The notes below the pieces were generated by a model that was not told the DNA's origin, searched no databases, and saw only the letters and a list, made by a program, of their open reading frames with translations. Of a DNA stretch of 64,000 bases, positions 1-64,000 are shown one piece after another. This DNA comes from Chloroflexota bacterium (GTDB lineage: Bacteria; Chloroflexota; Anaerolineae; Anaerolineales; Villigracilaceae). Location of the stretch: the NCBI GenBank assembly GCA_021787595.1, contig JAJYLQ010000006.1, positions 12,408-76,407 on the forward strand, in the 5' to 3' direction. Numbering within the stretch: position 1 is the stretch's first letter; every line of letters begins with the position of its first letter. A program made the position numbers and the translations under genes.

Positions 1-630
1 GCATGGTGCTGAAAGACTTGGACGACCTCGAGGGCGCAAAAGAAAACTACGAGCGCGCCTTGAAAATTGACGAAGCCGCCTTCGGCCCCGATCATCCCAA
101 AGTTGCCATAGGCGTCAACAACCTGGGCATGGTGCTGAAAGACTTGGACGACCTCGAGGGCGCAAAAGAAAACTACGAGCGCGCCTTGAAAATTGACGAA
201 GCCGCCTTCGGCCCCGATCATCCCAAAGTTGCCATAGGCGTCAACAACCTGGGTACGGTGCTGAAAGACTTGGGCGACCTCGAGGGCGCAAAAGCCAACT
301 TCGAGCGCGCTTTGAAAATTGATGAAGCCAGCTTCGGGCCCGATCATCCCAATGTTGCCAGAGATGTCAACAACCTGGGTACGGTGCTGCAAGACTTGGG
401 CGACCTCGAGGGTGCAAAAGCCAACTACGAGCGCGCCTTGAAAATTTTCGAAAAGCAACTTGGCAAGGATCATCCCAATGTTGCGACACTCGTCAACAAC
501 CTGGGCTTGGTGCTGCAAGACTTGGGCGACCTCGAGGGTGCAAAAGCCAACTACGAGCGCGCCTTGAAAATTGACGAAGCCAGCTTCGGACCCAATCATC
601 CGGACGTCGCCAGAGATATTCACAACTTAA
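1..630 (+). repeat. 126-bp tandem repeats encoding TPR units
   Basis: Five 126-bp units (about 1-126, 127-252, 253-378, 379-504, 505-630), each coding for one 42-residue TPR. Units 1 and 2 look base-for-base identical; units 3 to 5 differ by scattered substitutions. Near-identity at DNA level points to recent duplication or ongoing homogenisation, and copy number may differ between strains or be collapsed in assemblies. Confidence 0.85.
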
Positions 631-782
631 GTATGCTGTTTGATCAAATGGGTGAAAAAGAAAAAGCGATTGAGTATGAAAAGCGAGCAACAGAAATTCT
701 GTTGAAGTTCCTGCCGCCCGATCATCCATATTTGAAAATATGTCGAGAGCATTTGCGCAATTTAGGCGTTGATATGGAGTGA
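1..782 (+). CDS. TPR (kinesin-light-chain-like) repeat protein, 5' end outside the window
   Basis: This is the C-terminal part of a tetratricopeptide-repeat protein; the frame is already open at base 3 and the Met there is internal to a repeat, so the true start lies outside. About five 42-residue repeats are visible, each with an NNLG...DLEGAKANYERALKI core and a DHP turn, typical of TPR_10/TPR_12 repeats in NB-ARC or CHAT-type multidomain proteins. A degenerate last repeat and a short tail end at the TGA at 780-782. TPRs bind partner proteins; the effector domain that would tell its job (NB-ARC, CHAT, protease) would be upstream and is not visible. The first two units are identical at DNA level. 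Confidence 0.85.
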   Translation, partial: MVLKDLDDLEGAKENYERALKIDEAAFGPDHPKVAIGVNNLGMVLKDLDDLEGAKENYERALKIDEAAFGPDHPKVAIGVNNLGTVLKDLGDLEGAKANFERALKIDEASFGPDHPNVARDVNNLGTVLQDLGDLEGAKANYERALKIFEKQLGKDHPNVATLVNNLGLVLQDLGDLEGAKANYERALKIDEASFGPNHPDVARDIHNLSMLFDQMGEKEKAIEYEKRATEILLKFLPPDHPYLKICREHLRNLGVDME

Positions 783-798
783 TTTGAAAGCGTTGGAG

Positions 799-902
799 AG
801 CCCCTCCCTGCCCTCCCCAAATACGACGATCTAAATTTTGAATGCGCATGTTGAGTTATCTTCGTCGGATTTGGGGAGGGTGTCCGCAGGACGGGTGGGG
901 CT
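799..902. repeat. palindromic intergenic repeat
   Basis: Inverted arms CCCTCCCCAAAT (811-822) and ATTTGGGGAGGG (869-880) lie inside outer arms AGCCCC (799-804) and GGGGCT (897-902). It lies between the stop of the TPR gene and the duplicated ABC-gene fragments. It resembles short REP/MITE-like repeats; it could fold as RNA downstream of the TPR gene, but there is no U-tract, so I do not call it a terminator. Confidence 0.6.
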
Positions 903-908
903 AAATAA

Positions 909-1118
909 TTATTCCTGGAATCCCGTCTTATACAGCTCGTAATACATTCCCTGCTTCGCCAGCAATTTAACATCGCCCTGAGCGGACACTGAGCGACCCT
1001 GAGCTTGTCGAAGGGGCGATCTAGCGGAAGTCGAAGGGCAGGTTTGAATCTGACCACGCTTCGACTGCGGTCTTCGTCTCCGCTATGCTTCGCTCAGACC
1101 TCCGCTCAGCGCGATAAG
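909..1118. repeat. Duplicated 3' end of the ABC gene plus REP-like repeat, unit A
   Basis: The first about 67 bases repeat the 3' end of the ABC gene that ends at 1306 (read on the minus strand they still encode LAKQGMYYELYKTGFQE and a stop). The rest is a repeat containing CCTGAGCTTGTCGAAGG, a common bacterial dispersed-repeat core, with further inverted stretches (GCTTCGACTGCGG, CCGCTCAGCGCG). Unit A is about 23 bp longer than unit B, carrying an extra GGGCGATCTAGCGGAAGTCGA-like insert near 1015-1038. Confidence 0.8.
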
Positions 1119-1305
1119 TTATTCCTGGAATCCCGTCTTATACAGCTCGTAATACATTCCCTGCTTTGCCAACAATTTAACATCGCCCTGAGCGGACACT
1201 GAGCGACCCTGAGCTTGTCGAAGGGCAGGTTTGAATCTGACCACGCTTCGACTGCGGTCTTCGTCTCCGCTATGCTTCGCTCAGACCTCCGCTCAGCGCG
1301 ATAAG
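1119..1305. repeat. Duplicated 3' end of the ABC gene plus REP-like repeat, unit B
   Basis: Second tandem copy of the unit described at 909. It abuts the real gene end at 1306. Units A and B resemble each other more than the live gene copy (both have GGAATCCCG where the gene has GAAACCCCG), so the gene-end fragment was probably copied once with the repeat and the whole unit was then duplicated. Confidence 0.8.
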
Positions 1306-3102
1306 TTATTCCTGAAACCCCGTCTTATACAGTTCGTAATACATTCCCTGCTTCGCCAACAATTCCTCGTGCGTTCCCTGTTCGATGATCTTCCCGCCAT
1401 CTATAACCACGATTCGATCCGCATTCGTGATCGTTGACAAACGATGCGCGATCACAAACGACGTGCGGCCTTTCAACAGCGTAGCAAGCGCGCGTTGGAT
1501 GATTACCTCGGTCTGCGTATCCACCGACGATGTGGCTTCATCCAAGATCAAAATGCGCGGGTCAGCCAGCAATGCGCGTGCGAACGAAATCAACTGGCGC
1601 TGTCCCACGCTGAGCAGCACGCCGCCTTCCTCCACCGACGTATCGTATCCATTCTTCAAACCCATGATGAAGTCATGCGCGCCCACGGCCTTCGCCGCGG
1701 CGATCACATCGTCATCGCCGGCTTTCAATCGTCCGAATAAAATATTTTCCTTCACCGACCCGTTGAACAAAAACGGATCCTGCAGGACCATGCCCATCTG
1801 CCGCCGCAGCGATCGCTGAGTCACCGTCCGCAAATCGAAGCCGTCCACGCGCACGCCGCCCGAAGTCGGATCGTGGAAGCGGCCCAGCAGTTTGACGATG
1901 GTCGTCTTGCCCGCGCCCGTCTCACCCACCAGCGCGACCGTCTCGCCCGCTTTCACATCGAGATCAATGTGATCAAGGACTAAAGCGGCGTCATCTTCAT
2001 AATGGAACGACACCGACTCGAATCGGACTCCGCCGGAAACGGTCGGCAAATCCCGCGCGTTTTTCGCGTCCCGAACTTCGACCTCCGTATCCAGCAGGCT
2101 GAGAATTCGTTCGCCGCCCGCCATCGTGGATTGCAGCGCATCGAAGCGGCGGCTCAAATCGCGGATCGGATCGAAGAAGCGATTGATGTACAGAACGAAC
2201 GCGACCAGCACGCCCGCCGTAATTTGATTGCCCAGCACTGCCGAACCGCCGAGCCAAATGACCAGCATCGCGGCAATCGCGCCCAGCACGTCCACGACGG
2301 GACTGAAGAACGAAGCCAGCCGCGCGGCGTAGATCGAACGCTCGAGATGATAACGATTGACGTAGTTTGCAAAGTTTTCGTAATTGTGTTTTTGCCGCGA
2401 GAAGGCCTGCACCACGCGCACGCCGTTGACGTTTTCTGCCAGCACGGAATTGACCCATGAAATCGCGGATCGCACCTGGCGATATGCGGGACGCGAGTAA
2501 CGCCGGAAGATGATCGTCGCCAGCGCCATGAACGGCAACACACTGAACGTGATGAGCGCCAGGCGAAAGTCCATGCTCAGCATGACGATGACGATCAGGA
2601 TCAGCGTGAAGATATCGCGCGTGATGGCAAGCACAGCCCACGTCAGAAAATCGCGCAGGACTTCCACATCGTTGATCACGCGTGTAATGACGCGCCCGAC
2701 CGAATAGCGCGAATAAAATCCAAGCGACAATTCCTGCAAGTGATTGAACAGGTCGGTTCGTAAATCGTAGATGACCGCTTGTCCCACCCACGACATAATG
2801 TTGACGCGGTAGTACGTGAAAATCCATTGCGCGACCGCGGTTCCGAGATACGCAAGGATGGTATATCGCAGAACGTTGTAATCGCCCGCGGTGAGTCCGC
2901 CGTCAATCGCCACTTTGACGAAGTACGGTCCCGCCACCGCCGCGGCCGATGCGCCAAGCATAAACACTATGGCAAGGATAAGTCTGCCGCCGTATGGCTT
3001 TGCGTACGCAAACAATCGCCGCGCGACGTTGGGATCATAGCCTTTGTCGTACTGGCTTTCGGATTCGATCACATAGGTAGGAGGAGTAATGGTTTGGGTC
3101 AT
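1306..3102 (-). CDS. ABC exporter half-transporter, catalytic-site subunit of a heterodimer
   Basis: A 598-residue type IV ABC exporter (MdlB/MsbA/BmrD type). Residues about 40-320 form the six-helix membrane domain; the C-terminal nucleotide-binding domain has Walker A GETGAGKTT (about 390), a degenerate signature LSVGQRQ (about 497) and a complete Walker B with catalytic glutamate, ILILDEATSS (about 520). The upstream partner gene (3195-4994) has the opposite pattern, so the pair should form an asymmetric heterodimer in the cytoplasmic membrane with one hydrolysing site. Substrate cannot be read from sequence; drugs or lipids are usual. The ATG at 3102 is followed by a normal N-terminus; its ribosome site is weak. 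The 92-bp gap to the partner suggests one operon. Confidence 0.9.
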   Translation of the reverse strand: MTQTITPPTYVIESESQYDKGYDPNVARRLFAYAKPYGGRLILAIVFMLGASAAAVAGPYFVKVAIDGGLTAGDYNVLRYTILAYLGTAVAQWIFTYYRVNIMSWVGQAVIYDLRTDLFNHLQELSLGFYSRYSVGRVITRVINDVEVLRDFLTWAVLAITRDIFTLILIVIVMLSMDFRLALITFSVLPFMALATIIFRRYSRPAYRQVRSAISWVNSVLAENVNGVRVVQAFSRQKHNYENFANYVNRYHLERSIYAARLASFFSPVVDVLGAIAAMLVIWLGGSAVLGNQITAGVLVAFVLYINRFFDPIRDLSRRFDALQSTMAGGERILSLLDTEVEVRDAKNARDLPTVSGGVRFESVSFHYEDDAALVLDHIDLDVKAGETVALVGETGAGKTTIVKLLGRFHDPTSGGVRVDGFDLRTVTQRSLRRQMGMVLQDPFLFNGSVKENILFGRLKAGDDDVIAAAKAVGAHDFIMGLKNGYDTSVEEGGVLLSVGQRQLISFARALLADPRILILDEATSSVDTQTEVIIQRALATLLKGRTSFVIAHRLSTITNADRIVVIDGGKIIEQGTHEELLAKQGMYYELYKTGFQE

Positions 3103-3194
3103 GGTTAAGTACGAAGTGCCTAAAGTGCCAAGTTCAAAGTTTCAAGTGGAGTTTCAACCGCGAAGCTCGCCAAGATTCTTTCATCTTTCTCCTT

Positions 3195-4994
3195 TTACGA
3201 CAACGAATGATCCGAAGAGATTTTCATATCTTCGACTTCAACTTCCTCGATCACGTCTTCAAAAGCTTTGTTCTGGCTCAATTGCAGATCGTGGATTTCC
3301 TTATACAATCCGCCTTGCGCCAGCAGTTCATCGTGTTTGCCGCGCTGGACGATTTGTCCGTTTTCCATGACGAGGATCAAATCCGCGCGGCGGACGGTGG
3401 ATAGACGATGCGCGATGACAAACGTTGTGCGTCCTTCCATCAAACGATCCAGCGCCTCCTGGATCAATTTTTCAGTCTGCGTATCCACCGATGAAGTTGA
3501 GTCGTCCAAAATCAAGATGCGCGGGTCCATCAGCAGCGCGCGCGCAATCGCCACGCGCTGGCGCTGTCCGCCGCTGAGCGTGATGCCGCGCTCGCCGACC
3601 ATCGTTTCGTATCCGCCTGTAAAACCTTCGATGAATTCGTGCGCCTGCGCGGCTTTTGCCGCAGCGACGATTTCTTCCTCGCTGGCGTCTGGCCGTCCAT
3701 ACGCGATGTTGGCCTTGATCGAATCAGAAAACAGCAGCGACGTTTGCAGAACGATGCCGATTTGACGGCGCAGCGAAACGAGGTCCACCGAACGGACGTC
3801 CACGCCGTCCACGCACACCGCGCCGTCGGTTACATCGTAGAAGCGCGGGATCAAATTGATGAGCGACGTTTTACCGGAGCCGGTCTGCCCGATCAGCGCG
3901 ACAAGTTGATTCGGCTCGACGACGAGATCAATGTCTTTTAACGCGACCGACTTCTCGTCCGCGTAACGAAGCGAGACGTGATCGAACTCCACGCGTCCGC
4001 GCAGCACCGGCAGATTGACCGCATCCGCAGGTGATTGAATCTCAGGCTCGTGTTCCAAAATCTCGAGCACGCGCTGCGCGCCCGCTTCGGCCTCGCCCAT
4101 CCCGTTGACCAGCCAGGCGATCTGTTGGACCGGCGCGGACAGCATCAGCATGTAGGCGTTGAACGCCACAACTTCGCCGACGGTCATCCTGCCCTGCAAG
4201 ACCATCTGGCCTCCGAACAGCAGAATCAAAATCGTGCCGATTGTGATGAGCAACGTGGTGGTCGGCATGACCTTCGACCATTCACTCAGCACCTTGATGC
4301 GCGAGTCGAAATATCGCCTGTTGATCTCGTCGAAGCGGTCAATCTCATAAGGTTCGCGCGCAAAGGCGCGCACGACCTGAATGCCCGTCACATTCTCCTG
4401 TAAACGCGACGACAAAGTGCCAAGCGTGAAATCCACGTTGTAAAAAAGTTTCGTGATACGATTGCCAAAGTCGGTCGTCATCATGACCATTGGGACGAGC
4501 GGCAGGAGCGAAATAATCGCAAGCGTGGGATTCAACGACACCAGCACGGCAATCACGCCGACGGCCATGAACAACAACTGGACAAGCTGAATGACGCTGT
4601 CGCCAGTAAAGCTTTGGATCGAGCGCACGTCCTCGATGCAGCGCGAGATCAGTTGTCCGCTCTGCGCGTGATCGTGATACGTGAACGGCAAATATTGAAT
4701 CCGGTTATACAAGGAATTGCGAATATCGTAGCCGATGCGCGCCGCCGTCCAGGCGGAGAGATACTGCTGCGCCAGATTGAGAACCGCGGTGACCAGGCCG
4801 AGTCCAAGCAGGAGCAGCGCAGCGCGGACGATGTATCCGATGTCGCCGCGCAGGAGTCCGTCGTCAATCACGTTTTGCAGGATCAACGGAACGATCAACC
4901 CCAGTCCTGTGACGGCCAGAAGCAGGAACAAATCCGCGCTGATCTGCCGCATGTAGGGGCGCATAAAATGTCGAAGGCGAAATAAATGTTTCAT
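3195..4994 (-). CDS. ABC exporter half-transporter, degenerate-site subunit of a heterodimer
   Basis: A 599-residue ABC exporter, membrane domain about residues 10-300 then an ATPase domain with Walker A GQTGSGKTS (about 368), a canonical signature LSGGQRQ (about 472) and Walker B ending LILDDSTSS, where aspartate replaces the catalytic glutamate. In TM287/TM288-like exporters this is the subunit with the non-hydrolysing site. The frame is open to 5138, but that part would code through non-conserved sequence and the mobile element end; the Met at 4994 (MKHLFRLRHF) fits the usual start of the family. It is the first gene of the two-gene exporter operon. The C-terminus has an acidic tail (VIEEVEVED). 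Confidence 0.9.
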   Translation of the reverse strand: MKHLFRLRHFMRPYMRQISADLFLLLAVTGLGLIVPLILQNVIDDGLLRGDIGYIVRAALLLLGLGLVTAVLNLAQQYLSAWTAARIGYDIRNSLYNRIQYLPFTYHDHAQSGQLISRCIEDVRSIQSFTGDSVIQLVQLLFMAVGVIAVLVSLNPTLAIISLLPLVPMVMMTTDFGNRITKLFYNVDFTLGTLSSRLQENVTGIQVVRAFAREPYEIDRFDEINRRYFDSRIKVLSEWSKVMPTTTLLITIGTILILLFGGQMVLQGRMTVGEVVAFNAYMLMLSAPVQQIAWLVNGMGEAEAGAQRVLEILEHEPEIQSPADAVNLPVLRGRVEFDHVSLRYADEKSVALKDIDLVVEPNQLVALIGQTGSGKTSLINLIPRFYDVTDGAVCVDGVDVRSVDLVSLRRQIGIVLQTSLLFSDSIKANIAYGRPDASEEEIVAAAKAAQAHEFIEGFTGGYETMVGERGITLSGGQRQRVAIARALLMDPRILILDDSTSSVDTQTEKLIQEALDRLMEGRTTFVIAHRLSTVRRADLILVMENGQIVQRGKHDELLAQGGLYKEIHDLQLSQNKAFEDVIEEVEVEDMKISSDHSLS

Positions 4995-5023
4995 AGGCGG
5001 AACGTTTAGGATACCATGTTCGG

Positions 5024-5522
5024 CGGCCCGCTGCCAGTGATTATTCCATCGGGGTGCGCTCAAAGGTTGTAAGCGTATTTTGATGCGCAGGGCTAAAGCC
5101 ACCTGCTCAGTACATGGAAATTGTCGCCACGGCGCCACGGCGACGCCTTCGGATTAGCTCCCTGAGTGGCGCCAAGGCGCCACTTCCATGGGCTGAGGCA
5201 GGATTTCAATCCGCCGGAATAGTTGCAGGCTAACAAACTTTGATACTGTTGGCGAAATCGAGAAATTGCGCTTGTATAACTGTTTCCAGCCGCACATTTA
5301 CAGGCGAAAAATGAATTCGCCAACAGTATCAAACTTTGAGCACTCCCTTCCATCGGTGATTACCCACAAGTATCGGAACTTGACCCCAGATAGCTCCTTG
5401 CGCCGGGGACGGCGCAAGATCTGCCTGCAAAACACCGCCGGTCCCACTGCGCGGGATCTTCGAGACGGCGGCTGGAGCCGGAAGTAAAGATGTGGGTAAT
5501 CACCAAATTATTCCACGGGCCG
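5024..5522. repeat. Older palindromic repeat, split by mobile element copy 1
   Basis: Outer arms CGGCCCG (5024-5030) and CGGGCCG (5516-5522) and inner arms GGTGATTACCCACA (5355-5368) and TGTGGGTAATCACC (5491-5504) form one inverted-repeat structure if the element at 5052-5347 and one copy of its target duplication are removed. An internal hairpin CTTGCGCCG/CGGCGCAAG lies around 5397-5418. No coding potential is convincing here; 5523-5638 shows nothing I can name. Confidence 0.55.
5052..5347 (+). mobile_element. MITE-like element, copy 1 (296 bp)
   Basis: Terminal inverted repeats GGGTGCGCTCAAAGGTTG (left) and the complement of GGGAGTGCTCAAAGTTTG (right) are flanked by the perfect 8-bp direct repeat TTCCATCG at 5044-5051 and 5348-5355, the mark of transposition. 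Inside are a hairpin AGTGGCGCC/GGCGCCACT (5165-5184) and a 59-bp core (5257-5315) between the 18-bp inverted arms TTTGATACTGTTGGCGAA (5239-5256) and its complement (5316-5333). The core is identical to that of copy 4. There is no transposase frame, so it must be moved by one encoded elsewhere; 8-bp duplications are compatible with IS256 or IS66 family enzymes (inference). Confidence 0.85.
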
Positions 5523-5638
5523 CAATCATGATTTTCATCATCTCGTATCGCACGCGAATCACTAACCGCAAAGACAGAGGAGACTATCCCGAAAACCGCC
5601 CGCGAGTTTCTGCAGGCGATTCCGTCCACCCAGCGTTA

Positions 5639-5905
5639 TCATTCATCTTTTCGAAGCGCGCTTAGGAACCACAAGAGCAATACGAGTCCCGGGACAATCG
5701 CGCATACATAAATATTGAAATCATAGATCCGCATCCCGATCCCAAAGACCAGCGACCACGGCCGCGGAAAGAGGCAAGCCATGCGAAGATTTCCCGCGCG
5801 TTGGTCCACAATGGCCGGTGCGCCGCAATAACTTCCGATGACCAGCGCCAGCAGAAGGATCAGCAGTGCCGCGCCGGCCGCAAGGAGAATTTTTTTATCA
5901 ATCAC
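5639..5905 (-). CDS. Small two-helix membrane protein, unknown
   Basis: An 88-residue hypothetical protein. A hydrophobic stretch at residues about 6-26 (LLAAGAALLILLLALVIGSY) and a second at about 61-81 (IYVCAIVPGLVLLLWFLSAL) suggest a two-pass cytoplasmic-membrane protein with a charged C-terminus RKDE. The ATG at 5905 has AAGG about 9 nt upstream. I recognise no family. It lies 45 bp after the RAM-domain gene on the same strand, so it may be its distal operon partner. Length and hydrophobic pattern support a real gene, but no homology evidence is available. Confidence 0.55.
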   Translation of the reverse strand: MIDKKILLAAGAALLILLLALVIGSYCGAPAIVDQRAGNLRMACLFPRPWSLVFGIGMRIYDFNIYVCAIVPGLVLLLWFLSALRKDE

Positions 5906-5950
5906 GATTCGCCTTGCATTTCTTCCGCCAATAACATAAATTCGATTAAA

Positions 5951-6181
5951 TCACAAATCCACCGCCAGGCAAGTCAGCGTCTGTTCGACGCCCGGGATCG
6001 GCTGGATCTTCGAAGCAGTGATCGCGCCCAGCCTGGCAACATCCGCCGTTTCGACCTCGGCCACTGCGTCGTACGGACCGAACGTCATGTGCGCCTCCGA
6101 TACGCCTTCCACTTTGCGAAGGCTTCGCACCACATCCTTCACATCTCCGGCGCGGATTTTGATCAGGACATAGGCTTTCAT
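5951..6181 (-). CDS. Stand-alone Lrp/AsnC ligand-binding (RAM) domain protein
   Basis: A 76-residue protein made only of the effector-binding (RAM/ACT-like) domain of Lrp/AsnC regulators: beta-alpha-beta pattern MKAYVLIKI...DVKDVVRSLRKVEGVSEAHMTFGPYDAVAEVE...ITASKIQPIPGV in which VEGV, GPYD and the final PGV are characteristic. There is no helix-turn-helix, so it cannot bind DNA itself; such SraA-like proteins form oligomers that bind amino acids or modify partner regulators. The start at 6181 is chosen because AAAGGAG lies 8 nt upstream. It sits 26 bp after the CAP/LysM gene and may be co-transcribed with it. Confidence 0.85.
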   Translation of the reverse strand: MKAYVLIKIRAGDVKDVVRSLRKVEGVSEAHMTFGPYDAVAEVETADVARLGAITASKIQPIPGVEQTLTCLAVDL

Positions 6182-6207
6182 GTTTGTCTGCTCCTTTCGA
6201 TTGGGAT

Positions 6208-7197
6208 CTACACGGCGCGGCTGCGGCCGGCCCACGCGACCAACCCGGCCGCGACGATTGCAACAAGCACGATCGCGGCCACGGCACCCCCGGCTCCCGC
6301 GGGAGCCGAAACGGGCGCGACCGGAACGGGCGTCTCTGTGGCTGTGGGCGTATCCGTCGAAATCACAAAAGTCGGCAGCGGCGTAAACGTGGACAAGTCG
6401 CGCGTTGCGGTGGCAGGCACGGATGTCGGCGTCGTCGTCCCGGCTTTGGCAATAAATAATTTCTGCCCGTTATAAATGGTATCCGACGTCAGGTTGTTAT
6501 AAAGTTTGATCTGGTTCACGGTGGTCTTATACGCCGCCGCAATTTGCGAAAGTGATTGACCCGGCAGCACCGTGTAGTAAATGTTTCCATTCTGGTCAGG
6601 CGTATTCACAACCGCGATGGCAATCGTCGGTTCCTGGGACGGTGCTGTGCCGGTGACGATCACAGCAGTGCCGCTGCCAGAGGGCGGTTTGGATTTCGTG
6701 GATAGCCCCGCGTCAATGACAAAATAGCTCGTCTTCCCGTCGCTGGCCACACCCGCGCCGACATCAGCCAAGTTGGGCGAAAGCATCGTGCCCTGATGCG
6801 CGGCATCTGCCCAACCGGATGAATACACAACGCTCGATGCCGAACTGTAATTTCCCGCCAGCCAGTTCTCCGAGAAATATCCGCCGGAGACGGGATAACC
6901 TGCAGCAATCGCGCGGTCAATCGGACGCGTGCCGCCGGGGCCGATGTGTCCGTAAACGCCGCCGGTCGAAGCAAGATAATCGGCCTGGTTCTGGGCAATC
7001 GCCATCAAAATGGAATTGACATTATAGGCCGGCAATCCATTTGCGGCGCGCAGCGAGTTCACCGCGCTCACAAGGTCATAGCCATTTACCGCGGAGGCCG
7101 CCTCGGGTCCGCGCGCCGAGCCGTTTAGATCCGGTGCCAGGCTGACGCCCAGCAAAATCCAGAGCGCGGTCAGAATCGAAATTAAACGCTTGTTCAT
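6208..7197 (-). CDS. Exported CAP-domain protein with LysM and C-terminal membrane anchor
   Basis: A 329-residue exported protein. Residues 1-28 form a signal peptide (ISILTALWILLGVSLA). Residues about 40-170 are a CAP/SCP domain (VNSLRAANGLPAYNVN..., AIAQNQADYLAS, GHIGPGG, SENWLAG, and the family-typical VGAGVA...SYFVIDAG). Residues about 205-255 are a LysM peptidoglycan-binding domain (YYTVLPGQSLSQIAAAYKTT). A Thr/Pro-rich linker follows, then a C-terminal transmembrane helix and GRSRAV tail, so the protein is probably anchored in the membrane and reaches into the wall. Bacterial CAP domains often have unknown roles in the cell envelope. The same signal/domain/linker/anchor plan recurs at 30842 and 31469. 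Confidence 0.85.
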   Translation of the reverse strand: MNKRLISILTALWILLGVSLAPDLNGSARGPEAASAVNGYDLVSAVNSLRAANGLPAYNVNSILMAIAQNQADYLASTGGVYGHIGPGGTRPIDRAIAAGYPVSGGYFSENWLAGNYSSASSVVYSSGWADAAHQGTMLSPNLADVGAGVASDGKTSYFVIDAGLSTKSKPPSGSGTAVIVTGTAPSQEPTIAIAVVNTPDQNGNIYYTVLPGQSLSQIAAAYKTTVNQIKLYNNLTSDTIYNGQKLFIAKAGTTTPTSVPATATRDLSTFTPLPTFVISTDTPTATETPVPVAPVSAPAGAGGAVAAIVLVAIVAAGLVAWAGRSRAV

Positions 7198-7391
7198 ACA
7201 GCCGAGATTATAACCGCGTCGTTGTGTTTATTTTGGTCTAACTTGGGCTATAATCATTAAGCATTATCGGAAACAGGAAGAGCATCCGCGAAGGACACAA
7301 ATTTTCACAAAAAAAGCGGAAGAACTTCATGGACAAAAAATAACCCCGATAAAATCCATTGAGAACACATTCCAACCAAACGGAGGATAAG

Positions 7392-7769
7392 ATGCCAGAG
7401 AGACCAATCAATCCGGCAAATGGAAAGTTCACGATCACGGGTCGAAGAAATATTGACATTGACCTGGGAAACAACGATGTATCGAAATTTGTCGTCGTCC
7501 AGAAGGACATGGATCCCACTGTCCCGGCCCAATGGAATGGCGTTACGATTGACTGGTTTGTCTCTTTCGGCGTGCGGGTAAGAAACGCGGATGGTTCCCA
7601 CGGAAATTTCGCAGCCATTACGTATAACGTTACGCTGGATCCGATACCCGCCGGCAAACGATTGTTTGCTTTTTACAACGGACAGGTACAGCCCTTATCC
7701 TTCCAGACCGCAGGCAGCAGGATCAGATTCAGTTTGAACGTGGGCGATCCGCCGGTCGGAATCGGCTAA
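7392..7769 (+). CDS. Unknown 125-residue protein
   Basis: A hypothetical protein starting MPERPINPANGK. The start is supported by GGAGG six nt upstream (7382-7386). No signal peptide or membrane segment is visible. The sequence alternates short hydrophobic beta-like stretches (KFTITGRRNIDIDLG, VSKFVVVQKDMDP, WFVSFGVRVRN, FAAITYNVTLD, RLFAFYNGQVQPL, SRIRFSLNVGDPP), suggesting an all-beta sandwich fold. A TATAAT hexamer at 7249-7254 lies upstream. Its last 4 nt overlap the end of the convergent cyclase gene. No family recognised. Confidence 0.65.
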   Translation: MPERPINPANGKFTITGRRNIDIDLGNNDVSKFVVVQKDMDPTVPAQWNGVTIDWFVSFGVRVRNADGSHGNFAAITYNVTLDPIPAGKRLFAFYNGQVQPLSFQTAGSRIRFSLNVGDPPVGIG

Positions 7770-10700
7770 TCGTTCGCGGCTTTCCACGCGTCCCGGATGG
7801 CGCGCCGCCATGGAACGTTCTCGATATAATTCCGACGCGATACTTCATCACCGAATTTAGACGCCTGCGCGTTCAGCAGTGCGGCGGCATCGCTCAACAC
7901 CGCGTGGGAACGCGGGTCTTTTTGTTTTTCCAAAGCCCGGTAGCAGGCCAAATAAATCCGCAGGGGCTCCTCGGTGCCTTCGAATGTTCCGCCACCTGCA
8001 AGATGAGCCAAAACTTCATTCGCCCATTCGCCCGCGGAGTCTGCATCGTTTGTCTCCAGCGCCCATTGGATGAGGCCGGCCATTGGCTCCATGCCGAGGC
8101 TGGGCTGATCCAGCTCCCTGCGGAGGTTCAACGATGCTTCGAAGGCCCGGCGTGTCTGCTCGAATTTCGCGTCCAACAAGAAGGCGTGACCAAGATACAG
8201 CAGCCCCCACGCTTCGCCCGAGCGTTCGCCCGTCTTACGCGCCAGTTCAATTGCCTGGCTGGCATATTGAATCGCAGCCGAAGCTTCACCCTGAATACAT
8301 GCGACATTGCTCAAATTGATCAGCACGTACGTTTCCTGATACTGGTTTCCAACCTGGCGCGCAATCACAAGCGCCTGTTCGAGATAATCGCGCGCGGAAG
8401 ACAGATCGCCCTGCATGCCTGCAGCCCAGCCGAGATTTCCCAAAGCGATGCTTTCGGTATACCGGTCTCCCCGCTTGCGCGCAAGCGTATGCACCTGATC
8501 GTAATAGCTGCGCGCAGCGGAGTAATTTCCCTGAACAAATCCTGCCGAGTTTCCGAGGTTGTTCAATGACTTCAATTCCGCGCTGTGATTATGAGTCTCG
8601 CGAGCAATCATCAGGGATTGTTCGAAATAGTTGTGCGCGGCAGCCGGATTCTTTTGTTCGAGGGCGATCAGTCCCATGGAATTGAGGATGTTTCCCTCCT
8701 CCAAACGCTTCCCGGCGCCGCGAGCGAGATTCAATCCCGCCTGCGCCCGGCGGTTTGCCTCATCCAATTTCCCCTGATGCATCAAAGCCAGAGGCCAGAC
8801 GCGATAAGCATCCAGCGCGATCGCGGCATCGTCCGTCAATTGCGCCAATCGCACAACGCGCTCAGCATGGGAAATGGTTTCAGGATACCTGCCCACCGTG
8901 AACGCGTAATCCATGCGCATTGCCAAAACCTGCGCCGCGCAATGATCGTCATGCAGTCGGTGCGATAGTTCGTCGAGCAAATTCAAATTGTGCGCTTGTG
9001 CGGCGCGATCCCCCATGCGGCTGAAAACCCCAGTCTGTTCCAGCAATAAATCAAATTGCATTCGAAGATCATCCAGCGATGTCAGAGCCAACGCGCGGCT
9101 GTAATAATCCACGGCCTGAACATTCTGATAAACATCCGCCGCAGCTCTTGCCGCTTTTGCAAGATACGATCCCGCCTTCTGGACAAGGTTTGCGTGTTCA
9201 GCATGATAAGCCAGCTCACCGTAATGCAATTCCAAATCATCTGCGTAAAGCTGCTCCATGGAGGAAACTGCCAGCCCGTGCAATTCTCTTTGCCGCGTCG
9301 CCAATTGCATCGAATAGGCCGTATCCCGCGATAGCGTATGGCGGAACATATACCTTTCCCCGTCCAGGCGGAACCAGATATCCGCCTGTTCGGCCCGCTC
9401 GACCATCTCCATCAGCCGGTCCGTTCTATCCAACATTCCCGCCAGCAGTCGGATGTCGAACTCCCGGCCAAGAACGGCCGCCATCTGCACCATCTCACGG
9501 ACTCCGCGGCTCAACCCGTCAAGGCGCGCAACCAGCACCGCGCGCACGTCGGTTGGGAGCAAAGTCGCGGCCTCCGGTCCCGCATGATAATGCCCATCTT
9601 CATGCTTTCGCAGCATTTTGTTTTCGAAGAGATAACGCAGAAGCTGTTCCGCGAAGAATGGATTGCCTTCCGCGCGTTCTTCCACCCATTCCTGCAGCGC
9701 AGCGGAAATGGGACTGCCCAGGGTGTTCTCGGCAATTCGGCTGAGTTCGCCTGCGGAGAGACCCGCCAAATTCAGGAACTGAATATTGGCGACCCGGGTC
9801 AACCCGGCGATTGCGATGCCGGAACGTTGAGTTGCAAGGATCGCAATTGGATAATTTTTCTTTTCGTCTGCGGTGATCGAGCGCGTGAAGTAAGACAAAA
9901 ACGCGAGAGTTTCCTCATCCAGCCATTGAATGTCTTCGATGAAAAGAATGATGGGTTTTATCAAGCTCTCGGCGCGCAGCAAAGCGCCCAGCGCCAGGAA
10001 AGTATTCTCGTGCCGTCCTTTCGCATCCAACTGCTCGTACAATGAACCCGGCTGTGCCAGCCCCAAAAGAGCAGACAGAACTGAACGGATGCGAGCCAGC
10101 TCTGCCGAAAGTTCGCCATCCGGCACCTCTTCGATCAGGCTGCCCAGGCATTGCGTGAAATTTTCGAGATTCGCCTCGGCTGACTGGGAATCAGAATAAC
10201 GAAAACGATTCTCCAGCCAATTTTTGAATGGGTTCAAGGGTTGGCGCAGGATTTCATCGGATTGACAAACGATCCAGCGCGCGGGCGCGTCTCTCAATGA
10301 ACACGAGGCTTGAAATCCATGAACCAGCCGGCTCTTGCCGATGCCCGCCTCGCCCTGCACCACAGACACGCCCGCAAATTTTCCCCCGGATAATGGCTCA
10401 ATAAATTTCGACAATTGGTCCAATTCCGCGCTTCGACCGACGAAATCGCCGTGATACACCTTTTCCGCCAAAGATTTTCGACCCAGCAGGGCAAAGGCCT
10501 TTTGTCTTTCTCCAAATCCCTTGAATTCGTATTCATCCAAATAGCGGACTTCAAAATGCTTTTCTACGCGCCGCGCGATTTCCTCATCGAGCCGGATCTC
10601 ATCGCTGCCGGCAGAGTTCATCAGCCGGGCGGCCAGATTGACCCCCCACCCGTATGCGGTGTAGTCCTCGCGCAAGCTCGCGCCCATGAAACCCGCGTAA

Positions 10701-11686
10701 GCAATCCGGTAGGAGATCCCGGCCCGGAGCGGAAGCCGCGTGCGCTTGGCAAGATCAAGAATGAAATTGACAGCGCGCTCCACATCTGTCTCGTGCGCGG
10801 AGGGTGCGCCCCAAAACATCAACAGGTTGAAACCTTTGTCGCCCAGATCGGGGCGCAAAAAATACCCGCCATAGCGCGACTGCAATTCAAAAACCGTTTC
10901 GATGAAAGGCGCGACCAGCGCCTCGTCTGTAATCCCGGCGGGGATATCAATGAACAAATTAACGACCTGGCGGAATTCGCCGACGACCGGTAAATTTAGA
11001 ACGGCATCGGAGCAGAAAATGCTGATAAGCTCGGAATCCGGTTCCGGGTCCGGGATGAAGCGCCGCGCTGGCAGGTCTGCATGGATACCAAAAACGTGAA
11101 AACAATCTCCCCACGGCTTTGCATCCACAGCGCCTTGCAGTCTCGCGTGGCCGGCTGCGTCCAACATGATTGTCCCAGGCTCGGCACATTCTTCGGCAGT
11201 CACCGAACTTCCGACGCTTGCCCCGCGAAAGCAATAGGTCGCGCGTTTGCCATCTGCCGATTTGAATACCTGCCAATCCGTCCGGCCAAATCCCAGCCCG
11301 ACTTTAAGAAAGATCGGAAATTTTCCGAAGCGGGTCGCCGTCTCTGGATGTGTTTTGGTGTGTTCCTGAATCTCCCACGCCGCGGCGAGGCAGCGCATCA
11401 GCGCGGGACTTTGGGATGGATCGTCCGGAAATATCGCGGTGATCGCATCCCCGGTATATCCCACCACATACCCGCCATGGGCATAGACGGCCTCGACAAG
11501 CGGCCCAAAGAAAACGCGCATCACTTCTGCCAGCGTCTCGGCGCCGGCCTGGCCGTGAGCCGCAAGCGCGTCGGTCATTTTGGAAAACCCGGAGAGATCA
11601 GCAAACATCGCCGCGGCCTGAAAAGAGCCGCGGTCATTGCCGGCGCGGTATTGCTCAAGAATAAAGTCAGGGACTAATCGGCGCAT
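7766..11686 (-). CDS. Tandem class III cyclase - AAA ATPase - TPR protein (soluble-adenylyl-cyclase-like)
   Basis: A 1306-residue cytoplasmic signalling protein. Residues about 25-205 are a first class III cyclase domain with both metal aspartates (FADLSGFS and YTGDAITAIF). Residues about 235-415 are a second cyclase-like domain (LFIDIPAG, GDKGFNLLMFWG, and GWGVNLAARL with the transition-state Asn/Arg). An AAA/STAND-type ATPase follows (GRSAELDQL about 415, Walker A GEAGIGKS about 447, Walker B FIEDIQWLDE about 582), then TPR repeats to the end. The order C1-C2-NTPase-TPR is that of mammalian soluble adenylyl cyclase. The frame also opens at a TTG at 11755 inside mobile element copy 2, so I prefer the ATG at 11686 (MRRLVPDFIL). 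Cyclic-nucleotide output is likely but untested. Confidence 0.88.
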   Translation of the reverse strand: MRRLVPDFILEQYRAGNDRGSFQAAAMFADLSGFSKMTDALAAHGQAGAETLAEVMRVFFGPLVEAVYAHGGYVVGYTGDAITAIFPDDPSQSPALMRCLAAAWEIQEHTKTHPETATRFGKFPIFLKVGLGFGRTDWQVFKSADGKRATYCFRGASVGSSVTAEECAEPGTIMLDAAGHARLQGAVDAKPWGDCFHVFGIHADLPARRFIPDPEPDSELISIFCSDAVLNLPVVGEFRQVVNLFIDIPAGITDEALVAPFIETVFELQSRYGGYFLRPDLGDKGFNLLMFWGAPSAHETDVERAVNFILDLAKRTRLPLRAGISYRIAYAGFMGASLREDYTAYGWGVNLAARLMNSAGSDEIRLDEEIARRVEKHFEVRYLDEYEFKGFGERQKAFALLGRKSLAEKVYHGDFVGRSAELDQLSKFIEPLSGGKFAGVSVVQGEAGIGKSRLVHGFQASCSLRDAPARWIVCQSDEILRQPLNPFKNWLENRFRYSDSQSAEANLENFTQCLGSLIEEVPDGELSAELARIRSVLSALLGLAQPGSLYEQLDAKGRHENTFLALGALLRAESLIKPIILFIEDIQWLDEETLAFLSYFTRSITADEKKNYPIAILATQRSGIAIAGLTRVANIQFLNLAGLSAGELSRIAENTLGSPISAALQEWVEERAEGNPFFAEQLLRYLFENKMLRKHEDGHYHAGPEAATLLPTDVRAVLVARLDGLSRGVREMVQMAAVLGREFDIRLLAGMLDRTDRLMEMVERAEQADIWFRLDGERYMFRHTLSRDTAYSMQLATRQRELHGLAVSSMEQLYADDLELHYGELAYHAEHANLVQKAGSYLAKAARAAADVYQNVQAVDYYSRALALTSLDDLRMQFDLLLEQTGVFSRMGDRAAQAHNLNLLDELSHRLHDDHCAAQVLAMRMDYAFTVGRYPETISHAERVVRLAQLTDDAAIALDAYRVWPLALMHQGKLDEANRRAQAGLNLARGAGKRLEEGNILNSMGLIALEQKNPAAAHNYFEQSLMIARETHNHSAELKSLNNLGNSAGFVQGNYSAARSYYDQVHTLARKRGDRYTESIALGNLGWAAGMQGDLSSARDYLEQALVIARQVGNQYQETYVLINLSNVACIQGEASAAIQYASQAIELARKTGERSGEAWGLLYLGHAFLLDAKFEQTRRAFEASLNLRRELDQPSLGMEPMAGLIQWALETNDADSAGEWANEVLAHLAGGGTFEGTEEPLRIYLACYRALEKQKDPRSHAVLSDAAALLNAQASKFGDEVSRRNYIENVPWRRAIRDAWKAAND

Positions 11687-11743
11687 CAGACGAACCCGGT
11701 TGACTGATTTTACACTTAAGTTGCCCGGCAACCAATCTTTCGC

Positions 11744-12030
11744 GGGTGTGCTCAAAGGTTGTAAGCGTATTTTGATGCGCAGGGCTAAAGCCGCCTGCTC
11801 AGTACATGGAAATTGTCGCCACGGCGACGCCTTCGGATTAGCTCCCTGAGTCGGCTTTTAGCCGACTTCCATGGGCTGAGGCAGGATTTCAATCCGCCGG
11901 AATGGTTGCAGACTAACAAACTTTGATACTGTTGGCGAAATCGGGAATTGCGCCTGCTTACCCGTTTAGCAGGCACACATTTACGGATGGAAAATGAATT
12001 CGCCAACAGTATCAAACTTTGTGCACTCCC
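11744..12030 (+). mobile_element. MITE-like element, copy 2 (287 bp)
   Basis: Same element as at 5052. Left end GGGTGTGCTCAAAGGTTG; right end is the complement of GGGAGTGCACAAAGTTTG. The flanks match imperfectly (ATCTTTCGC at left, ATCTTTGGC at right), as expected of an older insertion. The internal hairpin is AGTCGGCT/AGCCGACT (11849-11867), different from that of copy 1 but still fully paired. Core 11940-11998 between arms 11922-11939 and 11999-12016; this core is the exact reverse complement of the core of copy 3. It ends 58 bp upstream of the cyclase ATG, so it may carry or displace that gene's promoter. Confidence 0.8.
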
Positions 12031-12051
12031 ATCTTTGGCTCTCTGGGAATC

Positions 12052-12193
12052 GCCGTGATTAAGAACTTTCGTACACGGAGTACACAGATAAACACGGACG
12101 AACGCGGATTTTTAAAAAGCTTTTTCCGTGTGAATCCGTGCAATCCGCGGCAACGCCCTGCGCCCTTTCAGGGTCCGTGTACAGAATCACGGC
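12052..12193. repeat. Palindromic intergenic repeat
   Basis: Nested inverted arms GCCGTGATT (12052-12060)/AATCACGGC (12185-12193) and GTACACGGA (12071-12079)/TCCGTGTAC (12174-12182). The interior holds the phrases ACACAGATAAACACGGACG and GTGTGAATCCGTG, which look like widespread intergenic repeat modules. Lies between mobile element copy 2 and the SpoU gene; no gene seen in 11687-12257 apart from these repeats. Confidence 0.6.
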
Positions 12194-12257
12194 AACTCCT
12201 AATGAGCCCAATCTTTGAGATGCGAATCCCTGGATGAGCGCGGCTATAATGTGAAAC

Positions 12258-12920
12258 GTGAACAAAACATCCTACGAAATCCGCGTCTGCCAAAACTGCG
12301 GGCTGCGCTATCCGCTTGTCAAAGATCAAAAATTCGGCGAACGTTGTCCCGCCTGCCTCGGACAAACCGTCGCGACGCTTGAACAGACTCTCGACCGCGA
12401 GCCGCAAACTGATGACCAGGCACTCGATTCAAGAATCAACCTGCGCGTCCTTTTGGACAATGTCCGTTCGGCATGGAACGCCGGCTCGATCCTCCGTTCG
12501 GCAGATGGCTTTGAATTTCGGCACGCTTACTTGTGCGGCATCACGCCGACTCCCGAAAACCCGGAAGTCCGCAAGACGGCGCTCGGCGCGCAGGATTCTG
12601 TTGCATGGTCAGCGCACAAAAATGCCGTCGAATTGATAAAGCAATTGAAAACAGACGGTTTTGAAATCTGGGCGCTCGAGAAAACCGCAAGCTCCGCGCC
12701 GATTCATTCTGCCATACAGCCATCGAATGCGCCGAAGAACATTGTGCTGGTTGTCGGCAATGAAGTCACCGGCGTTGATCCGGGCATTTTAGAAATCGCG
12801 GATCGTATTGCGCATCTCCCCATGCGCGGACAGAAACGATCCTTCAACGTCGCGATTGCATTCGCCGTCGCCGCGCAGATTCTGCGCTCGCAATATTTGG
12901 CCGGAGATGAACGGGGGTGA
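12258..12920 (+). CDS. SpoU/TrmH-family RNA 2'-O-methyltransferase with N-terminal zinc ribbon
   Basis: A 220-residue SPOUT methyltransferase. An N-terminal zinc ribbon (CQNCG at about 11, CPAC at about 31) precedes the catalytic domain. The three SpoU motifs are present: NVRSAWNAGSILRSADGF (about 69), LVVGNEVTGV (about 167) and HLPMRGQKRSFNVAIAFAVA (about 191). The enzyme uses S-adenosylmethionine to methylate a ribose 2'-OH of tRNA or rRNA; which site cannot be told. The zinc ribbon is an add-on possibly for RNA binding. It converges on the oxidoreductase gene with a 30-bp gap. The ATG at 12258 gives a complete zinc ribbon and follows no clear ribosome site. Confidence 0.9.
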   Translation: MNKTSYEIRVCQNCGLRYPLVKDQKFGERCPACLGQTVATLEQTLDREPQTDDQALDSRINLRVLLDNVRSAWNAGSILRSADGFEFRHAYLCGITPTPENPEVRKTALGAQDSVAWSAHKNAVELIKQLKTDGFEIWALEKTASSAPIHSAIQPSNAPKNIVLVVGNEVTGVDPGILEIADRIAHLPMRGQKRSFNVAIAFAVAAQILRSQYLAGDERG

Positions 12921-12950
12921 ACGCCAATCGAAAATATTCTTGAGATTACT

Positions 12951-15914
12951 TCATGTTCCCTTGTGCCCTTCGGGGTGATTTTTTAAATGCGCGCGTAAAA
13001 CGCGTTCGACAATCACAATCGGATGCTCGACCACCGCGCCCGTTCCCTGAACGATTTGCATCCGGCACGCAGTTCCCGTCGCGGCAATCATCGCGTCCCC
13101 GCGCTGGTTGACCTGTGGAAACAACTTCAGCGCGCCGATCTTTTGTGACAGGTCGTAGTGTTCGGCTTCGTAGCCAAACGTCCCGGCCATGCCGCAGCAG
13201 CCAGCATCCGTCAGTTCGACTTCGAATCCACAGGCGCGCAAAAGCTCGACCGTTGCCTTCGCCCCATTTGGCAGTCCGTCATCAGACGGGCCTTCCGCGC
13301 TTTGATGGCAGTGCGGATGAAATTTAATTTTCTTTGCGGGCACAGACTTTTTCAAATCCGGGAATTTATCGGAACGAATCAAAAACTCATCCAGCAGCCA
13401 AATCCTGTTTTTGCGTCGAGATAATTCTTCGGCGCGTTCCGGCAGCAGGTCCGCATAATCATTCTTGAGCATATAAATTTCCGGCGGCTCGATTCCCACC
13501 ACAGGCAAAACGCCATCCGGGTCAAAATGATTGATTGTGCCCAGCACCTTGATCGCATGTTGGCGCGCCGCTTTCAAAAAACCTTTTGAAAACAGCGCCG
13601 CGCCTGCGCCCGTCACAGGCAAAACCTTCACGTCGAATCCGAGTTCGGACAAAAGATCGAACGCAGCCTGTTCCACCTGCGGCTCGACGTAATGCGAATA
13701 CGGATCGGACAAAAACAAAACAGGTGAACCGGAAATCCGGGTTGTTTTTATTTTCGCTCGCCGGGCTGAAAACCTTGGGAACGGCCGTTCGGGAGTAATT
13801 CCAATCATCCCTGAGAGAATCCGCCGCGCAAAAGGAATCCCACTCACAAAATTCACAACCGGCGCAATTGCTGAAAGCAATTTTGCCGTCACGTGAAAAT
13901 AGCCAAACACATCATCGCGCAGCGGACGCCGATGTGATTTGTAATATTCATCGAGGAACGCAAATTTGAGCTTCGCCATGTCCACGCCGCTCGGACATTC
14001 GGCTTTGCAGCCTTTGCAGGCGAGGCAGAGATCGAGGGCCGAATAGACCGGCGCCTCGAGCTTCGAATATCGAATATCGGAGTCCGATATTCGATATTCG
14101 ATATTCGGGCTGGCAACCATGGCCCGCAATAAATTCGCACGCCCGCGCGTCGAATTCTGTTCCTCGCGCGTCGCTTGAAATGACGGGCACATCGCGCCGG
14201 TGTCTTTGCGGCAAACGCCCTGCCCATTACATTGCTCGATTGCGCCAGCGAGCCCATCTGCGTGAGAAAAATGCAAAGGCGTCTTCCAAACGCGAGCTTG
14301 ATAATTCGTCCCATAACGCAAATGCGAATCCATCGGCGGCGCATCGAACAGCTTGCCCGGATTCAATAATCCGTCTGGGTCGGCGGCATGTTTCAACGCG
14401 CGCATCGCGGCGATCAATTCTTCGCCGTAGGTTTGCTTCAGCCATTCGCCGCGCGCGATTCCGTCGCCATGTTCCGAGGCCATCGAACCGCCCAAACGCA
14501 AAGTCAGCGCCAGCGCCTGCTCCGCGATCTCCCGCAAATCATGAACGCCGCTGCCTGTCTTCAAATTCAGGATTGGGCGGATATGCAGACATCCCGCCGA
14601 GGCGTGCGCGTACATCCCGCCTTCCGTTCGATGGCCGCTCAAAATTTTTTCGATTTCGCGTACGAAGTCACCCAGCCGCTCGACCGGAATGGCGCAATCT
14701 TCGATGAATGTTGTCGAACGCGCGGGCTGCTGCCGCGAATCCAAAATGCCCAAACCGACTTTGCGGATGCCCCACACGCGCCCCTGCTCTTCATTCGACT
14801 CGGCGATCACGACATCTTCACGCAGATGTCGAACCGCGTCTTTCAGGACTTCAGGCCGGTCCCCGCTAAATTCAACGACCAGCACCGCAGCCGGGTCGCC
14901 GTCAACCCAATCCATTTGACGCGCATACGCCGGGATGCCGCGCGCCAACCGCAGAATCATTTGCGGAATCAATTCGATCGCGGACGGATGATGTTCCAGC
15001 AAACTCGGCACAGCGTCGCAAGCTTCAGCATTGCTGTGATAGGCAAGGATTCCCAGTATTGTGTATTCCGGTTTTGAAACAAGATTGACCGTTGCGCGTC
15101 GGATGACTGCCAGTGTTCCTTCGCTGCCAGCCAGGAGAGGAGCAAGGTTCAATGTGGAAGGTTTAAAGCTGGCAGGATAGGAATCGCCAATCCATTGCGG
15201 CGGCCTGGAGGGTGACCACGGCAGCAGATAATTCAATCTGTATCCAGCCGAGTTGCGCCACGATTTTGGATAATGTCCTTTGATGGCTTTGGCGTACTTC
15301 TCCCTGATTTCACGCGCTTCAAAAACGATATTCGATAATCGGGATTCGGAATTCGAGTATCGAGTATCGAACAACGAATCGTCGAATGCCGCCAAGCTTC
15401 CGTCCGAAAGAATCACATCGGCAGACAACAAATGATCGGCGGTCATGCCGTATAAAATCGAATGAGCGCCGGTTGCGTTGTTGGCAATGACTCCGCCCAT
15501 CGTGGCGCGTTCCGCGGAGGCAGGGTCCGGGCCGAATTGAAGGCCAAATTTGGCGGCGGCCCGGTTGAGGGTCGAAAGAACGACGCCGGGTTCGACCGTC
15601 GCGGTTTTCGCATCCGCATTGATTTCGACAATTTGATCGAGCCAGCGCGAGCAATCCAATATCAACGCTTCGCCAATCGCCTGCCCCGCCAGCGATGATC
15701 CCGATCCGCGCGGAAGGATCGGCACCTTATATTTCGCAGCCAATTCAATCGCGTAATGCAAATCATCCTGCGTGCGCGGAAGCGCGGCGCCAAGCGGCTC
15801 GATTCGATAAATGGATGCGTCGGTACTGTAAAGAACGCGCGCACCGAGGTCGAGGCGGATGTCGCCGGTAAAACGTTTGCGAAGTTCGGCGATGAAGTCA
15901 GGATTCAAGGGCAT
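12951..15914 (-). CDS. FAD-linked oxidase / Fe-S oxidoreductase fusion (GlcD-GlpC type)
   Basis: A 987-residue fusion. Residues about 1-540 are an FAD-binding PCMH domain and oxidase C-terminal domain (PRGSGSSLAGQAIG, GGVIANNATGAHS, ASEHGDGIARGEW) as in glycolate, D-lactate and D-2-hydroxyglutarate dehydrogenases. A ferredoxin-like segment follows with CLACKGCKAECPSG (about 625-640), then a CCG/heterodisulfide-reductase-like domain (HPHCHQS about 865, DAGCCGMAG about 905). It should oxidise a 2-hydroxy acid and pass electrons through Fe-S clusters at the membrane. Two palindromic repeats (15326-15369 and 14064-14100) are inserted in frame at residues about 182-196 and 605-617, between domains or in loops. 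Substrate unresolved. Confidence 0.88.
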   Translation of the reverse strand: MPLNPDFIAELRKRFTGDIRLDLGARVLYSTDASIYRIEPLGAALPRTQDDLHYAIELAAKYKVPILPRGSGSSLAGQAIGEALILDCSRWLDQIVEINADAKTATVEPGVVLSTLNRAAAKFGLQFGPDPASAERATMGGVIANNATGAHSILYGMTADHLLSADVILSDGSLAAFDDSLFDTRYSNSESRLSNIVFEAREIREKYAKAIKGHYPKSWRNSAGYRLNYLLPWSPSRPPQWIGDSYPASFKPSTLNLAPLLAGSEGTLAVIRRATVNLVSKPEYTILGILAYHSNAEACDAVPSLLEHHPSAIELIPQMILRLARGIPAYARQMDWVDGDPAAVLVVEFSGDRPEVLKDAVRHLREDVVIAESNEEQGRVWGIRKVGLGILDSRQQPARSTTFIEDCAIPVERLGDFVREIEKILSGHRTEGGMYAHASAGCLHIRPILNLKTGSGVHDLREIAEQALALTLRLGGSMASEHGDGIARGEWLKQTYGEELIAAMRALKHAADPDGLLNPGKLFDAPPMDSHLRYGTNYQARVWKTPLHFSHADGLAGAIEQCNGQGVCRKDTGAMCPSFQATREEQNSTRGRANLLRAMVASPNIEYRISDSDIRYSKLEAPVYSALDLCLACKGCKAECPSGVDMAKLKFAFLDEYYKSHRRPLRDDVFGYFHVTAKLLSAIAPVVNFVSGIPFARRILSGMIGITPERPFPRFSARRAKIKTTRISGSPVLFLSDPYSHYVEPQVEQAAFDLLSELGFDVKVLPVTGAGAALFSKGFLKAARQHAIKVLGTINHFDPDGVLPVVGIEPPEIYMLKNDYADLLPERAEELSRRKNRIWLLDEFLIRSDKFPDLKKSVPAKKIKFHPHCHQSAEGPSDDGLPNGAKATVELLRACGFEVELTDAGCCGMAGTFGYEAEHYDLSQKIGALKLFPQVNQRGDAMIAATGTACRMQIVQGTGAVVEHPIVIVERVLRAHLKNHPEGHKGT
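14064..14100. repeat. In-frame palindromic repeat inside the oxidoreductase gene (perfect 18-bp arms)
   Basis: Perfect inverted arms CGAATATCGAATATCGGA (14064-14081) and its complement (14083-14100) with a 1-nt spacer. On the coding strand it yields NIEYRISDSDIRYSKLE, low-complexity sequence not expected in this enzyme family, just before the CxxCxxC cluster segment. The frame is kept. Confidence 0.85.
15326..15369. repeat. In-frame palindromic repeat inside the oxidoreductase gene (imperfect)
   Basis: Imperfect inverted repeat starting CGATATTCGATAATCGGGATT and ending GAGTATCGAGTATCG, the same ATATTCG-type unit as at 14064 but diverged. It encodes DTRYSNSESRLSNIVFEA, a polar insert after the LSDGSLAAFDD segment of the FAD domain. 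Confidence 0.75.
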
Positions 15915-16000
15915 GCCAGGATTCTACTTTGTTAAACACAACGGGCACGAAGTACTCGAAGGAAAACCCTTGTGCCCGCCGTGTCCTTTGTGTTAAATCC

Positions 16001-16747
16001 TTACTTTGCTTTTCCCTGATTCGCGACTGCCGCAGCCGCCTTCGCCACTGCTTCTTCATCACCGAGATAATAATGTTGGATCGGTTTCAAATTGCCATCG
16101 AGTTCGTAAACCAGCGGGATGCCGGTTGGAATATTCAGCTCAGGGATTTCCGCATCCGAAATATCATCAAGATATTTAACGAGCGCGCGGATGCTGTTGC
16201 CGTGTGCTGCGATCAAAGTTCGCCTGCCGGATTTGATGGCTGGCGCAAGCGTACCGTGCCAATACGGCAGCACGCGCTCGAGCGTGATCTTGAGCGATTC
16301 GGTGGCAGGCAATTCATCCGGCTCGAGACCCGCGTAGCGCGGATCAAAACGCGGATGGCGTTCATCGTTCCATTCCAGCGCGGGCGGCGGGACATCATAA
16401 CTGCGCCGCCAAATCTTTACCTGCGCCTCGCCAAATTTCTCCGCCATCTCGGCTTTATTGAGTCCCTGCAGCGCGCCATAGTGACGCTCGTTCAATTGCC
16501 AGGCATTCGTCACAGGAATCCATTCGAGATTCATTTCCTGAAGGACGATCCACAACGTTTGGATGGCGCGGCGCAAAACAGACGTGAAAGCCAGATCGAA
16601 AACATAACCGCCGTCTTTCAGTAATTGTCCAGCCGACAGCGCCTCCGCGCGGCCCTGATCGGTAAGCCCGACATCGGTCCAGCCTGTAAAGCGATTCTCC
16701 AGATTCCACGCGCTCTGTCCGTGACGAAGCAAAACGAATTTGTACAT
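16001..16747 (-). CDS. gpmA: 2,3-bisphosphoglycerate-dependent phosphoglycerate mutase
   Basis: A 248-residue dPGM of full length. The phosphohistidine motif [10 protein letters not shown] is at residues 6-15, followed by the family strings [11 protein letters not shown] and [12 protein letters not shown], and the second catalytic histidine in [15 protein letters not shown] (about 180-194). It interconverts 3- and 2-phosphoglycerate in glycolysis and gluconeogenesis in the cytoplasm through a phosphohistidine intermediate. The ATG at 16747 fits the conserved N-terminus ([10 protein letters not shown]) with AAGGA upstream. The 86-bp gap to the oxidoreductase gene carries a short inverted repeat around GGGCAC/GTGCCC. 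Confidence 0.95.
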
Positions 16748-16806
16748 ATCCTTCTCCGTAAATCAGGATTGAATTTCGCAGCCGGAGAATTGGATCCTTC
16801 CGGTTG

Positions 16807-18654
16807 TTATTTGACTTGTTTCAATTTATACAATACCGTATTGGCATAAGCGCCATTGTCGAGGCCGGGATAATTGACAAGAAATACCGGGTCGGCCTGC
16901 AAATTGGCGCCAGTGTGGACCTTGAAGAATTGCAGGGTGCCTGCGATCAGGCTTACGCGCGTCATCAAATAGACATTATCTTTCTCGTACAAGCTCGTCA
17001 GCAATGGGTACGAGTCGTGCTGCCGCAGCACATCCCGGTATGGCGGCGAGAAAGCCAGCCAGCCTAATTCGAGCACCTGGATTTTTGGAAAATCCAAGAC
17101 CATTGGGTTTGCCCATTCCAGCGGAATGCCCATCGCGGGGATAACGATCAAAGCATCCGGCTGTATTTTACCCTGTGCCTGCAATGAATCCAAATTCGAC
17201 AGGATTTCCTGATAGTCGTTCTGTTTCTTAATGTTTGCCGCAGAAACAAGGACAGCCTGCGAAATCGTAAAAAACAACGCTGCAAGCATCAAGCCGGAAA
17301 CAGCCAGTGACCCAAGCCATGCGGAAATATCCCGCCTTGGGTTTCGAGATTCCGGTGCGATCAAACCCGTTTTCGAACAAGCGATGATAAAAAATGCAAA
17401 CACAGTCAACACGGCGAGAAAGGAATACCAGACGCGCGGCGGAACCTTTTGCGTCCACAGCAGGTAAATAAAAAGAATGGCAACGCTAACCATGGAGGAC
17501 GCGAGCGGAACAAGCGCCGGGCGCAGCGATGGATAGATGAGCAAAGACAAAAAGGCTGCAACCAGCATCAGGAGATAGGGATAGGATACTGGTGCCAAAC
17601 TCATTGGAAAAGTACGCAGGAAGTAGGATAAGACTGCGCCAAACAAATCGCCCTGTACGCCAGGAACATGATCCACGATATATTGCAGCTTGTCCAGGGA
17701 ATATGTTTGCTCATCAGAAATGAACCAGCTTTCAAACATCCGGCGGTCGATTGGGTGCCAGCCGATCTGTTGTATGATCCCGTTGAACTTCTCCTGGTGC
17801 AGCCGTGGAGTATCTTGAATGAAGGACCTTGTATCGTTATAAGTGTAAAAACTCTGCCATTCCGGATGGGATCGAACGTACAGTTTATCGAACAAATAAC
17901 TGCCCGATGCCAGCAATCCCACAGCGGCAAATGCAATTATCAGGCGTTTGAGATCGAACAGGCGGCGCATCAAAACGATGGACAGACCCGTGGAAAGCAA
18001 AACAAGGAGGACGGACTCGATGCGGATCAGGCTGCCGGCAAAGATCAGGATTCCGCCAAAGAAATAAAACCGCCTCTCGATGTGAAAATCCAAATGGGCG
18101 GCTGCAAGCATCGAACAAAATCCGGCAATGGCCGCGAACACTGCGATCATCGTGAAGGTGATGCTAAGCAGGAAAATGCCATCGGCCAGAAAAACAACCA
18201 GCATTCCGGCGACCTTCCCGGCTGCTTTTAGTGGAAAAGACAAAACGAGATGGACCAGACACCAGACCGAGAAAAAATCGAGCGCAATGAAAAGCAGAAT
18301 CTCCCAATTCAATTGGGTTGGCAGCCGGTAAAGAAGATCCAGCAGGAAGCCGAGAATGACATTGCTGAAAATGAGAAATGGAACCGATTTGCCTCCGAGA
18401 TAGCCAGAGGCCAACGAGATCATCGTGATGTCGTCATCCACCTGGTAGCCGGGGTGGAACACAAACAGATATAAAACAAAGAACGCGATTGTGAACAGCA
18501 AACTCACAATCCACGGACGAAGCGGGGATTCCGCGTGCCGGTCCTGGGGGGCCGCAATCTTGCGGGCAACACTCTGAAAAAGGAAAGTCTTCAATTGGTC
18601 GAATTTCTGGAAAGCCCAAATCTTTATCGCAGGTTCGATTATTCCGACGCTCAT
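16807..18654 (-). CDS. Polytopic membrane protein, GT-C glycosyltransferase-like
   Basis: About 615 residues with some 11-13 hydrophobic segments. After the first helix comes an outside loop HPGYQVDDDITMISLASGY; an acidic DxD-type loop after helix 1 is typical of GT-C fold enzymes (GT39/GT83 type), which move sugars from polyprenyl carriers. The C-terminal third is a soluble outside domain. Family assignment is inference from layout, not from a recognised signature. The ATG at 18654 (MSVGIIEPAIK) is preferred over a TTG at 18666. It lies 59 bp upstream of gpmA on the same strand, with no evident functional link. Confidence 0.65.
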   Translation of the reverse strand: MSVGIIEPAIKIWAFQKFDQLKTFLFQSVARKIAAPQDRHAESPLRPWIVSLLFTIAFFVLYLFVFHPGYQVDDDITMISLASGYLGGKSVPFLIFSNVILGFLLDLLYRLPTQLNWEILLFIALDFFSVWCLVHLVLSFPLKAAGKVAGMLVVFLADGIFLLSITFTMIAVFAAIAGFCSMLAAAHLDFHIERRFYFFGGILIFAGSLIRIESVLLVLLSTGLSIVLMRRLFDLKRLIIAFAAVGLLASGSYLFDKLYVRSHPEWQSFYTYNDTRSFIQDTPRLHQEKFNGIIQQIGWHPIDRRMFESWFISDEQTYSLDKLQYIVDHVPGVQGDLFGAVLSYFLRTFPMSLAPVSYPYLLMLVAAFLSLLIYPSLRPALVPLASSMVSVAILFIYLLWTQKVPPRVWYSFLAVLTVFAFFIIACSKTGLIAPESRNPRRDISAWLGSLAVSGLMLAALFFTISQAVLVSAANIKKQNDYQEILSNLDSLQAQGKIQPDALIVIPAMGIPLEWANPMVLDFPKIQVLELGWLAFSPPYRDVLRQHDSYPLLTSLYEKDNVYLMTRVSLIAGTLQFFKVHTGANLQADPVFLVNYPGLDNGAYANTVLYKLKQVK

Positions 18655-18748
18655 ACAGGCCGACAAAGCCGGCGTTAATCATAACCGGTTTTGCGGCTTA
18701 TCATGGAAAGTCCAGATAAATTTCAATACAGATTCGGAAAGGGGTACG

Positions 18749-20296
18749 CTACAAAAGATTATTGGCCGCGGTCAGGTTCGTCAGCAATTCTTCTTTCATT
18801 GCGGCGGCCAGGCCAGGGAGTTGATCCCGTAAATTTTCGAGTTCTTCAATATCCTCCCGCAAATTGTATAACTCAACTTGATCAGGATATGCTGCATAGC
18901 CAAGATAATAGATCAGCTTCATGCCGCCCTTGACCATGGAGAGGGTCGCCTGCTGGAATGGCGCAAAAGCAGAATCGTATTTGGCGTCCATGCTGAATAC
19001 GCTTCGAGTCAAATCTTCCTGTCCGCCAAACCCCGGCAGCAGCCTGCCCTCCCCGCGCGCAGGAATTTCTTTGTTCGCAAGGCTTAGAAAAGTCGGCAGG
19101 ATGTCAATGGCGCTGGTCGGGGCGTATATGTCCCGATGGGTTTTGGAGCCAGGCGCAGAAATCAATAATGGCACATGAATGACCGAATCGAAAAGCAGCG
19201 GCGTGCTGTGAAAAATATCCCCGCGCTCAAACAATTGCCCGTGATCCGACGTTACAACGAGATAATTATTGTCGAGCACACCCGCAGCGGTGAGTTGATC
19301 CAGCAGTTTTCCAAATCCATCGTCCACATCGGCAATATATTCATCATACAATTTGACCATCGGGGCATATTCGGCAGGCGACAGCTGGTTGCTGGCCAAA
19401 GGATGATGGGGCTTGTCAAGAATTGGAATATCGGGAAGACTATCCACAAATTCCGCGCGCGGGCGAAAAGGCTCATGCGGCGACCACAAATGGAAATAGC
19501 CAAATATCGGTGAGAACCGCCCGGCCAATTGTTGTATTCGGGCCGCAACATCTGGAAGGGTTTGGGGAATCTTGAAATAGTAAAAATTATTATACGGAAC
19601 ACCAAACGGATATTCCTGTGAAGGCGCATCCAAATTTTGCTCGCCGAAGACGCGGAAATAATCGAGATAGCCAAACAAGGGCAGTCCCGGCCATCGTTCG
19701 GGGTCCGAACCATCACCGGTGAGCAGGAATTGGTTAAAGGAATAATAGATCATATCCGAGTCCGGCAAATCGGCCAGCCCCAGGAACGGGTTGATGGTTT
19801 TATTCAAATACTTGAACGTGGTCGGGGAAATATGATCCTCGAGCGCCGACCGGAATTGACGCAGGAACAAATCCGCCCACAGGTTTTCAGCGAAGGCCGC
19901 CCGGTAATATTCTTTTCCCATCAACGAAAAAATATTCTGCTCTGCAAGCGAGCGTTTGATCAAGCCGCCGTTATTGATGGCGCGATGCGTCCACGGATAC
20001 ATCCCCATCAAAATGGAGGAAGTGCCCGGCGTTGTAAAACTTCCACCCGCGTAATGGGAATGATAGACCGTGGCCCGCCGGGCAAAACGTTCCAAGTTGG
20101 GAGTCGTCTCCCTGGAATATCCATACAACGACATGTGCCTTGCCGACATTGCATCGAACAACAGAATGATGAACCCCGGCCGCGCCCCATCCGCGCTGGA
20201 AAGGAACTTATAGGCCGGCCCGCTGCGGGCCAGACCGAGGCTGGCGGCAGCCGCCGCCGTCAGTTTGAGGAAATCCCTACGGCTAATCCCTGTCAT
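18749..20296 (-). CDS. Tat-exported sulfatase / alkaline-phosphatase-superfamily hydrolase with Thr nucleophile position
   Basis: A 515-residue exported enzyme. The N-terminus MTGISRRDFLKLTAAAAASLG is a twin-arginine signal. Metal-site motifs of the superfamily are seen: LLFDAMSARHMSLYGYSRET (about 45-64), a nucleophile region FTTPGTSSILMGMYPWTHR (about 87-105), VTSDHGQLFERGD and a late LLISAPG. True sulfatases have Cys or Ser (CxPSR) where this has Thr88, so formylglycine cannot form; Thr is the nucleophile in phospho-transferases such as LtaS. It may be a phosphoglycerol/phosphoethanolamine-type enzyme or phosphodiesterase of the cell surface. It is preceded 9 bp upstream by a membrane-protein gene, probably one operon. 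Confidence 0.8.
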   Translation of the reverse strand: MTGISRRDFLKLTAAAAASLGLARSGPAYKFLSSADGARPGFIILLFDAMSARHMSLYGYSRETTPNLERFARRATVYHSHYAGGSFTTPGTSSILMGMYPWTHRAINNGGLIKRSLAEQNIFSLMGKEYYRAAFAENLWADLFLRQFRSALEDHISPTTFKYLNKTINPFLGLADLPDSDMIYYSFNQFLLTGDGSDPERWPGLPLFGYLDYFRVFGEQNLDAPSQEYPFGVPYNNFYYFKIPQTLPDVAARIQQLAGRFSPIFGYFHLWSPHEPFRPRAEFVDSLPDIPILDKPHHPLASNQLSPAEYAPMVKLYDEYIADVDDGFGKLLDQLTAAGVLDNNYLVVTSDHGQLFERGDIFHSTPLLFDSVIHVPLLISAPGSKTHRDIYAPTSAIDILPTFLSLANKEIPARGEGRLLPGFGGQEDLTRSVFSMDAKYDSAFAPFQQATLSMVKGGMKLIYYLGYAAYPDQVELYNLREDIEELENLRDQLPGLAAAMKEELLTNLTAANNLL

Positions 20297-20305
20297 CCAA
20301 TCGTC

Positions 20306-20848
20306 CTAGGCGAGATTCCGAAAAAGCACAACCACGAAAGACAAAGCGGTAACGGGCATGAATATATACAGGAAAATGATCATGCTGTCAGAAAGCCACA
20401 TCACTGCCCTCGCAACAAAACCGGAGCGGGCTGAAACAAAGGCAGCCAGCGCGGCAACAAAGATCGTTGCCGCGGTCCAGGGCAATAGAGTCAACAAGTA
20501 ATCGTTCAGGTCGGGGAAATCGTTCAAGAAAACCAATATCGACCCGAGCACGCAGATCACGGCCAGTGTCCCTCGAACAACGAACCTGTCCTTCAAAAAT
20601 TGGGGAGGCAGGATCGCACATATTCCCAAAAGGACGAATAGGATGAACAAGCTTTCCGCCAGATCCGCAAGCATTGAATAGCAGAATATGGCAAAGATCT
20701 CGCTCACATTCAGAAAATCAATCCAGTAATGCAGATAACGAAAATAAGTGAAAAGCGTCCAGCCATACACCATGAATACGACGACAGCGTAGACCGGCAA
20801 AATATCGTGAAATCCTGGAAGGCGTCTGGAAAGAATTCGGGTCAGCAT
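20306..20848 (-). CDS. Small polytopic membrane protein, unknown
   Basis: A 180-residue protein with about five transmembrane segments (DILPVYAVVVFMVYGWTLF, ESLFILFVLLGICAILP, GTLAVICVLGSILVFLND, TAATIFVAALAAFVS, SMIIFLYIFMPVTALSF). I recognise no family. It ends 9 bp before the sulfatase-like gene on the same strand, so both may act together at the membrane. The ATG at 20848 is chosen; a TTG at 20896 would add 16 residues. Neither has a good ribosome site. Confidence 0.6.
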   Translation of the reverse strand: MLTRILSRRLPGFHDILPVYAVVVFMVYGWTLFTYFRYLHYWIDFLNVSEIFAIFCYSMLADLAESLFILFVLLGICAILPPQFLKDRFVVRGTLAVICVLGSILVFLNDFPDLNDYLLTLLPWTAATIFVAALAAFVSARSGFVARAVMWLSDSMIIFLYIFMPVTALSFVVVLFRNLA

Positions 20849-21006
20849 GTTGAAGGGCCACAAAGAAGGAGATTTTAGAAGGTCAATATAAACCAAAGAT
20901 GAAAATCGGGTAAAGTGTTTGTATGAAAATTATACAGAAAACACCCGCGCGGGGACGGTAAACCTTCCCTTGCCCAATTATTCCGTTCCACTTAGAATAT
21001 CGAATC

Positions 21007-23622
21007 ATGCCAGACGATGTTACGCCCATTCGCCAGCAATACCTGGAAATCAAGCGGGACTACCCAAATACCATCCTTTTCTTCCGGCTTGGGGATTTTT
21101 ACGAAACCTTCGACGAAGACGCGGAGACCACCGCCCGCGAACTCGACATCGTCCTGACCTCCCGTCCCGTTGGCAAAGGCTTGCGCGCGCCGCTGGCCGG
21201 GATTCCATATCACGCGATCGAAAATTATCTTGCGCGGCTGATCGAAAAAGGTTATCACGTCGCAATCTGCGAACAGGTCGGCGACCAGCCAGTCAAGGGA
21301 ATTTTTCCCCGCAAGGTAGTGCGCGTCGTGACCCCGGGGACCATCATCGAACCGGGACTCCTGCCCGGCGACTCGAACAACTATCTCGTCTCGGTCGTCC
21401 TGGATAATTCGACGGAGATCAGCGCAGGCTCCGGCCGGGCCGCCGTGGCCTATGCCGACATCACCACTGGAGAATTTGCCGCGGCCGAGCTTCCCATCGA
21501 GTCGCTGCGCGCGGAAATCGTCCGCCTGCATCCTGCCGAAATCATCCATCCAGATAATCAGGCTCTCACCCCTGTCCCTCTCCCGCCTGGGGAGGGAAAT
21601 CATCTCACGCCGTGGACAGCCTGGCGCTTCGAGCCGGGAAAGTGCGAAGAAACATTATTGACACATTTCAAAGCATCCACACTCGAAGGCTTCGGCATCA
21701 AAGGACAAAGCCTTGTTGTCCGCGCGGCGGGCGCGATTGTGCAATATCTCAAAGAGACTCAGCCCGACTCGCTCGACCTTTTGACGAGTTTGCGTTCCTA
21801 CAGCTTGAACGAGTTCATGACGCTCGACGCATCCACGCGGCGCAATCTCGAATTGACGGAAACCCTTCGGCAAGGCTCAGGGCAGGCTCTGCGCGGCGAG
21901 CGCAAAGGCTCATTGCTTGGTGTGCTCGATCAAACCGTCACGCCCATGGGCAAACGTTTGATCCATCAATGGGTCAGCCAGCCGCTGCTCAGCACAGATA
22001 AAATCAAAGCGCGGCAAACTGGCGTGGGCTTCTTCTTCGAACGCGGCATGGAACGTGCCGAACTGCGTGCCGCGCTCAAACCGCTGTCCGATCTTGAACG
22101 TTTGACCAATCGCATCACCGCCGGTCATGCCCAACCGCGTGATCTGGTTGCGCTTCGGGATAGCTTGCAAAGAATTCCCGGTATTTTGAAAGTACTTGAG
22201 GAAGAAAGAAGTAAGAAGAAAGAAGTTTCTCTACCTAAAATTCAGTTATCAAATAACGAATTATCGCTGCTTCAATCTGCTATAGCGGATGAACCCCCAG
22301 CCACCCTGCAAAACACTGGCATTATTCGATCCGGTTATTCGCAAGAGCTAGATTCCGTTATCGAGGCATCTCAACATGCGCGCGATTGGATCGCCAATTT
22401 GGAATCCGTCGAGCGCGAACGGACCGGCATCAAAACCCTCAAGGTTGGGTACAACAAAGTCTTCGGATATTACATCGAAATCTCGCGCGGCGCGGCGGAT
22501 AAAGCGCCCGACAATTACATCCGCAAGCAAACGCTGGTCAATGGCGAACGTTTCATCACGCCAGAGATGAAAGAGTACGAAACTCTCGTGTTGAATGCGG
22601 AAGAACGAATCCGCGAAATCGAAATACGCCTGTTCCGCGAAGTCTGCGCGACACTGGCGAAATCCGCGCGACAGCTTCTCGAAACGGCAAGAGCTTTGGC
22701 GGAACTGGATGTGTTATCCGCTTTGGGCGAAGTCGCAGCTTTGGGAGGCTACATCCGGCCCGAAGTCCACGAAGGAAGCGAATTGGAAATCCACGAGGGG
22801 CGGCATCCGGTCGTCGAACAGAGTCTGCACGGCGAACGATACGTTCCCAACGATGTCATCTTCGAAAAAGGCGAGATCGTGCGCGTCATCACCGGGCCGA
22901 ACATGTCCGGCAAATCAACGTATTTGCGGCAGACGGCGCTGATCGTTCTGATGGCACAGATGGGTTCGTTCGTGCCTGCCGAATCCGCAAAGATCGGACT
23001 CGTGGACCGCATCTTCACGCGCATCGGCGCGCAGGATGAAATCCATGCGGGGCAATCCACGTTCATGGTGGAGATGATCGAAGCCGCGAACATTTTGCAT
23101 CACGCCACGCCGCGTTCGCTTTTGATCCTCGATGAGATCGGGCGCGGCACGTCCACGTACGACGGCGTTTCGATTGCATGGGCAGTCGTCGAACACATTC
23201 ACAATCACCCGCATCTGCGCGCAAAGACATTGTTCGCGACGCATTACCACGAATTGACCCAGCTTGCCGATTTGCTGCCGGGCGTTCGCAATTACAACGT
23301 GGCCGTGACGGAGGCGGATGGCAAAGTTGTTTTTCTGCATAAGATCGTCGCGGGCGGCGCAGACAAATCGTACGGCATTCACGTCGCGCAACTCGCGGGT
23401 TTGCCCGGGCCGGTCATCCAACGCGCGAATGAAATCATGTCGGAGCTCGAGCGATCATCGGGCCAGGCGATTCGGATCAATCCGCAGGCCGCGCAGCAGG
23501 CCGCATTGTTCCCGGAGACAAGCCCATTGCTCGATGAATTGGAAGCGGTTGATGTCAACTCGCTCTCTCCCATCGAAGCCCTGAACAAACTATTCGAATG
23601 GCAAAAGAAATATTTGAAATGA
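21007..23622 (+). CDS. mutS: DNA mismatch repair protein MutS
   Basis: An 871-residue MutS. The mismatch-reading motif FFRLGDFYETF lies at about 24-34 (Phe-Tyr-Glu triad), Walker A GPNMSGKSTYLRQTA at about 633, and LILDEIGRGTSTYDG at about 705 (Walker B/signature). The C-terminal dimerisation tail ends in SPIEALNKLFEWQKKYLK. It binds base mismatches in DNA and starts repair; no mutL is in the window. Two short repeats are inserted in frame: around residues 185-200 (QALTPVPLPPGEG) and 285-293 (RQGSGQAL), both outside the catalytic motifs. Start at 21007 has no clear ribosome site. It is divergent from the 20306-20848 gene with a 158-bp gap. Confidence 0.95.
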   Translation: MPDDVTPIRQQYLEIKRDYPNTILFFRLGDFYETFDEDAETTARELDIVLTSRPVGKGLRAPLAGIPYHAIENYLARLIEKGYHVAICEQVGDQPVKGIFPRKVVRVVTPGTIIEPGLLPGDSNNYLVSVVLDNSTEISAGSGRAAVAYADITTGEFAAAELPIESLRAEIVRLHPAEIIHPDNQALTPVPLPPGEGNHLTPWTAWRFEPGKCEETLLTHFKASTLEGFGIKGQSLVVRAAGAIVQYLKETQPDSLDLLTSLRSYSLNEFMTLDASTRRNLELTETLRQGSGQALRGERKGSLLGVLDQTVTPMGKRLIHQWVSQPLLSTDKIKARQTGVGFFFERGMERAELRAALKPLSDLERLTNRITAGHAQPRDLVALRDSLQRIPGILKVLEEERSKKKEVSLPKIQLSNNELSLLQSAIADEPPATLQNTGIIRSGYSQELDSVIEASQHARDWIANLESVERERTGIKTLKVGYNKVFGYYIEISRGAADKAPDNYIRKQTLVNGERFITPEMKEYETLVLNAEERIREIEIRLFREVCATLAKSARQLLETARALAELDVLSALGEVAALGGYIRPEVHEGSELEIHEGRHPVVEQSLHGERYVPNDVIFEKGEIVRVITGPNMSGKSTYLRQTALIVLMAQMGSFVPAESAKIGLVDRIFTRIGAQDEIHAGQSTFMVEMIEAANILHHATPRSLLILDEIGRGTSTYDGVSIAWAVVEHIHNHPHLRAKTLFATHYHELTQLADLLPGVRNYNVAVTEADGKVVFLHKIVAGGADKSYGIHVAQLAGLPGPVIQRANEIMSELERSSGQAIRINPQAAQQAALFPETSPLLDELEAVDVNSLSPIEALNKLFEWQKKYLK
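21562..21606. repeat. In-frame REP-like repeat inside mutS (1)
   Basis: CTCACCCCTGTCCCTCTCCC followed by CCTGGGGAGGGA, a classic dispersed bacterial repeat phrase with inverted GGGAG/CTCCC character. A related phrase occurs intergenically near 32866. It encodes LTPVPLPPGEGNH in MutS, a proline-rich insert. Confidence 0.7.
21861..21886. repeat. In-frame REP-like repeat inside mutS (2)
   Basis: ACCCTTCGGCAAGGCTCAGG is a variant of the CCTTCGACAAGCTCAGG core that also appears at about 991-1016 and 1200-1226. It inserts RQGSGQAL after LELTETL, where MutS proteins normally run on directly to ERKGSLL. Confidence 0.65.
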
Positions 23623-23676
23623 CAAATCTTCTTCTTTGATTGAGCGTCTCTTCATACTATCAGCATCGAATCCCTC

Positions 23677-25785
23677 ATGACCAACTATACAATCCAGGAC
23701 ATTTTCGGCTCCGTTATTGCATTCGTCATTTTTCCAGTTATCTTTGTTGCTCCAGGCTATGTAGTCAGTTGGGCCGCCGACTTGTTCGATTTTCGAAAGC
23801 GGCAGACTGCGACCCGCTTCGTGATCGCCATTGTTATTTCTGTAGCAGTTTCCCCCATCATCCTGTTTTTGACATACGATCTGGCATCCGTCAAACTCAC
23901 GCTTGCAGTGTTGGCTGGGTTTGCTATTAGCTTCATTATTATTCTGGCCAAGAACAAAAACCTTCCTGTTTCTCGAGAGATACGGCATTTGCAATTCTTA
24001 GCAATGCTCGCGGCCGCAGGTTGGACATTATTTGCCATTGCATCTCTCGTTGACATTCAACTAGGAGACAGGCTTTATTTCAATATTGTTTCGCATGACT
24101 TCACGACACGCGTAGCAATTATCAATGCCATAACGCGTACAGGCGTGCCGCCTGTGAATCCAAGCTATTTTCCGGATCGCCCAGTACGCTTAACATATTT
24201 ATATTACTTCTGGTATATCTTATGCAACTTGGTTGAGCAGATCGGTGGCACCTGGGTAAATGCCCGAGTTGCCATGTTCGCCAGTGTTGCCTGGTGCGGA
24301 CTCGCATTAATGGGGGCGGTTGCTTTGTATCTCAGGATTAGAAATCCCGAAGGCGGCAAGAAGGCCTGGAAATCAGGTCTGTTGGGAAGCGGCCTGCTCC
24401 TCGTCAGCGGCCTGGACATTATTCCAATTTTATTCTGGCTGGTGAATCCGAAAACGGCGGTCAATTTTGCTTATTTAGAGGGCGATCTTGAACAATGGAA
24501 CGAGCAGATTACAGCCTGGCTTGGCGCCTTATTGTGGGTTCCGCATCACGTCGCGGCACTAGTCGCTTGTATTGCAGGCGTTACACTTCTTCATTCAATA
24601 CGCGGAAAGACCGCATCCCAACAAATAAAGGTTGCGATTATCATCGGGCTTGCATTTGCGTCTGCTGTGGGTCTTTCCACTTTTGTTACACTGGTATTTG
24701 CAGTTTTTTGGGCATTGTGGCTCATTGTTTCTTTTCTGCGAAGAGAATTCAGCCAAAGCCTAATCATGATGCTTGCAGGGGTTATTGCATTGCTCGCGGC
24801 TAGCCCATTTCTAATGGGATTGATTGGCAATGGCAATTCTTCCTCCGGCAGCGAATTGCCAATTGCGTTGGCGGTTCGCGTTTTTAGGCCTGTTGTCCCG
24901 CTCATTTTCAATTACCCTCCGTTTTTGCAAGACTTGGTTTTCCTCCTTTTACTCCCAATCAATTATCTCGTGGAATTGGGTTTTTTCTTTATTGCAGGTT
25001 TATTCTGGATTCAAGAACATGATTTGGAAGGACTCAAGCAGAATCCCTACCATCTCTCAGAAGTTCTTCTGCTTCTCGCGACTTTGTTCATCGGATCCTT
25101 TGTCCGCTCGACTGTGATCGGCAGCAATGACTTTGGGTGGCGTGCCTGGCTGCCAGGCCAATTCATCCTACTTGTCTGGGGTGTAGATGTTATCAATAGG
25201 CTCGTTCCAGACAGTTGGGACAGCCTGCAATCAAAACCAATCCGAACGCAAAAGATGGTTCGACAATTAGAAATCTTCATTGCGATCGGAATACTAACCA
25301 CGATCGTGGATGTTATGCTGTTGCGCATCTGGCCAATGATGGTTGACAGCGGAGCAGCAATTTTCCCAAATAGTCTCAGCCCTGACACACAACTCGGAAA
25401 GAGAACTTTGGCTGCTCGTCAAGCTTATGAATACGTGAATGAGAACACCCCCGAAAATGCAATTATAGAAATCAATCCTGCCAATCTTCTCGATATACCC
25501 GTTGGGCTTTACGCAGATCGTCAAATTGCGATATCAGGACAGACAGCTTTTGGCGTTTCATTGCATGAACTGGAGACTCGTGCCTCGATGGTTACCAAAA
25601 TATTCAGTGAGACGAGTTGGGAAACCATTGACCAATCCTGCAAAGAAAATACTATCAATTTTCTCGTTGCAAATGATCTCGATCCACTGTGGAAGAATCT
25701 CGCCATCCTGGTACAACAACGCAAGCCCCTTTATCAGAATCAATATTACGCTATCTTTCCATGTGGAAACCTGGTTAAGCCCTGA
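23677..25785 (+). CDS. Polytopic membrane protein, GT-C-like, unknown
   Basis: A 702-residue membrane protein with roughly 14 transmembrane segments and a C-terminal outside domain (from about 560, starting VDSGAAIFPNSLSPDTQLGK). The loop after the fourth or fifth segment, YFNIVSHDFTTRVAIINAIT, followed by GVPPVNPSYFPDRPVRLTYLYY, resembles the substrate loops of GT-C/DUF2298-like proteins, but I cannot prove the family. The ATG at 23677 is 54 bp after mutS. Base composition is lower in GC than mutS. It converges on a second large membrane protein (25832-27400) with a similar loop, so the two may belong to one surface-glycan process. Confidence 0.6.
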   Translation: MTNYTIQDIFGSVIAFVIFPVIFVAPGYVVSWAADLFDFRKRQTATRFVIAIVISVAVSPIILFLTYDLASVKLTLAVLAGFAISFIIILAKNKNLPVSREIRHLQFLAMLAAAGWTLFAIASLVDIQLGDRLYFNIVSHDFTTRVAIINAITRTGVPPVNPSYFPDRPVRLTYLYYFWYILCNLVEQIGGTWVNARVAMFASVAWCGLALMGAVALYLRIRNPEGGKKAWKSGLLGSGLLLVSGLDIIPILFWLVNPKTAVNFAYLEGDLEQWNEQITAWLGALLWVPHHVAALVACIAGVTLLHSIRGKTASQQIKVAIIIGLAFASAVGLSTFVTLVFAVFWALWLIVSFLRREFSQSLIMMLAGVIALLAASPFLMGLIGNGNSSSGSELPIALAVRVFRPVVPLIFNYPPFLQDLVFLLLLPINYLVELGFFFIAGLFWIQEHDLEGLKQNPYHLSEVLLLLATLFIGSFVRSTVIGSNDFGWRAWLPGQFILLVWGVDVINRLVPDSWDSLQSKPIRTQKMVRQLEIFIAIGILTTIVDVMLLRIWPMMVDSGAAIFPNSLSPDTQLGKRTLAARQAYEYVNENTPENAIIEINPANLLDIPVGLYADRQIAISGQTAFGVSLHELETRASMVTKIFSETSWETIDQSCKENTINFLVANDLDPLWKNLAILVQQRKPLYQNQYYAIFPCGNLVKP

Positions 25786-25831
25786 CACTTCAATCCAAAA
25801 CAAATTTGTTCGTGGACTGCTTAGAAGTCCA

Positions 25832-27400
25832 TTAATCGCGCGAAATTAGTTCGTGCTTCCATAGAAATTGGAATGCCGCGCTAAACAACCCCCCGATCTT
25901 GGTATTCCAGCCTTCCGGACCCGGAATTGATACACTCACCCATTCATCAGCGACGAGTGTATTGGGATGATCCAATTCGGGAACAAAGGTTTCATTCGTA
26001 ACAGGAGGATGCTGAAAATATTCTTCAAACATAAACGTGGAAAGACTTGGAAAATCATAGCGGGCAGTTCGCACAATCGACCGATTCATTTCGTAAAGAG
26101 GAGTAAAAGCGCCAAGCAGAAGAAAACCCAACACGACCGCACGCGTTATAACGCCTTTATTTGTTTTGATGAACTGTCCGCAACCAAGCATGAGGATATA
26201 AAGCGCTGGTATGGTACTTCGCATCATGAAATCCCAACTGCCACCGAGATTAATAAATGGAGCAAGAATCAAAATAAGGCCAGCAACATACCACATCCAA
26301 TCTTTCCGGTTGGCAGGCAACAATAACAGCCAAATCAAGAGACCTTCGATCAAGAGGAACAGGAAGTAAAGCAGGGGTGGAGCAGGCAATCCAAAGCTCC
26401 GCGATTGTGCCGACAGATTCGTTGAAAAGAAAAGCACGGAGATGCAACCAATAATCAAGCCGGCGAAATTTTCGAGCGTAAACATATTACGTAAAACAGG
26501 TCTCGTTAGCTGTTGAAACGATTTACCGCGCGACGAAACAAAAATCTCATTTATTGCTCCTCCCGCCACAAAAGGCAACAACCCCAAGGCGGGCAGCGGA
26601 GCAAAGAAAAGACAGAGGCCCTCTAATAACAATACAATCCTGGTATTAAAGCCGGTAGTCAACAACGACATAATCAACAGGGTTGGAATAAATTGGTTGT
26701 ACGTCCAGTAGAGCTCGGTAGTGAAGGATGAATATTGCATTGAGCCCGCCCACCATTCCAAATGCTGGATCGGCGGCCATAAATGTGGATACGTATATCC
26801 TGGTACATTTTGCAACAAGAGAACACCCACAAAATCCATACCGCTAAAAAATATCAACAGCAATGCCGCTTTCAAAAAAGAAGTCTTCAATTTGAACGCG
26901 ATCAAGATAACCGATAACACAATACCGACATAAGTCCAGAGGAAAAGGAAAAAATTGGCAATAGTCCAGCCGAACAATTTCCCGATCAAAGCCGATGGCA
27001 GCCAAAATCCAAAGTAGTATGACAAGATTATCGCAGGGCGAATGTTGAACTGGCTAGCCACAGCCGGATCAAGGTGATACACAACGGGCCACGGAAAATT
27101 GATAAGATCCCGAAAAACCGCATTGCGACTGTGATGATCCCAATTCTGAAAAGTGTACCCGCCAATGCCAGAGAAAAATAGCCATATTCCCAAAATAATA
27201 GTCGACGAGATGAAATCATTTTTTTTAAACTCTATACTCCCCTCCGCGGATAGAGACCGCCACACAAAAACTGTCCCTGCGCTGGTTATTGAAAAAACAA
27301 TTATCGCAGCAGTTACATTAAGCCAACCAAAAACAAACAGAATAAAAGGAACTAGCAAATATGCATAAGCAATTCTCTTTACCGTGGTTATACTAATCAT
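25832..27400 (-). CDS. Polytopic membrane protein, GT-C-like, unknown
   Basis: A 522-residue membrane protein with about 12 hydrophobic segments. The outside loop after the third segment reads YTFQNWDHHSRNAVFRDLI, then FPWPVVYHLDP; acidic/histidine-rich loops here are typical of GT-C glycosyltransferases acting on lipid-linked sugars. The C-terminus has a soluble tail (RTARYDFPSLSTFMFEEYFQ, then a segment ending FLWKHELISRD). Low GC and many AAA/ATT codons set it apart from hppA upstream, hinting at transfer. It is preceded by a bidirectional terminator, so it has its own promoter or is read weakly. Confidence 0.6.
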   Translation of the reverse strand: MISITTVKRIAYAYLLVPFILFVFGWLNVTAAIIVFSITSAGTVFVWRSLSAEGSIEFKKNDFISSTIILGIWLFFSGIGGYTFQNWDHHSRNAVFRDLINFPWPVVYHLDPAVASQFNIRPAIILSYYFGFWLPSALIGKLFGWTIANFFLFLWTYVGIVLSVILIAFKLKTSFLKAALLLIFFSGMDFVGVLLLQNVPGYTYPHLWPPIQHLEWWAGSMQYSSFTTELYWTYNQFIPTLLIMSLLTTGFNTRIVLLLEGLCLFFAPLPALGLLPFVAGGAINEIFVSSRGKSFQQLTRPVLRNMFTLENFAGLIIGCISVLFFSTNLSAQSRSFGLPAPPLLYFLFLLIEGLLIWLLLLPANRKDWMWYVAGLILILAPFINLGGSWDFMMRSTIPALYILMLGCGQFIKTNKGVITRAVVLGFLLLGAFTPLYEMNRSIVRTARYDFPSLSTFMFEEYFQHPPVTNETFVPELDHPNTLVADEWVSVSIPGPEGWNTKIGGLFSAAFQFLWKHELISRD

Positions 27401-27416
27401 TTTCTTATTGTTAGCA

Positions 27417-27448
27417 AAAAGGCTTCCAGCGAAAACCGGAAGCCTTTT
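27417..27448. terminator. Rho-independent terminator, bidirectional
   Basis: Stem AAAAGGCTTCC (27417-27427) and GGAAGCCTTTT (27438-27448) with a 10-nt loop. On the minus strand it follows the hppA stop by 16 bp and ends in TTTTTG, so it should end hppA transcription. Confidence 0.85.
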
Positions 27449-27463
27449 GTATCCGCTTGAGAT

Positions 27464-29800
27464 TTATCCTTTAAGGCTAGGTGCCGGTGCTTTCGATCTC
27501 ATGATCGCCCAAGCCAACACACCAACCAGGATAAGAGCAACAATCCAGACAGCCCACAACGCGACGCCGGTCACGCCCGCATACTGAACCACAATCGGAG
27601 CGATGATCACGGAAACCAGATTCACAACTTTGATCATCGGGTTCAACGCAGGGCCCGCCGTATCCTTGAACGGATCACCAACGGTATCGCCGACCACGCC
27701 GGCTTTATGGCGCTCGGAGCCCTTGCCAAGATTCTTCTTCGGATCTTTTGGCTCATCTTCGATCAGTTTCTTGGCATTATCCCATGCACCGCCGGAGTTG
27801 TTCAGGAACACCGCGAGCAACTGTCCAGAAAGGATGATCCCCGCGAGGAAGCCGCCAAGCGCCTGCACTTGCAGCAACAGCCCAACCACGATTGGCGTGA
27901 GAATTCCAAGCAGCGCCAGCGACACAAGTTCTTTTTGCGCGGCGGCTGTGGAAATTCCAACAGCTTGCCGATAATCAGGCTTGACCTTGCCGTCGAGCAC
28001 GCCAAGCTTGAATTGGCGACGGACTTCCATCACGATCAACGAAGCCGCGCGTGACACAGCTTGAATTGCAAACGACGAGAACAGCCACGGCAACGCACCG
28101 CCAATCAACATCCCGACGAAGACCTGCGGGATGTCAATGCGGATGCCCGTAGCCTGGATCTGCTCGGCAGCGGGAACACCAAGGCTGGTCTGCGCGCGGG
28201 AGACATCAACCAGGAATGAACCAAACAGCGAAACCGCGGCGATCACTGCCGAACCGATCGCAACGCCTTTGGTAATCGCCTTTGTTGTGTTGCCAACCGC
28301 ATCGAGGTCGGCCATGATCTGCTGGGCATCTTTGGTGGCTTTATCCGTCCTGCCAGACCAGGACATTTCACCGATGCCATTCGCGTTGTCCGAGATGGGG
28401 CCGAAAGAGTCCATCGCCACATTATTTCCGGTGAGAGTCAACATGCCGATGCCGGTCATGGCAACACCATACAAAATGTACGTAACCCTGCTTGCCGCAT
28501 CTGCGCCCGGGATGGTGCCAAAGATGAAGATCGAGGCAACGATGGTGAGAGCGATCACGATAATGGACCAAACCGACGACTCGAAGCCAGCCGCCACGCC
28601 CTGCAAAATCAATGTAGCGGGGCCAGTGTCGGCCGCCTTCTTGATCTCCTTGACCGGAGACTGGTCAGTGCCCGTAAAGTATTCAGTGAGGCGGTCAATC
28701 CCAATAGCCAGCAAAACGCCAACCGCTACCGCCATAGGTGTCCGCCACCACCCGCCGAGAGCCGGGCTCTGCAAATAGAAGTAGCCCGCGACAAAGAACA
28801 AAGCTGCAGAGATTGCGGCGGAGGAAAGGAAGCCGCGGAAGATCGCCGACATCGCGTTGCCGCTTTTGCCGGGACCGCCGCGAACCACATACGTCCCGAT
28901 GATTGACGAAAGGACGCCGATGCCGCGCACGATCAGCGGGAAGATGATCCACTCAAGGCGGCCAGTCAAATGCCAGAGCGCCAGGGCCAGAATAAGTCCC
29001 GAAACGATCGTGACTTCGTAGGATTCAAAAATGTCCGCGGCCATACCCGCGCAATCGCCGACATTGTCCCCAACGAGATCGGCCACGACCGCCGGATTTC
29101 TTGGATCATCCTCCGGGATGCCGGCCTCCACTTTACCGACCAAATCCGCGCCGACATCCGCCGCCTTCGTGAAGATGCCGCCGCCCACGCGCATGAACAA
29201 CGCGAGAAGCGTACCGCCGAAACCAAAGCCCAGCAGTGCGTCCGGCGCGGCAATACCCAGAATGATGAAGATGATCGTTCCACCCAACAACCCGAGACCA
29301 TCGGTCAACATCCCCGTGATGGTTCCGGCCCGATACGCGATGCGAAGCGCGTCGCCGAATGATTTCTTGGAAGCCGCAGCCACGCGGACATTGCCCTGAA
29401 CGGCCATGCGCATTCCGATCTGGCCAACTGTCAACGAAAAGCCTGCGCCCATGATAAAGGCAATCGCGCGCGCCAGGCCGATGATCAAACGCACCTGATC
29501 AGGCGTATTACCGCTAAAGCGCTGCAACGCTTCTGCAGATGGCGGAACGATATAGACCGAGAAAAAGAGCGCGAACGCCAGGACAACAATTAACGGCGCA
29601 ATGCTGGCTAATTGCTTTCGCAAATAAGCATCCGCGCCGTCTTTGATTGCGTTCCAGACTTCCTGCATCTTTTCGGTGCCTTTGTCTTCGCGCAAGATCT
29701 GCGAACGGAGAAAGACTGCATACAACAGGCCGACAATGGCAATGCCAAATACGGCCCAGATTGCAGCTGTCTCCAATGGCGTCAATCCCATTGCAAACAT
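27464..29800 (-). CDS. hppA: Membrane-bound proton-translocating pyrophosphatase, potassium-independent
   Basis: A 778-residue, about 16-helix ion-pumping pyrophosphatase. Substrate and metal-site strings are complete: DVGADLVGKVEAGIPEDDPR, NPAVVADLVGDNVGDCAGMA, TDNANGIGEMS-type segment (SDNANGIGEM), and GDTVGDPFKDTAGPALNPMI. The potassium-determining site reads GNTTKAITKG, with Lys at the place where potassium-dependent enzymes have Ala, so a potassium-independent proton pump is predicted. It hydrolyses pyrophosphate to build a proton gradient in the cytoplasmic membrane. A strong ribosome site (AGGAGGAG about 9 nt before ATG 29800), a near-consensus promoter and a terminator make it a single-gene unit, probably well expressed. 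Confidence 0.95.
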   Translation of the reverse strand: MFAMGLTPLETAAIWAVFGIAIVGLLYAVFLRSQILREDKGTEKMQEVWNAIKDGADAYLRKQLASIAPLIVVLAFALFFSVYIVPPSAEALQRFSGNTPDQVRLIIGLARAIAFIMGAGFSLTVGQIGMRMAVQGNVRVAAASKKSFGDALRIAYRAGTITGMLTDGLGLLGGTIIFIILGIAAPDALLGFGFGGTLLALFMRVGGGIFTKAADVGADLVGKVEAGIPEDDPRNPAVVADLVGDNVGDCAGMAADIFESYEVTIVSGLILALALWHLTGRLEWIIFPLIVRGIGVLSSIIGTYVVRGGPGKSGNAMSAIFRGFLSSAAISAALFFVAGYFYLQSPALGGWWRTPMAVAVGVLLAIGIDRLTEYFTGTDQSPVKEIKKAADTGPATLILQGVAAGFESSVWSIIVIALTIVASIFIFGTIPGADAASRVTYILYGVAMTGIGMLTLTGNNVAMDSFGPISDNANGIGEMSWSGRTDKATKDAQQIMADLDAVGNTTKAITKGVAIGSAVIAAVSLFGSFLVDVSRAQTSLGVPAAEQIQATGIRIDIPQVFVGMLIGGALPWLFSSFAIQAVSRAASLIVMEVRRQFKLGVLDGKVKPDYRQAVGISTAAAQKELVSLALLGILTPIVVGLLLQVQALGGFLAGIILSGQLLAVFLNNSGGAWDNAKKLIEDEPKDPKKNLGKGSERHKAGVVGDTVGDPFKDTAGPALNPMIKVVNLVSVIIAPIVVQYAGVTGVALWAVWIVALILVGVLAWAIMRSKAPAPSLKG

Positions 29801-29861
29801 ACGGGGGTCTCCTCCTGAGGAATAAAAATATTAGGCTCGCGCCTAAAAGGAAAGCACGCAG

Positions 29862-29890
29862 ATTTTACAGGCGCAAAGTATTTGTGTCAA
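29862..29890 (-). promoter_or_regulatory. Sigma-70-type promoter of hppA
   Basis: On the minus strand, -35 TTGACA (29885-29890), a 17-nt spacer and -10 TAAAAT (29862-29867). The 5' leader then contains a hairpin TTAGGC/GCCTAA (29831-29846) before the AGGAGGAG ribosome site. Confidence 0.75.
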
Positions 29891-29906
29891 GAAAATCGAG
29901 GAAATA

Positions 29907-30177
29907 GGGTGCACTAAAAGGTTGTAAGCGTATTTTGATGCGCGGGGCTAAAGCCGCCTGCTCACTACGTGGAAATCCTTCGGATTAGCCTCCTGAGTCG
30001 GCTTTTAGCCGACTTCCATGGGCTGAGGCAGGATTTCAATCCGCCGGAATAGTTGCAGGCTAACAAACTTTGATACTGTTGGCGAATTCATTTTCCATCC
30101 GTAAATGTGTGCCTGCTAAACGGGTAAGCAGGCGCAATTCCCGATTTCGCCAACAGTATCAAACTTTGAGCGCTCCC
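29907..30177 (+). mobile_element. MITE-like element, copy 3 (271 bp, inverted core)
   Basis: Same family as at 5052. Left end GGGTGCACTAAAAGGTTG; right end is the complement of GGGAGCGCTCAAAGTTTG. Perfect 8-bp target duplication AGGAAATA at 29899-29906 and 30178-30185. Hairpin AGTCGGCT/AGCCGACT at 29996-30014; the extra GTCGCC/GGCGAC hairpin found in copies 1 and 2 is missing. Arms 30069-30086 and 30146-30163 enclose a 59-bp core (30087-30145) that is the exact reverse complement of the core of copy 2, while the outer parts are in the same orientation. It lies between the divergent hppA and IscA-like genes. Confidence 0.88.
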
Positions 30178-30239
30178 AGGAAATATGGCTTTCTCGGAGC
30201 AGCTCGATGGATGTGCCGATTTGGAACGTGGCGCCATCA

Positions 30240-30315
30240 CGAATAGGCGAATTCCGCGAATTTCAAGAGGTTTATCCGCGTCATTCGCTCATTGGCATAA
30301 TTCGCGCTGGGGAAT
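30240..30315. repeat. REP-like repeat upstream of the IscA-like gene
   Basis: GGCGAATTCCGCGAATTTC and ATCCGCGTCATTCGCTCATT followed by AATTCGCG form loosely inverted GCGAATT/AATTCGC units. The phrase CGCGTCATTCGC recurs near 32767. Nothing else is seen between copy 3 and the promoter at 30356. Confidence 0.45.
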
Positions 30316-30355
30316 TCCCGACCCTGAGAAAACCAGGCCCGAGGAATCGAAACGA

Positions 30356-30384
30356 TTGACAGCCATCTATAATTTTGATAAGAT
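30356..30384 (+). promoter_or_regulatory. Sigma-70-type promoter of the IscA-like gene
   Basis: -35 TTGACA (30356-30361), 17-nt spacer, -10 TAAGAT (30379-30384). The ATG at 30416 lies about 25 nt past the predicted transcription start. Confidence 0.65.
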
Positions 30385-30415
30385 GGGTCAACTTAGCTTC
30401 CAGCAAGGAGAGAAA

Positions 30416-30790
30416 ATGCTTCAAGAATTAGATGTGCAAACGATTACACTAACCCCAACCGCGTCCAAAGCGGTTAGCGATATTCTATCTGAGCGCAAAC
30501 TGGAAGGATACGCCCTGCGCGTCTACGTAGCGGGCGGCGGATGCTGCGGCGTCAACTTTGGAATGGCGCTGGACAACCACATCCGCGATACTGACTTTAA
30601 ATATGAATCCGAGGGCGTGCAAGTTGTGGTAGACGAAGCCTCCATAGATTACCTGCGCGGCGCGAAGATTGACTTTGTCCACGATCCGGAGCGCGGCGCA
30701 GGATTTGTTGTGGACAGCCCTTCCGCGGCTCAACACGAAGGCGGCGAAGAAGGCTGTTCATGCGGCGGTTCGTGTTCGTGCAATAACTGA
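30416..30790 (+). CDS. HesB/IscA/ErpA-type iron-sulfur cluster carrier
   Basis: A 124-residue A-type Fe-S carrier. It starts LTPTASKAVSDILSERK and has the conserved glycine/cysteine loop VAGGGCCGVNFGMALD (about 38-53), then a C-terminal cysteine cluster EEGCSCGGSCSCNN with CxC spacing. The family holds Fe-S clusters with one loop and two tail cysteines and passes them to apo-proteins. The tail here has four cysteines rather than the usual two. The start at 30416 is supported by AAGGAGAG just upstream and the promoter at 30356; the frame stays open to 30185 but that part is repeat sequence. It is a single-gene unit with its own terminator. Confidence 0.88.
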   Translation: MLQELDVQTITLTPTASKAVSDILSERKLEGYALRVYVAGGGCCGVNFGMALDNHIRDTDFKYESEGVQVVVDEASIDYLRGAKIDFVHDPERGAGFVVDSPSAAQHEGGEEGCSCGGSCSCNN

Positions 30791-30807
30791 TTTGCCTGAA
30801 GCGCAAA

Positions 30808-30843
30808 AGGGCAGGTCCATTTATGGAACCTGCCCTTTTTTTT
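30808..30843 (+). terminator. Rho-independent terminator after the IscA-like gene
   Basis: Stem GGGCAGGT/ACCTGCCC extended by CCAT/ATGG, followed by eight T. It begins 18 bp after the stop codon. On the other strand it also follows the stop of the 30842 gene. Confidence 0.9.
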
Positions 30844-31468
30844 ATCTGCCGCGCATAAACGAGATAATGGTTCCCAACACACCCACCGCGGCGAAGATAA
30901 ATATCAACAAACCGATGGGAATGCGATTTGACCGCTGTGTCTGATCTGCAAATGTGGGAATTGCCAGCGGCGCAGGCGCCGTAAAAGTAGCCAGCCTGGT
31001 CGCAGCCGAAGTGGGAACATAGCGCGCCGCCAGCGTCGGATTGATTTGAGGGGTGGTCGCTGGCGTTGGTGTTGGCGGTGAATCAACCAAAGGCAAAGTG
31101 AGATTCCCGACCACGCCGGTAAGAGAAACGTACAAAGCATATACCCAGCCGACAGAACCGGGAACGCCTTCATAACGAATCATAATCCAGTCATTATCCT
31201 CACGCGCGCGGCCAAGAGCCGGCACTTTTATCCCCGTAAAAAGCACGCCAATTGCCGGATAGTTGTGACTGCTCGGCCCGGCATACACATCAATTTGTTC
31301 AAGGCTGGGATCAACCGAAACCATCGGTCCGCTCGGCGTGCCGGTCACTGTTGGAATGGAGCCGGTCGGTTGTTGAGCAACTACAATTGCCCTGGATGGG
31401 ATGGCCAAAGCTAATGCAAGCACTCCCAGTGCCAATATTGTGAAGAAAACCGATTTGCGGAAATTCAT
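30842..31468 (-). CDS. Exported SH3-like protein with C-terminal membrane anchor (paralogue 1)
   Basis: A 208-residue exported protein: signal peptide (FFTILALGVLALALAIPSRA), an SH3-like domain at about 50-115 (LEQIDVYAGPSSHNYPAIGVLFTGIK, then WIMIRYEGVPGSVGWVYALYVSL), a Pro/Thr linker, then a transmembrane helix IGLLIFIFAAVGVLGTIISF and MRGR tail. Bacterial SH3 domains often bind peptidoglycan or metal ions. It follows a paralogue directly: the stop TAA of the upstream gene touches this ATG, so the two are translationally coupled. They share SH3 and anchor but differ in sequence, indicating an old duplication. Confidence 0.8.
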   Translation of the reverse strand: MNFRKSVFFTILALGVLALALAIPSRAIVVAQQPTGSIPTVTGTPSGPMVSVDPSLEQIDVYAGPSSHNYPAIGVLFTGIKVPALGRAREDNDWIMIRYEGVPGSVGWVYALYVSLTGVVGNLTLPLVDSPPTPTPATTPQINPTLAARYVPTSAATRLATFTAPAPLAIPTFADQTQRSNRIPIGLLIFIFAAVGVLGTIISFMRGR

Positions 31469-32071
31469 TTATCTGCGAACAAAAAGTGAAACGACAAGCA
31501 CCAACGCTCCGCTGATCGCAATCACAATAATCAACATACCCATTGGGAAGCCGCCAGCACCAGCAGCGGTATTCGAAAAAGTGGGTATCGCCAAAGTCGA
31601 AGCGGGAGGCGTAAAGGTGGGCAAGCGGGTCGGGGAGGGTTGGATGTCGAAGGCTGCGGCGAGCGTGGGGTCAATCGTGGCAGTTGCCAATGGAGTTGCA
31701 GTAGGAGGCGGCTCGACAATTTGAACCGTCCCAGTCAAAGTCACATTGGTTGCGTAAATCCACCCGACACTTTCCGGTGCGGACGGATAGGAAATCTCGA
31801 TCCACGTGTGACTCGGATCCGTGCCAATGGCCGGCGCAGTGGCCCCAACGGGAAGCTGGCCAATGACCGGATAAAAAACGGTGCTGGGACCGCTCCGCAC
31901 ATTGATTGGCTCGATATATGTCACCGTAATATAAGGCGAAGGGCCGCCGAGTGTGTTCGTGGCAGCTGCCTGGGCGTAAACAGGGACTCGGGTGGGGGCA
32001 GCCAGCAAAAGTCCGGCAAGGGACGCGACAACACAAACCCAAAAGGAGAGTTGAAACCAGAATCGCTTCAT
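31469..32071 (-). CDS. Exported SH3-like protein with C-terminal membrane anchor (paralogue 2)
   Basis: A 200-residue paralogue of the 30842 gene. Signal peptide (LSFWVCVVASLAGLLLAAPTR), SH3-like domain at about 50-110 (IEPINVRSGPSTVFYPVIGQLPVG, then WIEISYPSAPESVGWIYATNVTL), a Pro/Thr linker ATPLATATIDPTLAAAF, then a transmembrane helix MGMLIIVIAISGALVLVVSL and FVRR tail. The NVRSGPS string is the best-kept SH3_3 signature. First gene of a two-gene unit; divergent from the zinc-ribbon gene, sharing a 50-bp intergenic promoter region. Confidence 0.8.
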   Translation of the reverse strand: MKRFWFQLSFWVCVVASLAGLLLAAPTRVPVYAQAAATNTLGGPSPYITVTYIEPINVRSGPSTVFYPVIGQLPVGATAPAIGTDPSHTWIEISYPSAPESVGWIYATNVTLTGTVQIVEPPPTATPLATATIDPTLAAAFDIQPSPTRLPTFTPPASTLAIPTFSNTAAGAGGFPMGMLIIVIAISGALVLVVSLFVRR

Positions 32072-32121
32072 ACCGTAAAATACTCTGAAAGGAAAATCGC
32101 GTTGCGATTATAATCGAAAAC

Positions 32122-32706
32122 ATGGACCAACGAATCTTCCACGGCGAGATCACCCCGAATGATCTGGCTCAGGCGCTCGTAGCCGAATTCGATCATGGAA
32201 ATTTGCGGGCACAACTCCTCGGACAAAGCGACAATATTGCGGTTCAAATCGGGACGCGGCCGGGCGCGGCCTCCGGAGGCCAGACTGCGCTGGCAGTGAC
32301 CATCCAAAAAGCGGCGGATGGCATCCTCGTCCAGATCGGCCAGCAGGATTGGTTTGGCACAGCCGCCTCGCTTGGACAAACAACCATCGCCGCGTTGATG
32401 AATCCGTGGAGCCTGCTTGGGCGGCTCGACGATATTGCCCAGGATGTCGAGAATTTGCAATTATCGGAAAAGGTCTGGCAAACCATTGACGAGGTCACCC
32501 GCGCGGCGGACGCCACACACCAGCTTTCGGAAAGATTGAGTCGAACGGTCTGCGAATACTGCGGCACGGCCAATCCGGTCGGCGAGGCATCCTGCATCGC
32601 ATGCGGCGCGCCTCTTGGACGATCCCAGCCCACCACCTGCCCCAACTGCGGTTTCGTCATCAATCCGGGCGAAACGAAATGTCCCAATTGCGGACGATTG
32701 CTATAA
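32122..32706 (+). CDS. Cytoplasmic protein with C-terminal double zinc ribbon, unknown
   Basis: A 194-residue protein. The N-terminal 130 residues have no signature I recognise (alternating helix/strand, with a Gly/Ala-rich RPGAASGGQTALAVTIQKAA stretch) and no transmembrane helix of convincing length. The C-terminus carries two zinc ribbons: CEYCG...CIACG (about 148-166) and CPNCG...CPNCG (about 176-194). Proteins of this build are common accessory or scaffold proteins in this group; function unknown. It has its own terminator 8 bp past the stop. Confidence 0.75.
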   Translation: MDQRIFHGEITPNDLAQALVAEFDHGNLRAQLLGQSDNIAVQIGTRPGAASGGQTALAVTIQKAADGILVQIGQQDWFGTAASLGQTTIAALMNPWSLLGRLDDIAQDVENLQLSEKVWQTIDEVTRAADATHQLSERLSRTVCEYCGTANPVGEASCIACGAPLGRSQPTTCPNCGFVINPGETKCPNCGRLL

Positions 32707-32714
32707 ACACCAAA

Positions 32715-32742
32715 AGTCTGACAGAAACGTCAGGCTTTTTTT
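32715..32742 (+). terminator. Rho-independent terminator after the zinc-ribbon gene
   Basis: Stem AGTCTGAC/GTCAGGCT with one G-U pair, loop AGAAAC, then seven T. Confidence 0.8.
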
Positions 32743-32825
32743 ATTGGTCTGCCCAAAAGATTATGCGCGTCATTCGCCAATTCGGGCGATTGTGTTTAAA
32801 AATCCAATGTGCAACTCTTTCTACC

Positions 32826-32996
32826 ATTACAGCGCAAAGTCGAGCAATCGCTCCCTGCCAATTCTCCCTCACCCTTTCCCTCTCCCAAAGGGAGAGGAGA
32901 CTCCCTTCCCCATTCGGGGGAAGGGTTGGGGATGAGGGCGAAAACGGTAGAAAAGCCATGAGCAGAACCCTCAAAACTCTAACTTTGCGCTGTAAT
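32826..32996. repeat. Palindromic intergenic repeat (15-bp perfect arms)
   Basis: Arms ATTACAGCGCAAAGT (32826-32840) and its exact complement (32982-32996). Between them are CCCTCACCC...CTCTCCCAAAGGGAGAGG and CCCTTCCCC...GGGGGAAGGG, REP-type GC stems of the kind also inserted in mutS at 21562. No gene seen in 32743-33158. Confidence 0.7.
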
Positions 32997-33004
32997 ACCA
33001 ATTT

Positions 33005-33076
33005 GGACGCGGAAAAATGCGGAAAGCGCGGATTTTCAAATGCTTTTTCCGCGCAAAGCCGCGCCCATCCGCGTCC
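33005..33076. repeat. Short palindromic repeat
   Basis: Arms GGACGCGGA (33005-33013) and TCCGCGTCC (33068-33076) around GCGGAAAGCGCGG and TTTTTCCGCGC stretches. Directly follows the repeat at 32826. Confidence 0.6.
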
Positions 33077-33158
33077 GCCGGGAGTGAAAACAGGAATTGC
33101 ACGTTGGGTGTTTAAAATCCCTCCCCTGAAAAAGTCATGATCTTGTCGCAAATCAGGC

Positions 33159-33187
33159 TTGCGAAAATAATCGCTCGCTTCTATAAT
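33159..33187 (+). promoter_or_regulatory. Sigma-70-type promoter of the fha operon
   Basis: -35 TTGCGA (33159-33164), 17-nt spacer, -10 TATAAT (33182-33187), placing a start near 33194, 16 nt before the FhaA-like ATG. Confidence 0.75.
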
Positions 33188-33209
33188 AATCACGCAGGTA
33201 AAACATAAA

Positions 33210-34028
33210 ATGAATCTACAGGAATTGGAGGCCCGGCTCCAGTCTTTAATCGAAGTCAAGCTGGTTGGCGCGCTGCCGGGACAAAAAGCTGAAAATCTGA
33301 TCGTCCAGGAACTGGTCGAGGCAATGAAATCGAACACAACTGCTGGCGATCAGGAAATGCGGGTTGCGCCAAACGTGTACACGCTTCAAGTAAACAGCGA
33401 GTCGCTCGAGGAATGGAAAAGGTCCCAGCTTCTCGAAACGCTGCTGGATATCCTGAACACCGCGGCCGAAGAGGCGAAACTGAAATTCAGCTCTCCGCCC
33501 ACCATTGCCATAACAGGAGATCCAAATCTGAATGCAGGCGAAATCAAATGGATTGCCTCACAACGAGTAGAAAGCATGGAAGAAACCAAAGACATGAAGC
33601 TTGACAACGAAAACAGTGATGAGGGCGAGTCGCCTCCCGAAAGCGCCTTTTTGATCATCGAAGGCGTAAAGGTGTTTCCGCTCAAGCAGACAGTGGTGAA
33701 TATTGGCCGCCGCCTGGACAACACGCTCGTCATTGACGACCCGCGCGTTTCGCGCAACCACGCGCAGCTGCGCGCCATTAAGGGCCGCTATGTGATCTTC
33801 GATTTGAATTCAACGGGCGGCACATTCGTCAATGGACAACGCACGAGTCAAAGCGTGCTTTATCCCGGCGACGTCATCTCGCTGGCCGGAGTGTCGTTGA
33901 TCTTTGGGCAGGATAATCCACCGCCGCGGCCCGATCTGGCAAGCACCGCGCCGCTGAACGAGGCAGGCGCAAACCGGCCCACGGCAATCATTCAAACCAT
34001 GCCGCCCACAAAGAAAAAGAAGAAATGA
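33210..34028 (+). CDS. FhaA-like FHA-domain protein with DUF3662 N-terminus
   Basis: A 272-residue cytoplasmic protein. Residues 1-125 match the FhaA N-terminal domain (MNLQELEARLQSLIEVKL... pattern ending in ITGDPNLNAGEIKWIAS). A charged linker follows, then an FHA domain at about 160-235 with the phosphothreonine-binding strings NIGRRLDNTLVIDDPRVSRN and STGGTFVNGQ. In actinobacteria FhaA sits with FhaB, RodA, PbpA and kinases and binds phosphorylated cell-wall proteins. Here FhaB follows with a 4-nt overlap and a RodA-PbpA fusion lies 1.6 kb on, so a role in wall synthesis or division is likely. The tail is basic (PPTKKKKK). Confidence 0.88.
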   Translation: MNLQELEARLQSLIEVKLVGALPGQKAENLIVQELVEAMKSNTTAGDQEMRVAPNVYTLQVNSESLEEWKRSQLLETLLDILNTAAEEAKLKFSSPPTIAITGDPNLNAGEIKWIASQRVESMEETKDMKLDNENSDEGESPPESAFLIIEGVKVFPLKQTVVNIGRRLDNTLVIDDPRVSRNHAQLRAIKGRYVIFDLNSTGGTFVNGQRTSQSVLYPGDVISLAGVSLIFGQDNPPPRPDLASTAPLNEAGANRPTAIIQTMPPTKKKKK

Positions 34029-34483
34029 TCGGCGCCCTCGTGCTGGCCCTGCGCATCCTGCTGGTGCTGGCCTTGTACGCATTTCTTGGTTGGGCAATTT
34101 GGACGATTGCGCGGGATTTGAAGAGAGCGGGCTTGCAGGCGAAACCGCGCGATATTCCGGTGATCCGCCTCGAGGTCCGGACCCGGAGCGGGCAGGCGGT
34201 TTCCCGGGCCTTTACCCAGCCCGAAGTCACGTTGGGACGCGATCCAGTCTGCGATATCCTGCTCGATGAAGAAACCGTCTCTGCGCGTCATGCCAAACTT
34301 TCTTATCACCACAATCAATGGTGGCTCGAAGATTTGAGCTCGACCAACGGCACGAATTTGAACGACGCCAGACTCAACACCGCAACGGTACTGACAAGCG
34401 GCGACGAAATCCGGTGCGGCAACACTCATCTGATTGTGAGTCTTGGAAGTGACATCATTGTTCCAATCACGCGCAAATTATGA
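34025..34483 (+). CDS. FhaB-like membrane-anchored FHA-domain protein
   Basis: A 152-residue protein. An N-terminal transmembrane helix (ALVLALRILLVLALYAFLGW, residues 4-23) anchors a cytoplasmic FHA domain at about 70-140 (VTLGRDPVCDILLDEETVSARHAKL-type core with GRD, SARH and STNGTNLN). It overlaps the FhaA-like gene by ATGA, implying translational coupling. Same size and layout as actinobacterial FhaB/FipA, a phosphopeptide-binding regulator of division and peptidoglycan synthesis. The cognate Ser/Thr kinase is not in the window. Confidence 0.88.
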   Translation: MIGALVLALRILLVLALYAFLGWAIWTIARDLKRAGLQAKPRDIPVIRLEVRTRSGQAVSRAFTQPEVTLGRDPVCDILLDEETVSARHAKLSYHHNQWWLEDLSSTNGTNLNDARLNTATVLTSGDEIRCGNTHLIVSLGSDIIVPITRKL

Positions 34484-34492
34484 GGAAGCATC

Positions 34493-35356
34493 ATGACTGA
34501 AACCATCGAACTTGCTGTGGTCGGCGGCTCCGGTTTGTACGATATGAACGGGCTGGAAAGTGTAAGAGAATACTATCTTGAAACGCCATTCGGCAAACCC
34601 AGTTCGCCGATAACCGTTGGCAGCCTCGAGGGCAAACGCGTGGCGTTCCTGGCCCGTCATGGGATCGGCCATCACATTCTTCCAACCGAGGTTCCCTATC
34701 GGGCGAACATCTACGCACTCAAATCCCTCGGCGCGGAGCGGATCATCAGCATCAGCGCCTGCGGCTCCCTGCGCGAAGATTACGCGCCCGGCGACATCGT
34801 CATTCCTGACCAGGTCTACGACAACACAAAAAGCCGCGAACGCACGTTCTTCGGCGAAGGGCTGGTGGCGCACGTCGGCACAGCCGACCCATTCTGCAAA
34901 GACCTGTCGAAACAGCTTGAAGACGCGGTCAAAGCGACCGGTGCGGTTGTCCATAGCGGCGGGACATATATTACAGTCGAAGGCCCGCGTTTCTCGACGA
35001 AGGCCGAATCGCACATTTACCGGTCATGGGGCATGTCGCTGATCGGAATGACAACTGCTCCTGAAGTCTTTCTCGCCCGCGAAGCTGAAATGTGCTACGC
35101 CGTGATGGCACACGTGACAGATTATGATGTATGGCACGTGAGCGAAGCGCCAGTCACCGTTGAAATGGTGGTCCAGGTTCTGAACAAAAACACGCAGACC
35201 GCACAGCAGGCCATCCGGCACCTCGTGCGTGGATTGAATCCAACCCGAAACTGTGATTGCGAAAACGCCCTTGCCAACGCGCTCATCACGCAGCGCAGCG
35301 CCATCCCAAAGACAACAAAGAAAAAGCTCGAGCTGCTCATCAAGAAATACGTTTAG
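34493..35356 (+). CDS. mtnP: S-methyl-5'-thioadenosine phosphorylase
   Basis: A 287-residue trimeric purine phosphorylase family member. GGSGLYDM (residues 10-17) and ARHGIGHHILP (about 54-64) bind phosphate; YITVEGPRFSTKAE and the MTAP-type string GMTTAPEVFLAREAEMCYA lead to VTDYDVW, whose acidic residue pairs with adenine N7 (PNPs have Asn). It cleaves methylthioadenosine to adenine and methylthioribose-1-phosphate in the methionine salvage path. It begins 9 bp after the FhaB-like gene, so it is probably in the same transcript despite an unrelated pathway. The GAGG a few nt before ATG 34493 gives a ribosome site. Confidence 0.93.
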   Translation: MTETIELAVVGGSGLYDMNGLESVREYYLETPFGKPSSPITVGSLEGKRVAFLARHGIGHHILPTEVPYRANIYALKSLGAERIISISACGSLREDYAPGDIVIPDQVYDNTKSRERTFFGEGLVAHVGTADPFCKDLSKQLEDAVKATGAVVHSGGTYITVEGPRFSTKAESHIYRSWGMSLIGMTTAPEVFLAREAEMCYAVMAHVTDYDVWHVSEAPVTVEMVVQVLNKNTQTAQQAIRHLVRGLNPTRNCDCENALANALITQRSAIPKTTKKKLELLIKKYV

Positions 35357-35390
35357 CCCCGAGTTAAAAATCAAAATCATTGTTTCAACT

Positions 35391-35517
35391 TGTCATTCTG
35401 AGTGGCGCCAAGTCGAAGATCCCGCACACGCGGGGCGCCACGAAGAATCTCAAATTTTGATGGAAAACTGGCTTGAAAAGCGAGATTCTTCGCTCCCTCC
35501 GGTCGCTCAGAATGACA
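35391..35517. repeat. Palindromic intergenic repeat
   Basis: Arms TGTCATTCTGAG (35391-35402) and CTCAGAATGACA (35506-35517), with GAAGAATCTC and GAGATTCTTC further inside and a CGCACACGCGGGGCGCC stretch. The TGTCATTCTGAG...CGAAGAATCTC phrase is a widespread dispersed bacterial repeat. Fills most of the 229-bp gap before the SEDS gene. Confidence 0.7.
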
Positions 35518-35585
35518 TGCCTACGTCTATTCATGAATTTCAAAACACTTTCTGAATCGAATCCCGTTGACAGCGTCCATTCATC

Positions 35586-38006
35586 ATGAACGACCAGCGT
35601 GAAAGCCGCCTGATTGCCCTGGCGGCTGTTTTCCTTTTTTTATATTCGGCCATCCTGACCTTGGCGCCCGCCGTCCGCGAGCAAAGCCTGAACGTCGCGT
35701 TCCGCTTATCGCATTGGCTTGGTTTTGCGGCATGGCTGCTGCTGGCGTTTCTTGCGTACCGCGTCACATCGCGCCTTTTGCCCGACCGCGATCCTTACCT
35801 CCTCCCGTCGGCGCTGTTCCTCAGCGGATGGGGAATGCTCACCGTCTGGCGGCTCGACTCCGGCTTTGGCCTGCGCCAGGCATTGTGGCTCGGGGTCAGC
35901 GTTATGGCGTTTGCCTTTATTGCGTTTTTTCTGAATGACCTGAATTTCCTGCGCCGCTATAAATACATCCTTCTAAGCGCCGGTCTCGCGCTCACCACAC
36001 TGACGTTGTTTCTTGGAATCAATCCAGCGGGCGCCGGTCCGCGCCTTTGGCTGGGATGTTGCGGCGTCTATCTTCAGCCGTCCGAGCCGCTGAAATTATT
36101 ATTGGTCGTTTATCTCACGGCCTATCTTGCAGACCGTCTGCCGGCCAGCCCGAACTTTTTCCCGCTTTTGTGGCCGACCATCTTTGCCACCGGCATCGGC
36201 ATTTCATTATTGCTGGTTCAACGCGATCTCGGCACAGCCAGCATCTTCATCATGCTTTACACGGCCATCCTTTATCTTGCGACCGGCAGAGGGCGCGTAT
36301 TGCTGGCGGCCACAATCGGCTTGATCGTCGCGGGATTGACCGGCTATTTCTTCATTGACGTTGTCCGCACGCGGCTGGATGTTTGGATCAATCCATGGAG
36401 CGATCCGGCCGGGCGCGCGTATCAAATCGTCCAATCGTTATTGGCGGTTGCCAACGGCGGGACGATCGGGCGCGGTCCGGGATTGGGAAGTCCGAGCCTG
36501 GTACCGGTGGCCCATTCCGATTTTATCTTTTCCGCAATGGCGGAAGAAACGGGCCTGGCTGGGACGTTCGGCCTGTTCGCCATCTTTGGCTTGATCTTCG
36601 CCCGCGGCTTGATCGCATCCCTGCGCGCAAAAGATAGATTCCGCCGCCTGCTTGCCGCGGGACTGACTGCCTATCTCGGTCTCCAGGCCCTTCTTATCAT
36701 TGGCGGCAATCTGCGATTGTTTCCCCTAACGGGCGAGACATTGCCATTCGTTGCTTACGGCGGCTCATCACTGCTGACGGCCTTTGTCGCGCTGACACTG
36801 CTGCTTATCATCAGCAATCAAACCGACGTCGAGCCGGTTCCATTGCCATCGCCCCGACCTTATTTTTTTCTTGCCGCCGCGCTCGGGCTCGGTTTGGTGG
36901 CCGCGTCGCTGACCAATACGTGGTGGTCGGTAATACGCTCCTCCGATCTTCTTGCGCGTACCGATAACGCGCGCCGCTCCATCGCGGATCGCTATGTGAA
37001 ACGCGGAAGCCTGCTGGATCGAAATAACCAGCCCATTGATGCAACCGAAGGCTCGAGTGGTTCTTATAAACGGGTTTATTTTTATCCTGAACTCGCGTCC
37101 GTTATTGGATACACGCACCCCATCTTTGGTCAGGCAGGACTCGAAGCTTCGCTGGATGATTATCTGCGCGGCCTGCAAGGGAATCCAAGCAGCCTCATCT
37201 GGTGGGATCACTTACTTTACGGCACGCCGCCTCCCGGTCTGGATGTGAGGCTGAGTCTCGACCTCGAGCTTCAGCGACGCGCCGATCAACTGCTTGGAGA
37301 TTCCACGGGCGCCATCGTTTTGCTCAACGCGCACACCGGCGAAATCCTTGTGATGGCCTCTCATCCAAATTACGATCCCAATAAACTGGATAAGATCGGC
37401 GCGTCGCTTGCAAAAGATTCGACGGCGCCGTTGGTCAATCGCGCCGCGCAAGGCACGTACCCCGTTGGGACAGCGGCAGTTCCCTTTTACAGCACGCTGG
37501 GAGAAGTCAACGCGCCGCCCGCGCAGCAATTGCAGACTTTATTCGAGAAGCTTGGATTCTATACTACGCCGCAACTAAGCCTGCCGGTCGCGGGTGCCGC
37601 GCCCAAAAACGAGACCGCCAATCTTCAAGTGAGTCCCCTGCAAATGGCATTGGCCGCGGCTTCCCTGAGCAATTCGGGAGTGCGCCCCGCTCCGCGCATT
37701 GCGCTTGCCGTGGATACACCCCAGCAAGGTTGGGTCATTCTGCCGGCGCAAACGCCGCCCGTTCAAATTTTCCCCGCAGATGCCGCCGCAAAGGCCGCGC
37801 TTCAAAATACTCTTCAAAATAAAATCTATTGGGAGTGGACCGGGTCAGCGAATTCGCCGAAGATGCCCGTGACCTGGTATCTGGCCGGGACCTTGCCAAA
37901 CTGGCAGGGCACGCCGCTGGCAGTCGTGGTGCTGATCGAAGGCAACTATCCATCTATTGCGCAATATGCCGGCCAGGAGTTGATCCAAGCCGCAACAAAG
38001 CCGTAA
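35586..38006 (+). CDS. SEDS (RodA/FtsW) glycosyltransferase fused to a transpeptidase-like domain lacking catalytic residues
   Basis: An 806-residue fusion. Residues about 1-430 are a SEDS peptidoglycan polymerase: GAGPRLWLGCCGVYLQPSEP (about 150-170) and HSDFIFSAMAEETG (about 309) with the catalytic-loop aspartate, and about ten helices. After a linker helix, residues about 460-806 match a class B penicillin-binding protein: RGSLLDRNNQPID (about 470), an outer-domain part and VSPLQMALAAASLSNSG (about 680). But the active-site SxxK reads GTAAV (about 625) and KTG reads WTG (about 750), so acylation of a donor peptide is not expected. It may act as a built-in activator of the polymerase. It lies downstream of FhaA/FhaB genes, as rodA-pbpA does in actinobacteria. 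Confidence 0.88.
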   Translation: MNDQRESRLIALAAVFLFLYSAILTLAPAVREQSLNVAFRLSHWLGFAAWLLLAFLAYRVTSRLLPDRDPYLLPSALFLSGWGMLTVWRLDSGFGLRQALWLGVSVMAFAFIAFFLNDLNFLRRYKYILLSAGLALTTLTLFLGINPAGAGPRLWLGCCGVYLQPSEPLKLLLVVYLTAYLADRLPASPNFFPLLWPTIFATGIGISLLLVQRDLGTASIFIMLYTAILYLATGRGRVLLAATIGLIVAGLTGYFFIDVVRTRLDVWINPWSDPAGRAYQIVQSLLAVANGGTIGRGPGLGSPSLVPVAHSDFIFSAMAEETGLAGTFGLFAIFGLIFARGLIASLRAKDRFRRLLAAGLTAYLGLQALLIIGGNLRLFPLTGETLPFVAYGGSSLLTAFVALTLLLIISNQTDVEPVPLPSPRPYFFLAAALGLGLVAASLTNTWWSVIRSSDLLARTDNARRSIADRYVKRGSLLDRNNQPIDATEGSSGSYKRVYFYPELASVIGYTHPIFGQAGLEASLDDYLRGLQGNPSSLIWWDHLLYGTPPPGLDVRLSLDLELQRRADQLLGDSTGAIVLLNAHTGEILVMASHPNYDPNKLDKIGASLAKDSTAPLVNRAAQGTYPVGTAAVPFYSTLGEVNAPPAQQLQTLFEKLGFYTTPQLSLPVAGAAPKNETANLQVSPLQMALAAASLSNSGVRPAPRIALAVDTPQQGWVILPAQTPPVQIFPADAAAKAALQNTLQNKIYWEWTGSANSPKMPVTWYLAGTLPNWQGTPLAVVVLIEGNYPSIAQYAGQELIQAATKP

Positions 38007-38019
38007 AGCCTGCTGCTTT

Positions 38020-38058
38020 AAAAGACAGGATCCGCGTTATGCGCGGATCCTGTCTTTT
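38020..38058. terminator. Strong bidirectional terminator
   Basis: Perfect 17-bp stem AAAAGACAGGATCCGCG (38020-38036)/complement (38042-38058) with loop TTATG, lying between the convergent SEDS and ferredoxin genes; T-runs on both strands. Confidence 0.92.
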
Positions 38059-38069
38059 ACGATAAGAAA

Positions 38070-38483
38070 TTACGCGCCGTTGTCGTTGTCCTTGGAGCTA
38101 TAACCCGGCCCGCTCTTGAAGAAATCATAGTTCGGTTTGATATCCGGAGTAAGGTCTACAACTTCACCAGCAGCAAGCTGCTTGGCCGTGTCGAGGGAAA
38201 TCTTATTCCCGTGATGGTTGACACCTTCAAAGTGGCCGGTTAAGCCCACCTTGCTGAGGTACTCGCCGCCTTTGGCCGTGTATGCCGAGGGAACTTCATC
38301 CTCCGGGAAGATTGCCGCATACGGGCATTCAGGAACACATGCGCCGCAGTCAATGCACGTATCTGGATCAATATAGATCCACGGCCATTCGTCGAGAGGG
38401 AAACCGGGGATCATACACTCAACCGGGCAAACCTCGATGCAACCTCGATCGCGGACGCACAAGCTGGTAATGATATGAGTCAT
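38070..38483 (-). CDS. Di-cluster ferredoxin with C-terminal extension
   Basis: A 137-residue ferredoxin of the 7Fe/8Fe type. The first cluster region is CVRDRGCIEVCPVEC (about 9-23), the second CIDCGACVPECP (about 43-54), each followed by the cross-over cysteine proline pair. Residues 60-137 are a soluble extension without cysteines (HFEGVNHHGNKISLDTAK...). The first motif has the longer spacing seen in 3Fe-4S/4Fe-4S ferredoxins. It would shuttle electrons in the cytoplasm. The ATG at 38483 has AAGGAG 7 nt before it and a good promoter, and the gene ends in a strong terminator, so it is a monocistron. Confidence 0.9.
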   Translation of the reverse strand: MTHIITSLCVRDRGCIEVCPVECMIPGFPLDEWPWIYIDPDTCIDCGACVPECPYAAIFPEDEVPSAYTAKGGEYLSKVGLTGHFEGVNHHGNKISLDTAKQLAAGEVVDLTPDIKPNYDFFKSGPGYSSKDNDNGA

Positions 38484-38522
38484 ATCGAATCTCCTTATAT
38501 GGGATGAACAAATCCAGCCGCT

Positions 38523-38550
38523 ATTATATCGTGCTTCCGCACTTGTGCAA
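38523..38550 (-). promoter_or_regulatory. Sigma-70-type promoter of the ferredoxin gene
   Basis: On the minus strand, -35 TTGCAC (38545-38550), 16-nt spacer and -10 TATAAT (38523-38528). Confidence 0.75.
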
Positions 38551-38629
38551 GCCGGAATTTGCGTTTAAAAAAGAACAAGGAAACATAACGCGTTTCCTCG
38601 TTGGCGATTCGATTGATGAAACTTAAAAA

Positions 38630-39235
38630 TCATTTGGCGGCAAATCGCGCCGCGACCGCGTCCCAGTTGACGACATTCCACCAGTTGGTCACATATTCCG
38701 CGCGGCGATTCTGATACTTGAGATAATACGCATGCTCCCAAACATCAATGCCCATGACCGGTGTCAAGCCGTCGGAAAGCGGGTTATCCTGATTGGGCGT
38801 CGAGACAACCGCGAGTCCGCTGCCTTTTTTGACGAGCCACGCCCATCCGGAACCGAAGCGGCCATTGGCTGCCTTTTCGAATTCGGCCTTGAAATTATCG
38901 AAAGAATTGAACGCTTTATCAATCGCTTTGGCAAGCTCACCTTTCGGCACGCCGCCAGCTTTGGCCGCCATGATCTCCCAGAACATGCTGTGGTTCCACG
39001 TGCCGCCGCCATGATTGCGGACAACCGTACGCACGTCTTCCGGGACGGCGTTCAAGTCCTTCAAGAGCGCCTCAACCGACTTCTTTCCCAGTTCAGGATG
39101 CTTCTCGACCGCGCCATTCAAATTGGTAACGTATGCCGCGTGATGCTTATCGTGATGGATCGTCATCGTCTGGGCGTCAATATAGGGTTCCAATGCGTCA
39201 ACCGCGTATGGAAGTTTTGGAAGTTCAAAAGCCAT
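38630..39235 (-). CDS. sodA: Superoxide dismutase, Mn/Fe family, probably Mn type
   Basis: A 201-residue Fe/Mn SOD. Metal ligands are seen in [10 protein letters not shown] (His about 27), [10 protein letters not shown] (His about 80), DVWEHAYY (Asp and His about 162-166). The active-site context NQDNPLSDG with Gln and a Gly-rich GGGTWNHS point to manganese use, though this is a prediction. It converts superoxide to peroxide and oxygen in the cytoplasm and shows the cell meets oxygen. ATG 39235 has AAGGAGAGG just upstream. Confidence 0.95.
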
Positions 39236-39451
39236 TTTCCTCTCCTTTGAGTTGGTCCGCCTCTCGGCAGATTTTTATGAGAATTATCATCAAAATTGTA
39301 GCCCTTCAAAAGGCGCATGTCAAGAAATCGGAAGAAACGTTAATAAATCATTTAGACTGGAAAGTGAATTGATGCACGAGCCTGGATTCTTTCATTGATA
39401 TTTCGACGGTATACTTGCTCGCATCTTCCCGGACCCCTGGCGGCCCCCGCT

Positions 39452-40399
39452 ATGGACAAAAATCAACCCCGTGTCATTCTCCCGTTTGCGCTCTTCATCG
39501 CGATCCTTGCCGTTTCGACAGCTTCGATCTTCATCCGTTTCGCGCAGAAGGATGCTCCCTCGCTGACCATTGCCGCGCTGCGCCTCGCCTTTGCAAGCCT
39601 CGCGTTGACGCCATTCGCATTGACGCGCCATCGTGCTGAATTACAAAAGTTGAATCGCCGCGACCTTTGGTTTGGGCTTCTCTCAGGCTTGTTCCTCGCG
39701 GTTCACTTCGGCACGTGGATCACTTCGCTCGAATATACGACCGTCGCAAGTTCGGTGGTTTTCGTCAGCACCGGGCCGCTCTGGGTCGCGTTGCTATCAC
39801 CGTTCCTCCTGAAAGAAAAACTTTCGCGTTACGCCGTGTTTGGATTGGTACTCGCCCTCCTCGGCGGAACAGTCATTGCGTTATCCGGCGCGTGCGTTTG
39901 GAATAATGGTCTGTCGTGCTCATTGTCAGACGCGTTGCACACGCGCGCCACGTGGGGAAATTTTCTCGCGCTGGTTGGCGCCTGGGCCGTGACCGGCTAT
40001 CTCATCCTCGGACGCCGATTGCGTGGAAATATGTCTCTTGTCCCGTACATTTTTCTCGTCTATAGCATGGCCGCAATTGGGCTGATTATCGCGATGTTCT
40101 TCGCACATGAAACGCCATTTGGCTATCCGCCAATTACGTATGTATGGTTATTGCTCCTCGCATTCATCCCTCAATTGATCGGGCATTCAACTTACAATTG
40201 GGCATTGCGTTATTTGCCTGCCGCGTTCGTCGCAGTCATGACACTCGGCGAACCAATTGGATCATCCATTCTTGCATATTTCATCTTACAGGAAGTTCCA
40301 ACATGGCTTACAATTTTGGGCGGCGTTCTGATCCTGGCCGGGATTTACATTGTTTCAAGGCAAAATATAAACGAGCTTGAATTATCAGGAGTCACTTAA
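39452..40399 (+). CDS. EamA-family (DMT superfamily) transporter
   Basis: A 315-residue protein with ten transmembrane helices in two EamA repeats (LTIAALRLAFASLALTPFAL and LALVGAWAVTGYLILGRRLR mark equivalent places). Drug/metabolite transporters of this type export amino acids or other small metabolites; substrate unknown. Between the repeats lies a small insert with cysteines (SGACVWNNGLSCSLSDALH), which could form an outside disulfide. The ATG at 39452 (MDKNQPRV) is preferred over an upstream ATG at 39395, which would add a non-hydrophobic, proline-rich lead. Confidence 0.88.
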   Translation: MDKNQPRVILPFALFIAILAVSTASIFIRFAQKDAPSLTIAALRLAFASLALTPFALTRHRAELQKLNRRDLWFGLLSGLFLAVHFGTWITSLEYTTVASSVVFVSTGPLWVALLSPFLLKEKLSRYAVFGLVLALLGGTVIALSGACVWNNGLSCSLSDALHTRATWGNFLALVGAWAVTGYLILGRRLRGNMSLVPYIFLVYSMAAIGLIIAMFFAHETPFGYPPITYVWLLLLAFIPQLIGHSTYNWALRYLPAAFVAVMTLGEPIGSSILAYFILQEVPTWLTILGGVLILAGIYIVSRQNINELELSGVT

Positions 40400-40447
40400 G
40401 CAAACAAACTCCATCCGCTTTTCTTCTGCGGAATCTGTGGATAAAAA

Positions 40448-40939
40448 ATGAAACTTCCATCACACATTTTTCTCGACAATCTCAACATCCCCTACGAAGC
40501 GCGAACATTCCCAACCGGGACCGAAAAAGGCGCGGCCAATGTCGCCCGAGTGCTGGGTTTTGTGGAACGGCAAGCCGTCAAGACGCTGATCTTTCAAGTG
40601 GACTCAGGCGAACGCGTGCTTGTCATGCTCGGCGGCGATCAGAATGCAATTTCAGGGAATCTCAAAAAAGCCATTGGCTCGCGCAACATTCAAATGGCCG
40701 CGCCGGACATGGTCAAAGAAACGACTGGATATGTGATTGGCTCCATTCCGCCCTTTTGCTGGCAGCCGGAAGGATTTCGATCTTTTCTCGAAGCATCATT
40801 GTTGAATGAACTGATTCTCGGTGTCGGCGCGGGGCAATGGGGAAACGAAATCATGATCACGCCGGAGAATTTGATCAAAGCCAGCAAGGCAATTGCCGTC
40901 AATTTGACGGATCGCGAAAGCTCCGTGTCGCGACCATGA
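40448..40939 (+). CDS. YbaK/EbsC-type aminoacyl-tRNA deacylase
   Basis: A 163-residue member of the YbaK/ProX editing-domain family. Family features are the N-terminal helix/strand LDNLNIPYEARTFP, VARVLGFVERQAVKTLIFQV, the ISGNLKKAIG lysine helix, and GYVIGSIPPFCWQPEGF where the family has a GHxxGG-like loop (here GSIPPF). These enzymes hydrolyse mischarged tRNAs such as Cys-tRNA(Pro) in the cytoplasm. It lies 48 bp after the EamA gene on the same strand and may be co-transcribed. Confidence 0.85.
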   Translation: MKLPSHIFLDNLNIPYEARTFPTGTEKGAANVARVLGFVERQAVKTLIFQVDSGERVLVMLGGDQNAISGNLKKAIGSRNIQMAAPDMVKETTGYVIGSIPPFCWQPEGFRSFLEASLLNELILGVGAGQWGNEIMITPENLIKASKAIAVNLTDRESSVSRP

Positions 40940-40998
40940 ACTGTGAGCGTATAATCTGCAGATAAGGAGCTACACAGCCGACGGCAGGATAAAACATC

Positions 40999-41762
40999 GT
41001 TGGGCGGCTAGATGACCAATCCATTTGCTCTGAAAATTGGAGGCTTATGATTGTACCGAAACATATTGGGCTGATTATGGACGGCAACGGGCGTTGGGCG
41101 CAACAACGAGGGCTGTCCAGAAGCGCAGGGCATAAAGCTGGATTTGAACACATTCCTCCTGTATTAGAAATCTGTCATGATCTTGGTATTCAAATCGTCT
41201 CGGCGTATGCCTGGTCCACAGAAAATTGGAATCGACCCAAAGCAGAAGTGGGCTATATCATGCACTCTCTGGAAAAATATTTATCCGAGTTTGTAAAAGA
41301 ATTGCATAAAAGAGGCGTTCGCTTTATCCATAGTGGCCGGCGTGATAGGCTTTCATCCAAGGCATTGCGAGTCCTTGATGAGGCAGTGACTCTGACCGAA
41401 CACAATGGGCCTGAAATTTTTAATTTTGTTTTCAATTATGGGGGACGCGCTGAGCTAGTAAATGTGACTCGCAAATTATTGGCAGAACACGTCAAGTTGG
41501 AAACTATTTCCGAGTCTACGATCAATCATTATCTATGGACAACTGGATTGCCCGATGTTGACTTGATTATTCGTACCAGTGGCGAGCATCGTTTAAGTAA
41601 TTTTTTGTTATGGCAAAGTGCCTATGCGTGTGTGTATGTCACCCAGACCTATTGGCCTGATGTCGGGCGAGATGATATTGAAGCTGCGGTCAAATACTAT
41701 AATGAGGCGATGGTAAAGTGAAGGACCAAGTGAAACACGCCTTACTCAGCAGGCCGCCCAAC
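40999..41762 (+). other. Inverted-repeat-bounded segment holding uppS
   Basis: GTTGGGCGGC (40999-41008) and GCCGCCCAAC (41753-41762) are perfect 10-bp inverted repeats that bracket a single gene with lower GC than its neighbours. A 7-bp part, GTTGGGC/GCCCAAC, also fits the GTTRRRY/RYYYAAC core sites that bound integron cassettes, but a full attC stem and any integrase are missing. Confidence 0.4.
41047..41721 (+). CDS. uppS: Isoprenyl (undecaprenyl) diphosphate synthase
   Basis: A 224-residue cis-prenyltransferase. IMDGNGRWAQQRG (residues 9-21) holds the catalytic Asp and phosphate-binding residues, AWSTENWNRPK (about 57-67), NFVFNYGGRAEL (about 124-135) and RTSGEHRLSNFLLWQSAYA (about 176-194) the diphosphate site. 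It makes the polyprenyl carrier used for peptidoglycan and by the exopolysaccharide locus of this window. At 224 residues it is slightly short for UppS, mainly in the C-terminus. Codon use is poorer in GC than neighbours and the gene is boxed by 10-bp inverted repeats, suggesting transfer; it lacks the usual cdsA neighbour. Confidence 0.9.
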   Translation: MIVPKHIGLIMDGNGRWAQQRGLSRSAGHKAGFEHIPPVLEICHDLGIQIVSAYAWSTENWNRPKAEVGYIMHSLEKYLSEFVKELHKRGVRFIHSGRRDRLSSKALRVLDEAVTLTEHNGPEIFNFVFNYGGRAELVNVTRKLLAEHVKLETISESTINHYLWTTGLPDVDLIIRTSGEHRLSNFLLWQSAYACVYVTQTYWPDVGRDDIEAAVKYYNEAMVK

Positions 41763-41776
41763 ACAGCGTTATGCCT

Positions 41777-41800
41777 AAAACAAAAGCTTTTGCTGTTTTT
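41777..41800. terminator. Possible bidirectional terminator between uppS and malQ
   Basis: AAAACAAAAGC and GCTTTTGCTGTTTTT form an A/T-rich hairpin with T-runs on both strands, between convergent genes. The stem is weak. Confidence 0.45.
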
Positions 41801-41806
41801 ATCAAT

Positions 41807-43330
41807 CTATCGCATATAAACGTAATTCAACTCGCGCAACCTGGTTGCAAGAGATTCATTCATATCTTCTTCCTTCATTCGCCATTCCCAGTTGCCGCCC
41901 AATTTGCTGGGGAAATTCATGCGCGCGTCACCGCCCAAATCCAGCACATCCTGCATCGGCGCGATGGCGAACATTGCCACCGAAGACCAGATGGTTCGAA
42001 TCAAATCCCACACAAAACCTTGCGAAGGTTCAGAACCTTCGCAAGGTTCAATGTTCAAATAACGCAGCGCAAACTCACGCTCTTTGTCGGGCGCGGTATT
42101 CAGCCAGCCGCGCGCCGTGTCGTTATCATGCGTGCCGGTATACGCCACGCAATTCTGCACATAAAGATGCGGCAAGAATGGATTGTCCGGGCCGGAGAAA
42201 CCAAACTGCAAAATTTTCATGCCGGGCAAATGGTATCGTTCACGCAATTCGATCACATCCTTTGTGATGAGTCCCAAATCTTCTGCGATGATCGGAAGCT
42301 TACCATCATCTGAAATATCTTTCAAACCATTTGCAATCGTATCCAACAAGTCCGCGCCGGGACCGGGAACCCAGCGGCCAATCTCCGCCGTCGGATTGCC
42401 CGCGGGGATTTCCCAATACGCGGCAAACCCGCGGAAGTGATCGAGCCGGACGATATCCACCATTTTCAGAATCGCGCGGAAGCGTTCCAGCCACCACAAA
42501 TAACCGGTCGCCTTATGATTCTCCCAGCGATAAAGCGGATTGCCCCACAACTGTCCGGTCGGCGAAAAATAATCCGGCGGGACTCCAGCCACAACGGTCG
42601 GACGCCGCTCCTCATCGAGATAAAACAATTCAGAGTGCGCCCAAACGTCCGAGCTATCATCGGCGACAAAAATTGGAATGTCGCCGATGATCCTGATTCC
42701 TTTTCCGTGGGCGTAATCACGCAAAGCCGACCATTGCTTGAAAAAGATGAATTGATAGAAGGCGTAACGCGCAATGGCTTGGGCCAGCGTTTGACGCGCC
42801 TGCGATAACGCCGCCTCGTCTCTTTTCCGGATCGGGGCCGGCCACTGCGCCCATGAGCCGCCGCCGTTTGATTCTTTCAACGCCATGAAAAGCGTGAAGT
42901 CGTCGAGCCAGGATTTGTTTTCAGCGTGAAAGGCATCAAATTCGTTTTGCAAATCCTTCGACGCGTTCTCTTGAAAACGGCGAAACGCTTTTTCGAGCAG
43001 AGAAAGCTTCCATGGGATGAGCAAACCATAATCCACGCGGGATGCGGAAAAGTCCGGCTTATCCGCCAAATCAGATTCGGTCAGCAATCCATCACGCAAA
43101 AGAAAATCCGGGCTGATGAGATACGGATTTCCCGCAAACGCGGAGAAGCATTGATACGGCGAATCGCCATATCCGGTTGGGCCAAGCGGAAGGATCTGCC
43201 AAAGTTTGCAGCCGGAACCGGCAAGCCAGTCAATAAAACGATACGCCTGCGCGCCGAGATCGCCAATGCCGTACGGCCCGGGCAGGCTGGATGGATGAAG
43301 AAGGACGCCGCCTGAACGAGGAAAATTCAT
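41807..43330 (-). CDS. malQ: 4-alpha-glucanotransferase (amylomaltase)
   Basis: A 507-residue GH77 enzyme. The N-terminus GVLLHPSSLPGPYGIGDLG and SPYQCFSAFAGNPYLI are typical. Catalytic residues are seen in VRLDHFRGF (nucleophile Asp, about 295), IAEDLGLIT (acid/base Glu, about 342) and YTGTHDNDTARGW (Asp, about 395). It transfers alpha-1,4-glucan segments in glycogen and maltodextrin metabolism, in keeping with the glycogen synthase gene 121 bp upstream on the same strand. A perfect palindrome (42016-42048) is inserted in frame at about residues 427-438, adding EPCEGSEPSQG in a loop near the C-terminus. Confidence 0.94.
   Translation of the reverse strand: MNFPRSGGVLLHPSSLPGPYGIGDLGAQAYRFIDWLAGSGCKLWQILPLGPTGYGDSPYQCFSAFAGNPYLISPDFLLRDGLLTESDLADKPDFSASRVDYGLLIPWKLSLLEKAFRRFQENASKDLQNEFDAFHAENKSWLDDFTLFMALKESNGGGSWAQWPAPIRKRDEAALSQARQTLAQAIARYAFYQFIFFKQWSALRDYAHGKGIRIIGDIPIFVADDSSDVWAHSELFYLDEERRPTVVAGVPPDYFSPTGQLWGNPLYRWENHKATGYLWWLERFRAILKMVDIVRLDHFRGFAAYWEIPAGNPTAEIGRWVPGPGADLLDTIANGLKDISDDGKLPIIAEDLGLITKDVIELRERYHLPGMKILQFGFSGPDNPFLPHLYVQNCVAYTGTHDNDTARGWLNTAPDKEREFALRYLNIEPCEGSEPSQGFVWDLIRTIWSSVAMFAIAPMQDVLDLGGDARMNFPSKLGGNWEWRMKEEDMNESLATRLRELNYVYMR
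42016..42048. repeat. In-frame perfect palindrome inside malQ
   Basis: Arms AACCTTGCGAAGGTTC (42016-42031) and its complement (42033-42048) with a 1-nt centre. It codes for EPCEGSEPSQG on the minus strand, between YLNI and FVWDLIRTIW. Confidence 0.8.
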
Positions 43331-43451
43331 TTTGTCTTCCCAATGTTGGATTTTGATTTATCTGCAGATGACGCAGACATCGTACTCGAAGAGTATTTCG
43401 CCGATTTTATTCACAAATCTGTGCAATCTGCAAAATCTGTGGATAGATTTT

Positions 43452-44903
43452 TTACCGAGCGGCCAACTGCGCGGTCACGCGTTGATAAAGCTGGAAATAT
43501 TGTTTCGCCGATGCGGCCCATGAAAAGTCCTGAGACATGCCGGCCTTTTGCATCGTCTCCCAACGTTCATGATCGCGAAGAACAGCAAAAGCCTTTTTGA
43601 TCGCAGGGGCAAATCTACCGACGGTGGGTTTGCCAAAAATAAAACCGGTCTCGTCCTGGAAAATCGTATCCTTCAACCCGCCCACTGCGCTGACAATCGG
43701 CACACAGCCGTAACGCATGGCGATCATTTGCGAAAGCCCGCAAGGTTCATAACGCGACGGCATCAGAAAAATGTCTGCGCCCGCATAAATCTGGCGGGCG
43801 AGGCCGCTGTCGTATTTGAATTCGGCGCGGACGCGGTCGGGAAATTCGGATTGCAGCGCGCGAATCGATTCTTCCACTTTCGGAATGCCCGTGCCGAGGA
43901 TAACCGCCTGCCAATCCAGGTTCTTTATCTTTCTCAACGCGTCGGGAATCAGGTCAATGCCTTTTTGCGGATCCATGCGAGAGACGACGCCCAGCAGCGG
44001 AACATCAGGATTGATCGGCAAACCGAGTCGAACCTGTAGAGCAGGTTTATTCAAAGGACGTTTCTCAAGCGTGGGAACTCCAAAGTTCGAACCAATGGCC
44101 GGGTCAGCCGCGGGATTGAACGAATCAACATCCAGGCCATTCAAGATTCCGTTGAGCGATTCCTTGCGGGCGTGAAGATAATCCTCGAGGCCGCAGCCGA
44201 ATTCAGGAGTCAAAATTTCGCGCGCGTAGGTTGGCGATACGCCCACGATCGAATCCGCCGCCCAAAGCCCAAGCGGCAGAGGCAGGGCGCGCGCCCATTC
44301 GGGCAAACCGGTTTGTGCCAGCGGCAAACCATACGCGTCGAGATTGGCCGAAATGTCCGGCCCCATGAACGGCAGGTTGTGTAATGTCAACGCAGAACTC
44401 ACGCCGGGGAATTCGCCCTCCCAGCGTTTCAACAAAAGCGCGTAACAAGCCAGCGCAGTATGCCAGTCATTGGCATGGACGATGTCCGGCTTCCAATCCA
44501 ATTGCTTTGTCAGCTCGAGCGCAGCCAGCGAAAAAAATGTATACTTCTCGCCGTCCAGCGCAGCGTCCAGCGAATAGACCGAACCGCTGGCAGAGATCGG
44601 CTCACCATCCAAAAAATAAACCGGCAAGCCATTATGATTCGTTTCAAAGACCTGAACCTGGACTTCGCCTGTTTTGCGGGCGAGCGGAAAGATCAGCAAA
44701 GGACGCAGCCCGCGCGTATCCGCTTTGACGACTGAGTGCATGGGCAGAACGAGGCGGATGTCAACGAGGCTTCCATTCGTGACTTCGGGCGGGAGTCCGC
44801 GCAAAGAGCGCGGCAGCGACCCGGCCACATCCCCCAACCCTCCCACCTTGACAAAGGGTTCCGCTTCCGCGGCCAAAAAGAGAACATTCAGATTTTCGGG
44901 CAT
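43452..44903 (-). CDS. glgA: Glycogen synthase (GT5)
   Basis: A 483-residue GlgA. The N-terminal KVGGLGDVAGSLPRSL (about 20-35) binds ADP-glucose; the C-terminal Rossmann domain has SRMDPQKGIDLI, SRYEPCGLSQMIAMRYGCVP with the catalytic E-x7-E-like stretch and TGFIFGKPT. It adds glucose from ADP-glucose to growing alpha-1,4-glucan in the cytoplasm. Length and both motifs match the family. malQ follows in the same orientation, making a small glycogen unit. The 157-bp gap to the divergent 45061 gene should hold both promoters. Confidence 0.95.
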   Translation of the reverse strand: MPENLNVLFLAAEAEPFVKVGGLGDVAGSLPRSLRGLPPEVTNGSLVDIRLVLPMHSVVKADTRGLRPLLIFPLARKTGEVQVQVFETNHNGLPVYFLDGEPISASGSVYSLDAALDGEKYTFFSLAALELTKQLDWKPDIVHANDWHTALACYALLLKRWEGEFPGVSSALTLHNLPFMGPDISANLDAYGLPLAQTGLPEWARALPLPLGLWAADSIVGVSPTYAREILTPEFGCGLEDYLHARKESLNGILNGLDVDSFNPAADPAIGSNFGVPTLEKRPLNKPALQVRLGLPINPDVPLLGVVSRMDPQKGIDLIPDALRKIKNLDWQAVILGTGIPKVEESIRALQSEFPDRVRAEFKYDSGLARQIYAGADIFLMPSRYEPCGLSQMIAMRYGCVPIVSAVGGLKDTIFQDETGFIFGKPTVGRFAPAIKKAFAVLRDHERWETMQKAGMSQDFSWAASAKQYFQLYQRVTAQLAAR

Positions 44904-45060
44904 TGGACAATTTTACAACGAAATGCGTTTTGAAAAGGCGTCCATCCCCCTTCATGACAAAACCATGTCTGTAATTCCAGGTTCATCTGGGGCTGTTAGA
45001 ATTCAAGGCAGGCAATCAAATGATTATTGGCAAAAACAGCAGCAATCACAGAGGCCACCA

Positions 45061-46014
45061 ATGCCCAAGAAGTTTGTAGAAAAACTTACTGCTCCGCGCC
45101 TTCCGCAGCGCGCCTTGAAATGGTTCCTTTCCACGTTCTATTATTTTCCCGAACAGTGGATCGTACTGATCGCATCCAATCCGCAGAACAAATTGCCCTC
45201 GTGGCCGGACTTCAAAGCCATCCTCCCACCGCCCGATCGCGATTGGGCCGATCCGTTCATCAGCGTGCGCGATGGAAATTATTTCATCTTCATCGAGGAA
45301 AAACTCTATTCGACCGGCCGCGGCCGCATCATTTGCCTGGAGATCAACCAAAAGCTGGAAGTCCAATCCACTCACGTTGTACTGGAACGGCCTTATCACC
45401 TTTCTTATCCATTCCTTCTCGAGCATGAAGGCCAATTATTCATGATCCCCGAGTCGGAACGAAGCCGCCAAATCGAACTGTATCGTTGTGTCCACTTTCC
45501 GGATCTATGGGAATTTGAAAAGCCGCTCATCGAAAATATCAGGGCGGTGGACGCCACACTTGTAAACGACAACGAAAAGTGGTGGCTGTTTGCAAACGTC
45601 ATCGAACCTGGCGGCACAAGCTGGGATACGCTGAATTTATATTATTCCGATAGTCCGCTCTCTGATAAATGGACACCGCACCCCCAAAATCCGGTCGTAA
45701 AAAACATCCATACTGCGCGCCCGGCAGGACATATTCAAAACGCGGGCGGGTATTTGCTCCGCCCGTCGCAGGATTGTTCCGTCCGGTATGGATATGCCAC
45801 CAATTTCAATCGTATTGTGAAGATGACCGAGACGGAATACGAGGAACGCACCGAGCGGATTTATAAGCCGCCGCGGAACGGCCCTTTCATCGGCGCGCAT
45901 ACCTGGAATCAAGCGGGCAATTTGGTCGTCATTGATGCCATCTTCCGCCGGCGGCGGAGATCGTCTGTCGAGTCACTGCTGCCCAACAAGCAGATCATCC
46001 AAATCACAGAATAA
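45061..46014 (+). CDS. Predicted five-bladed beta-propeller protein of a polysaccharide locus (GH43-like / inositolphosphorylceramide-transferase N-like)
   Basis: A 317-residue protein. Strings such as DRDWADPFISVRDGNYFIFIEE, GRGRIICLEINQ, YHLSYPFLLEHEGQLFMIPE and WWLFANVIEPGG repeat the blade pattern (D/P-F...-Y/F-F/I-F-E-E) of GH43-like five-bladed propellers found in bacterial glycan clusters. It may be a glycan-binding or glycosyltransferase-partner module; no catalysis can be claimed. The frame is open upstream to 44674, running across glgA antisense; I use the ATG at 45061 (MPKKFVEKL), but ATG 44965 is possible. It is 27 bp before a GT4 gene, suggesting a two-gene unit. Confidence 0.7.
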   Translation: MPKKFVEKLTAPRLPQRALKWFLSTFYYFPEQWIVLIASNPQNKLPSWPDFKAILPPPDRDWADPFISVRDGNYFIFIEEKLYSTGRGRIICLEINQKLEVQSTHVVLERPYHLSYPFLLEHEGQLFMIPESERSRQIELYRCVHFPDLWEFEKPLIENIRAVDATLVNDNEKWWLFANVIEPGGTSWDTLNLYYSDSPLSDKWTPHPQNPVVKNIHTARPAGHIQNAGGYLLRPSQDCSVRYGYATNFNRIVKMTETEYEERTERIYKPPRNGPFIGAHTWNQAGNLVVIDAIFRRRRRSSVESLLPNKQIIQITE

Positions 46015-46041
46015 TCATTCAAACTTTTGAGAGTTTCATAG

Positions 46042-47166
46042 ATGCGGAAGAAAATTGCTTTCATTCGTCCAAAGCCGTGGCCATTGGCAAATACAAAGTT
46101 GAGCGAGATCATAAAAAAAGAATTTGCCGATTGCGATGTTGACGTGATAGATATCAAACCGTTGATAACGCATAATTTGTGGATACTGGGAGTCAATGCA
46201 CTTGTCACGGGATGGCTGTATGCGCCAGAGCTTCTAGCAGGAAAAAAAATATTCAGGGAGGCATTCTGGAGGACCCCTTTTATGTTCAAAGCGGTCAAAC
46301 GCCTGCTTGCAAAAAAACTTGCAAAGAAGAATTATTGGTTCACCATCCAAATGCAATCGCTGTTCGATTGCAGCCTGCCGGGCACGCCGCACTTTGTTTA
46401 TACCGACCACACACATCTGGCAAATCTGGGTTATCCGGGACTCAATCCAAAGAGTTTGTACAGAAAATGGACAGATCTGGAGCGGCAAATTTATCGAAAC
46501 GCCACAATGAATTTCGTCCGCAGCACGAACATTCGCCAATCCATCATCGAGCAATATCAGCAGCCTCCAGAAAAGGTCGCCTGCGTTTACGCGGCCAGCA
46601 ATGTTCAGATCGAGGGTTTCATTGCCGAGGAAAAATCTTATGCCAGCCAGAATATTTTGTTCGTCGGCATGGATTGGGAGCGAAAAGGAGGGGCCGATCT
46701 CGTCCAAGCGTTCAAGCTGGTCCTGGAGAAGTTCCCAGACGCCACGCTGACCATTGTCGGCGCCAACCCAAATATTCAACTGAAGAATTGCCGCATCATC
46801 GGCAAAATCGCCCCGCCGGAGCTTATTCAGTATTACAAGTCAGCCGCCGTCTTTTGCATGCCAACGCGAAAAGATCCGTTCGGGATCGTTTATCTGGAGG
46901 CGATGCAGGCCGGTCTGCCGATCGTTGCAACAAACCTCGGCGCGATCCCGGATTTCATCCAGAACGACTGGAACGGTTTTCTTGTTGAACCGGGAGATAT
47001 TCGCTGCATTGCAGATGGGATCATAAAACTGCTCGCGGACGAATCGCTCTGCCAGCTTTTCGGCAAGAGGAGCATCAAGATGGTCGAGGAACGATATACG
47101 AGGCAGGCGGTGGGCGAAAAAATCCACAAATATATTTTGGAAAGTTTGTCAACCAAACCTGTTTAA
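46042..47166 (+). CDS. GT4-family glycosyltransferase
   Basis: A 374-residue GT-B glycosyltransferase. The C-terminal domain carries the GT4 pattern: ILFVGMDWERKGGADLVQAF (about 210), TLTIVGANPNIQ, and CMPTRKDPFGIVYLEAMQAGLP (E-x7-E, about 275-296). It probably adds a sugar to a lipid-linked or protein-linked glycan at the cytoplasmic face of the membrane. The N-terminal half is unusual in its YTDHTHLANLGYP string, shared in kind with the 52616 gene (YTDYTASM). Its stop codon is part of the target duplication of mobile element copy 4. Confidence 0.9.
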   Translation: MRKKIAFIRPKPWPLANTKLSEIIKKEFADCDVDVIDIKPLITHNLWILGVNALVTGWLYAPELLAGKKIFREAFWRTPFMFKAVKRLLAKKLAKKNYWFTIQMQSLFDCSLPGTPHFVYTDHTHLANLGYPGLNPKSLYRKWTDLERQIYRNATMNFVRSTNIRQSIIEQYQQPPEKVACVYAASNVQIEGFIAEEKSYASQNILFVGMDWERKGGADLVQAFKLVLEKFPDATLTIVGANPNIQLKNCRIIGKIAPPELIQYYKSAAVFCMPTRKDPFGIVYLEAMQAGLPIVATNLGAIPDFIQNDWNGFLVEPGDIRCIADGIIKLLADESLCQLFGKRSIKMVEERYTRQAVGEKIHKYILESLSTKPV

Positions 47167-47167
47167 C

Positions 47168-47342
47168 GGGTGCACGAAAAGGTTGTTAGTTTGGGGACGA
47201 AATCTGGAGATTTCGCACTCCGCGCTTACATACTTTGATACTGTTGGCGAAATCGAGAAATTGCGCTTGTATAACTGTTTCCAGCCGCACATTTACAGGC
47301 GAAAAATGAATTCGCCAACAGTATCATACTTTGCGTGCTCCC
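47168..47342 (+). mobile_element. MITE-like element, copy 4 (175 bp, short form)
   Basis: Left end GGGTGCACGAAAAGGTTG; right end is the complement of GGGAGCACGCAAAGTATG. Perfect 8-bp target duplication TGTTTAAC at 47160-47167 and 47343-47350. It lacks the middle hairpin section of the other copies; a small hairpin CGAAATC/GATTTCG is there instead. Core 47252-47310 between arms 47234-47251 and 47311-47326 is identical in sequence and orientation to that of copy 1. It inserted right at the stop of the GT4 gene, leaving it intact. Confidence 0.87.
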
Positions 47343-47596
47343 TGTTTAACAAAGCTTAATTTGACATATATGGTCAGCAGGACATTTAGAGTGGAATTCA
47401 ATTTGCAGGACCGCCGCCGCAGGAATTGCCGGCTGATATTGCATGAACCATTCCGGGAACAGCGGGGTTTGCAGCCGCGCCACATATTAAATCTTAAATC
47501 ATTTTAGAACCTTGATCCAGCCCTTTAACTTTGCAGCTGCGGTCTTCGCCGCGATAAAGTCCGGCGTCGAGATCGAGCAAGGGATGGAGCTTAGCC
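47343..47596. other. Intergenic stretch, possible gene remnant
   Basis: No intact gene. From about 47500 to the stop near 47641 a plus-strand frame reads NFAAAVFAAIKSGVEIEQG with codon use like a real gene, suggesting the tail of a lost gene, but it overlaps the end of the GT2 gene and I cannot name it. Confidence 0.25.
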
Positions 47597-48565
47597 CTAA
47601 CCCGATTGATTATCTATGCTATTTCCTACAGACTGAAATTTAGACTTGAGGGCAAGGTATATCTGATCGCCCAACAACGAGCGCAAGAGCAAGCGCGCTT
47701 TTTCGCCAGTATCTTCAAAGGGGAAAAGGAGGAAGGCGCGCAAAGCATGCTTTAGCCGTTCTGTTTTCGACTTGCTTTTTGCCATGACGTCAAGGGTTAA
47801 CTCGACCTGAGATCTGCTTTTAACACGCAAATATAATTCCGCCCGCACCAGCGGGTGTTTATACGCGTTGATGGCTTGATATGAAATAACTTCCTCCGTT
47901 CTAATTCGTTGAGCGGTATAGCGATGAGACACATTACCCTGATGCCAGCGATAGATGATGAGCGGCGCATCAATAAAACCAATAGAAGTGTGTCGCGCAA
48001 TACGCAGCCACATCTCCCAGTCCACTCCGATACGCAGGTCGGTCCGAAAGAGGCCAGCCTTGTCAAACAAATTCCGCCTGATAAGTGTTATTGAAGGATC
48101 GCCGACTACATTCCTGACAATAAGTTCTTTGTACAGATTCCTGGCTGGAATCTGTCCGTACCTTACAAGCAGGTAACTGTCTTTTTCCATATCCCACCAT
48201 AATTTATTTCCGCTTACCAGACCCACTTCAGGGTGAGATTGCACAAATTCTACCTGGAGTCGAAGTTTGTCCTCCACCCACAGATCATCTGCGTCAAGGA
48301 AAGCGATCCAATCACCAGCTGCTTCGCAAATGCCTCGATTGCGGGCGGCTCCTTCACCTAAATTGTCCTGTCGAATATATTTTAAGCCGGCATCAATGTA
48401 GGAATGGGCCATACTTCCCGTGCCATCGGTTGAGCCATCATCAATCAATATAATTTCACCGGGTTGGAAAGTCTGGCGCATGACGCTTTTTATTGCGTCG
48501 TTTAAAAAAGCTTCACTATTATAAGCAGTTATGATGGTGCTGATACGGGGAAAGTTGTCGCTCAC
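47597..48565 (-). CDS. GT2-family glycosyltransferase
   Basis: A 322-residue GT-A glycosyltransferase. The N-terminus RISTIITAYNSEAFLNDAIK, then EIILIDDGSTDGT (about 37-49) and WIAFLDADDLW (DxD at about 91) bind the nucleotide sugar. It would transfer a sugar during repeat-unit assembly on undecaprenyl carrier. Its start is a GTG overlapping the stop of the Wzx gene by 4 nt (GTGA), so the two are translationally coupled. It is the last gene of the minus-strand exopolysaccharide run. Confidence 0.92.
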   Translation of the reverse strand: MSDNFPRISTIITAYNSEAFLNDAIKSVMRQTFQPGEIILIDDGSTDGTGSMAHSYIDAGLKYIRQDNLGEGAARNRGICEAAGDWIAFLDADDLWVEDKLRLQVEFVQSHPEVGLVSGNKLWWDMEKDSYLLVRYGQIPARNLYKELIVRNVVGDPSITLIRRNLFDKAGLFRTDLRIGVDWEMWLRIARHTSIGFIDAPLIIYRWHQGNVSHRYTAQRIRTEEVISYQAINAYKHPLVRAELYLRVKSRSQVELTLDVMAKSKSKTERLKHALRAFLLFPFEDTGEKARLLLRSLLGDQIYLALKSKFQSVGNSIDNQSG

Positions 48566-50031
48566 TGGCGCACTCTCATTTTCTTTATTGTGCCAAATAC
48601 TTGACTTACAAGCTGGCGGTCAACAAAATAAAGCAAAATTATAAAAGTTGATGCGCCAAGCAAAATAACGGAAACCAGTTGAACTATTCTCGAGGACGGC
48701 AAAATCAACTTTGCGGCGCTCACTACTACAATCATCCCCATTGTGCAAGTAATCGCTGGAACCAAAGCCTGCCACATCTCTTTCATCTTAAATTCTATGA
48801 TTCGACTGACCACGTAACCATCCAGCACGAAAGAAAAGCAGCCGAACAAAATTTGCCCTGCTGCGACGCCGTTTATCCCCCAACGCGTTGCAAACCATAT
48901 TATGGCTGTAATGGTGGGAATTTGAATCAGTGACAGCCAATTCAGGATTTCGGGATGACCAATAGCCTTGTAGAGTACGCCCGGGACATAACCCACCGAA
49001 GAAACAGCAAGGGCAATGGAGATCAGTTCCATGGGAACAATGACCGGCAGCCAGTTTTCTGACAAGAAAGTCTCCACAAATAAAGGAGAGACGAGCGCCA
49101 AGCCGAAACCTATTGGGAAGGTAAACAGAGCAATATAACGAATATAGCCAAAATATGTGGAACGTAGATTTTCCTTATCGGAACTGATCCGCGAAATCAA
49201 GGGAAATGCCACTGTTCCCACGACCGAATTTACGCTATTTATTACGAGTTCCGGAATTCGGTATGAAAGCGTATATATGCCCAGAGTGGCAGCGCCCAAA
49301 ATCCGACCCACAATAATGTAGTCTACATTCGCGCGAAGATTTCCAAGAAAATCCCCCACTGTAATGTGTCCGCCGTAGACCAGAACATCGCGGGTCGCCC
49401 TCCAATTAAATTTCCAGGAAGGGCGCCAGTTTGCCAATGACCATGAAAGGACAACAGAAATACCTGCCCCGGCAATCTGTCCCCAGATCAGACTCCAAGG
49501 CCCAAACCCAGCCGCTGCTAAAATGATGGATGTGAGCCCTTTCGAAACGCCCTGAAAAATATCAGGGATTAACTTCACCTGAAAACGCAGATCACGTGAA
49601 AGCATGGTATATGGAACGAGGCCGATTGCATTTACAGGAAGTACCAGGGCCAGAAGACGAAACAGCGGCGTTATCTCATCAACCTTAAAAAAAAGCGCAA
49701 TTTCAGGCGCGGTCATCCAGGCAATGCCAAAAGAAACAACACCCATAATCATGTTGGACACAAAAGCAGAATTTGCAGCCTGCTCAATCATATCTTTACG
49801 CGCGATCAGGGCATCATCCATCCCAGATTGATTGATAATGTCCAAGTACTGAACTGCGAGAGTACAATACGCCACCAATCCAAACTGTTGTGGAACCAAA
49901 ATCCTCGCCAGAATCAGAGTGCTAACAAAGCTTAATAACTTACCTAATACGAACGAAAGATACGTCCATCCAATGCCAAATAATGCGTTTTTTGTAATTT
50001 CGGAGTTTTTATTTGAAGAATTCTCTTTCAT
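48562..50031 (-). CDS. wzx: Polysaccharide flippase (Wzx, MOP superfamily)
   Basis: A 489-residue protein with about 12-14 transmembrane helices. ALFGIGWTYLSFVLGKLLSF and ILARILVPQQFGLVAYCTLA are the classic first-helix strings of RfbX/Wzx polysaccharide transporters. It flips undecaprenyl-linked sugar repeat units to the outer face of the cytoplasmic membrane. The ATG at 50031 (MKENSSNKN) is preferred; the frame extends to a TTG at 50070. GC is lower than in the housekeeping genes nearby. Together with the WbaP and Wzy-like genes this marks a Wzx/Wzy-dependent polymer. Confidence 0.9.
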   Translation of the reverse strand: MKENSSNKNSEITKNALFGIGWTYLSFVLGKLLSFVSTLILARILVPQQFGLVAYCTLAVQYLDIINQSGMDDALIARKDMIEQAANSAFVSNMIMGVVSFGIAWMTAPEIALFFKVDEITPLFRLLALVLPVNAIGLVPYTMLSRDLRFQVKLIPDIFQGVSKGLTSIILAAAGFGPWSLIWGQIAGAGISVVLSWSLANWRPSWKFNWRATRDVLVYGGHITVGDFLGNLRANVDYIIVGRILGAATLGIYTLSYRIPELVINSVNSVVGTVAFPLISRISSDKENLRSTYFGYIRYIALFTFPIGFGLALVSPLFVETFLSENWLPVIVPMELISIALAVSSVGYVPGVLYKAIGHPEILNWLSLIQIPTITAIIWFATRWGINGVAAGQILFGCFSFVLDGYVVSRIIEFKMKEMWQALVPAITCTMGMIVVVSAAKLILPSSRIVQLVSVILLGASTFIILLYFVDRQLVSQVFGTIKKMRVRQ

Positions 50032-50154
50032 AAATTTTTCTTTTTGAAAGGTTTGGTTGAAAACGCTCAAGCAAGAACAATCGCACGGTCACAAAAAATC
50101 AATCCCATAAATAGAGAAAACACAGCATACCACATGCTCCCTGCTGTTTCTGTA

Positions 50155-52443
50155 CTATTGGGTGGAATTACCAACGTACCTTCTCGCAAAACCTATTCCC
50201 GGCGAACCCACCCATACGATATTGGGATTATCAGGGTCAATTGCAATTGGATTTGCAAACGGCCAGGCCATACCTTCGTTGACCTGAGTCCAGGTTTGAC
50301 CTCCATCAGCACTCCGCAATACACCGTGTGAATTTGCAGGATCACCGCCGCAGCACGAACTACTGGATGATGTTGCATAAACGATTTCGGGGTTTACCGG
50401 ATTTATCGCAACGCCGCGCATGAAATCATCCGTGAGCAATTTAGTCCAGGTTTGGCCGAGGTCATCGCTGCGATAGAGTCCGCCGCCGGGGCCGAGAAAA
50501 GTCACATAGACGCGGCCAGCCGTAACCGGGTCCGGAACGATGCGGGAAATTCCCGACCAGGAGCCGCCATCCCATGGATTGTCACCGCTTCCCATAAAAT
50601 CCGGATTGTTGATTCGCGTCCACGAGCCGGACGCGCCGCCGTGTTCAGAAACAAACAGACCCGCATCACCGCCGGCATAAACGAGACTGCCATCGAAGCG
50701 ATCCACTGCCGTGTACCAGCATCCGCCGCACTTCAAAACCAAACCCCAATGCCAGCCATCATCCGTACTGCGATAGATATTTTTGTCCGCTGCGACAAAC
50801 AAAATGCGATTGTTCTTCGGACTGTTCGCATCAATGGAAAGACCGGAAAGTGAAGCATTGGGCAAGCCGCTGTTCGACTTTTGCCACGACGCGCCGCCAT
50901 CCTTGCTGCGCAACAAAGTGAACGGATACGAAAGGTCGCTGGTCTGCGCCGACCAAACAACGCCGACGCGCGACGGGTCAGCCAAAATCGTCGTTGTGTT
51001 TCCACCGTAACCCTGCCAGCCATCGAACCTTCCGTTGACGAATTTCGTCGTGCTGGATGGATCATTGCAGTTCATCCAGTTTATCCCCCCGTTGGGGCTA
51101 TGCCAGCAACCAATATCATAGAAGCCGAGATAAATGTCTTTCGGGTTGGCCGGGCTGATCGAAATATCAAACATCACTATATTGTCCGCGCCCGTTGATT
51201 CCCAACTGCGCGGCCCGGTTTGTCTGGTATATAAATTTTGAAAATGCCGTCCATGGTCACGAGTTACATAAATAAACTGATTTGTGGCCCAGAATAAGGC
51301 ATTCGGATCAGACAAATCTTCGCCAAATGTATGCGCCGCGCCATCGAAGCCTTCCGAAAAAGTCCAATCAAGATTAGACCAACCTTTGTCCCAGGTACGG
51401 ATATTGCCAACCAATTGCCAATTATGCCCGCCATCTGTTGATTCCCACGTTCCGGCGCGCGGATTCGATTCCACCAATTCCGAATTGATCAGCCGTATCG
51501 TATTTTCATTTTTTGCGTCCGGCCAAATCGTGCCGGTGCGATATGCCAGCATCGTCCAGTGATTGCCGTTGTCTTCGCTTTTATAAATTTCGCCTCCGTA
51601 TGGGCTCACCTTCTGGCAATTCTTGTTGCTTGAATTTGGAACATAATCGAAGGTCGTGAGATAAAGGCTGCCCGGATCAAGTTTGTCCAAAGCAACATCC
51701 TGTACATCAGGCAGTCCGCTGCTGAGTTTAAGCCACGTTACTCCGCCGTCGTCACTTCGAAAGAGTCCATTCTCGCCACATGCAAAACGAGAACCGCCCG
51801 AAAGCAAATACAAAGTATTTTCGTCGTTTGGATTAACAAGTATTTTTACGATGCGTAAATCGCCCGGTAAATTGGAACTGGCCTGCCGCCACGTCAGGCC
51901 GCGATCTATGGTTTTATAGATCTGTCCGCCGAGCGAATCCATTGCCGGGTGCCAGGCGGCATAACCAATATTCGGATTGGACGGAGAAAATTTTATGTCG
52001 AGAACATAACCGTCGCCCAACACAGGCTGGACTGTCCCGCCGCCATCCGAACTGCGAAAGATTCCCCGCTCTGTGCCAAAATATAAAATGGACGCATCCT
52101 GCGGATCAAACCCGACGCTGGACACGTCGCCGTTTGTCAGGCCTTGTGTGAAGCCGATTGGATTCCAAGTGGCCCCACGATCACGCGAGATGTAAGCGCC
52201 GCTCAAATCGCTACCGGCCAAAATGATCCCGGTTGGACCGGCCCCTATCGAAGTGAATGCTCCGCCCCCGCCGGGATTGGAACGTATCCAACTGCCAGAC
52301 GGTGCATTATCGAATGGATTGACGGTGGGAAATATTGTAGAGCCTGATTGGGCCAGCGGTGGAGTTTTCCGGCCACAAGAGATCAGCAGAGGGATCAACC
52401 CTACAATTATTGCATGGAGAAGTACATTTCGAAGTCGGTGCAT
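50155..52443 (-). CDS. Lipoprotein with sortilin/BNR-type Asp-box beta-propellers
   Basis: A 762-residue exported lipoprotein. Residues 1-23 are a lipoprotein signal ending LLISC, with Cys23 as the lipid anchor. The rest is built of many Asp-box repeats (SRDRGATWNPI, RSSDGGGT, KTIDRGLTWRQ, RSDDGGVTWLKL, KSEDNGNHWTML, RSKDGGASWQKS, RSADGGQTWTQV), the layout of tandem seven- to ten-bladed propellers as in sortilin, photosynthesis-stability factor Ycf48 or GH74 xyloglucanases. No catalytic pair of GH74 can be assigned. Sitting inside the exopolysaccharide locus, it may bind or process the polymer outside the cell. Function not established. Confidence 0.82.
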   Translation of the reverse strand: MHRLRNVLLHAIIVGLIPLLISCGRKTPPLAQSGSTIFPTVNPFDNAPSGSWIRSNPGGGGAFTSIGAGPTGIILAGSDLSGAYISRDRGATWNPIGFTQGLTNGDVSSVGFDPQDASILYFGTERGIFRSSDGGGTVQPVLGDGYVLDIKFSPSNPNIGYAAWHPAMDSLGGQIYKTIDRGLTWRQASSNLPGDLRIVKILVNPNDENTLYLLSGGSRFACGENGLFRSDDGGVTWLKLSSGLPDVQDVALDKLDPGSLYLTTFDYVPNSSNKNCQKVSPYGGEIYKSEDNGNHWTMLAYRTGTIWPDAKNENTIRLINSELVESNPRAGTWESTDGGHNWQLVGNIRTWDKGWSNLDWTFSEGFDGAAHTFGEDLSDPNALFWATNQFIYVTRDHGRHFQNLYTRQTGPRSWESTGADNIVMFDISISPANPKDIYLGFYDIGCWHSPNGGINWMNCNDPSSTTKFVNGRFDGWQGYGGNTTTILADPSRVGVVWSAQTSDLSYPFTLLRSKDGGASWQKSNSGLPNASLSGLSIDANSPKNNRILFVAADKNIYRSTDDGWHWGLVLKCGGCWYTAVDRFDGSLVYAGGDAGLFVSEHGGASGSWTRINNPDFMGSGDNPWDGGSWSGISRIVPDPVTAGRVYVTFLGPGGGLYRSDDLGQTWTKLLTDDFMRGVAINPVNPEIVYATSSSSSCCGGDPANSHGVLRSADGGQTWTQVNEGMAWPFANPIAIDPDNPNIVWVGSPGIGFARRYVGNSTQ

Positions 52444-52615
52444 AATTAACTCAAGTTGCCGCCTTGAGATGAAAGGGTAGAAAAATCCATGAGTATATCC
52501 GATACAACTGTACGAAAGATCGTTGAAACCACTGGCAGCTTGGTCGAGCGCTTATTACCGAAGTCCATTCACGCTGTGACCGCCAAAGGCTTTGAATTGA
52601 AAGTCGCTCTCTTTG

Positions 52616-53815
52616 CTAATCTTCCCCAGTCCGGGCAAGCCTTTTGGAAAGAACTTCGTCGCTCTTTTTTAAGCAGGAAGCGGATTCCAATATGGGAGTA
52701 ATACGATCCGCAACACGTTCCCAAGTGAAATCGCGTGCAACGAGGTCACGACCCGCGTTTCCCATCCGCTCCCGGAGCTGAGGTTGTGTAAAAAGGTAAG
52801 TGAGGCTCTCTGCCAATGCGTCAACTCGCTCCGGCGGCACGAGCAGGCCGGTTTGCTCATGCCGGATTATCTCTTCCATTGGCTGTCCCGCGACTCCAAT
52901 ACATGGCAGGCCGTATGCCATCGCTTCAAGAAGCACATCGCCCCATGTTTCCAGGCGTGACGGTAATACCAAAAGGTCGGCTTGAGGATACAGGGAAAGG
53001 AACTGCTCGCGATCCCAAATGGGAGGGAATATCTTCACCCCAGCAAGCGGCAGCCCCGACGGTATGGAACCTGCCGAGACAAACAACAGTTGTGCGTTAG
53101 GGACAGATTCTCGAGCCAACGCAAAAGCCTTCAGAACCAAATCTCCGCCCTTGCGATAGAAATCAAGTCCAATAAACAATGCCGTGGGTGGTCTATCCGC
53201 TGGGTGCGGCGGCAGGCCAGGTAATTGGCTTAAATTAAGTCCGCCACCTATGATGGTAATATGATCCGGGGGCAACGAATAATCTTCGATGAGAGATTGC
53301 TTCACCGCACGAGAACGGACGCAGACCTGTCTTGCGCGTTGCATGGCTTTCCGTTCCAGTTCAAGCCAATGCTCAAGAGCCATTCCATGAAAGGGAGAAC
53401 GTCCGGCTTCCGGGTGATTGGCAGACATGGATGCAGTATAGTCCGTATAGATCACGCTGGGCACCGGAGAATCATCCCAGCCGGCATCGAAAAGCACTCC
53501 CAGCTGCAAAACCAAATCAACCTGGCCTCGCAAACCGCGGATTCGACGAGAAGCGCCCCGCGAGCGGCGAACAAAGCCGTCCACGCTCTTGTGAGTACGC
53601 GCCCTCCATGTATTCAGGTCAGGATGCCAAACGGGGATGGCGCTTATCAAGAGCTGCAAGCCGTATAATTTAGCGTCATAGATTGCAGGGATCGAAAACC
53701 TGCACCCAAGTGACTCGAGAAAGACGCCATACTTTATGATGCTCTCCGGGTCACGCGTTACATCGCCGCACAATGCGACCATTATGCGTGGCAAATCTGC
53801 CCGCACATTATTCAT
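52616..53815 (-). CDS. GT4-family glycosyltransferase
   Basis: A 399-residue GT-B enzyme. The acceptor half has PSVIYTDYTASMSANHPEAG, the donor half ALFIGLDFYRKGGDLVLKAF (about 215) and VLPSRLETWGDVLLEAMAYGLP (E-x7-E, about 300-320), then TGLLVPPERVDALAESL. It resembles the 46042 enzyme in layout. ATG 53815 has GAAAGGA a few nt upstream. 36 bp separate it from WbaP upstream, so it is in the same operon. The 172-bp stretch 52444-52615 downstream shows no gene I can support. Confidence 0.9.
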   Translation of the reverse strand: MNNVRADLPRIMVALCGDVTRDPESIIKYGVFLESLGCRFSIPAIYDAKLYGLQLLISAIPVWHPDLNTWRARTHKSVDGFVRRSRGASRRIRGLRGQVDLVLQLGVLFDAGWDDSPVPSVIYTDYTASMSANHPEAGRSPFHGMALEHWLELERKAMQRARQVCVRSRAVKQSLIEDYSLPPDHITIIGGGLNLSQLPGLPPHPADRPPTALFIGLDFYRKGGDLVLKAFALARESVPNAQLLFVSAGSIPSGLPLAGVKIFPPIWDREQFLSLYPQADLLVLPSRLETWGDVLLEAMAYGLPCIGVAGQPMEEIIRHEQTGLLVPPERVDALAESLTYLFTQPQLRERMGNAGRDLVARDFTWERVADRITPILESASCLKKSDEVLSKRLARTGED

Positions 53816-53851
53816 TGGGTCCTTTCATCGTTCCAAGATTTTAAACTCAGT

Positions 53852-55360
53852 TCAGTATGCGCCCTTACGCTGTAAAACAATCGCAAACGTACGGGCCAAA
53901 ATATAGATGTCAAGCCATATTGACCAGTTGCGGACATAATATTCATCAAGGCTGACGCGCTCTTCATACGTCGTATCGTTGCGGCCAGAAATTTGCCAAA
54001 GCCCGGTAATTCCCGGTCTCACCCACGTGTACGGGTCAAAGTGATTGCCGTAATGACACACCTCGGCAGCCACAATTGGGCGCGGACCTACGAGACTCAT
54101 TTCGCCTTTCAGAACATTCCATAACTGCGGCAGTTCATCAATGCTGTAGCGTCTCAAAATTTTTCCCAGCCATGTGATGCGCGGGTCATTCTTCAACTTA
54201 TGAGTGGCTTCCCATTCCGCCTGCGCTTCGGGATTCCGCCCCAAAAGCTCGTGGAGCTTCACATCAGCATTAGGAATCATTGTCCGAAACTTCCAGGCCA
54301 AAAACTCCCGGCCTCCCCTGCCAATCCGGGTGTGACCGAAGAAGGCGCCCGCAGCCGTATCGGTTTTCAGCAGGAGCCAAAGCAAAATCAAAAACGGCGA
54401 AATCACAAGTCCGCCGAAAAGAACGAGGACGATATCCATCGCGCGCTTTAGCGTCTGCTGGCCAACATCCAACAAATTATGACGCACTTCCAGTCCCAAG
54501 ACTCCACCGAAGTCGAATGCGTTTACGCCATAACTGCTAATCTGTTCCAGGTTTGGAATCAAAACGAGGCGCTTAAAACCTCCCTGCTTATTATCGGCCA
54601 AATAATTTACAAAATCTGCCGGTGCATCGGACACAATAATCATGGCTGTTTCCACGCCGGTCAATTGGGCAAGGTCCTTTTCCACCATTACATCCTGTGA
54701 TTCCAGGATGGGGATTCTGTTAAATTCCATTGCAGCTTTCCCCGTGAAGTCCACAATGACGCTCGGAATCAGACCCAGCAACCGGTTGCGGAGGAAGAAT
54801 TCCAATGCCCACTCGCTTTGTTTTCCATAGCCAATAATCGCCACCGACTCACCCCAGATGTTCAGTTGCGTGCCAATCGTCCGCATCAATTCTCTCCCCA
54901 ACGGCAAAAGCAAAAGACTGAATATCCACGTCAGGCCAAGCGTGAGCCGGGAGTAGGCTTCGGCATTCCGCACCCAAAAACTTAGCGCGGCAAACGCCAA
55001 CACCACAACACTTGTGCTGGTCACAAGTTTTCTCAACTCCGCAACAGCACTTAATCCCAGAGCCGGGTAAAGCCCAACCACGCCATATAAAACCATGGAC
55101 ACCAGCGTCACGGGAATGATCTGCGGATAGAGATCGAACCGCCAGCCATCGTTGAACGGCACGCGCACCAAGATGGACAGAAAAGCGGCTGCCGCAAAAC
55201 TGATAGCATCTGCCAACACAAGCAGCAAGCTGCTTCTGACACGTGAATTGAAGAATCTGACCTTGCGCTCCGAACGGCGGGAAGGGTGTACTTTCTCCCG
55301 ATTCAAATACAGCACTTTGATAACACCCAAACTAACGGCCACAGCAACCTCTTTCGTCAA
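53852..55360 (-). CDS. wbaP: Undecaprenyl-phosphate sugar-1-phosphate transferase (WbaP/polyprenol initiating transferase)
   Basis: A 502-residue initiating glycosyltransferase. Four or five N-terminal helices (residues about 40-160) and a CoA-binding-like middle domain ([18 protein letters not shown]) precede the catalytic domain from about 300: [66 protein letters not shown] and [19 protein letters not shown]. It moves a hexose-1-phosphate from a UDP-sugar to undecaprenyl phosphate, the first step of the repeat unit. The start could be TTG 55360 or, better placed after AAAGAGG, GTG 55342. Its product feeds the GT4/GT2 enzymes and Wzx here. Confidence 0.92.
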
Positions 55361-55476
55361 CGAAATGACAATGTCAGAGAAACGAAGTCATAAGGGCCGT
55401 CATAACAGGCTTTGTAATACCCAACCTGTTATGACATGGCCGCACGATTTAACATCCAGTCGTGATTTCCTGCCTC

Positions 55477-57792
55477 TCACTCCTTCTTATTGTGATTCAG
55501 CAAATTGTCCAACGGATTCGTGACTTTGCCAGGATGGTTATGCAGCCAGTTAATGTAAACTGCAACAAGTACGGTGACCAGGATCAACACGACTGTAACG
55601 ATTAGAGCAGGCAGCAGCCATCCCGGCCGATATCCCATCACAGGCGCGCCAAGGTTCACAGCCGGTGCGACCGCCTGCACTGCCGGAGCGCTGCCTGGAA
55701 CCGCAGTGGATGCAAGCGGGGCAATAGATGCAACACGCGTATCCGTTGTTATCACCCTTGTGCCATTGATGACCGCAAAATTGCCCTTTAGTGTGTAACT
55801 CAGGGGAGCTATCAAATGAGATGCCGCCCAGGCCACTCCCTGCTGGGTATTACCCAACGCAGCGATGATTACCTTATTGTTACCCCACGGAGAGGACAAC
55901 AATTCCACATATCCAAGATTCGTATTGGGTGCAATACTATACGTCACTTGCATATCCGGCTCACGAGCGACATCAGAATTGTTCGCAAATGGCGCCGGCA
56001 ACGCATTATTCAACTCGCTTATAATTGGCAACATGCTCGGGCGGCCTATGATGAGCAAGTTATACTTTGGCCGTTCCGCCGCCGGCAGACTGTCAGCATA
56101 GAAAGCGCCCAAGGTTGTAACCGGCCCCTGCGAAGCCAGTCCAAGATACGAAGAGATCGCCAAAGCGCTCCGCCAGGACTGCAAGTCATCCTTTGGGAGC
56201 ACAAATGCCGTATTTCCAAGGGTTGGATCATAATCAAGAGGCGCCGGATAGTTTGCCAGGTCAAAGTTTGAAGAAGTATTTATGGGCGTTGGCAGCAGAG
56301 GCAAATGTAGATTGCTTCCTGCCCAAATATTCATATATGTGCCGCCAAGATTCGGCGAGCTGCATTTATCCACGGGTATTAAATCTGCCCTGATCTCGAT
56401 GTTATTCTTTCCGGCATGGACCACCGCGGGCGGGATCAAAAATTTAGCATCATTCACAGCTGTACTTGCAGTTATATCGCTCAGGACCACACTTCCAATC
56501 GGTTCGCCGTTAACAAGAGCCACAATACCCGACCGGGAGTAATTTAGCAGGGCAGAGTGCCCATACAATAAGTCAAAGTAGGCACCTTTCTCTAATGTCT
56601 GCCCAGCGGGAACATTAAAACTAAAATTCACGGAGTTGACACCCAAACTGTTCAGCGTGATGGTTCCATAGCCAAGCTCTTGAATGGTCTGATCAACCGG
56701 CACTGAGACTGTCTGGGGGGCTGCTTGAACCTGTTGAACAATCGCAAGATTCGGAAACACGTTGGGGCGGAATACACCCGTGCTTGTGGCCTGGGCAGCT
56801 TTTAACGTGCCAGCATCCGTATTTCCCGTCACAAGAAGTACAACCCTGTCCGGACTCCATGGTGAGGCCACCATCTGAACAATACCGTCATCAACACCTC
56901 CTCCGGTATTTCTAAGGTTTCCATTGATGACCGGCATAGGCAATTGCAATTGCGCCAGCATCGGCGAAAGCGAAGATGCTTTCCCAACCAAGATAAGATG
57001 GTTATTGATCGCCTGTTGCGGAGTTAATTGGCCAATCGTTACAAGATCCAAGGATAACCCTCCAGCCGTCAACTTTGAAATGCCAGCCGCCAGCGTCAAA
57101 GCACTTTGCAATTCATTAGCTGAAGGATGGTCTGGAATTACGATCAGAGCCGAATTGGAAAACGTCAAACCCTGCTGGAATATGGGCGTAGGAAACTGCG
57201 TCAAATCCGTGTCTGGGGTCTGAGACACATGCGGCAAAGTAATCACAGAACTAGTATGAATTCGAACCACCAGATTCTCGTTATAATCACACGCCAGAGT
57301 GCTATCCAGGGAGAACCTTAATTCCATCAATCCATCGGTCCGGGTAGATTGCATGGCCGTTAGGGGGATCAACAAACGCTGGGTAGTTTCACCGGCCCTA
57401 TCGAGGGGAATTACGGCAATCAGCACATTATTCATTTGTACCGTGAGGGTTCCCACGACACCGATAGATGCCTGGCTAGTGGGCGTGGCAACCGGTGCGT
57501 TGAACGAAATCGCCATATCGAGTTCAAGCTGAGGAGCTTGATTTAGCCGCCAGACCGCAGGCACGGCAAACTGTACAATATTCGAGTCGAAAGGTCCGTT
57601 CAATATGAGATCAGAACTCAGGAGCTGAGAGAACGGAATTTGATCCCCCGAACTCAATCCGATCAATGTCGGTACAGCTGTTGGCGTATTAGTTGGAATC
57701 GGGGCCTGGGCCACGGCAGTCGTAACCCAACCTGTTATTAAAACCAAGCATAGCAAAACCAACAACAAGATTCGCGGCAAACGCCTATTCAT
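55477..57792 (-). CDS. BcsB-like cellulose synthase regulatory/periplasmic-type subunit
   Basis: A 771-residue exported protein: signal peptide (ILLLVLLCLVLITGWVTTAVA), then two carbohydrate-binding/flavodoxin-like repeats (LELDMAISFNAPV..., FSLDSTLACDYNENLVVRIHTSS with the BcsB-typical SLDSxCxxN region, and its second copy GGTYMNIWAGSNLHLPL), and a C-terminal transmembrane helix (WLLPALIVTVVLILVTVLVAVYINW). In cellulose synthase, BcsB binds to BcsA at the membrane. No BcsA gene is in the window, so it either partners another processive synthase or one encoded elsewhere. ATG 57792 has AAGGAGG 6 nt upstream. Confidence 0.82.
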   Translation of the reverse strand: MNRRLPRILLLVLLCLVLITGWVTTAVAQAPIPTNTPTAVPTLIGLSSGDQIPFSQLLSSDLILNGPFDSNIVQFAVPAVWRLNQAPQLELDMAISFNAPVATPTSQASIGVVGTLTVQMNNVLIAVIPLDRAGETTQRLLIPLTAMQSTRTDGLMELRFSLDSTLACDYNENLVVRIHTSSVITLPHVSQTPDTDLTQFPTPIFQQGLTFSNSALIVIPDHPSANELQSALTLAAGISKLTAGGLSLDLVTIGQLTPQQAINNHLILVGKASSLSPMLAQLQLPMPVINGNLRNTGGGVDDGIVQMVASPWSPDRVVLLVTGNTDAGTLKAAQATSTGVFRPNVFPNLAIVQQVQAAPQTVSVPVDQTIQELGYGTITLNSLGVNSVNFSFNVPAGQTLEKGAYFDLLYGHSALLNYSRSGIVALVNGEPIGSVVLSDITASTAVNDAKFLIPPAVVHAGKNNIEIRADLIPVDKCSSPNLGGTYMNIWAGSNLHLPLLPTPINTSSNFDLANYPAPLDYDPTLGNTAFVLPKDDLQSWRSALAISSYLGLASQGPVTTLGAFYADSLPAAERPKYNLLIIGRPSMLPIISELNNALPAPFANNSDVAREPDMQVTYSIAPNTNLGYVELLSSPWGNNKVIIAALGNTQQGVAWAASHLIAPLSYTLKGNFAVINGTRVITTDTRVASIAPLASTAVPGSAPAVQAVAPAVNLGAPVMGYRPGWLLPALIVTVVLILVTVLVAVYINWLHNHPGKVTNPLDNLLNHNKKE

Positions 57793-57923
57793 GTGAACCT
57801 CCTTGAAAAACTGAATAAAAGATGGATGTCATACGCCAAGATGTGCCAATTTCGGCTGCTGCAAGAAACTGACATCGAACTCCAAGCAAATGATCGGAGC
57901 AGGTTGTTCGCTGTACATAGGGA

Positions 57924-59084
57924 CTAGGAACCTCCGACGCTTTGACCACAAACCTCTTCGTAGAGATGTTCGATCCGGGCAACCATTTTCGAGTAAGGAA
58001 ATATATTCTCAGCCCTGAGCCGGGCTGATCGCCCAAATGTATGAGCCAGCACAGGATTGCTGACTATTTGCTCAATGGCATCAGCAAGCGCCTTTGCATC
58101 TCCAACTGGTACCAGCAATCCAGTTTCCCCATCACAGATCGCCTCGGATGAGCCTATAACACGAGTTGCAACCACAGGCAGGCCAGCCGCCATCGCCTCC
58201 AATACCACTAGCGGAAAACCCTCCCAGCGGGACGACAACACAAAGCAATCCAATGATTTCAAGATCGCGGGAGCATCCTCACGATATCCTCCAAAATGGA
58301 ATACATCATTCAAACCGAGGGATGCAACCAACGCGCGAGATTGCGATTCAAGTACGCCATCGCCAATCCACAAAAAATGGATTTCCGGAAAATGGGCATG
58401 GACCAGTTCCGCAGCTCGAATGAAATCCTGAGGGGCTTTCTGCTCGACCAGCCGCGCAACGGTACCGATCAGCAACGCTTCAGCCGGGATGCCTAAACTG
58501 GCGCGAACAGCCGCCCTATCAACAGAATTGTTGAACGGCTGCAGATCAACCCCTGTATGGATTGTCACAAATTGTTCATCAGCCCCAACAGAAAAACGAT
58601 GAGCCAAATCGCGCTCTCCATCGCATACTGCTATAATCTTTTCGGTGAGATGGGCCGCGATCCGTTCGATTGTCGAATATAACAACACCTCTTGCCGCGA
58701 CGCGCCTTCGTGAAATGCAAAATTCGCTGGTTGATAGATGACCGGTATTCCAGTGCCAATCGCAGCCAAGCGAGCGAAAAAGCCGGGCTTTGAAGTATGC
58801 GCATGAATCAAATCGAAATCATTTTTCCGGATGATCTCCGAAAGCTTCATGCATACTTGCAAATCAGAAAATGGCTCGATGTAATCTTTCATGGGGATAC
58901 TGATCGTCCGCACGCCATCCAACCGCGATAACTCGGCTGCCATCTGATCGGCACCTTCTGCCAGGCACGCCACCGTAACACGAAACTTTTCCTGATCCAA
59001 CGCCTCCACCAAACGACGCACATATACCCCAACACCGCCGGAAGACTTGGCAACCTGAAAAACATGAAGGCGCTGCTTACCCAT
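57924..59084 (-). CDS. GT4-family glycosyltransferase
   Basis: A 386-residue GT-B enzyme. KSSGGVGVYVRRLVEAL at the N-terminus, HAHTSKPGFFARLAA, IGTVARLVEQKAPQDFIRAA (about 200) and VLSSRWEGFPLVVLEAMAAGLPVV (E-x7-E, about 285-305), then TGLLVPVGDAKALADAI. The start at 59084 (MGKQRLHVFQ) is chosen because GGAG lies 9 nt upstream; the frame extends to 59150. It overlaps the end of the next upstream gene by 8 nt. First of four GT4 enzymes in tandem. Confidence 0.9.
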   Translation of the reverse strand: MGKQRLHVFQVAKSSGGVGVYVRRLVEALDQEKFRVTVACLAEGADQMAAELSRLDGVRTISIPMKDYIEPFSDLQVCMKLSEIIRKNDFDLIHAHTSKPGFFARLAAIGTGIPVIYQPANFAFHEGASRQEVLLYSTIERIAAHLTEKIIAVCDGERDLAHRFSVGADEQFVTIHTGVDLQPFNNSVDRAAVRASLGIPAEALLIGTVARLVEQKAPQDFIRAAELVHAHFPEIHFLWIGDGVLESQSRALVASLGLNDVFHFGGYREDAPAILKSLDCFVLSSRWEGFPLVVLEAMAAGLPVVATRVIGSSEAICDGETGLLVPVGDAKALADAIEQIVSNPVLAHTFGRSARLRAENIFPYSKMVARIEHLYEEVCGQSVGGS

Positions 59085-60216
59085 GTTGAACAACTCCATG
59101 CCGTGATAAAAGCGAAGAGTAAAGCTCGACGGTTTTCGAATACATTTCATCCAGGCTATATTTTTCCTTCACCCGCTCATATCCCGCTTGACCTAAACAG
59201 CGGCGAAGATCGGAATCGGAGACAAGACGAAGACAAGCATCGGCGATTGCTTTCGGATCAGATGGCGGGACGAGCAGACCGGTTTGACCATCCACCACCA
59301 GACCCTTTATCCCGCCCACGGCGGTAGAAACAACCGGACGTGAAGCGGCCATGCCTTCGAGGAGCGCCATTGGCAGCCCTTCATAGACCGAGGACAAAAC
59401 CAAAATGTCCAAAGCATTCATGACAGTCGGTATGTCATTCCGCCTGCCACAGAAAACAACTTCCCGATCCAAGCCCAGATCAGCAGTTAATTTCACCAGC
59501 GATTCGCGTAACGGGCCGTCGCCGACAATTGCGAACCGGACATCCGGCGCAGTCTTTTTGACGAGCGCGGCCGCGCGCAGGAATGTCTCGTGATCCTTCG
59601 GCGGATCGAGGCGGGCCACAATTCCGACAAGCGGCGCATCTGGAGCAATGCCCAATTCTGCGCGCAGATTCAGAGCCGCCTCTTTTTTGTTTTCAAAGCG
59701 ATGAATATCAACGCCATTCGTGATGGTTAATATCCTGGACGATGCAAGATGAAAATGACTGATGGCATAATCACGAACTTCCTCCGCCACGGCAATGATT
59801 CGATCTGCAAACCGCGTCGTCATCCCATAAGTAAAACCAAAGAATGGATTCCTGGCCCAGTCATTGCAACTGTGCAACGTGGATAAAACCACAGGCACGC
59901 CGCTCAGCCGCGCGGCAAATCTGCCGTGAAAATCGCTCTTAAATAAATGAGTATGAACGATCTGCGGCGGGTCTTTACGAATCACATCGGCCATCCGCAA
60001 AGACAGCATTGGATCGAATCGCGAATGCCAGGGGACGCGTGTTACATGTACACCCATCTTCGTCAAATCATCGGCTATTGGGCCTGGTTCGCAATAACAA
60101 ACGCTGACGCGGAAACCGTCGGATACAAGCCCGCGCGTCAACGCAAACACCAATCCCTCTGCGCCGCCAACATGCAGGCTGTCAACCATTTGAAGGACGT
60201 GGATCGGCTGGCTCAT
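59077..60216 (-). CDS. GT4-family glycosyltransferase
   Basis: A 379-residue GT-B enzyme: IHVLQMVDSLHVGGAEGLVF (start), IVHTHLFKSDFHGRFAARLSG, VGIVARLDPPKDHETFLRAA and VLSSVYEGLPMALLEGMAASRPVV (E-x7-E). ATG 60216 overlaps the stop of the upstream GT4 gene by ATGA. The GGAEG loop and final TGLLVPPSDPKAIADACL are typical of enzymes that extend repeat units. Confidence 0.9.
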   Translation of the reverse strand: MSQPIHVLQMVDSLHVGGAEGLVFALTRGLVSDGFRVSVCYCEPGPIADDLTKMGVHVTRVPWHSRFDPMLSLRMADVIRKDPPQIVHTHLFKSDFHGRFAARLSGVPVVLSTLHSCNDWARNPFFGFTYGMTTRFADRIIAVAEEVRDYAISHFHLASSRILTITNGVDIHRFENKKEAALNLRAELGIAPDAPLVGIVARLDPPKDHETFLRAAALVKKTAPDVRFAIVGDGPLRESLVKLTADLGLDREVVFCGRRNDIPTVMNALDILVLSSVYEGLPMALLEGMAASRPVVSTAVGGIKGLVVDGQTGLLVPPSDPKAIADACLRLVSDSDLRRCLGQAGYERVKEKYSLDEMYSKTVELYSSLLSRHGVVQHG

Positions 60217-61355
60217 GCGGCACCGTCCGCGAGCGTGCAATATAAATCGAAATATCGCTTCCCTACCGCGTCAAGATCATAGCGCTCAACGACGCGCTGA
60301 CGCGCCTGTTTCCCAAGACATTCCATTTCCTTCGGATCAGCGATCAAACGCAGAATTGCATCAGCAAGCTGTTCGACATTATTCGGAGAAATCAATATTC
60401 CGGCGCCGTCTGCAAGCGCCTCAACCGAACCGCCGACATTCGTCGCGATACAAGCAAGGCCCGAAGACATCGCCTCCAACAAACTATTGGAGATTCCTTC
60501 GCCCAGGGACGGCAGGACAAAAATGTCAGCAGCGTCCAAATACATTTTGACCGAATCGCGGCGCCCGGCAAAAGTCACATGCGAAGCGATTCCCAAATCC
60601 GCCGCCAGCGCCGCGAGCGATTGCTGCTCCTCGCCTTCTCCAACCAAAAACAAATGCACATTTACGAACTTCCCGGTCACTTGCTTTAGAGCCAGGAAAA
60701 GATCTGGCAGCGCCTTCTGCGCGGTCAACCGGCCCGTAAACAACAACAACGTCATTCCGATTTGATGAAGAACGGCTTTGGCAGTTTGTTTATCGGCAGA
60801 CGGATAAAACACCACAGTGTTCACGCCGTTTATCATGCGAACGATTCGAGCCGGTGGGAAACCTGCCTCCAGCATTTCTGTCTCAATTTCACCCGTAAGA
60901 GCAATACAGGCATCGGCCCACCTGCGGATGATTGCCAGGGCGAGACGCCCGCGCCATGTCCGGCGCAATTCATGGAGATCGCCGAACTCACCACTGTTCC
61001 CAAACTTAACGATCACTTTCTTGCCAAGCATTTTTCCCGCAATGCAGGCGGCCACAGCCGGAGCGAAAGCGAGGTGCGCATGAAGGATGTCAAAAGATTT
61101 CGAACGTCGAATCATCGTGAAAAATGCGCCTGCAATAAACGAAAGCGATTTGACTTTTCCTGGACCCAATTTCGGGATGCGAAAGATTTCAAAACCGTGC
61201 TTCACCTCGACGGAATTGCTGTCATCCAATTTCCGCGTGATGAACCCGGCATAAACGTTCCGCTGAGTTAAATAAGCAGCCAGGCGTTCGGCTTGACGCT
61301 CTGTGCCTCCGCCAAACGGAGGGAACAAATTGATAAGCATCATGACGCCCTTCAT
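60213..61355 (-). CDS. GT4-family glycosyltransferase
   Basis: A 380-residue GT-B enzyme: MLINLFPPFGGGTERQAERL at the N-terminus, FDILHAHLAFAPAVAACIAG, LLLFTGRLTAQKALPDLFLA (about 200) and VLPSLGEGISNSLLEAMSSGLACI (E-x7-E). ATG 61355 overlaps the upstream gene stop by ATGA. It ends inside the start of the next gene, so all four GT4 genes are coupled in translation. Confidence 0.9.
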   Translation of the reverse strand: MKGVMMLINLFPPFGGGTERQAERLAAYLTQRNVYAGFITRKLDDSNSVEVKHGFEIFRIPKLGPGKVKSLSFIAGAFFTMIRRSKSFDILHAHLAFAPAVAACIAGKMLGKKVIVKFGNSGEFGDLHELRRTWRGRLALAIIRRWADACIALTGEIETEMLEAGFPPARIVRMINGVNTVVFYPSADKQTAKAVLHQIGMTLLLFTGRLTAQKALPDLFLALKQVTGKFVNVHLFLVGEGEEQQSLAALAADLGIASHVTFAGRRDSVKMYLDAADIFVLPSLGEGISNSLLEAMSSGLACIATNVGGSVEALADGAGILISPNNVEQLADAILRLIADPKEMECLGKQARQRVVERYDLDAVGKRYFDLYCTLADGAA

Positions 61356-62497
61356 GCGATGCCCATCCTTTTCAATCCTGACTGCGCGGGTTGAGCTTTT
61401 GAATACACATCCAACACTTTATCGAACCAAGGCTCAAGTGCATAGTGCGATTCGGCAAAAGCGCGGGCGGTGTTACCGGCCTCCTTGCGAATCGAAGATT
61501 CGTTAAGCGCATTGCGCAGCTCGGTGGTCAGCGCGTTCACGTTGCGCGGCGGTATCAGGAAGCCTCTTCCATCCGCGAGTAAAAACGGCGCCTCGCCCAC
61601 ATTCGTGGCGATAATGGGCAGCCCGGCGGCCATTGCCTCCAGCATGGACATGGACAGCCCTTCCCAGTAAGAGTTATTGACAAAGATATCCGACGCGGCC
61701 AACAGCCGCGGCACATCCGTGCGTAATCCAAGGAATCGCATATCGTTGGTTATGCCTAACGCTGACGCTTGCGCTTCCAAATCGCCCCGCAAACTTCCAT
61801 CCCCAACGATGAGCAGAAAAACCTCCGGGTGGTCCCTTCGCGCTTGAGCAAACGCTGCCAGCAGTTCGGCATATCCTTTTAGCAAAACCATCCGGCCCAC
61901 AGCAATAAGGATCGTTCGATTCGGGGTCCCCGCCAACTCAGCGCGCAGACTCCTGCGTTCGGAATCCGAAAGTGCAGATCCGGGTTTGACAGCGTTCGGC
62001 ACAATATTTATTTCTTTGGATCCCAGCCGCGCGCGATGCGCCTCGGCCACCCCATTGCCGACCGCGATAATCTGATGCGCGCCATAACGAAGCGCAACTT
62101 GCTCAATTGCGGATCTCATCCGATAATGCCCTCGCGTATCCAAATGAGTGCTGTGCAAGGTTGCCACGACTGGAACACCAACCAATCTCCCCGCCAGCGT
62201 CCCCAGAACGTTGGCGTGCGACAGATGTGTTTGAATCACATCGAAGCCGCCAGAACGGAAGACCCGGGTCAGCGCTGGCATTGCCGCAGGATTGTAAAGT
62301 CGCGTAATAGATAAAGCCTCGACTTTCGCCCCGAACGCTTCCAGTTGAGTCCGATACGGGCTGCTCGCAATAAAAGCCTGCAGGCTGATCACCGTCACAT
62401 CGAGTCCGCGAAGTCCGGCGACCTCCGTAAAAGAGGCGATCCATTTCTCGGCGCCGCCCCAATGCAACGAATCGATCAGATGGGCAACCCGCATCAT
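61352..62497 (-). CDS. GT4-family glycosyltransferase
   Basis: A 381-residue GT-B enzyme: RVAHLIDSLHWGGAEKWIAS, FDVIQTHLSHANVLGTLAGR, ILIAVGRMVLLKGYAELLAA (about 190) and FVNNSYWEGLSMSMLEAMAAGLP (E-x7-E), GFLIPPRNVNALTTELR. It begins ATGATG at 62497; the first ATG overlaps the stop of a 55-codon gene upstream and the ribosome site GCAGGAGGC lies inside that gene. The conserved WGGAEKW start matches enzymes of capsule and exopolysaccharide clusters. Confidence 0.9.
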   Translation of the reverse strand: MMRVAHLIDSLHWGGAEKWIASFTEVAGLRGLDVTVISLQAFIASSPYRTQLEAFGAKVEALSITRLYNPAAMPALTRVFRSGGFDVIQTHLSHANVLGTLAGRLVGVPVVATLHSTHLDTRGHYRMRSAIEQVALRYGAHQIIAVGNGVAEAHRARLGSKEINIVPNAVKPGSALSDSERRSLRAELAGTPNRTILIAVGRMVLLKGYAELLAAFAQARRDHPEVFLLIVGDGSLRGDLEAQASALGITNDMRFLGLRTDVPRLLAASDIFVNNSYWEGLSMSMLEAMAAGLPIIATNVGEAPFLLADGRGFLIPPRNVNALTTELRNALNESSIRKEAGNTARAFAESHYALEPWFDKVLDVYSKAQPAQSGLKRMGIA

Positions 62498-62661
62498 GCC
62501 TCCTGCACCGCCGCGGGTCGCACTGCGCGGGCCACAAACACGGCTTCAATGCCCATTGCCATCGAGGCGGCTGCCAATACGGCGCCTTCGATAAAGTCCC
62601 TCCTCACTGTGCCGTGGACAGTCGTTCGACCAAAGGTGGAGTGCAGCTTCAAATCTTCCAT
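62494..62661 (-). CDS. Small 55-residue protein coupled to the exopolysaccharide operon
   Basis: A short frame, ATG at 62661 and TGA at 62494-62496. The sequence starts MEDLKLHSTFGRTTVHGTV and continues RRDFIEGAVLAAASMAMG then IEAVFVARAVRPAAVQEA. A weakly hydrophobic helix (GAVLAAASMAMGIEAVFVA, about 26-44) could be a membrane or amphipathic helix. Its start lies 3 nt after the stop of the upstream O-antigen-ligase-like gene and its TGA overlaps the ATG of the next GT4 gene, so it fits exactly between two real genes. No independent ribosome site, which suits termination-reinitiation. Function unknown; a small regulator or Wzy partner is possible. Confidence 0.6.
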   Translation of the reverse strand: MEDLKLHSTFGRTTVHGTVRRDFIEGAVLAAASMAMGIEAVFVARAVRPAAVQEA

Positions 62662-62664
62662 GAC

Positions 62665-64000
62665 TTATACATGCGAATCCAAGGAATATGCATCCATCCC
62701 AGCGCCAATGACACTGGCGGGTTCGGCACCATCGACAGGTTCAACGGCATTGGCGCTTTCTTTCGCAGCCTGAAGCCCTCCCCAGGCGATCCCAACGAGG
62801 AGCCATAGATATCGAATATAGGAATCGTGGAGAAAGATGGCCGCGACCAGATAACCAATCAAACCAACGCTCATCGCCGCAGACAGGTTTGCAAACCCGC
62901 TCATACCCTGTCGCGCAAAGAGACTCTTGGCGCGTGCCAGTGCTCTGAAAGTAAAATAGATAATCGCTGCGAACGAAAGAAAGCCTAATATGCCTCTCTC
63001 TGCAGCAACCTGAAGAAACAGGTTATGCGCAGATTGAGTCTCGACATTTTGACCCAGCCCCAACTGGCGGGCATACTCCAGGTAACGAGTATTAAAGTTG
63101 CCAACGCCCACGCCAAAAATCGGATTCTGTGTAAACATCGTCCAGCCCACGATGTCCGTTGTAGTGCGAGCCTGAATCGAGGTATCCAACGTGACAGAGC
63201 TGCTGGCACCCGGTATCACCTGAAGCAATGATCTGATGCGCTGGGTATATTGATCCGGAAGGAATTGATAAACAAGAAGTCCGAAGGCCAAAAGGAGGAA
63301 AGCCGGGATCAATGGCCGCCGCGGTTGCTGAATGATCGCGATCGCAGCAACCACTCCAAGCGCAAGGAAATCGCCGCGCGAATAGGTGTAGAGAATGGTA
63401 ACTGTGCAAACAAATAATGCCCAACCCGCCAGGATTTTCAAGAAAAATCGCTTTTCATCCAGGAGTCTTTCAAAGGCCAACGGCACAAGGACCACCATGA
63501 TTTGCCCATAAAAATTGGGGTCATTCAAAACCCCTGCAACGCGGTAGTCGCCGGCAGAAAGGCTGGCGACTTGTCCAAACCCGGCATACAGTCTGCTAAA
63601 TGTGCCAGTGAAAACTTGGAAGACCGATATTGTCCCCATCACTATCCCCGCAGCCAACAGCGACCATGCCGCCCATCGCAGGGATTTTGGATTTTGGATC
63701 AAAAAGATAACGACCAGGCCAATAATCACATCTTTTAAGTAGGAAAGCAGGGACGCGCTGGTCTGGCTTACACTTGATGCGTAGAACAGGGAAAGCGAAC
63801 CAAGCAGCGTGTAAGCCCCCATTAACAAGGCTGGGGCAATCCACCCTTGAAACTGATCTTGAAATACCATCCACCTGGTTATGATCACCAGGACCAGCAG
63901 ACTGACCAGGGGCTGCGCGAGAGATGGCAGGCCAAACTTCGAAATAAGGATGTCCGACAAGTTGGTATAAACGGCAAAGCTCAAGATCACGAGCCCCAGG
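62665..64000 (-). CDS. O-antigen ligase / Wzy-type polymerase, 5' end outside the window
   Basis: The 3' 1336 bases of a polytopic membrane protein with about 10-12 helices. The large outside loop with NPIFGVGVGNFNTRYLEYAR (about 280-300 of the visible part) and HNLFLQVAAERGILGFLSF is the Wzy_C/O-antigen-ligase signature, the loop that binds polymer and lipid carrier. It should polymerise or transfer repeat units at the outer face of the membrane. The reading frame is open through the window edge (LGLVILSF), so the start lies beyond 64000; a GTG at 63990 is internal. It is the first visible gene of the minus-strand operon. Confidence 0.9.
   Translation of the reverse strand, partial: LGLVILSFAVYTNLSDILISKFGLPSLAQPLVSLLVLVIITRWMVFQDQFQGWIAPALLMGAYTLLGSLSLFYASSVSQTSASLLSYLKDVIIGLVVIFLIQNPKSLRWAAWSLLAAGIVMGTISVFQVFTGTFSRLYAGFGQVASLSAGDYRVAGVLNDPNFYGQIMVVLVPLAFERLLDEKRFFLKILAGWALFVCTVTILYTYSRGDFLALGVVAAIAIIQQPRRPLIPAFLLLAFGLLVYQFLPDQYTQRIRSLLQVIPGASSSVTLDTSIQARTTTDIVGWTMFTQNPIFGVGVGNFNTRYLEYARQLGLGQNVETQSAHNLFLQVAAERGILGFLSFAAIIYFTFRALARAKSLFARQGMSGFANLSAAMSVGLIGYLVAAIFLHDSYIRYLWLLVGIAWGGLQAAKESANAVEPVDGAEPASVIGAGMDAYSLDSHV

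Follow-up and report, generated by a model that had tools for sequence, protein, structure and literature searches.

A natural fusion of a SEDS polymerase with a class B penicillin-binding protein lacking transpeptidase motifs in Anaerolineae: a candidate single-chain glycan polymerase

The window analysed here is a stretch of 64,000 nucleotides from a Chloroflexota bacterium of the class Anaerolineae (contig JAJYLQ010000006.1). It contains a gene that combines a RodA/FtsW-type (SEDS) polymerase with a pseudo class B penicillin-binding protein (PBP); the features of the locus are collected in Table 1. The original prediction had placed both halves on one 806-residue chain, in exact agreement with the ORF. 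Two of the N-terminal helices precede the part that can be aligned with Thermus RodA. The linker that joins the PBP helix to the last helix of the SEDS half would be cytosolic on the predicted topology, and family membership would assign the PBP helix a membrane role. The ORF that separates the upstream FHA genes from the fusion is, judging by its sequence, presumably an MTAP/purine-phosphorylase-like gene.

Table 1. Genes and features at the fusion locus (window positions; residue numbers are those of the fusion protein)
Feature	Position	Strand	Basis
FhaA-like gene (FhaA_N + FHA)	33210..34028	+	PF12401 45.4 bits, PF00498 68 bits
FhaB-like gene (FHA)	34025..34483	+	PF00498 70.8 bits; best NCBIfam FhaB_Rv0019c 83.1 bits, cut-off 125
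ORF between FhaB-like gene and fusion	34493..35356	+	homologue upstream in 67/73 named loci
SEDS polymerase + pseudo class B PBP, single ORF, 806 aa, ATG start	35586..38006	+	ORF list, Pfam, model
N-terminal helices, residues 1-93	35586..35864	+	helices in model; Pfam match begins at residue 94
SEDS core, residues 94-413	35865..36824	+	FTSW_RODA_SPOVE (PF01098), Pfam 218 bits, cut-off 26.4
D312 codon, SEDS catalytic Asp	36519..36521	+	aligned with Thermus RodA D255
Linker from last SEDS helix to PBP helix, about residues 411-423	36816..36854	+	model secondary structure
PBP transmembrane helix, residues 424-450	36855..36935	+	helix in model
Pedestal / PBP dimerisation region, residues 453-560	36942..37265	+	PBP_dimer_2 (PF21922) at residues 473-551, Pfam 26.3 bits, cut-off 27; conservation like SEDS core
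Pseudo-transpeptidase lobe, residues 561-806	37266..38003	+	PbpA fold match; no conserved Lys column
SxxK site reading TAAV, residues 629-632	37470..37481	+	alignments with active relatives, 77 rows
KTG site reading WTG, residues 751-753	37836..37844	+	alignments with active relatives, 77 rows

The Pfam Transpeptidase profile matches the protein with 46.6 bits in two pieces, the best of which covers only positions 1-43 of the 299 in the profile. An AlphaFold2 model of the whole fusion, built from a 77-row alignment that includes the window protein, reached a pLDDT of 89.5 and a pTM of 0.84. The comparison of the modelled PBP half with class B PBPs, a check proposed in the original prediction, gave a high-confidence PbpA fold: for residues 465-805 the best match was M. 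tuberculosis PbpA (3upp_A; VIA-align, Z 38.7, 2.9 Å, 336 residues aligned), and the PbpA entries 3upp and 3un7 together gave Z 38.7 with 331-336 residues aligned at 2.8-2.9 Å. In its pedestal and transpeptidase fold the modelled half conforms to the class B PBPs of the PbpA type, and the best 50 rows returned by Foldseek were all PBP chains. The SEDS half (residues 68-416) superimposes on FtsW 8bh1_A with Z 37.8 (2.1 Å, 327 aligned). A Levilinea relative of 857 residues, which retains a segment absent from the window protein, was modelled at pLDDT 87.8 and pTM 0.80 and again had PbpA as its top fold (3lo7_A, Z 39.5, several others equal).

The original prediction had read GTAAV in place of SxxK and WTG in place of KTG. 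Alignment with 19 active relatives, which were picked for SxxK and without exception also carry SxN and K(T/S)G, bears this out: the window protein reads YPVG-TAAV at SxxK and WEWTGSAN at the KTG block, with W751 at the Lys position. A third loss had gone unmentioned, the SxN segment being absent from the window protein by deletion; in the fused pseudo rows that retain this segment the Asn position is Pro in 12 of 14. Over the 77-row alignment the SxxK Ser occurs in 14 rows and the Lys at the fourth position in two, both of them together in a single row (L189, SALK), and the KTG Lys occurs in none. The transpeptidase site almost certainly cannot act as a serine DD-transpeptidase.

The SEDS half has kept its catalytic residues. 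D312, within the HSDFIF motif that the original prediction had singled out for its catalytic-loop Asp, is present in all 77 rows, as are E167, K170, Q212, D214, E320 and E321. It aligns with D255 of Thermus RodA, which is replaced by Ala in entries 6bas and 6pl6 and which we take to be equivalent to D262 of E. coli RodA. The D262A mutation is reported to abolish the activity of E. coli RodA-PBP2 (PMC10449877).

Conservation is unevenly distributed along the chain. Over the 77 rows the SEDS core and the pedestal have a mean majority of 0.70 and 0.69, against 0.50 for the PBP helix (residues 424-452), 0.48 in residues 705-806 and 0.39 in residues 625-680, the lowest of the tabulated stretches. 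In an alignment that also contains active forms, the SxxK/SxN/KTG blocks have majorities of 0.80/0.66/0.77 in 19 active PBPs (SxxK being high by choice), 0.49/0.41/0.43 in 15 separate pseudo PBPs, one of which (L071, from G040) is probably a fusion cut by a contig end, and 0.51/0.34/0.33 in 22 fused pseudo PBPs. The region before transpeptidase strand 1, that is the pedestal, gives 0.53, 0.53 and 0.57 in the same three groups. Among 11 close pairs, dN/dS where computable is 0.040-0.123 for the SEDS half (10 pairs), 0.027-0.202 for the pedestal (9 pairs) and 0.106-0.244 for the transpeptidase lobe (9 pairs), values that are rough since many dS exceed 1. The lobe is under purifying selection; its dN/dS is low but above that of the SEDS half, indicating that the lobe is kept more loosely than the rest.

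The alignment of homologues suggested in the original prediction as a check for conserved loss extends these observations well beyond the window. A first search gave a match in 61 of 61 genomes, among them all 37 of the window's family (its own genome included, E < 1e-215), with some copies cut by contig ends. The named relatives, Levilinea saccharolytica KIBI-1 and Leptolinea sp. HRD-7 among them, are mostly titled Anaerolineae, Anaerolineales or Chloroflexi. They are represented by the best 80 of 582 loci by similarity to the window's family, so that the sample leans to fused dead forms; the SxxK pair is missing in 78 of the 79 readable ones (L238 being without the motif). Further members were drawn from a class search of 101 genomes and a phylum search of 81 genomes by taking the closest SEDS matches. 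Within the class, long flanks were obtained for 32 of the 33 genomes outside the window's family with a best match of about 180 bits or more (G134 was omitted), the other genomes having only weaker SEDS matches that were left uncounted; the phylum search contributed 20 genomes.

A SEDS tree of 114 rows was drawn from this material. All 63 fused proteins fail the SxxK-plus-KTG test; of 31 separate PBPs with a readable site 14 fail it and 17 pass, and the remaining 20 rows are without a readable PBP state. Catalytic loss is thus not tied to fusion. The separate PBPs that pass are found in other classes of the phylum (13) and in three families of the class (4; f44, f48 and f54). Close homologues with intact SxxK and KTG, which the original prediction would have taken as a sign of local decay, were sought and none was found, intact ones occurring only farther off and as separate genes. 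The tree, a quick one with SH-aLRT support only, 38 of 111 inner branches open and a midpoint root for drawing only, requires at least two changes of activity and at least six of fusion. On this tree, whose root is not fixed, catalytic loss would have occurred before or together with the first fusion. A fused dead protein outside the class (L144, f65) would count as a further loss or a transfer, and one separate PBP (L121) has kept KTG while SxxK is gone. Taken over this sampling, the loss is old and widespread and not a chance or local oddity. As to the composition of the tree, L076-L101 and L143 were left out (the same loci were refetched with longer flanks, except L095 of G134), and so were the repeats L073-L075, the fused relative L142 (G213) and the other SEDS genes of the window's genome. 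The PBPs of L070, L071, L128 and L131 lie on contigs or at places apart from that of the SEDS gene. A contig end truncates a fusion in G030 (L065, which stops short of KTG) and probably in G040. L104 and L105, for which the SxxK-plus-KTG site call is one residue out of register, fail in either register.

The genome encodes three SEDS genes, the fusion included, and the search for a separate active PBP proposed in the original prediction found motif-intact class B PBPs beside both of the others. The second SEDS gene shares its locus with a 596-aa FtsI-type PBP (EPGSVIK, KTGT) and with what we take to be mur genes, the third with MreB, MreC and an 870-aa PBP (PPGSTFK, KTGT). Elsewhere there are a 757-aa MecA_N-type PBP (YPLGSVFK, KTGT), class A PBPs of 1017 aa (QPGSSIK, KTGT) and 839 aa (KTGT; SxxK outside the pattern used), a third, apparently degenerate class A PBP (841 aa), and five YkuD proteins. 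Given these motif-intact PBPs and YkuD proteins, candidate cross-linkers are not lacking.

The fusion, the motif loss and its breadth, the retained pedestal and SEDS residues and the other PBPs, all read from sequence and model, would be brought together best by a single-chain lipid II glycan polymerase with a tethered pseudoenzyme activator, whose product is cross-linked by other enzymes; we put the probability of this reading at roughly 0.6. In such a protein the SEDS half would polymerise lipid II into glycan. The activator would be the PbpA relative, a class B PBP of the kind that partners RodA, carried in the same chain with a dead transpeptidase site. Its helix and pedestal would hold or switch the SEDS half into the active state, the transpeptidase lobe would be retained as a fold and not as an enzyme, and the strands would be cross-linked by the cell's other enzymes. 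A tethered activator or switch would account for a lobe that is dead while the pedestal and the SEDS site are conserved. The original prediction had proposed a self-activating polymerase with cross-linking elsewhere, and this part of it has emerged as the best-supported reading, the SEDS residues and pedestal being kept, the transpeptidase site being widely lost and motif-intact PBPs being encoded separately.

What is reported of other SEDS-PBP pairs is relevant here. FtsW and RodA need their class B PBP for polymerisation in vitro (PMC10257715). RodA alone has a residual activity, and in fusions the PBP2 helix raises it whether or not the remainder of PBP2 is present (PMC10449877). A change in the PBP2 pedestal stimulates RodA within a RodA-PBP2 fusion (PMC6207328), and most of the activation residues of FtsW are placed between its large loop and the pedestal of FtsI (PMC8765783). 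On the other hand, interface II of RodA-PBP2 is described as repressing polymerisation until PBP2 opens (PMC10257715), so that conservation of the pedestal is compatible with inhibition no less than with activation. Two observations sit less easily with a tethered activator: the helix of E. coli PBP2 alone is reported to stimulate RodA (PMC10449877), yet the helix is only moderately conserved here, and the transpeptidase activity of S. aureus PBP1 is described as essential (PMC9426605). The lobe would also be dispensable if only activation mattered, yet its dN/dS is low, which indicates that it has another role, perhaps as a brace for the pedestal or as a binding surface.

The latter leads to the alternative that survives best, which we nevertheless consider unlikely, namely that the dead lobe binds a partner protein, a stem peptide or the nascent wall and acts as sensor or scaffold for the SEDS half, activation being only part of its role. 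The dN/dS of the lobe is compatible with this, as are the invariance of R619, P684, G698 and W749 in all 77 rows and the confidence of the model: taken in blocks of ten residues, most of the lobe exceeds a pLDDT of 85. However, Pfam detects no added domain, and the pocket region (residues 625-680) is the least conserved of the stretches tabulated, which makes a ligand in the old pocket unlikely.

It is still less probable, and in our view doubtful, that the fusion no longer polymerises and that, as a regulator or a membrane protein of a transport-like kind, it titrates the other two SEDS-PBP pairs or sets their position, steered by the FHA proteins. Those two SEDS genes do lie in loci with motif-intact PBPs, and FhaA/FhaB-like genes are found upstream of 68 of the 73 named fused loci that have 2.8 kb of upstream sequence (73 of the 80). 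However, a regulator would not need the SEDS catalytic residues, which are invariant, and the FHA genes are just as frequent at loci with a separate active PBP (11 of 12, 12 of the 17 having that much upstream sequence); beside separate pseudo PBPs they occur in 4 of 9 (9 of 14 having it). The FHA linkage was accordingly rejected as a specific mark of special regulation. Among fused loci with long flanks (11 of 63 with 2.8 kb upstream) only one has the FHA genes, and it is the sole member of the window's family. The other ten lie outside the window's order, and a tblastn search with the FHA proteins of the window as queries, which diverged genes could escape, detected none there. The original prediction had offered, as its second option, a regulator reading FHA/phospho signals. 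This gains no direct support from the distribution of the FHA genes, from Pfam, which detects no phospho-binding domain in the fusion, or from the search for a Ser/Thr kinase gene in the cluster, none of the 15 matches in the genome being on the window's contig.

That the lobe is still a hydrolase or transpeptidase working through a different active site is very improbable. The fold is retained, and SALK stands at SxxK in two loci, L029 and the named locus L189; at KTG, however, the pattern used does not match in L029, and L189 has HTG. A substitute Ser/Lys pair was sought as conserved columns of the lobe in the 77 rows and discarded: no column has Lys in at least 30% of rows, so that no substitute Lys is conserved, and only Ser592, Ser683 and Ser695 reach 60% among the Ser columns. 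Least credible of all is a transpeptidase half in decay, through local loss or bad assembly, for although the motif blocks vary freely, the window form is about 50-60 residues short of the longer forms and L121 has kept one motif without the other, local decay or a frame error was rejected in view of the lack of internal stops in all 80 named matches (the best 80 of 582), of a loss common to many families of the class and of dN/dS far below 1, and the gene is kept throughout the window's family.

The nearest known system is the actinobacterial RodA-PbpA pair, whose genes stand in the order fha-rodA-pbpA. Its locus is reported to contain fhaA, fhaB, pstP, pknA and pknB (PMC6554272). The likeness lies in the modelled PBP half having M. 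tuberculosis PbpA as its best fold match and in FhaA/FhaB-like genes preceding the SEDS gene; in contrast to that pair, the present protein is one chain that has lost SxxK, SxN and KTG, an MTAP-like gene stands between the FhaB-like and the SEDS gene, and the contig has no kinase match. With the RodA-PBP2 elongation synthase of E. coli and Thermus the fusion shares a SEDS core with its catalytic Asp and the helix, pedestal and transpeptidase fold of the PBP, but there the PBP is a live transpeptidase from a separate gene while here it is dead and naturally fused. Engineered fusions of E. coli RodA and PBP2 are active (PMC10449877, PMC6207328). Natural SEDS-PBP fusions are also stated to exist, likewise with both halves in a single ORF, with the genome of Rhodococcus sp. 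RHA1 as reference; the statement itself mentions no dead PBP (PMC10449877). In S. aureus, the transpeptidase-dead PBP1 S314A allowed septum progression to continue at a reduced level (PMC9426605). It, too, is a class B PBP that lacks the catalytic Ser, but a laboratory mutant of a protein whose transpeptidase activity is essential, whereas the loss described here is natural, widespread and affects all three motifs. In a literature search that covered mainly open-access titles and the openings of abstracts no natural case of a dead class B PBP joined to a SEDS protein came up, nor a widespread dead partner, and PMC5324115 mentions no fusion, no single ORF and no Chloroflexi. As far as these sources reach, natural fusions, SEDS-PBP pairs and transpeptidase-dead laboratory mutants were known already, and a natural, widespread dead partner is apparently new.

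We see about an even chance that in a large part of the Anaerolineae a RodA-associated class B PBP became an allosteric activator of its SEDS protein, with the catalytic loss coming first and enabling fusion, which was then gained (or undone) repeatedly. The result would be a glycan polymerase that beta-lactams cannot reach via its own partner, and a partner that never cross-links the strands of its polymerase. Whether a class B PBP matters to its SEDS polymerase as enzyme, as activator or as both in coupling has been approached, in the papers considered here, with point mutants and with fusions made by design. In the present family evolution seems to have run the test, keeping the pedestal and SEDS residues and losing the catalytic motifs. 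For biochemical and structural work on SEDS proteins the family supplies single chains that are ready to use, for example those of L. saccharolytica KIBI-1 and Leptolinea sp. HRD-7. For annotation, a match to the Transpeptidase profile in these proteins does not imply a penicillin target.

A minor feature concerns the longer forms. Cys662 and Cys680 of the Levilinea protein co-occur in 37 of 41 rows, the window protein, L164, L168 and L185 being gapped there. A new disulfide was considered as a derived trait of the long forms and dropped, as 8 of the 19 active relatives have Cys at the SCN position and the Cys pair therefore looks inherited.

A tryptophan at position 749 of the fusion is invariant in the alignment of fusion relatives (77 of 77 rows, the window protein included), and the aligned position is occupied by Gly or Ala in all 19 active relatives, which are PBPs chosen for their SxxK motif. 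In one relative with a separate PBP (L121), GKTGTA is retained and the SxxK motif and the middle segment are gone, and the protein contains a Glu-rich low-complexity stretch. This PBP is possibly an intermediate. A fused protein whose PBP part lacks the catalytic motifs also occurs in L144, a locus from another class of the phylum. The 114-row SEDS tree clusters L144 with separate, mostly active proteins; its dead state requires a loss of its own, or a transfer.

Besides the PBP half of the fusion, the transpeptidase part of an 841-aa class A PBP encoded elsewhere in the same genome looks degenerate too, with PGSLMT at the SxxK site and KIG at the KTG site; its transglycosylase match scores 86.6 bits.

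SEDS proteins usually have 10 membrane helices. The structure model of the fusion places two additional helices ahead of the part aligned with Thermus RodA, which apparently brings the count for the SEDS half to about 12 rather than 10.

Features discussed in the text and their coordinates
Feature	Location	Remark
Separate PBP	L121:2628-3767	GKTGTA present, SxxK absent
841-aa class A type PBP	L008:448-2970	on the ~260 kb contig C41 of the window's genome
Repeat of ~190 bases	window 35364-35553	inverted arms
W749 codon	window 37830-37832	directly ahead of old KTG strand
Fused dead protein	L144:3470-6130	different class of same phylum
Two extra N-terminal helices	window 35586-35864	structure model

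The repeat upstream of the fusion, which looks like a small non-coding mobile element, ends 32 bases ahead of the start codon, and for the 229-base interval around it at least 47 genome matches are listed, itself included (40 of 104 candidates scored).
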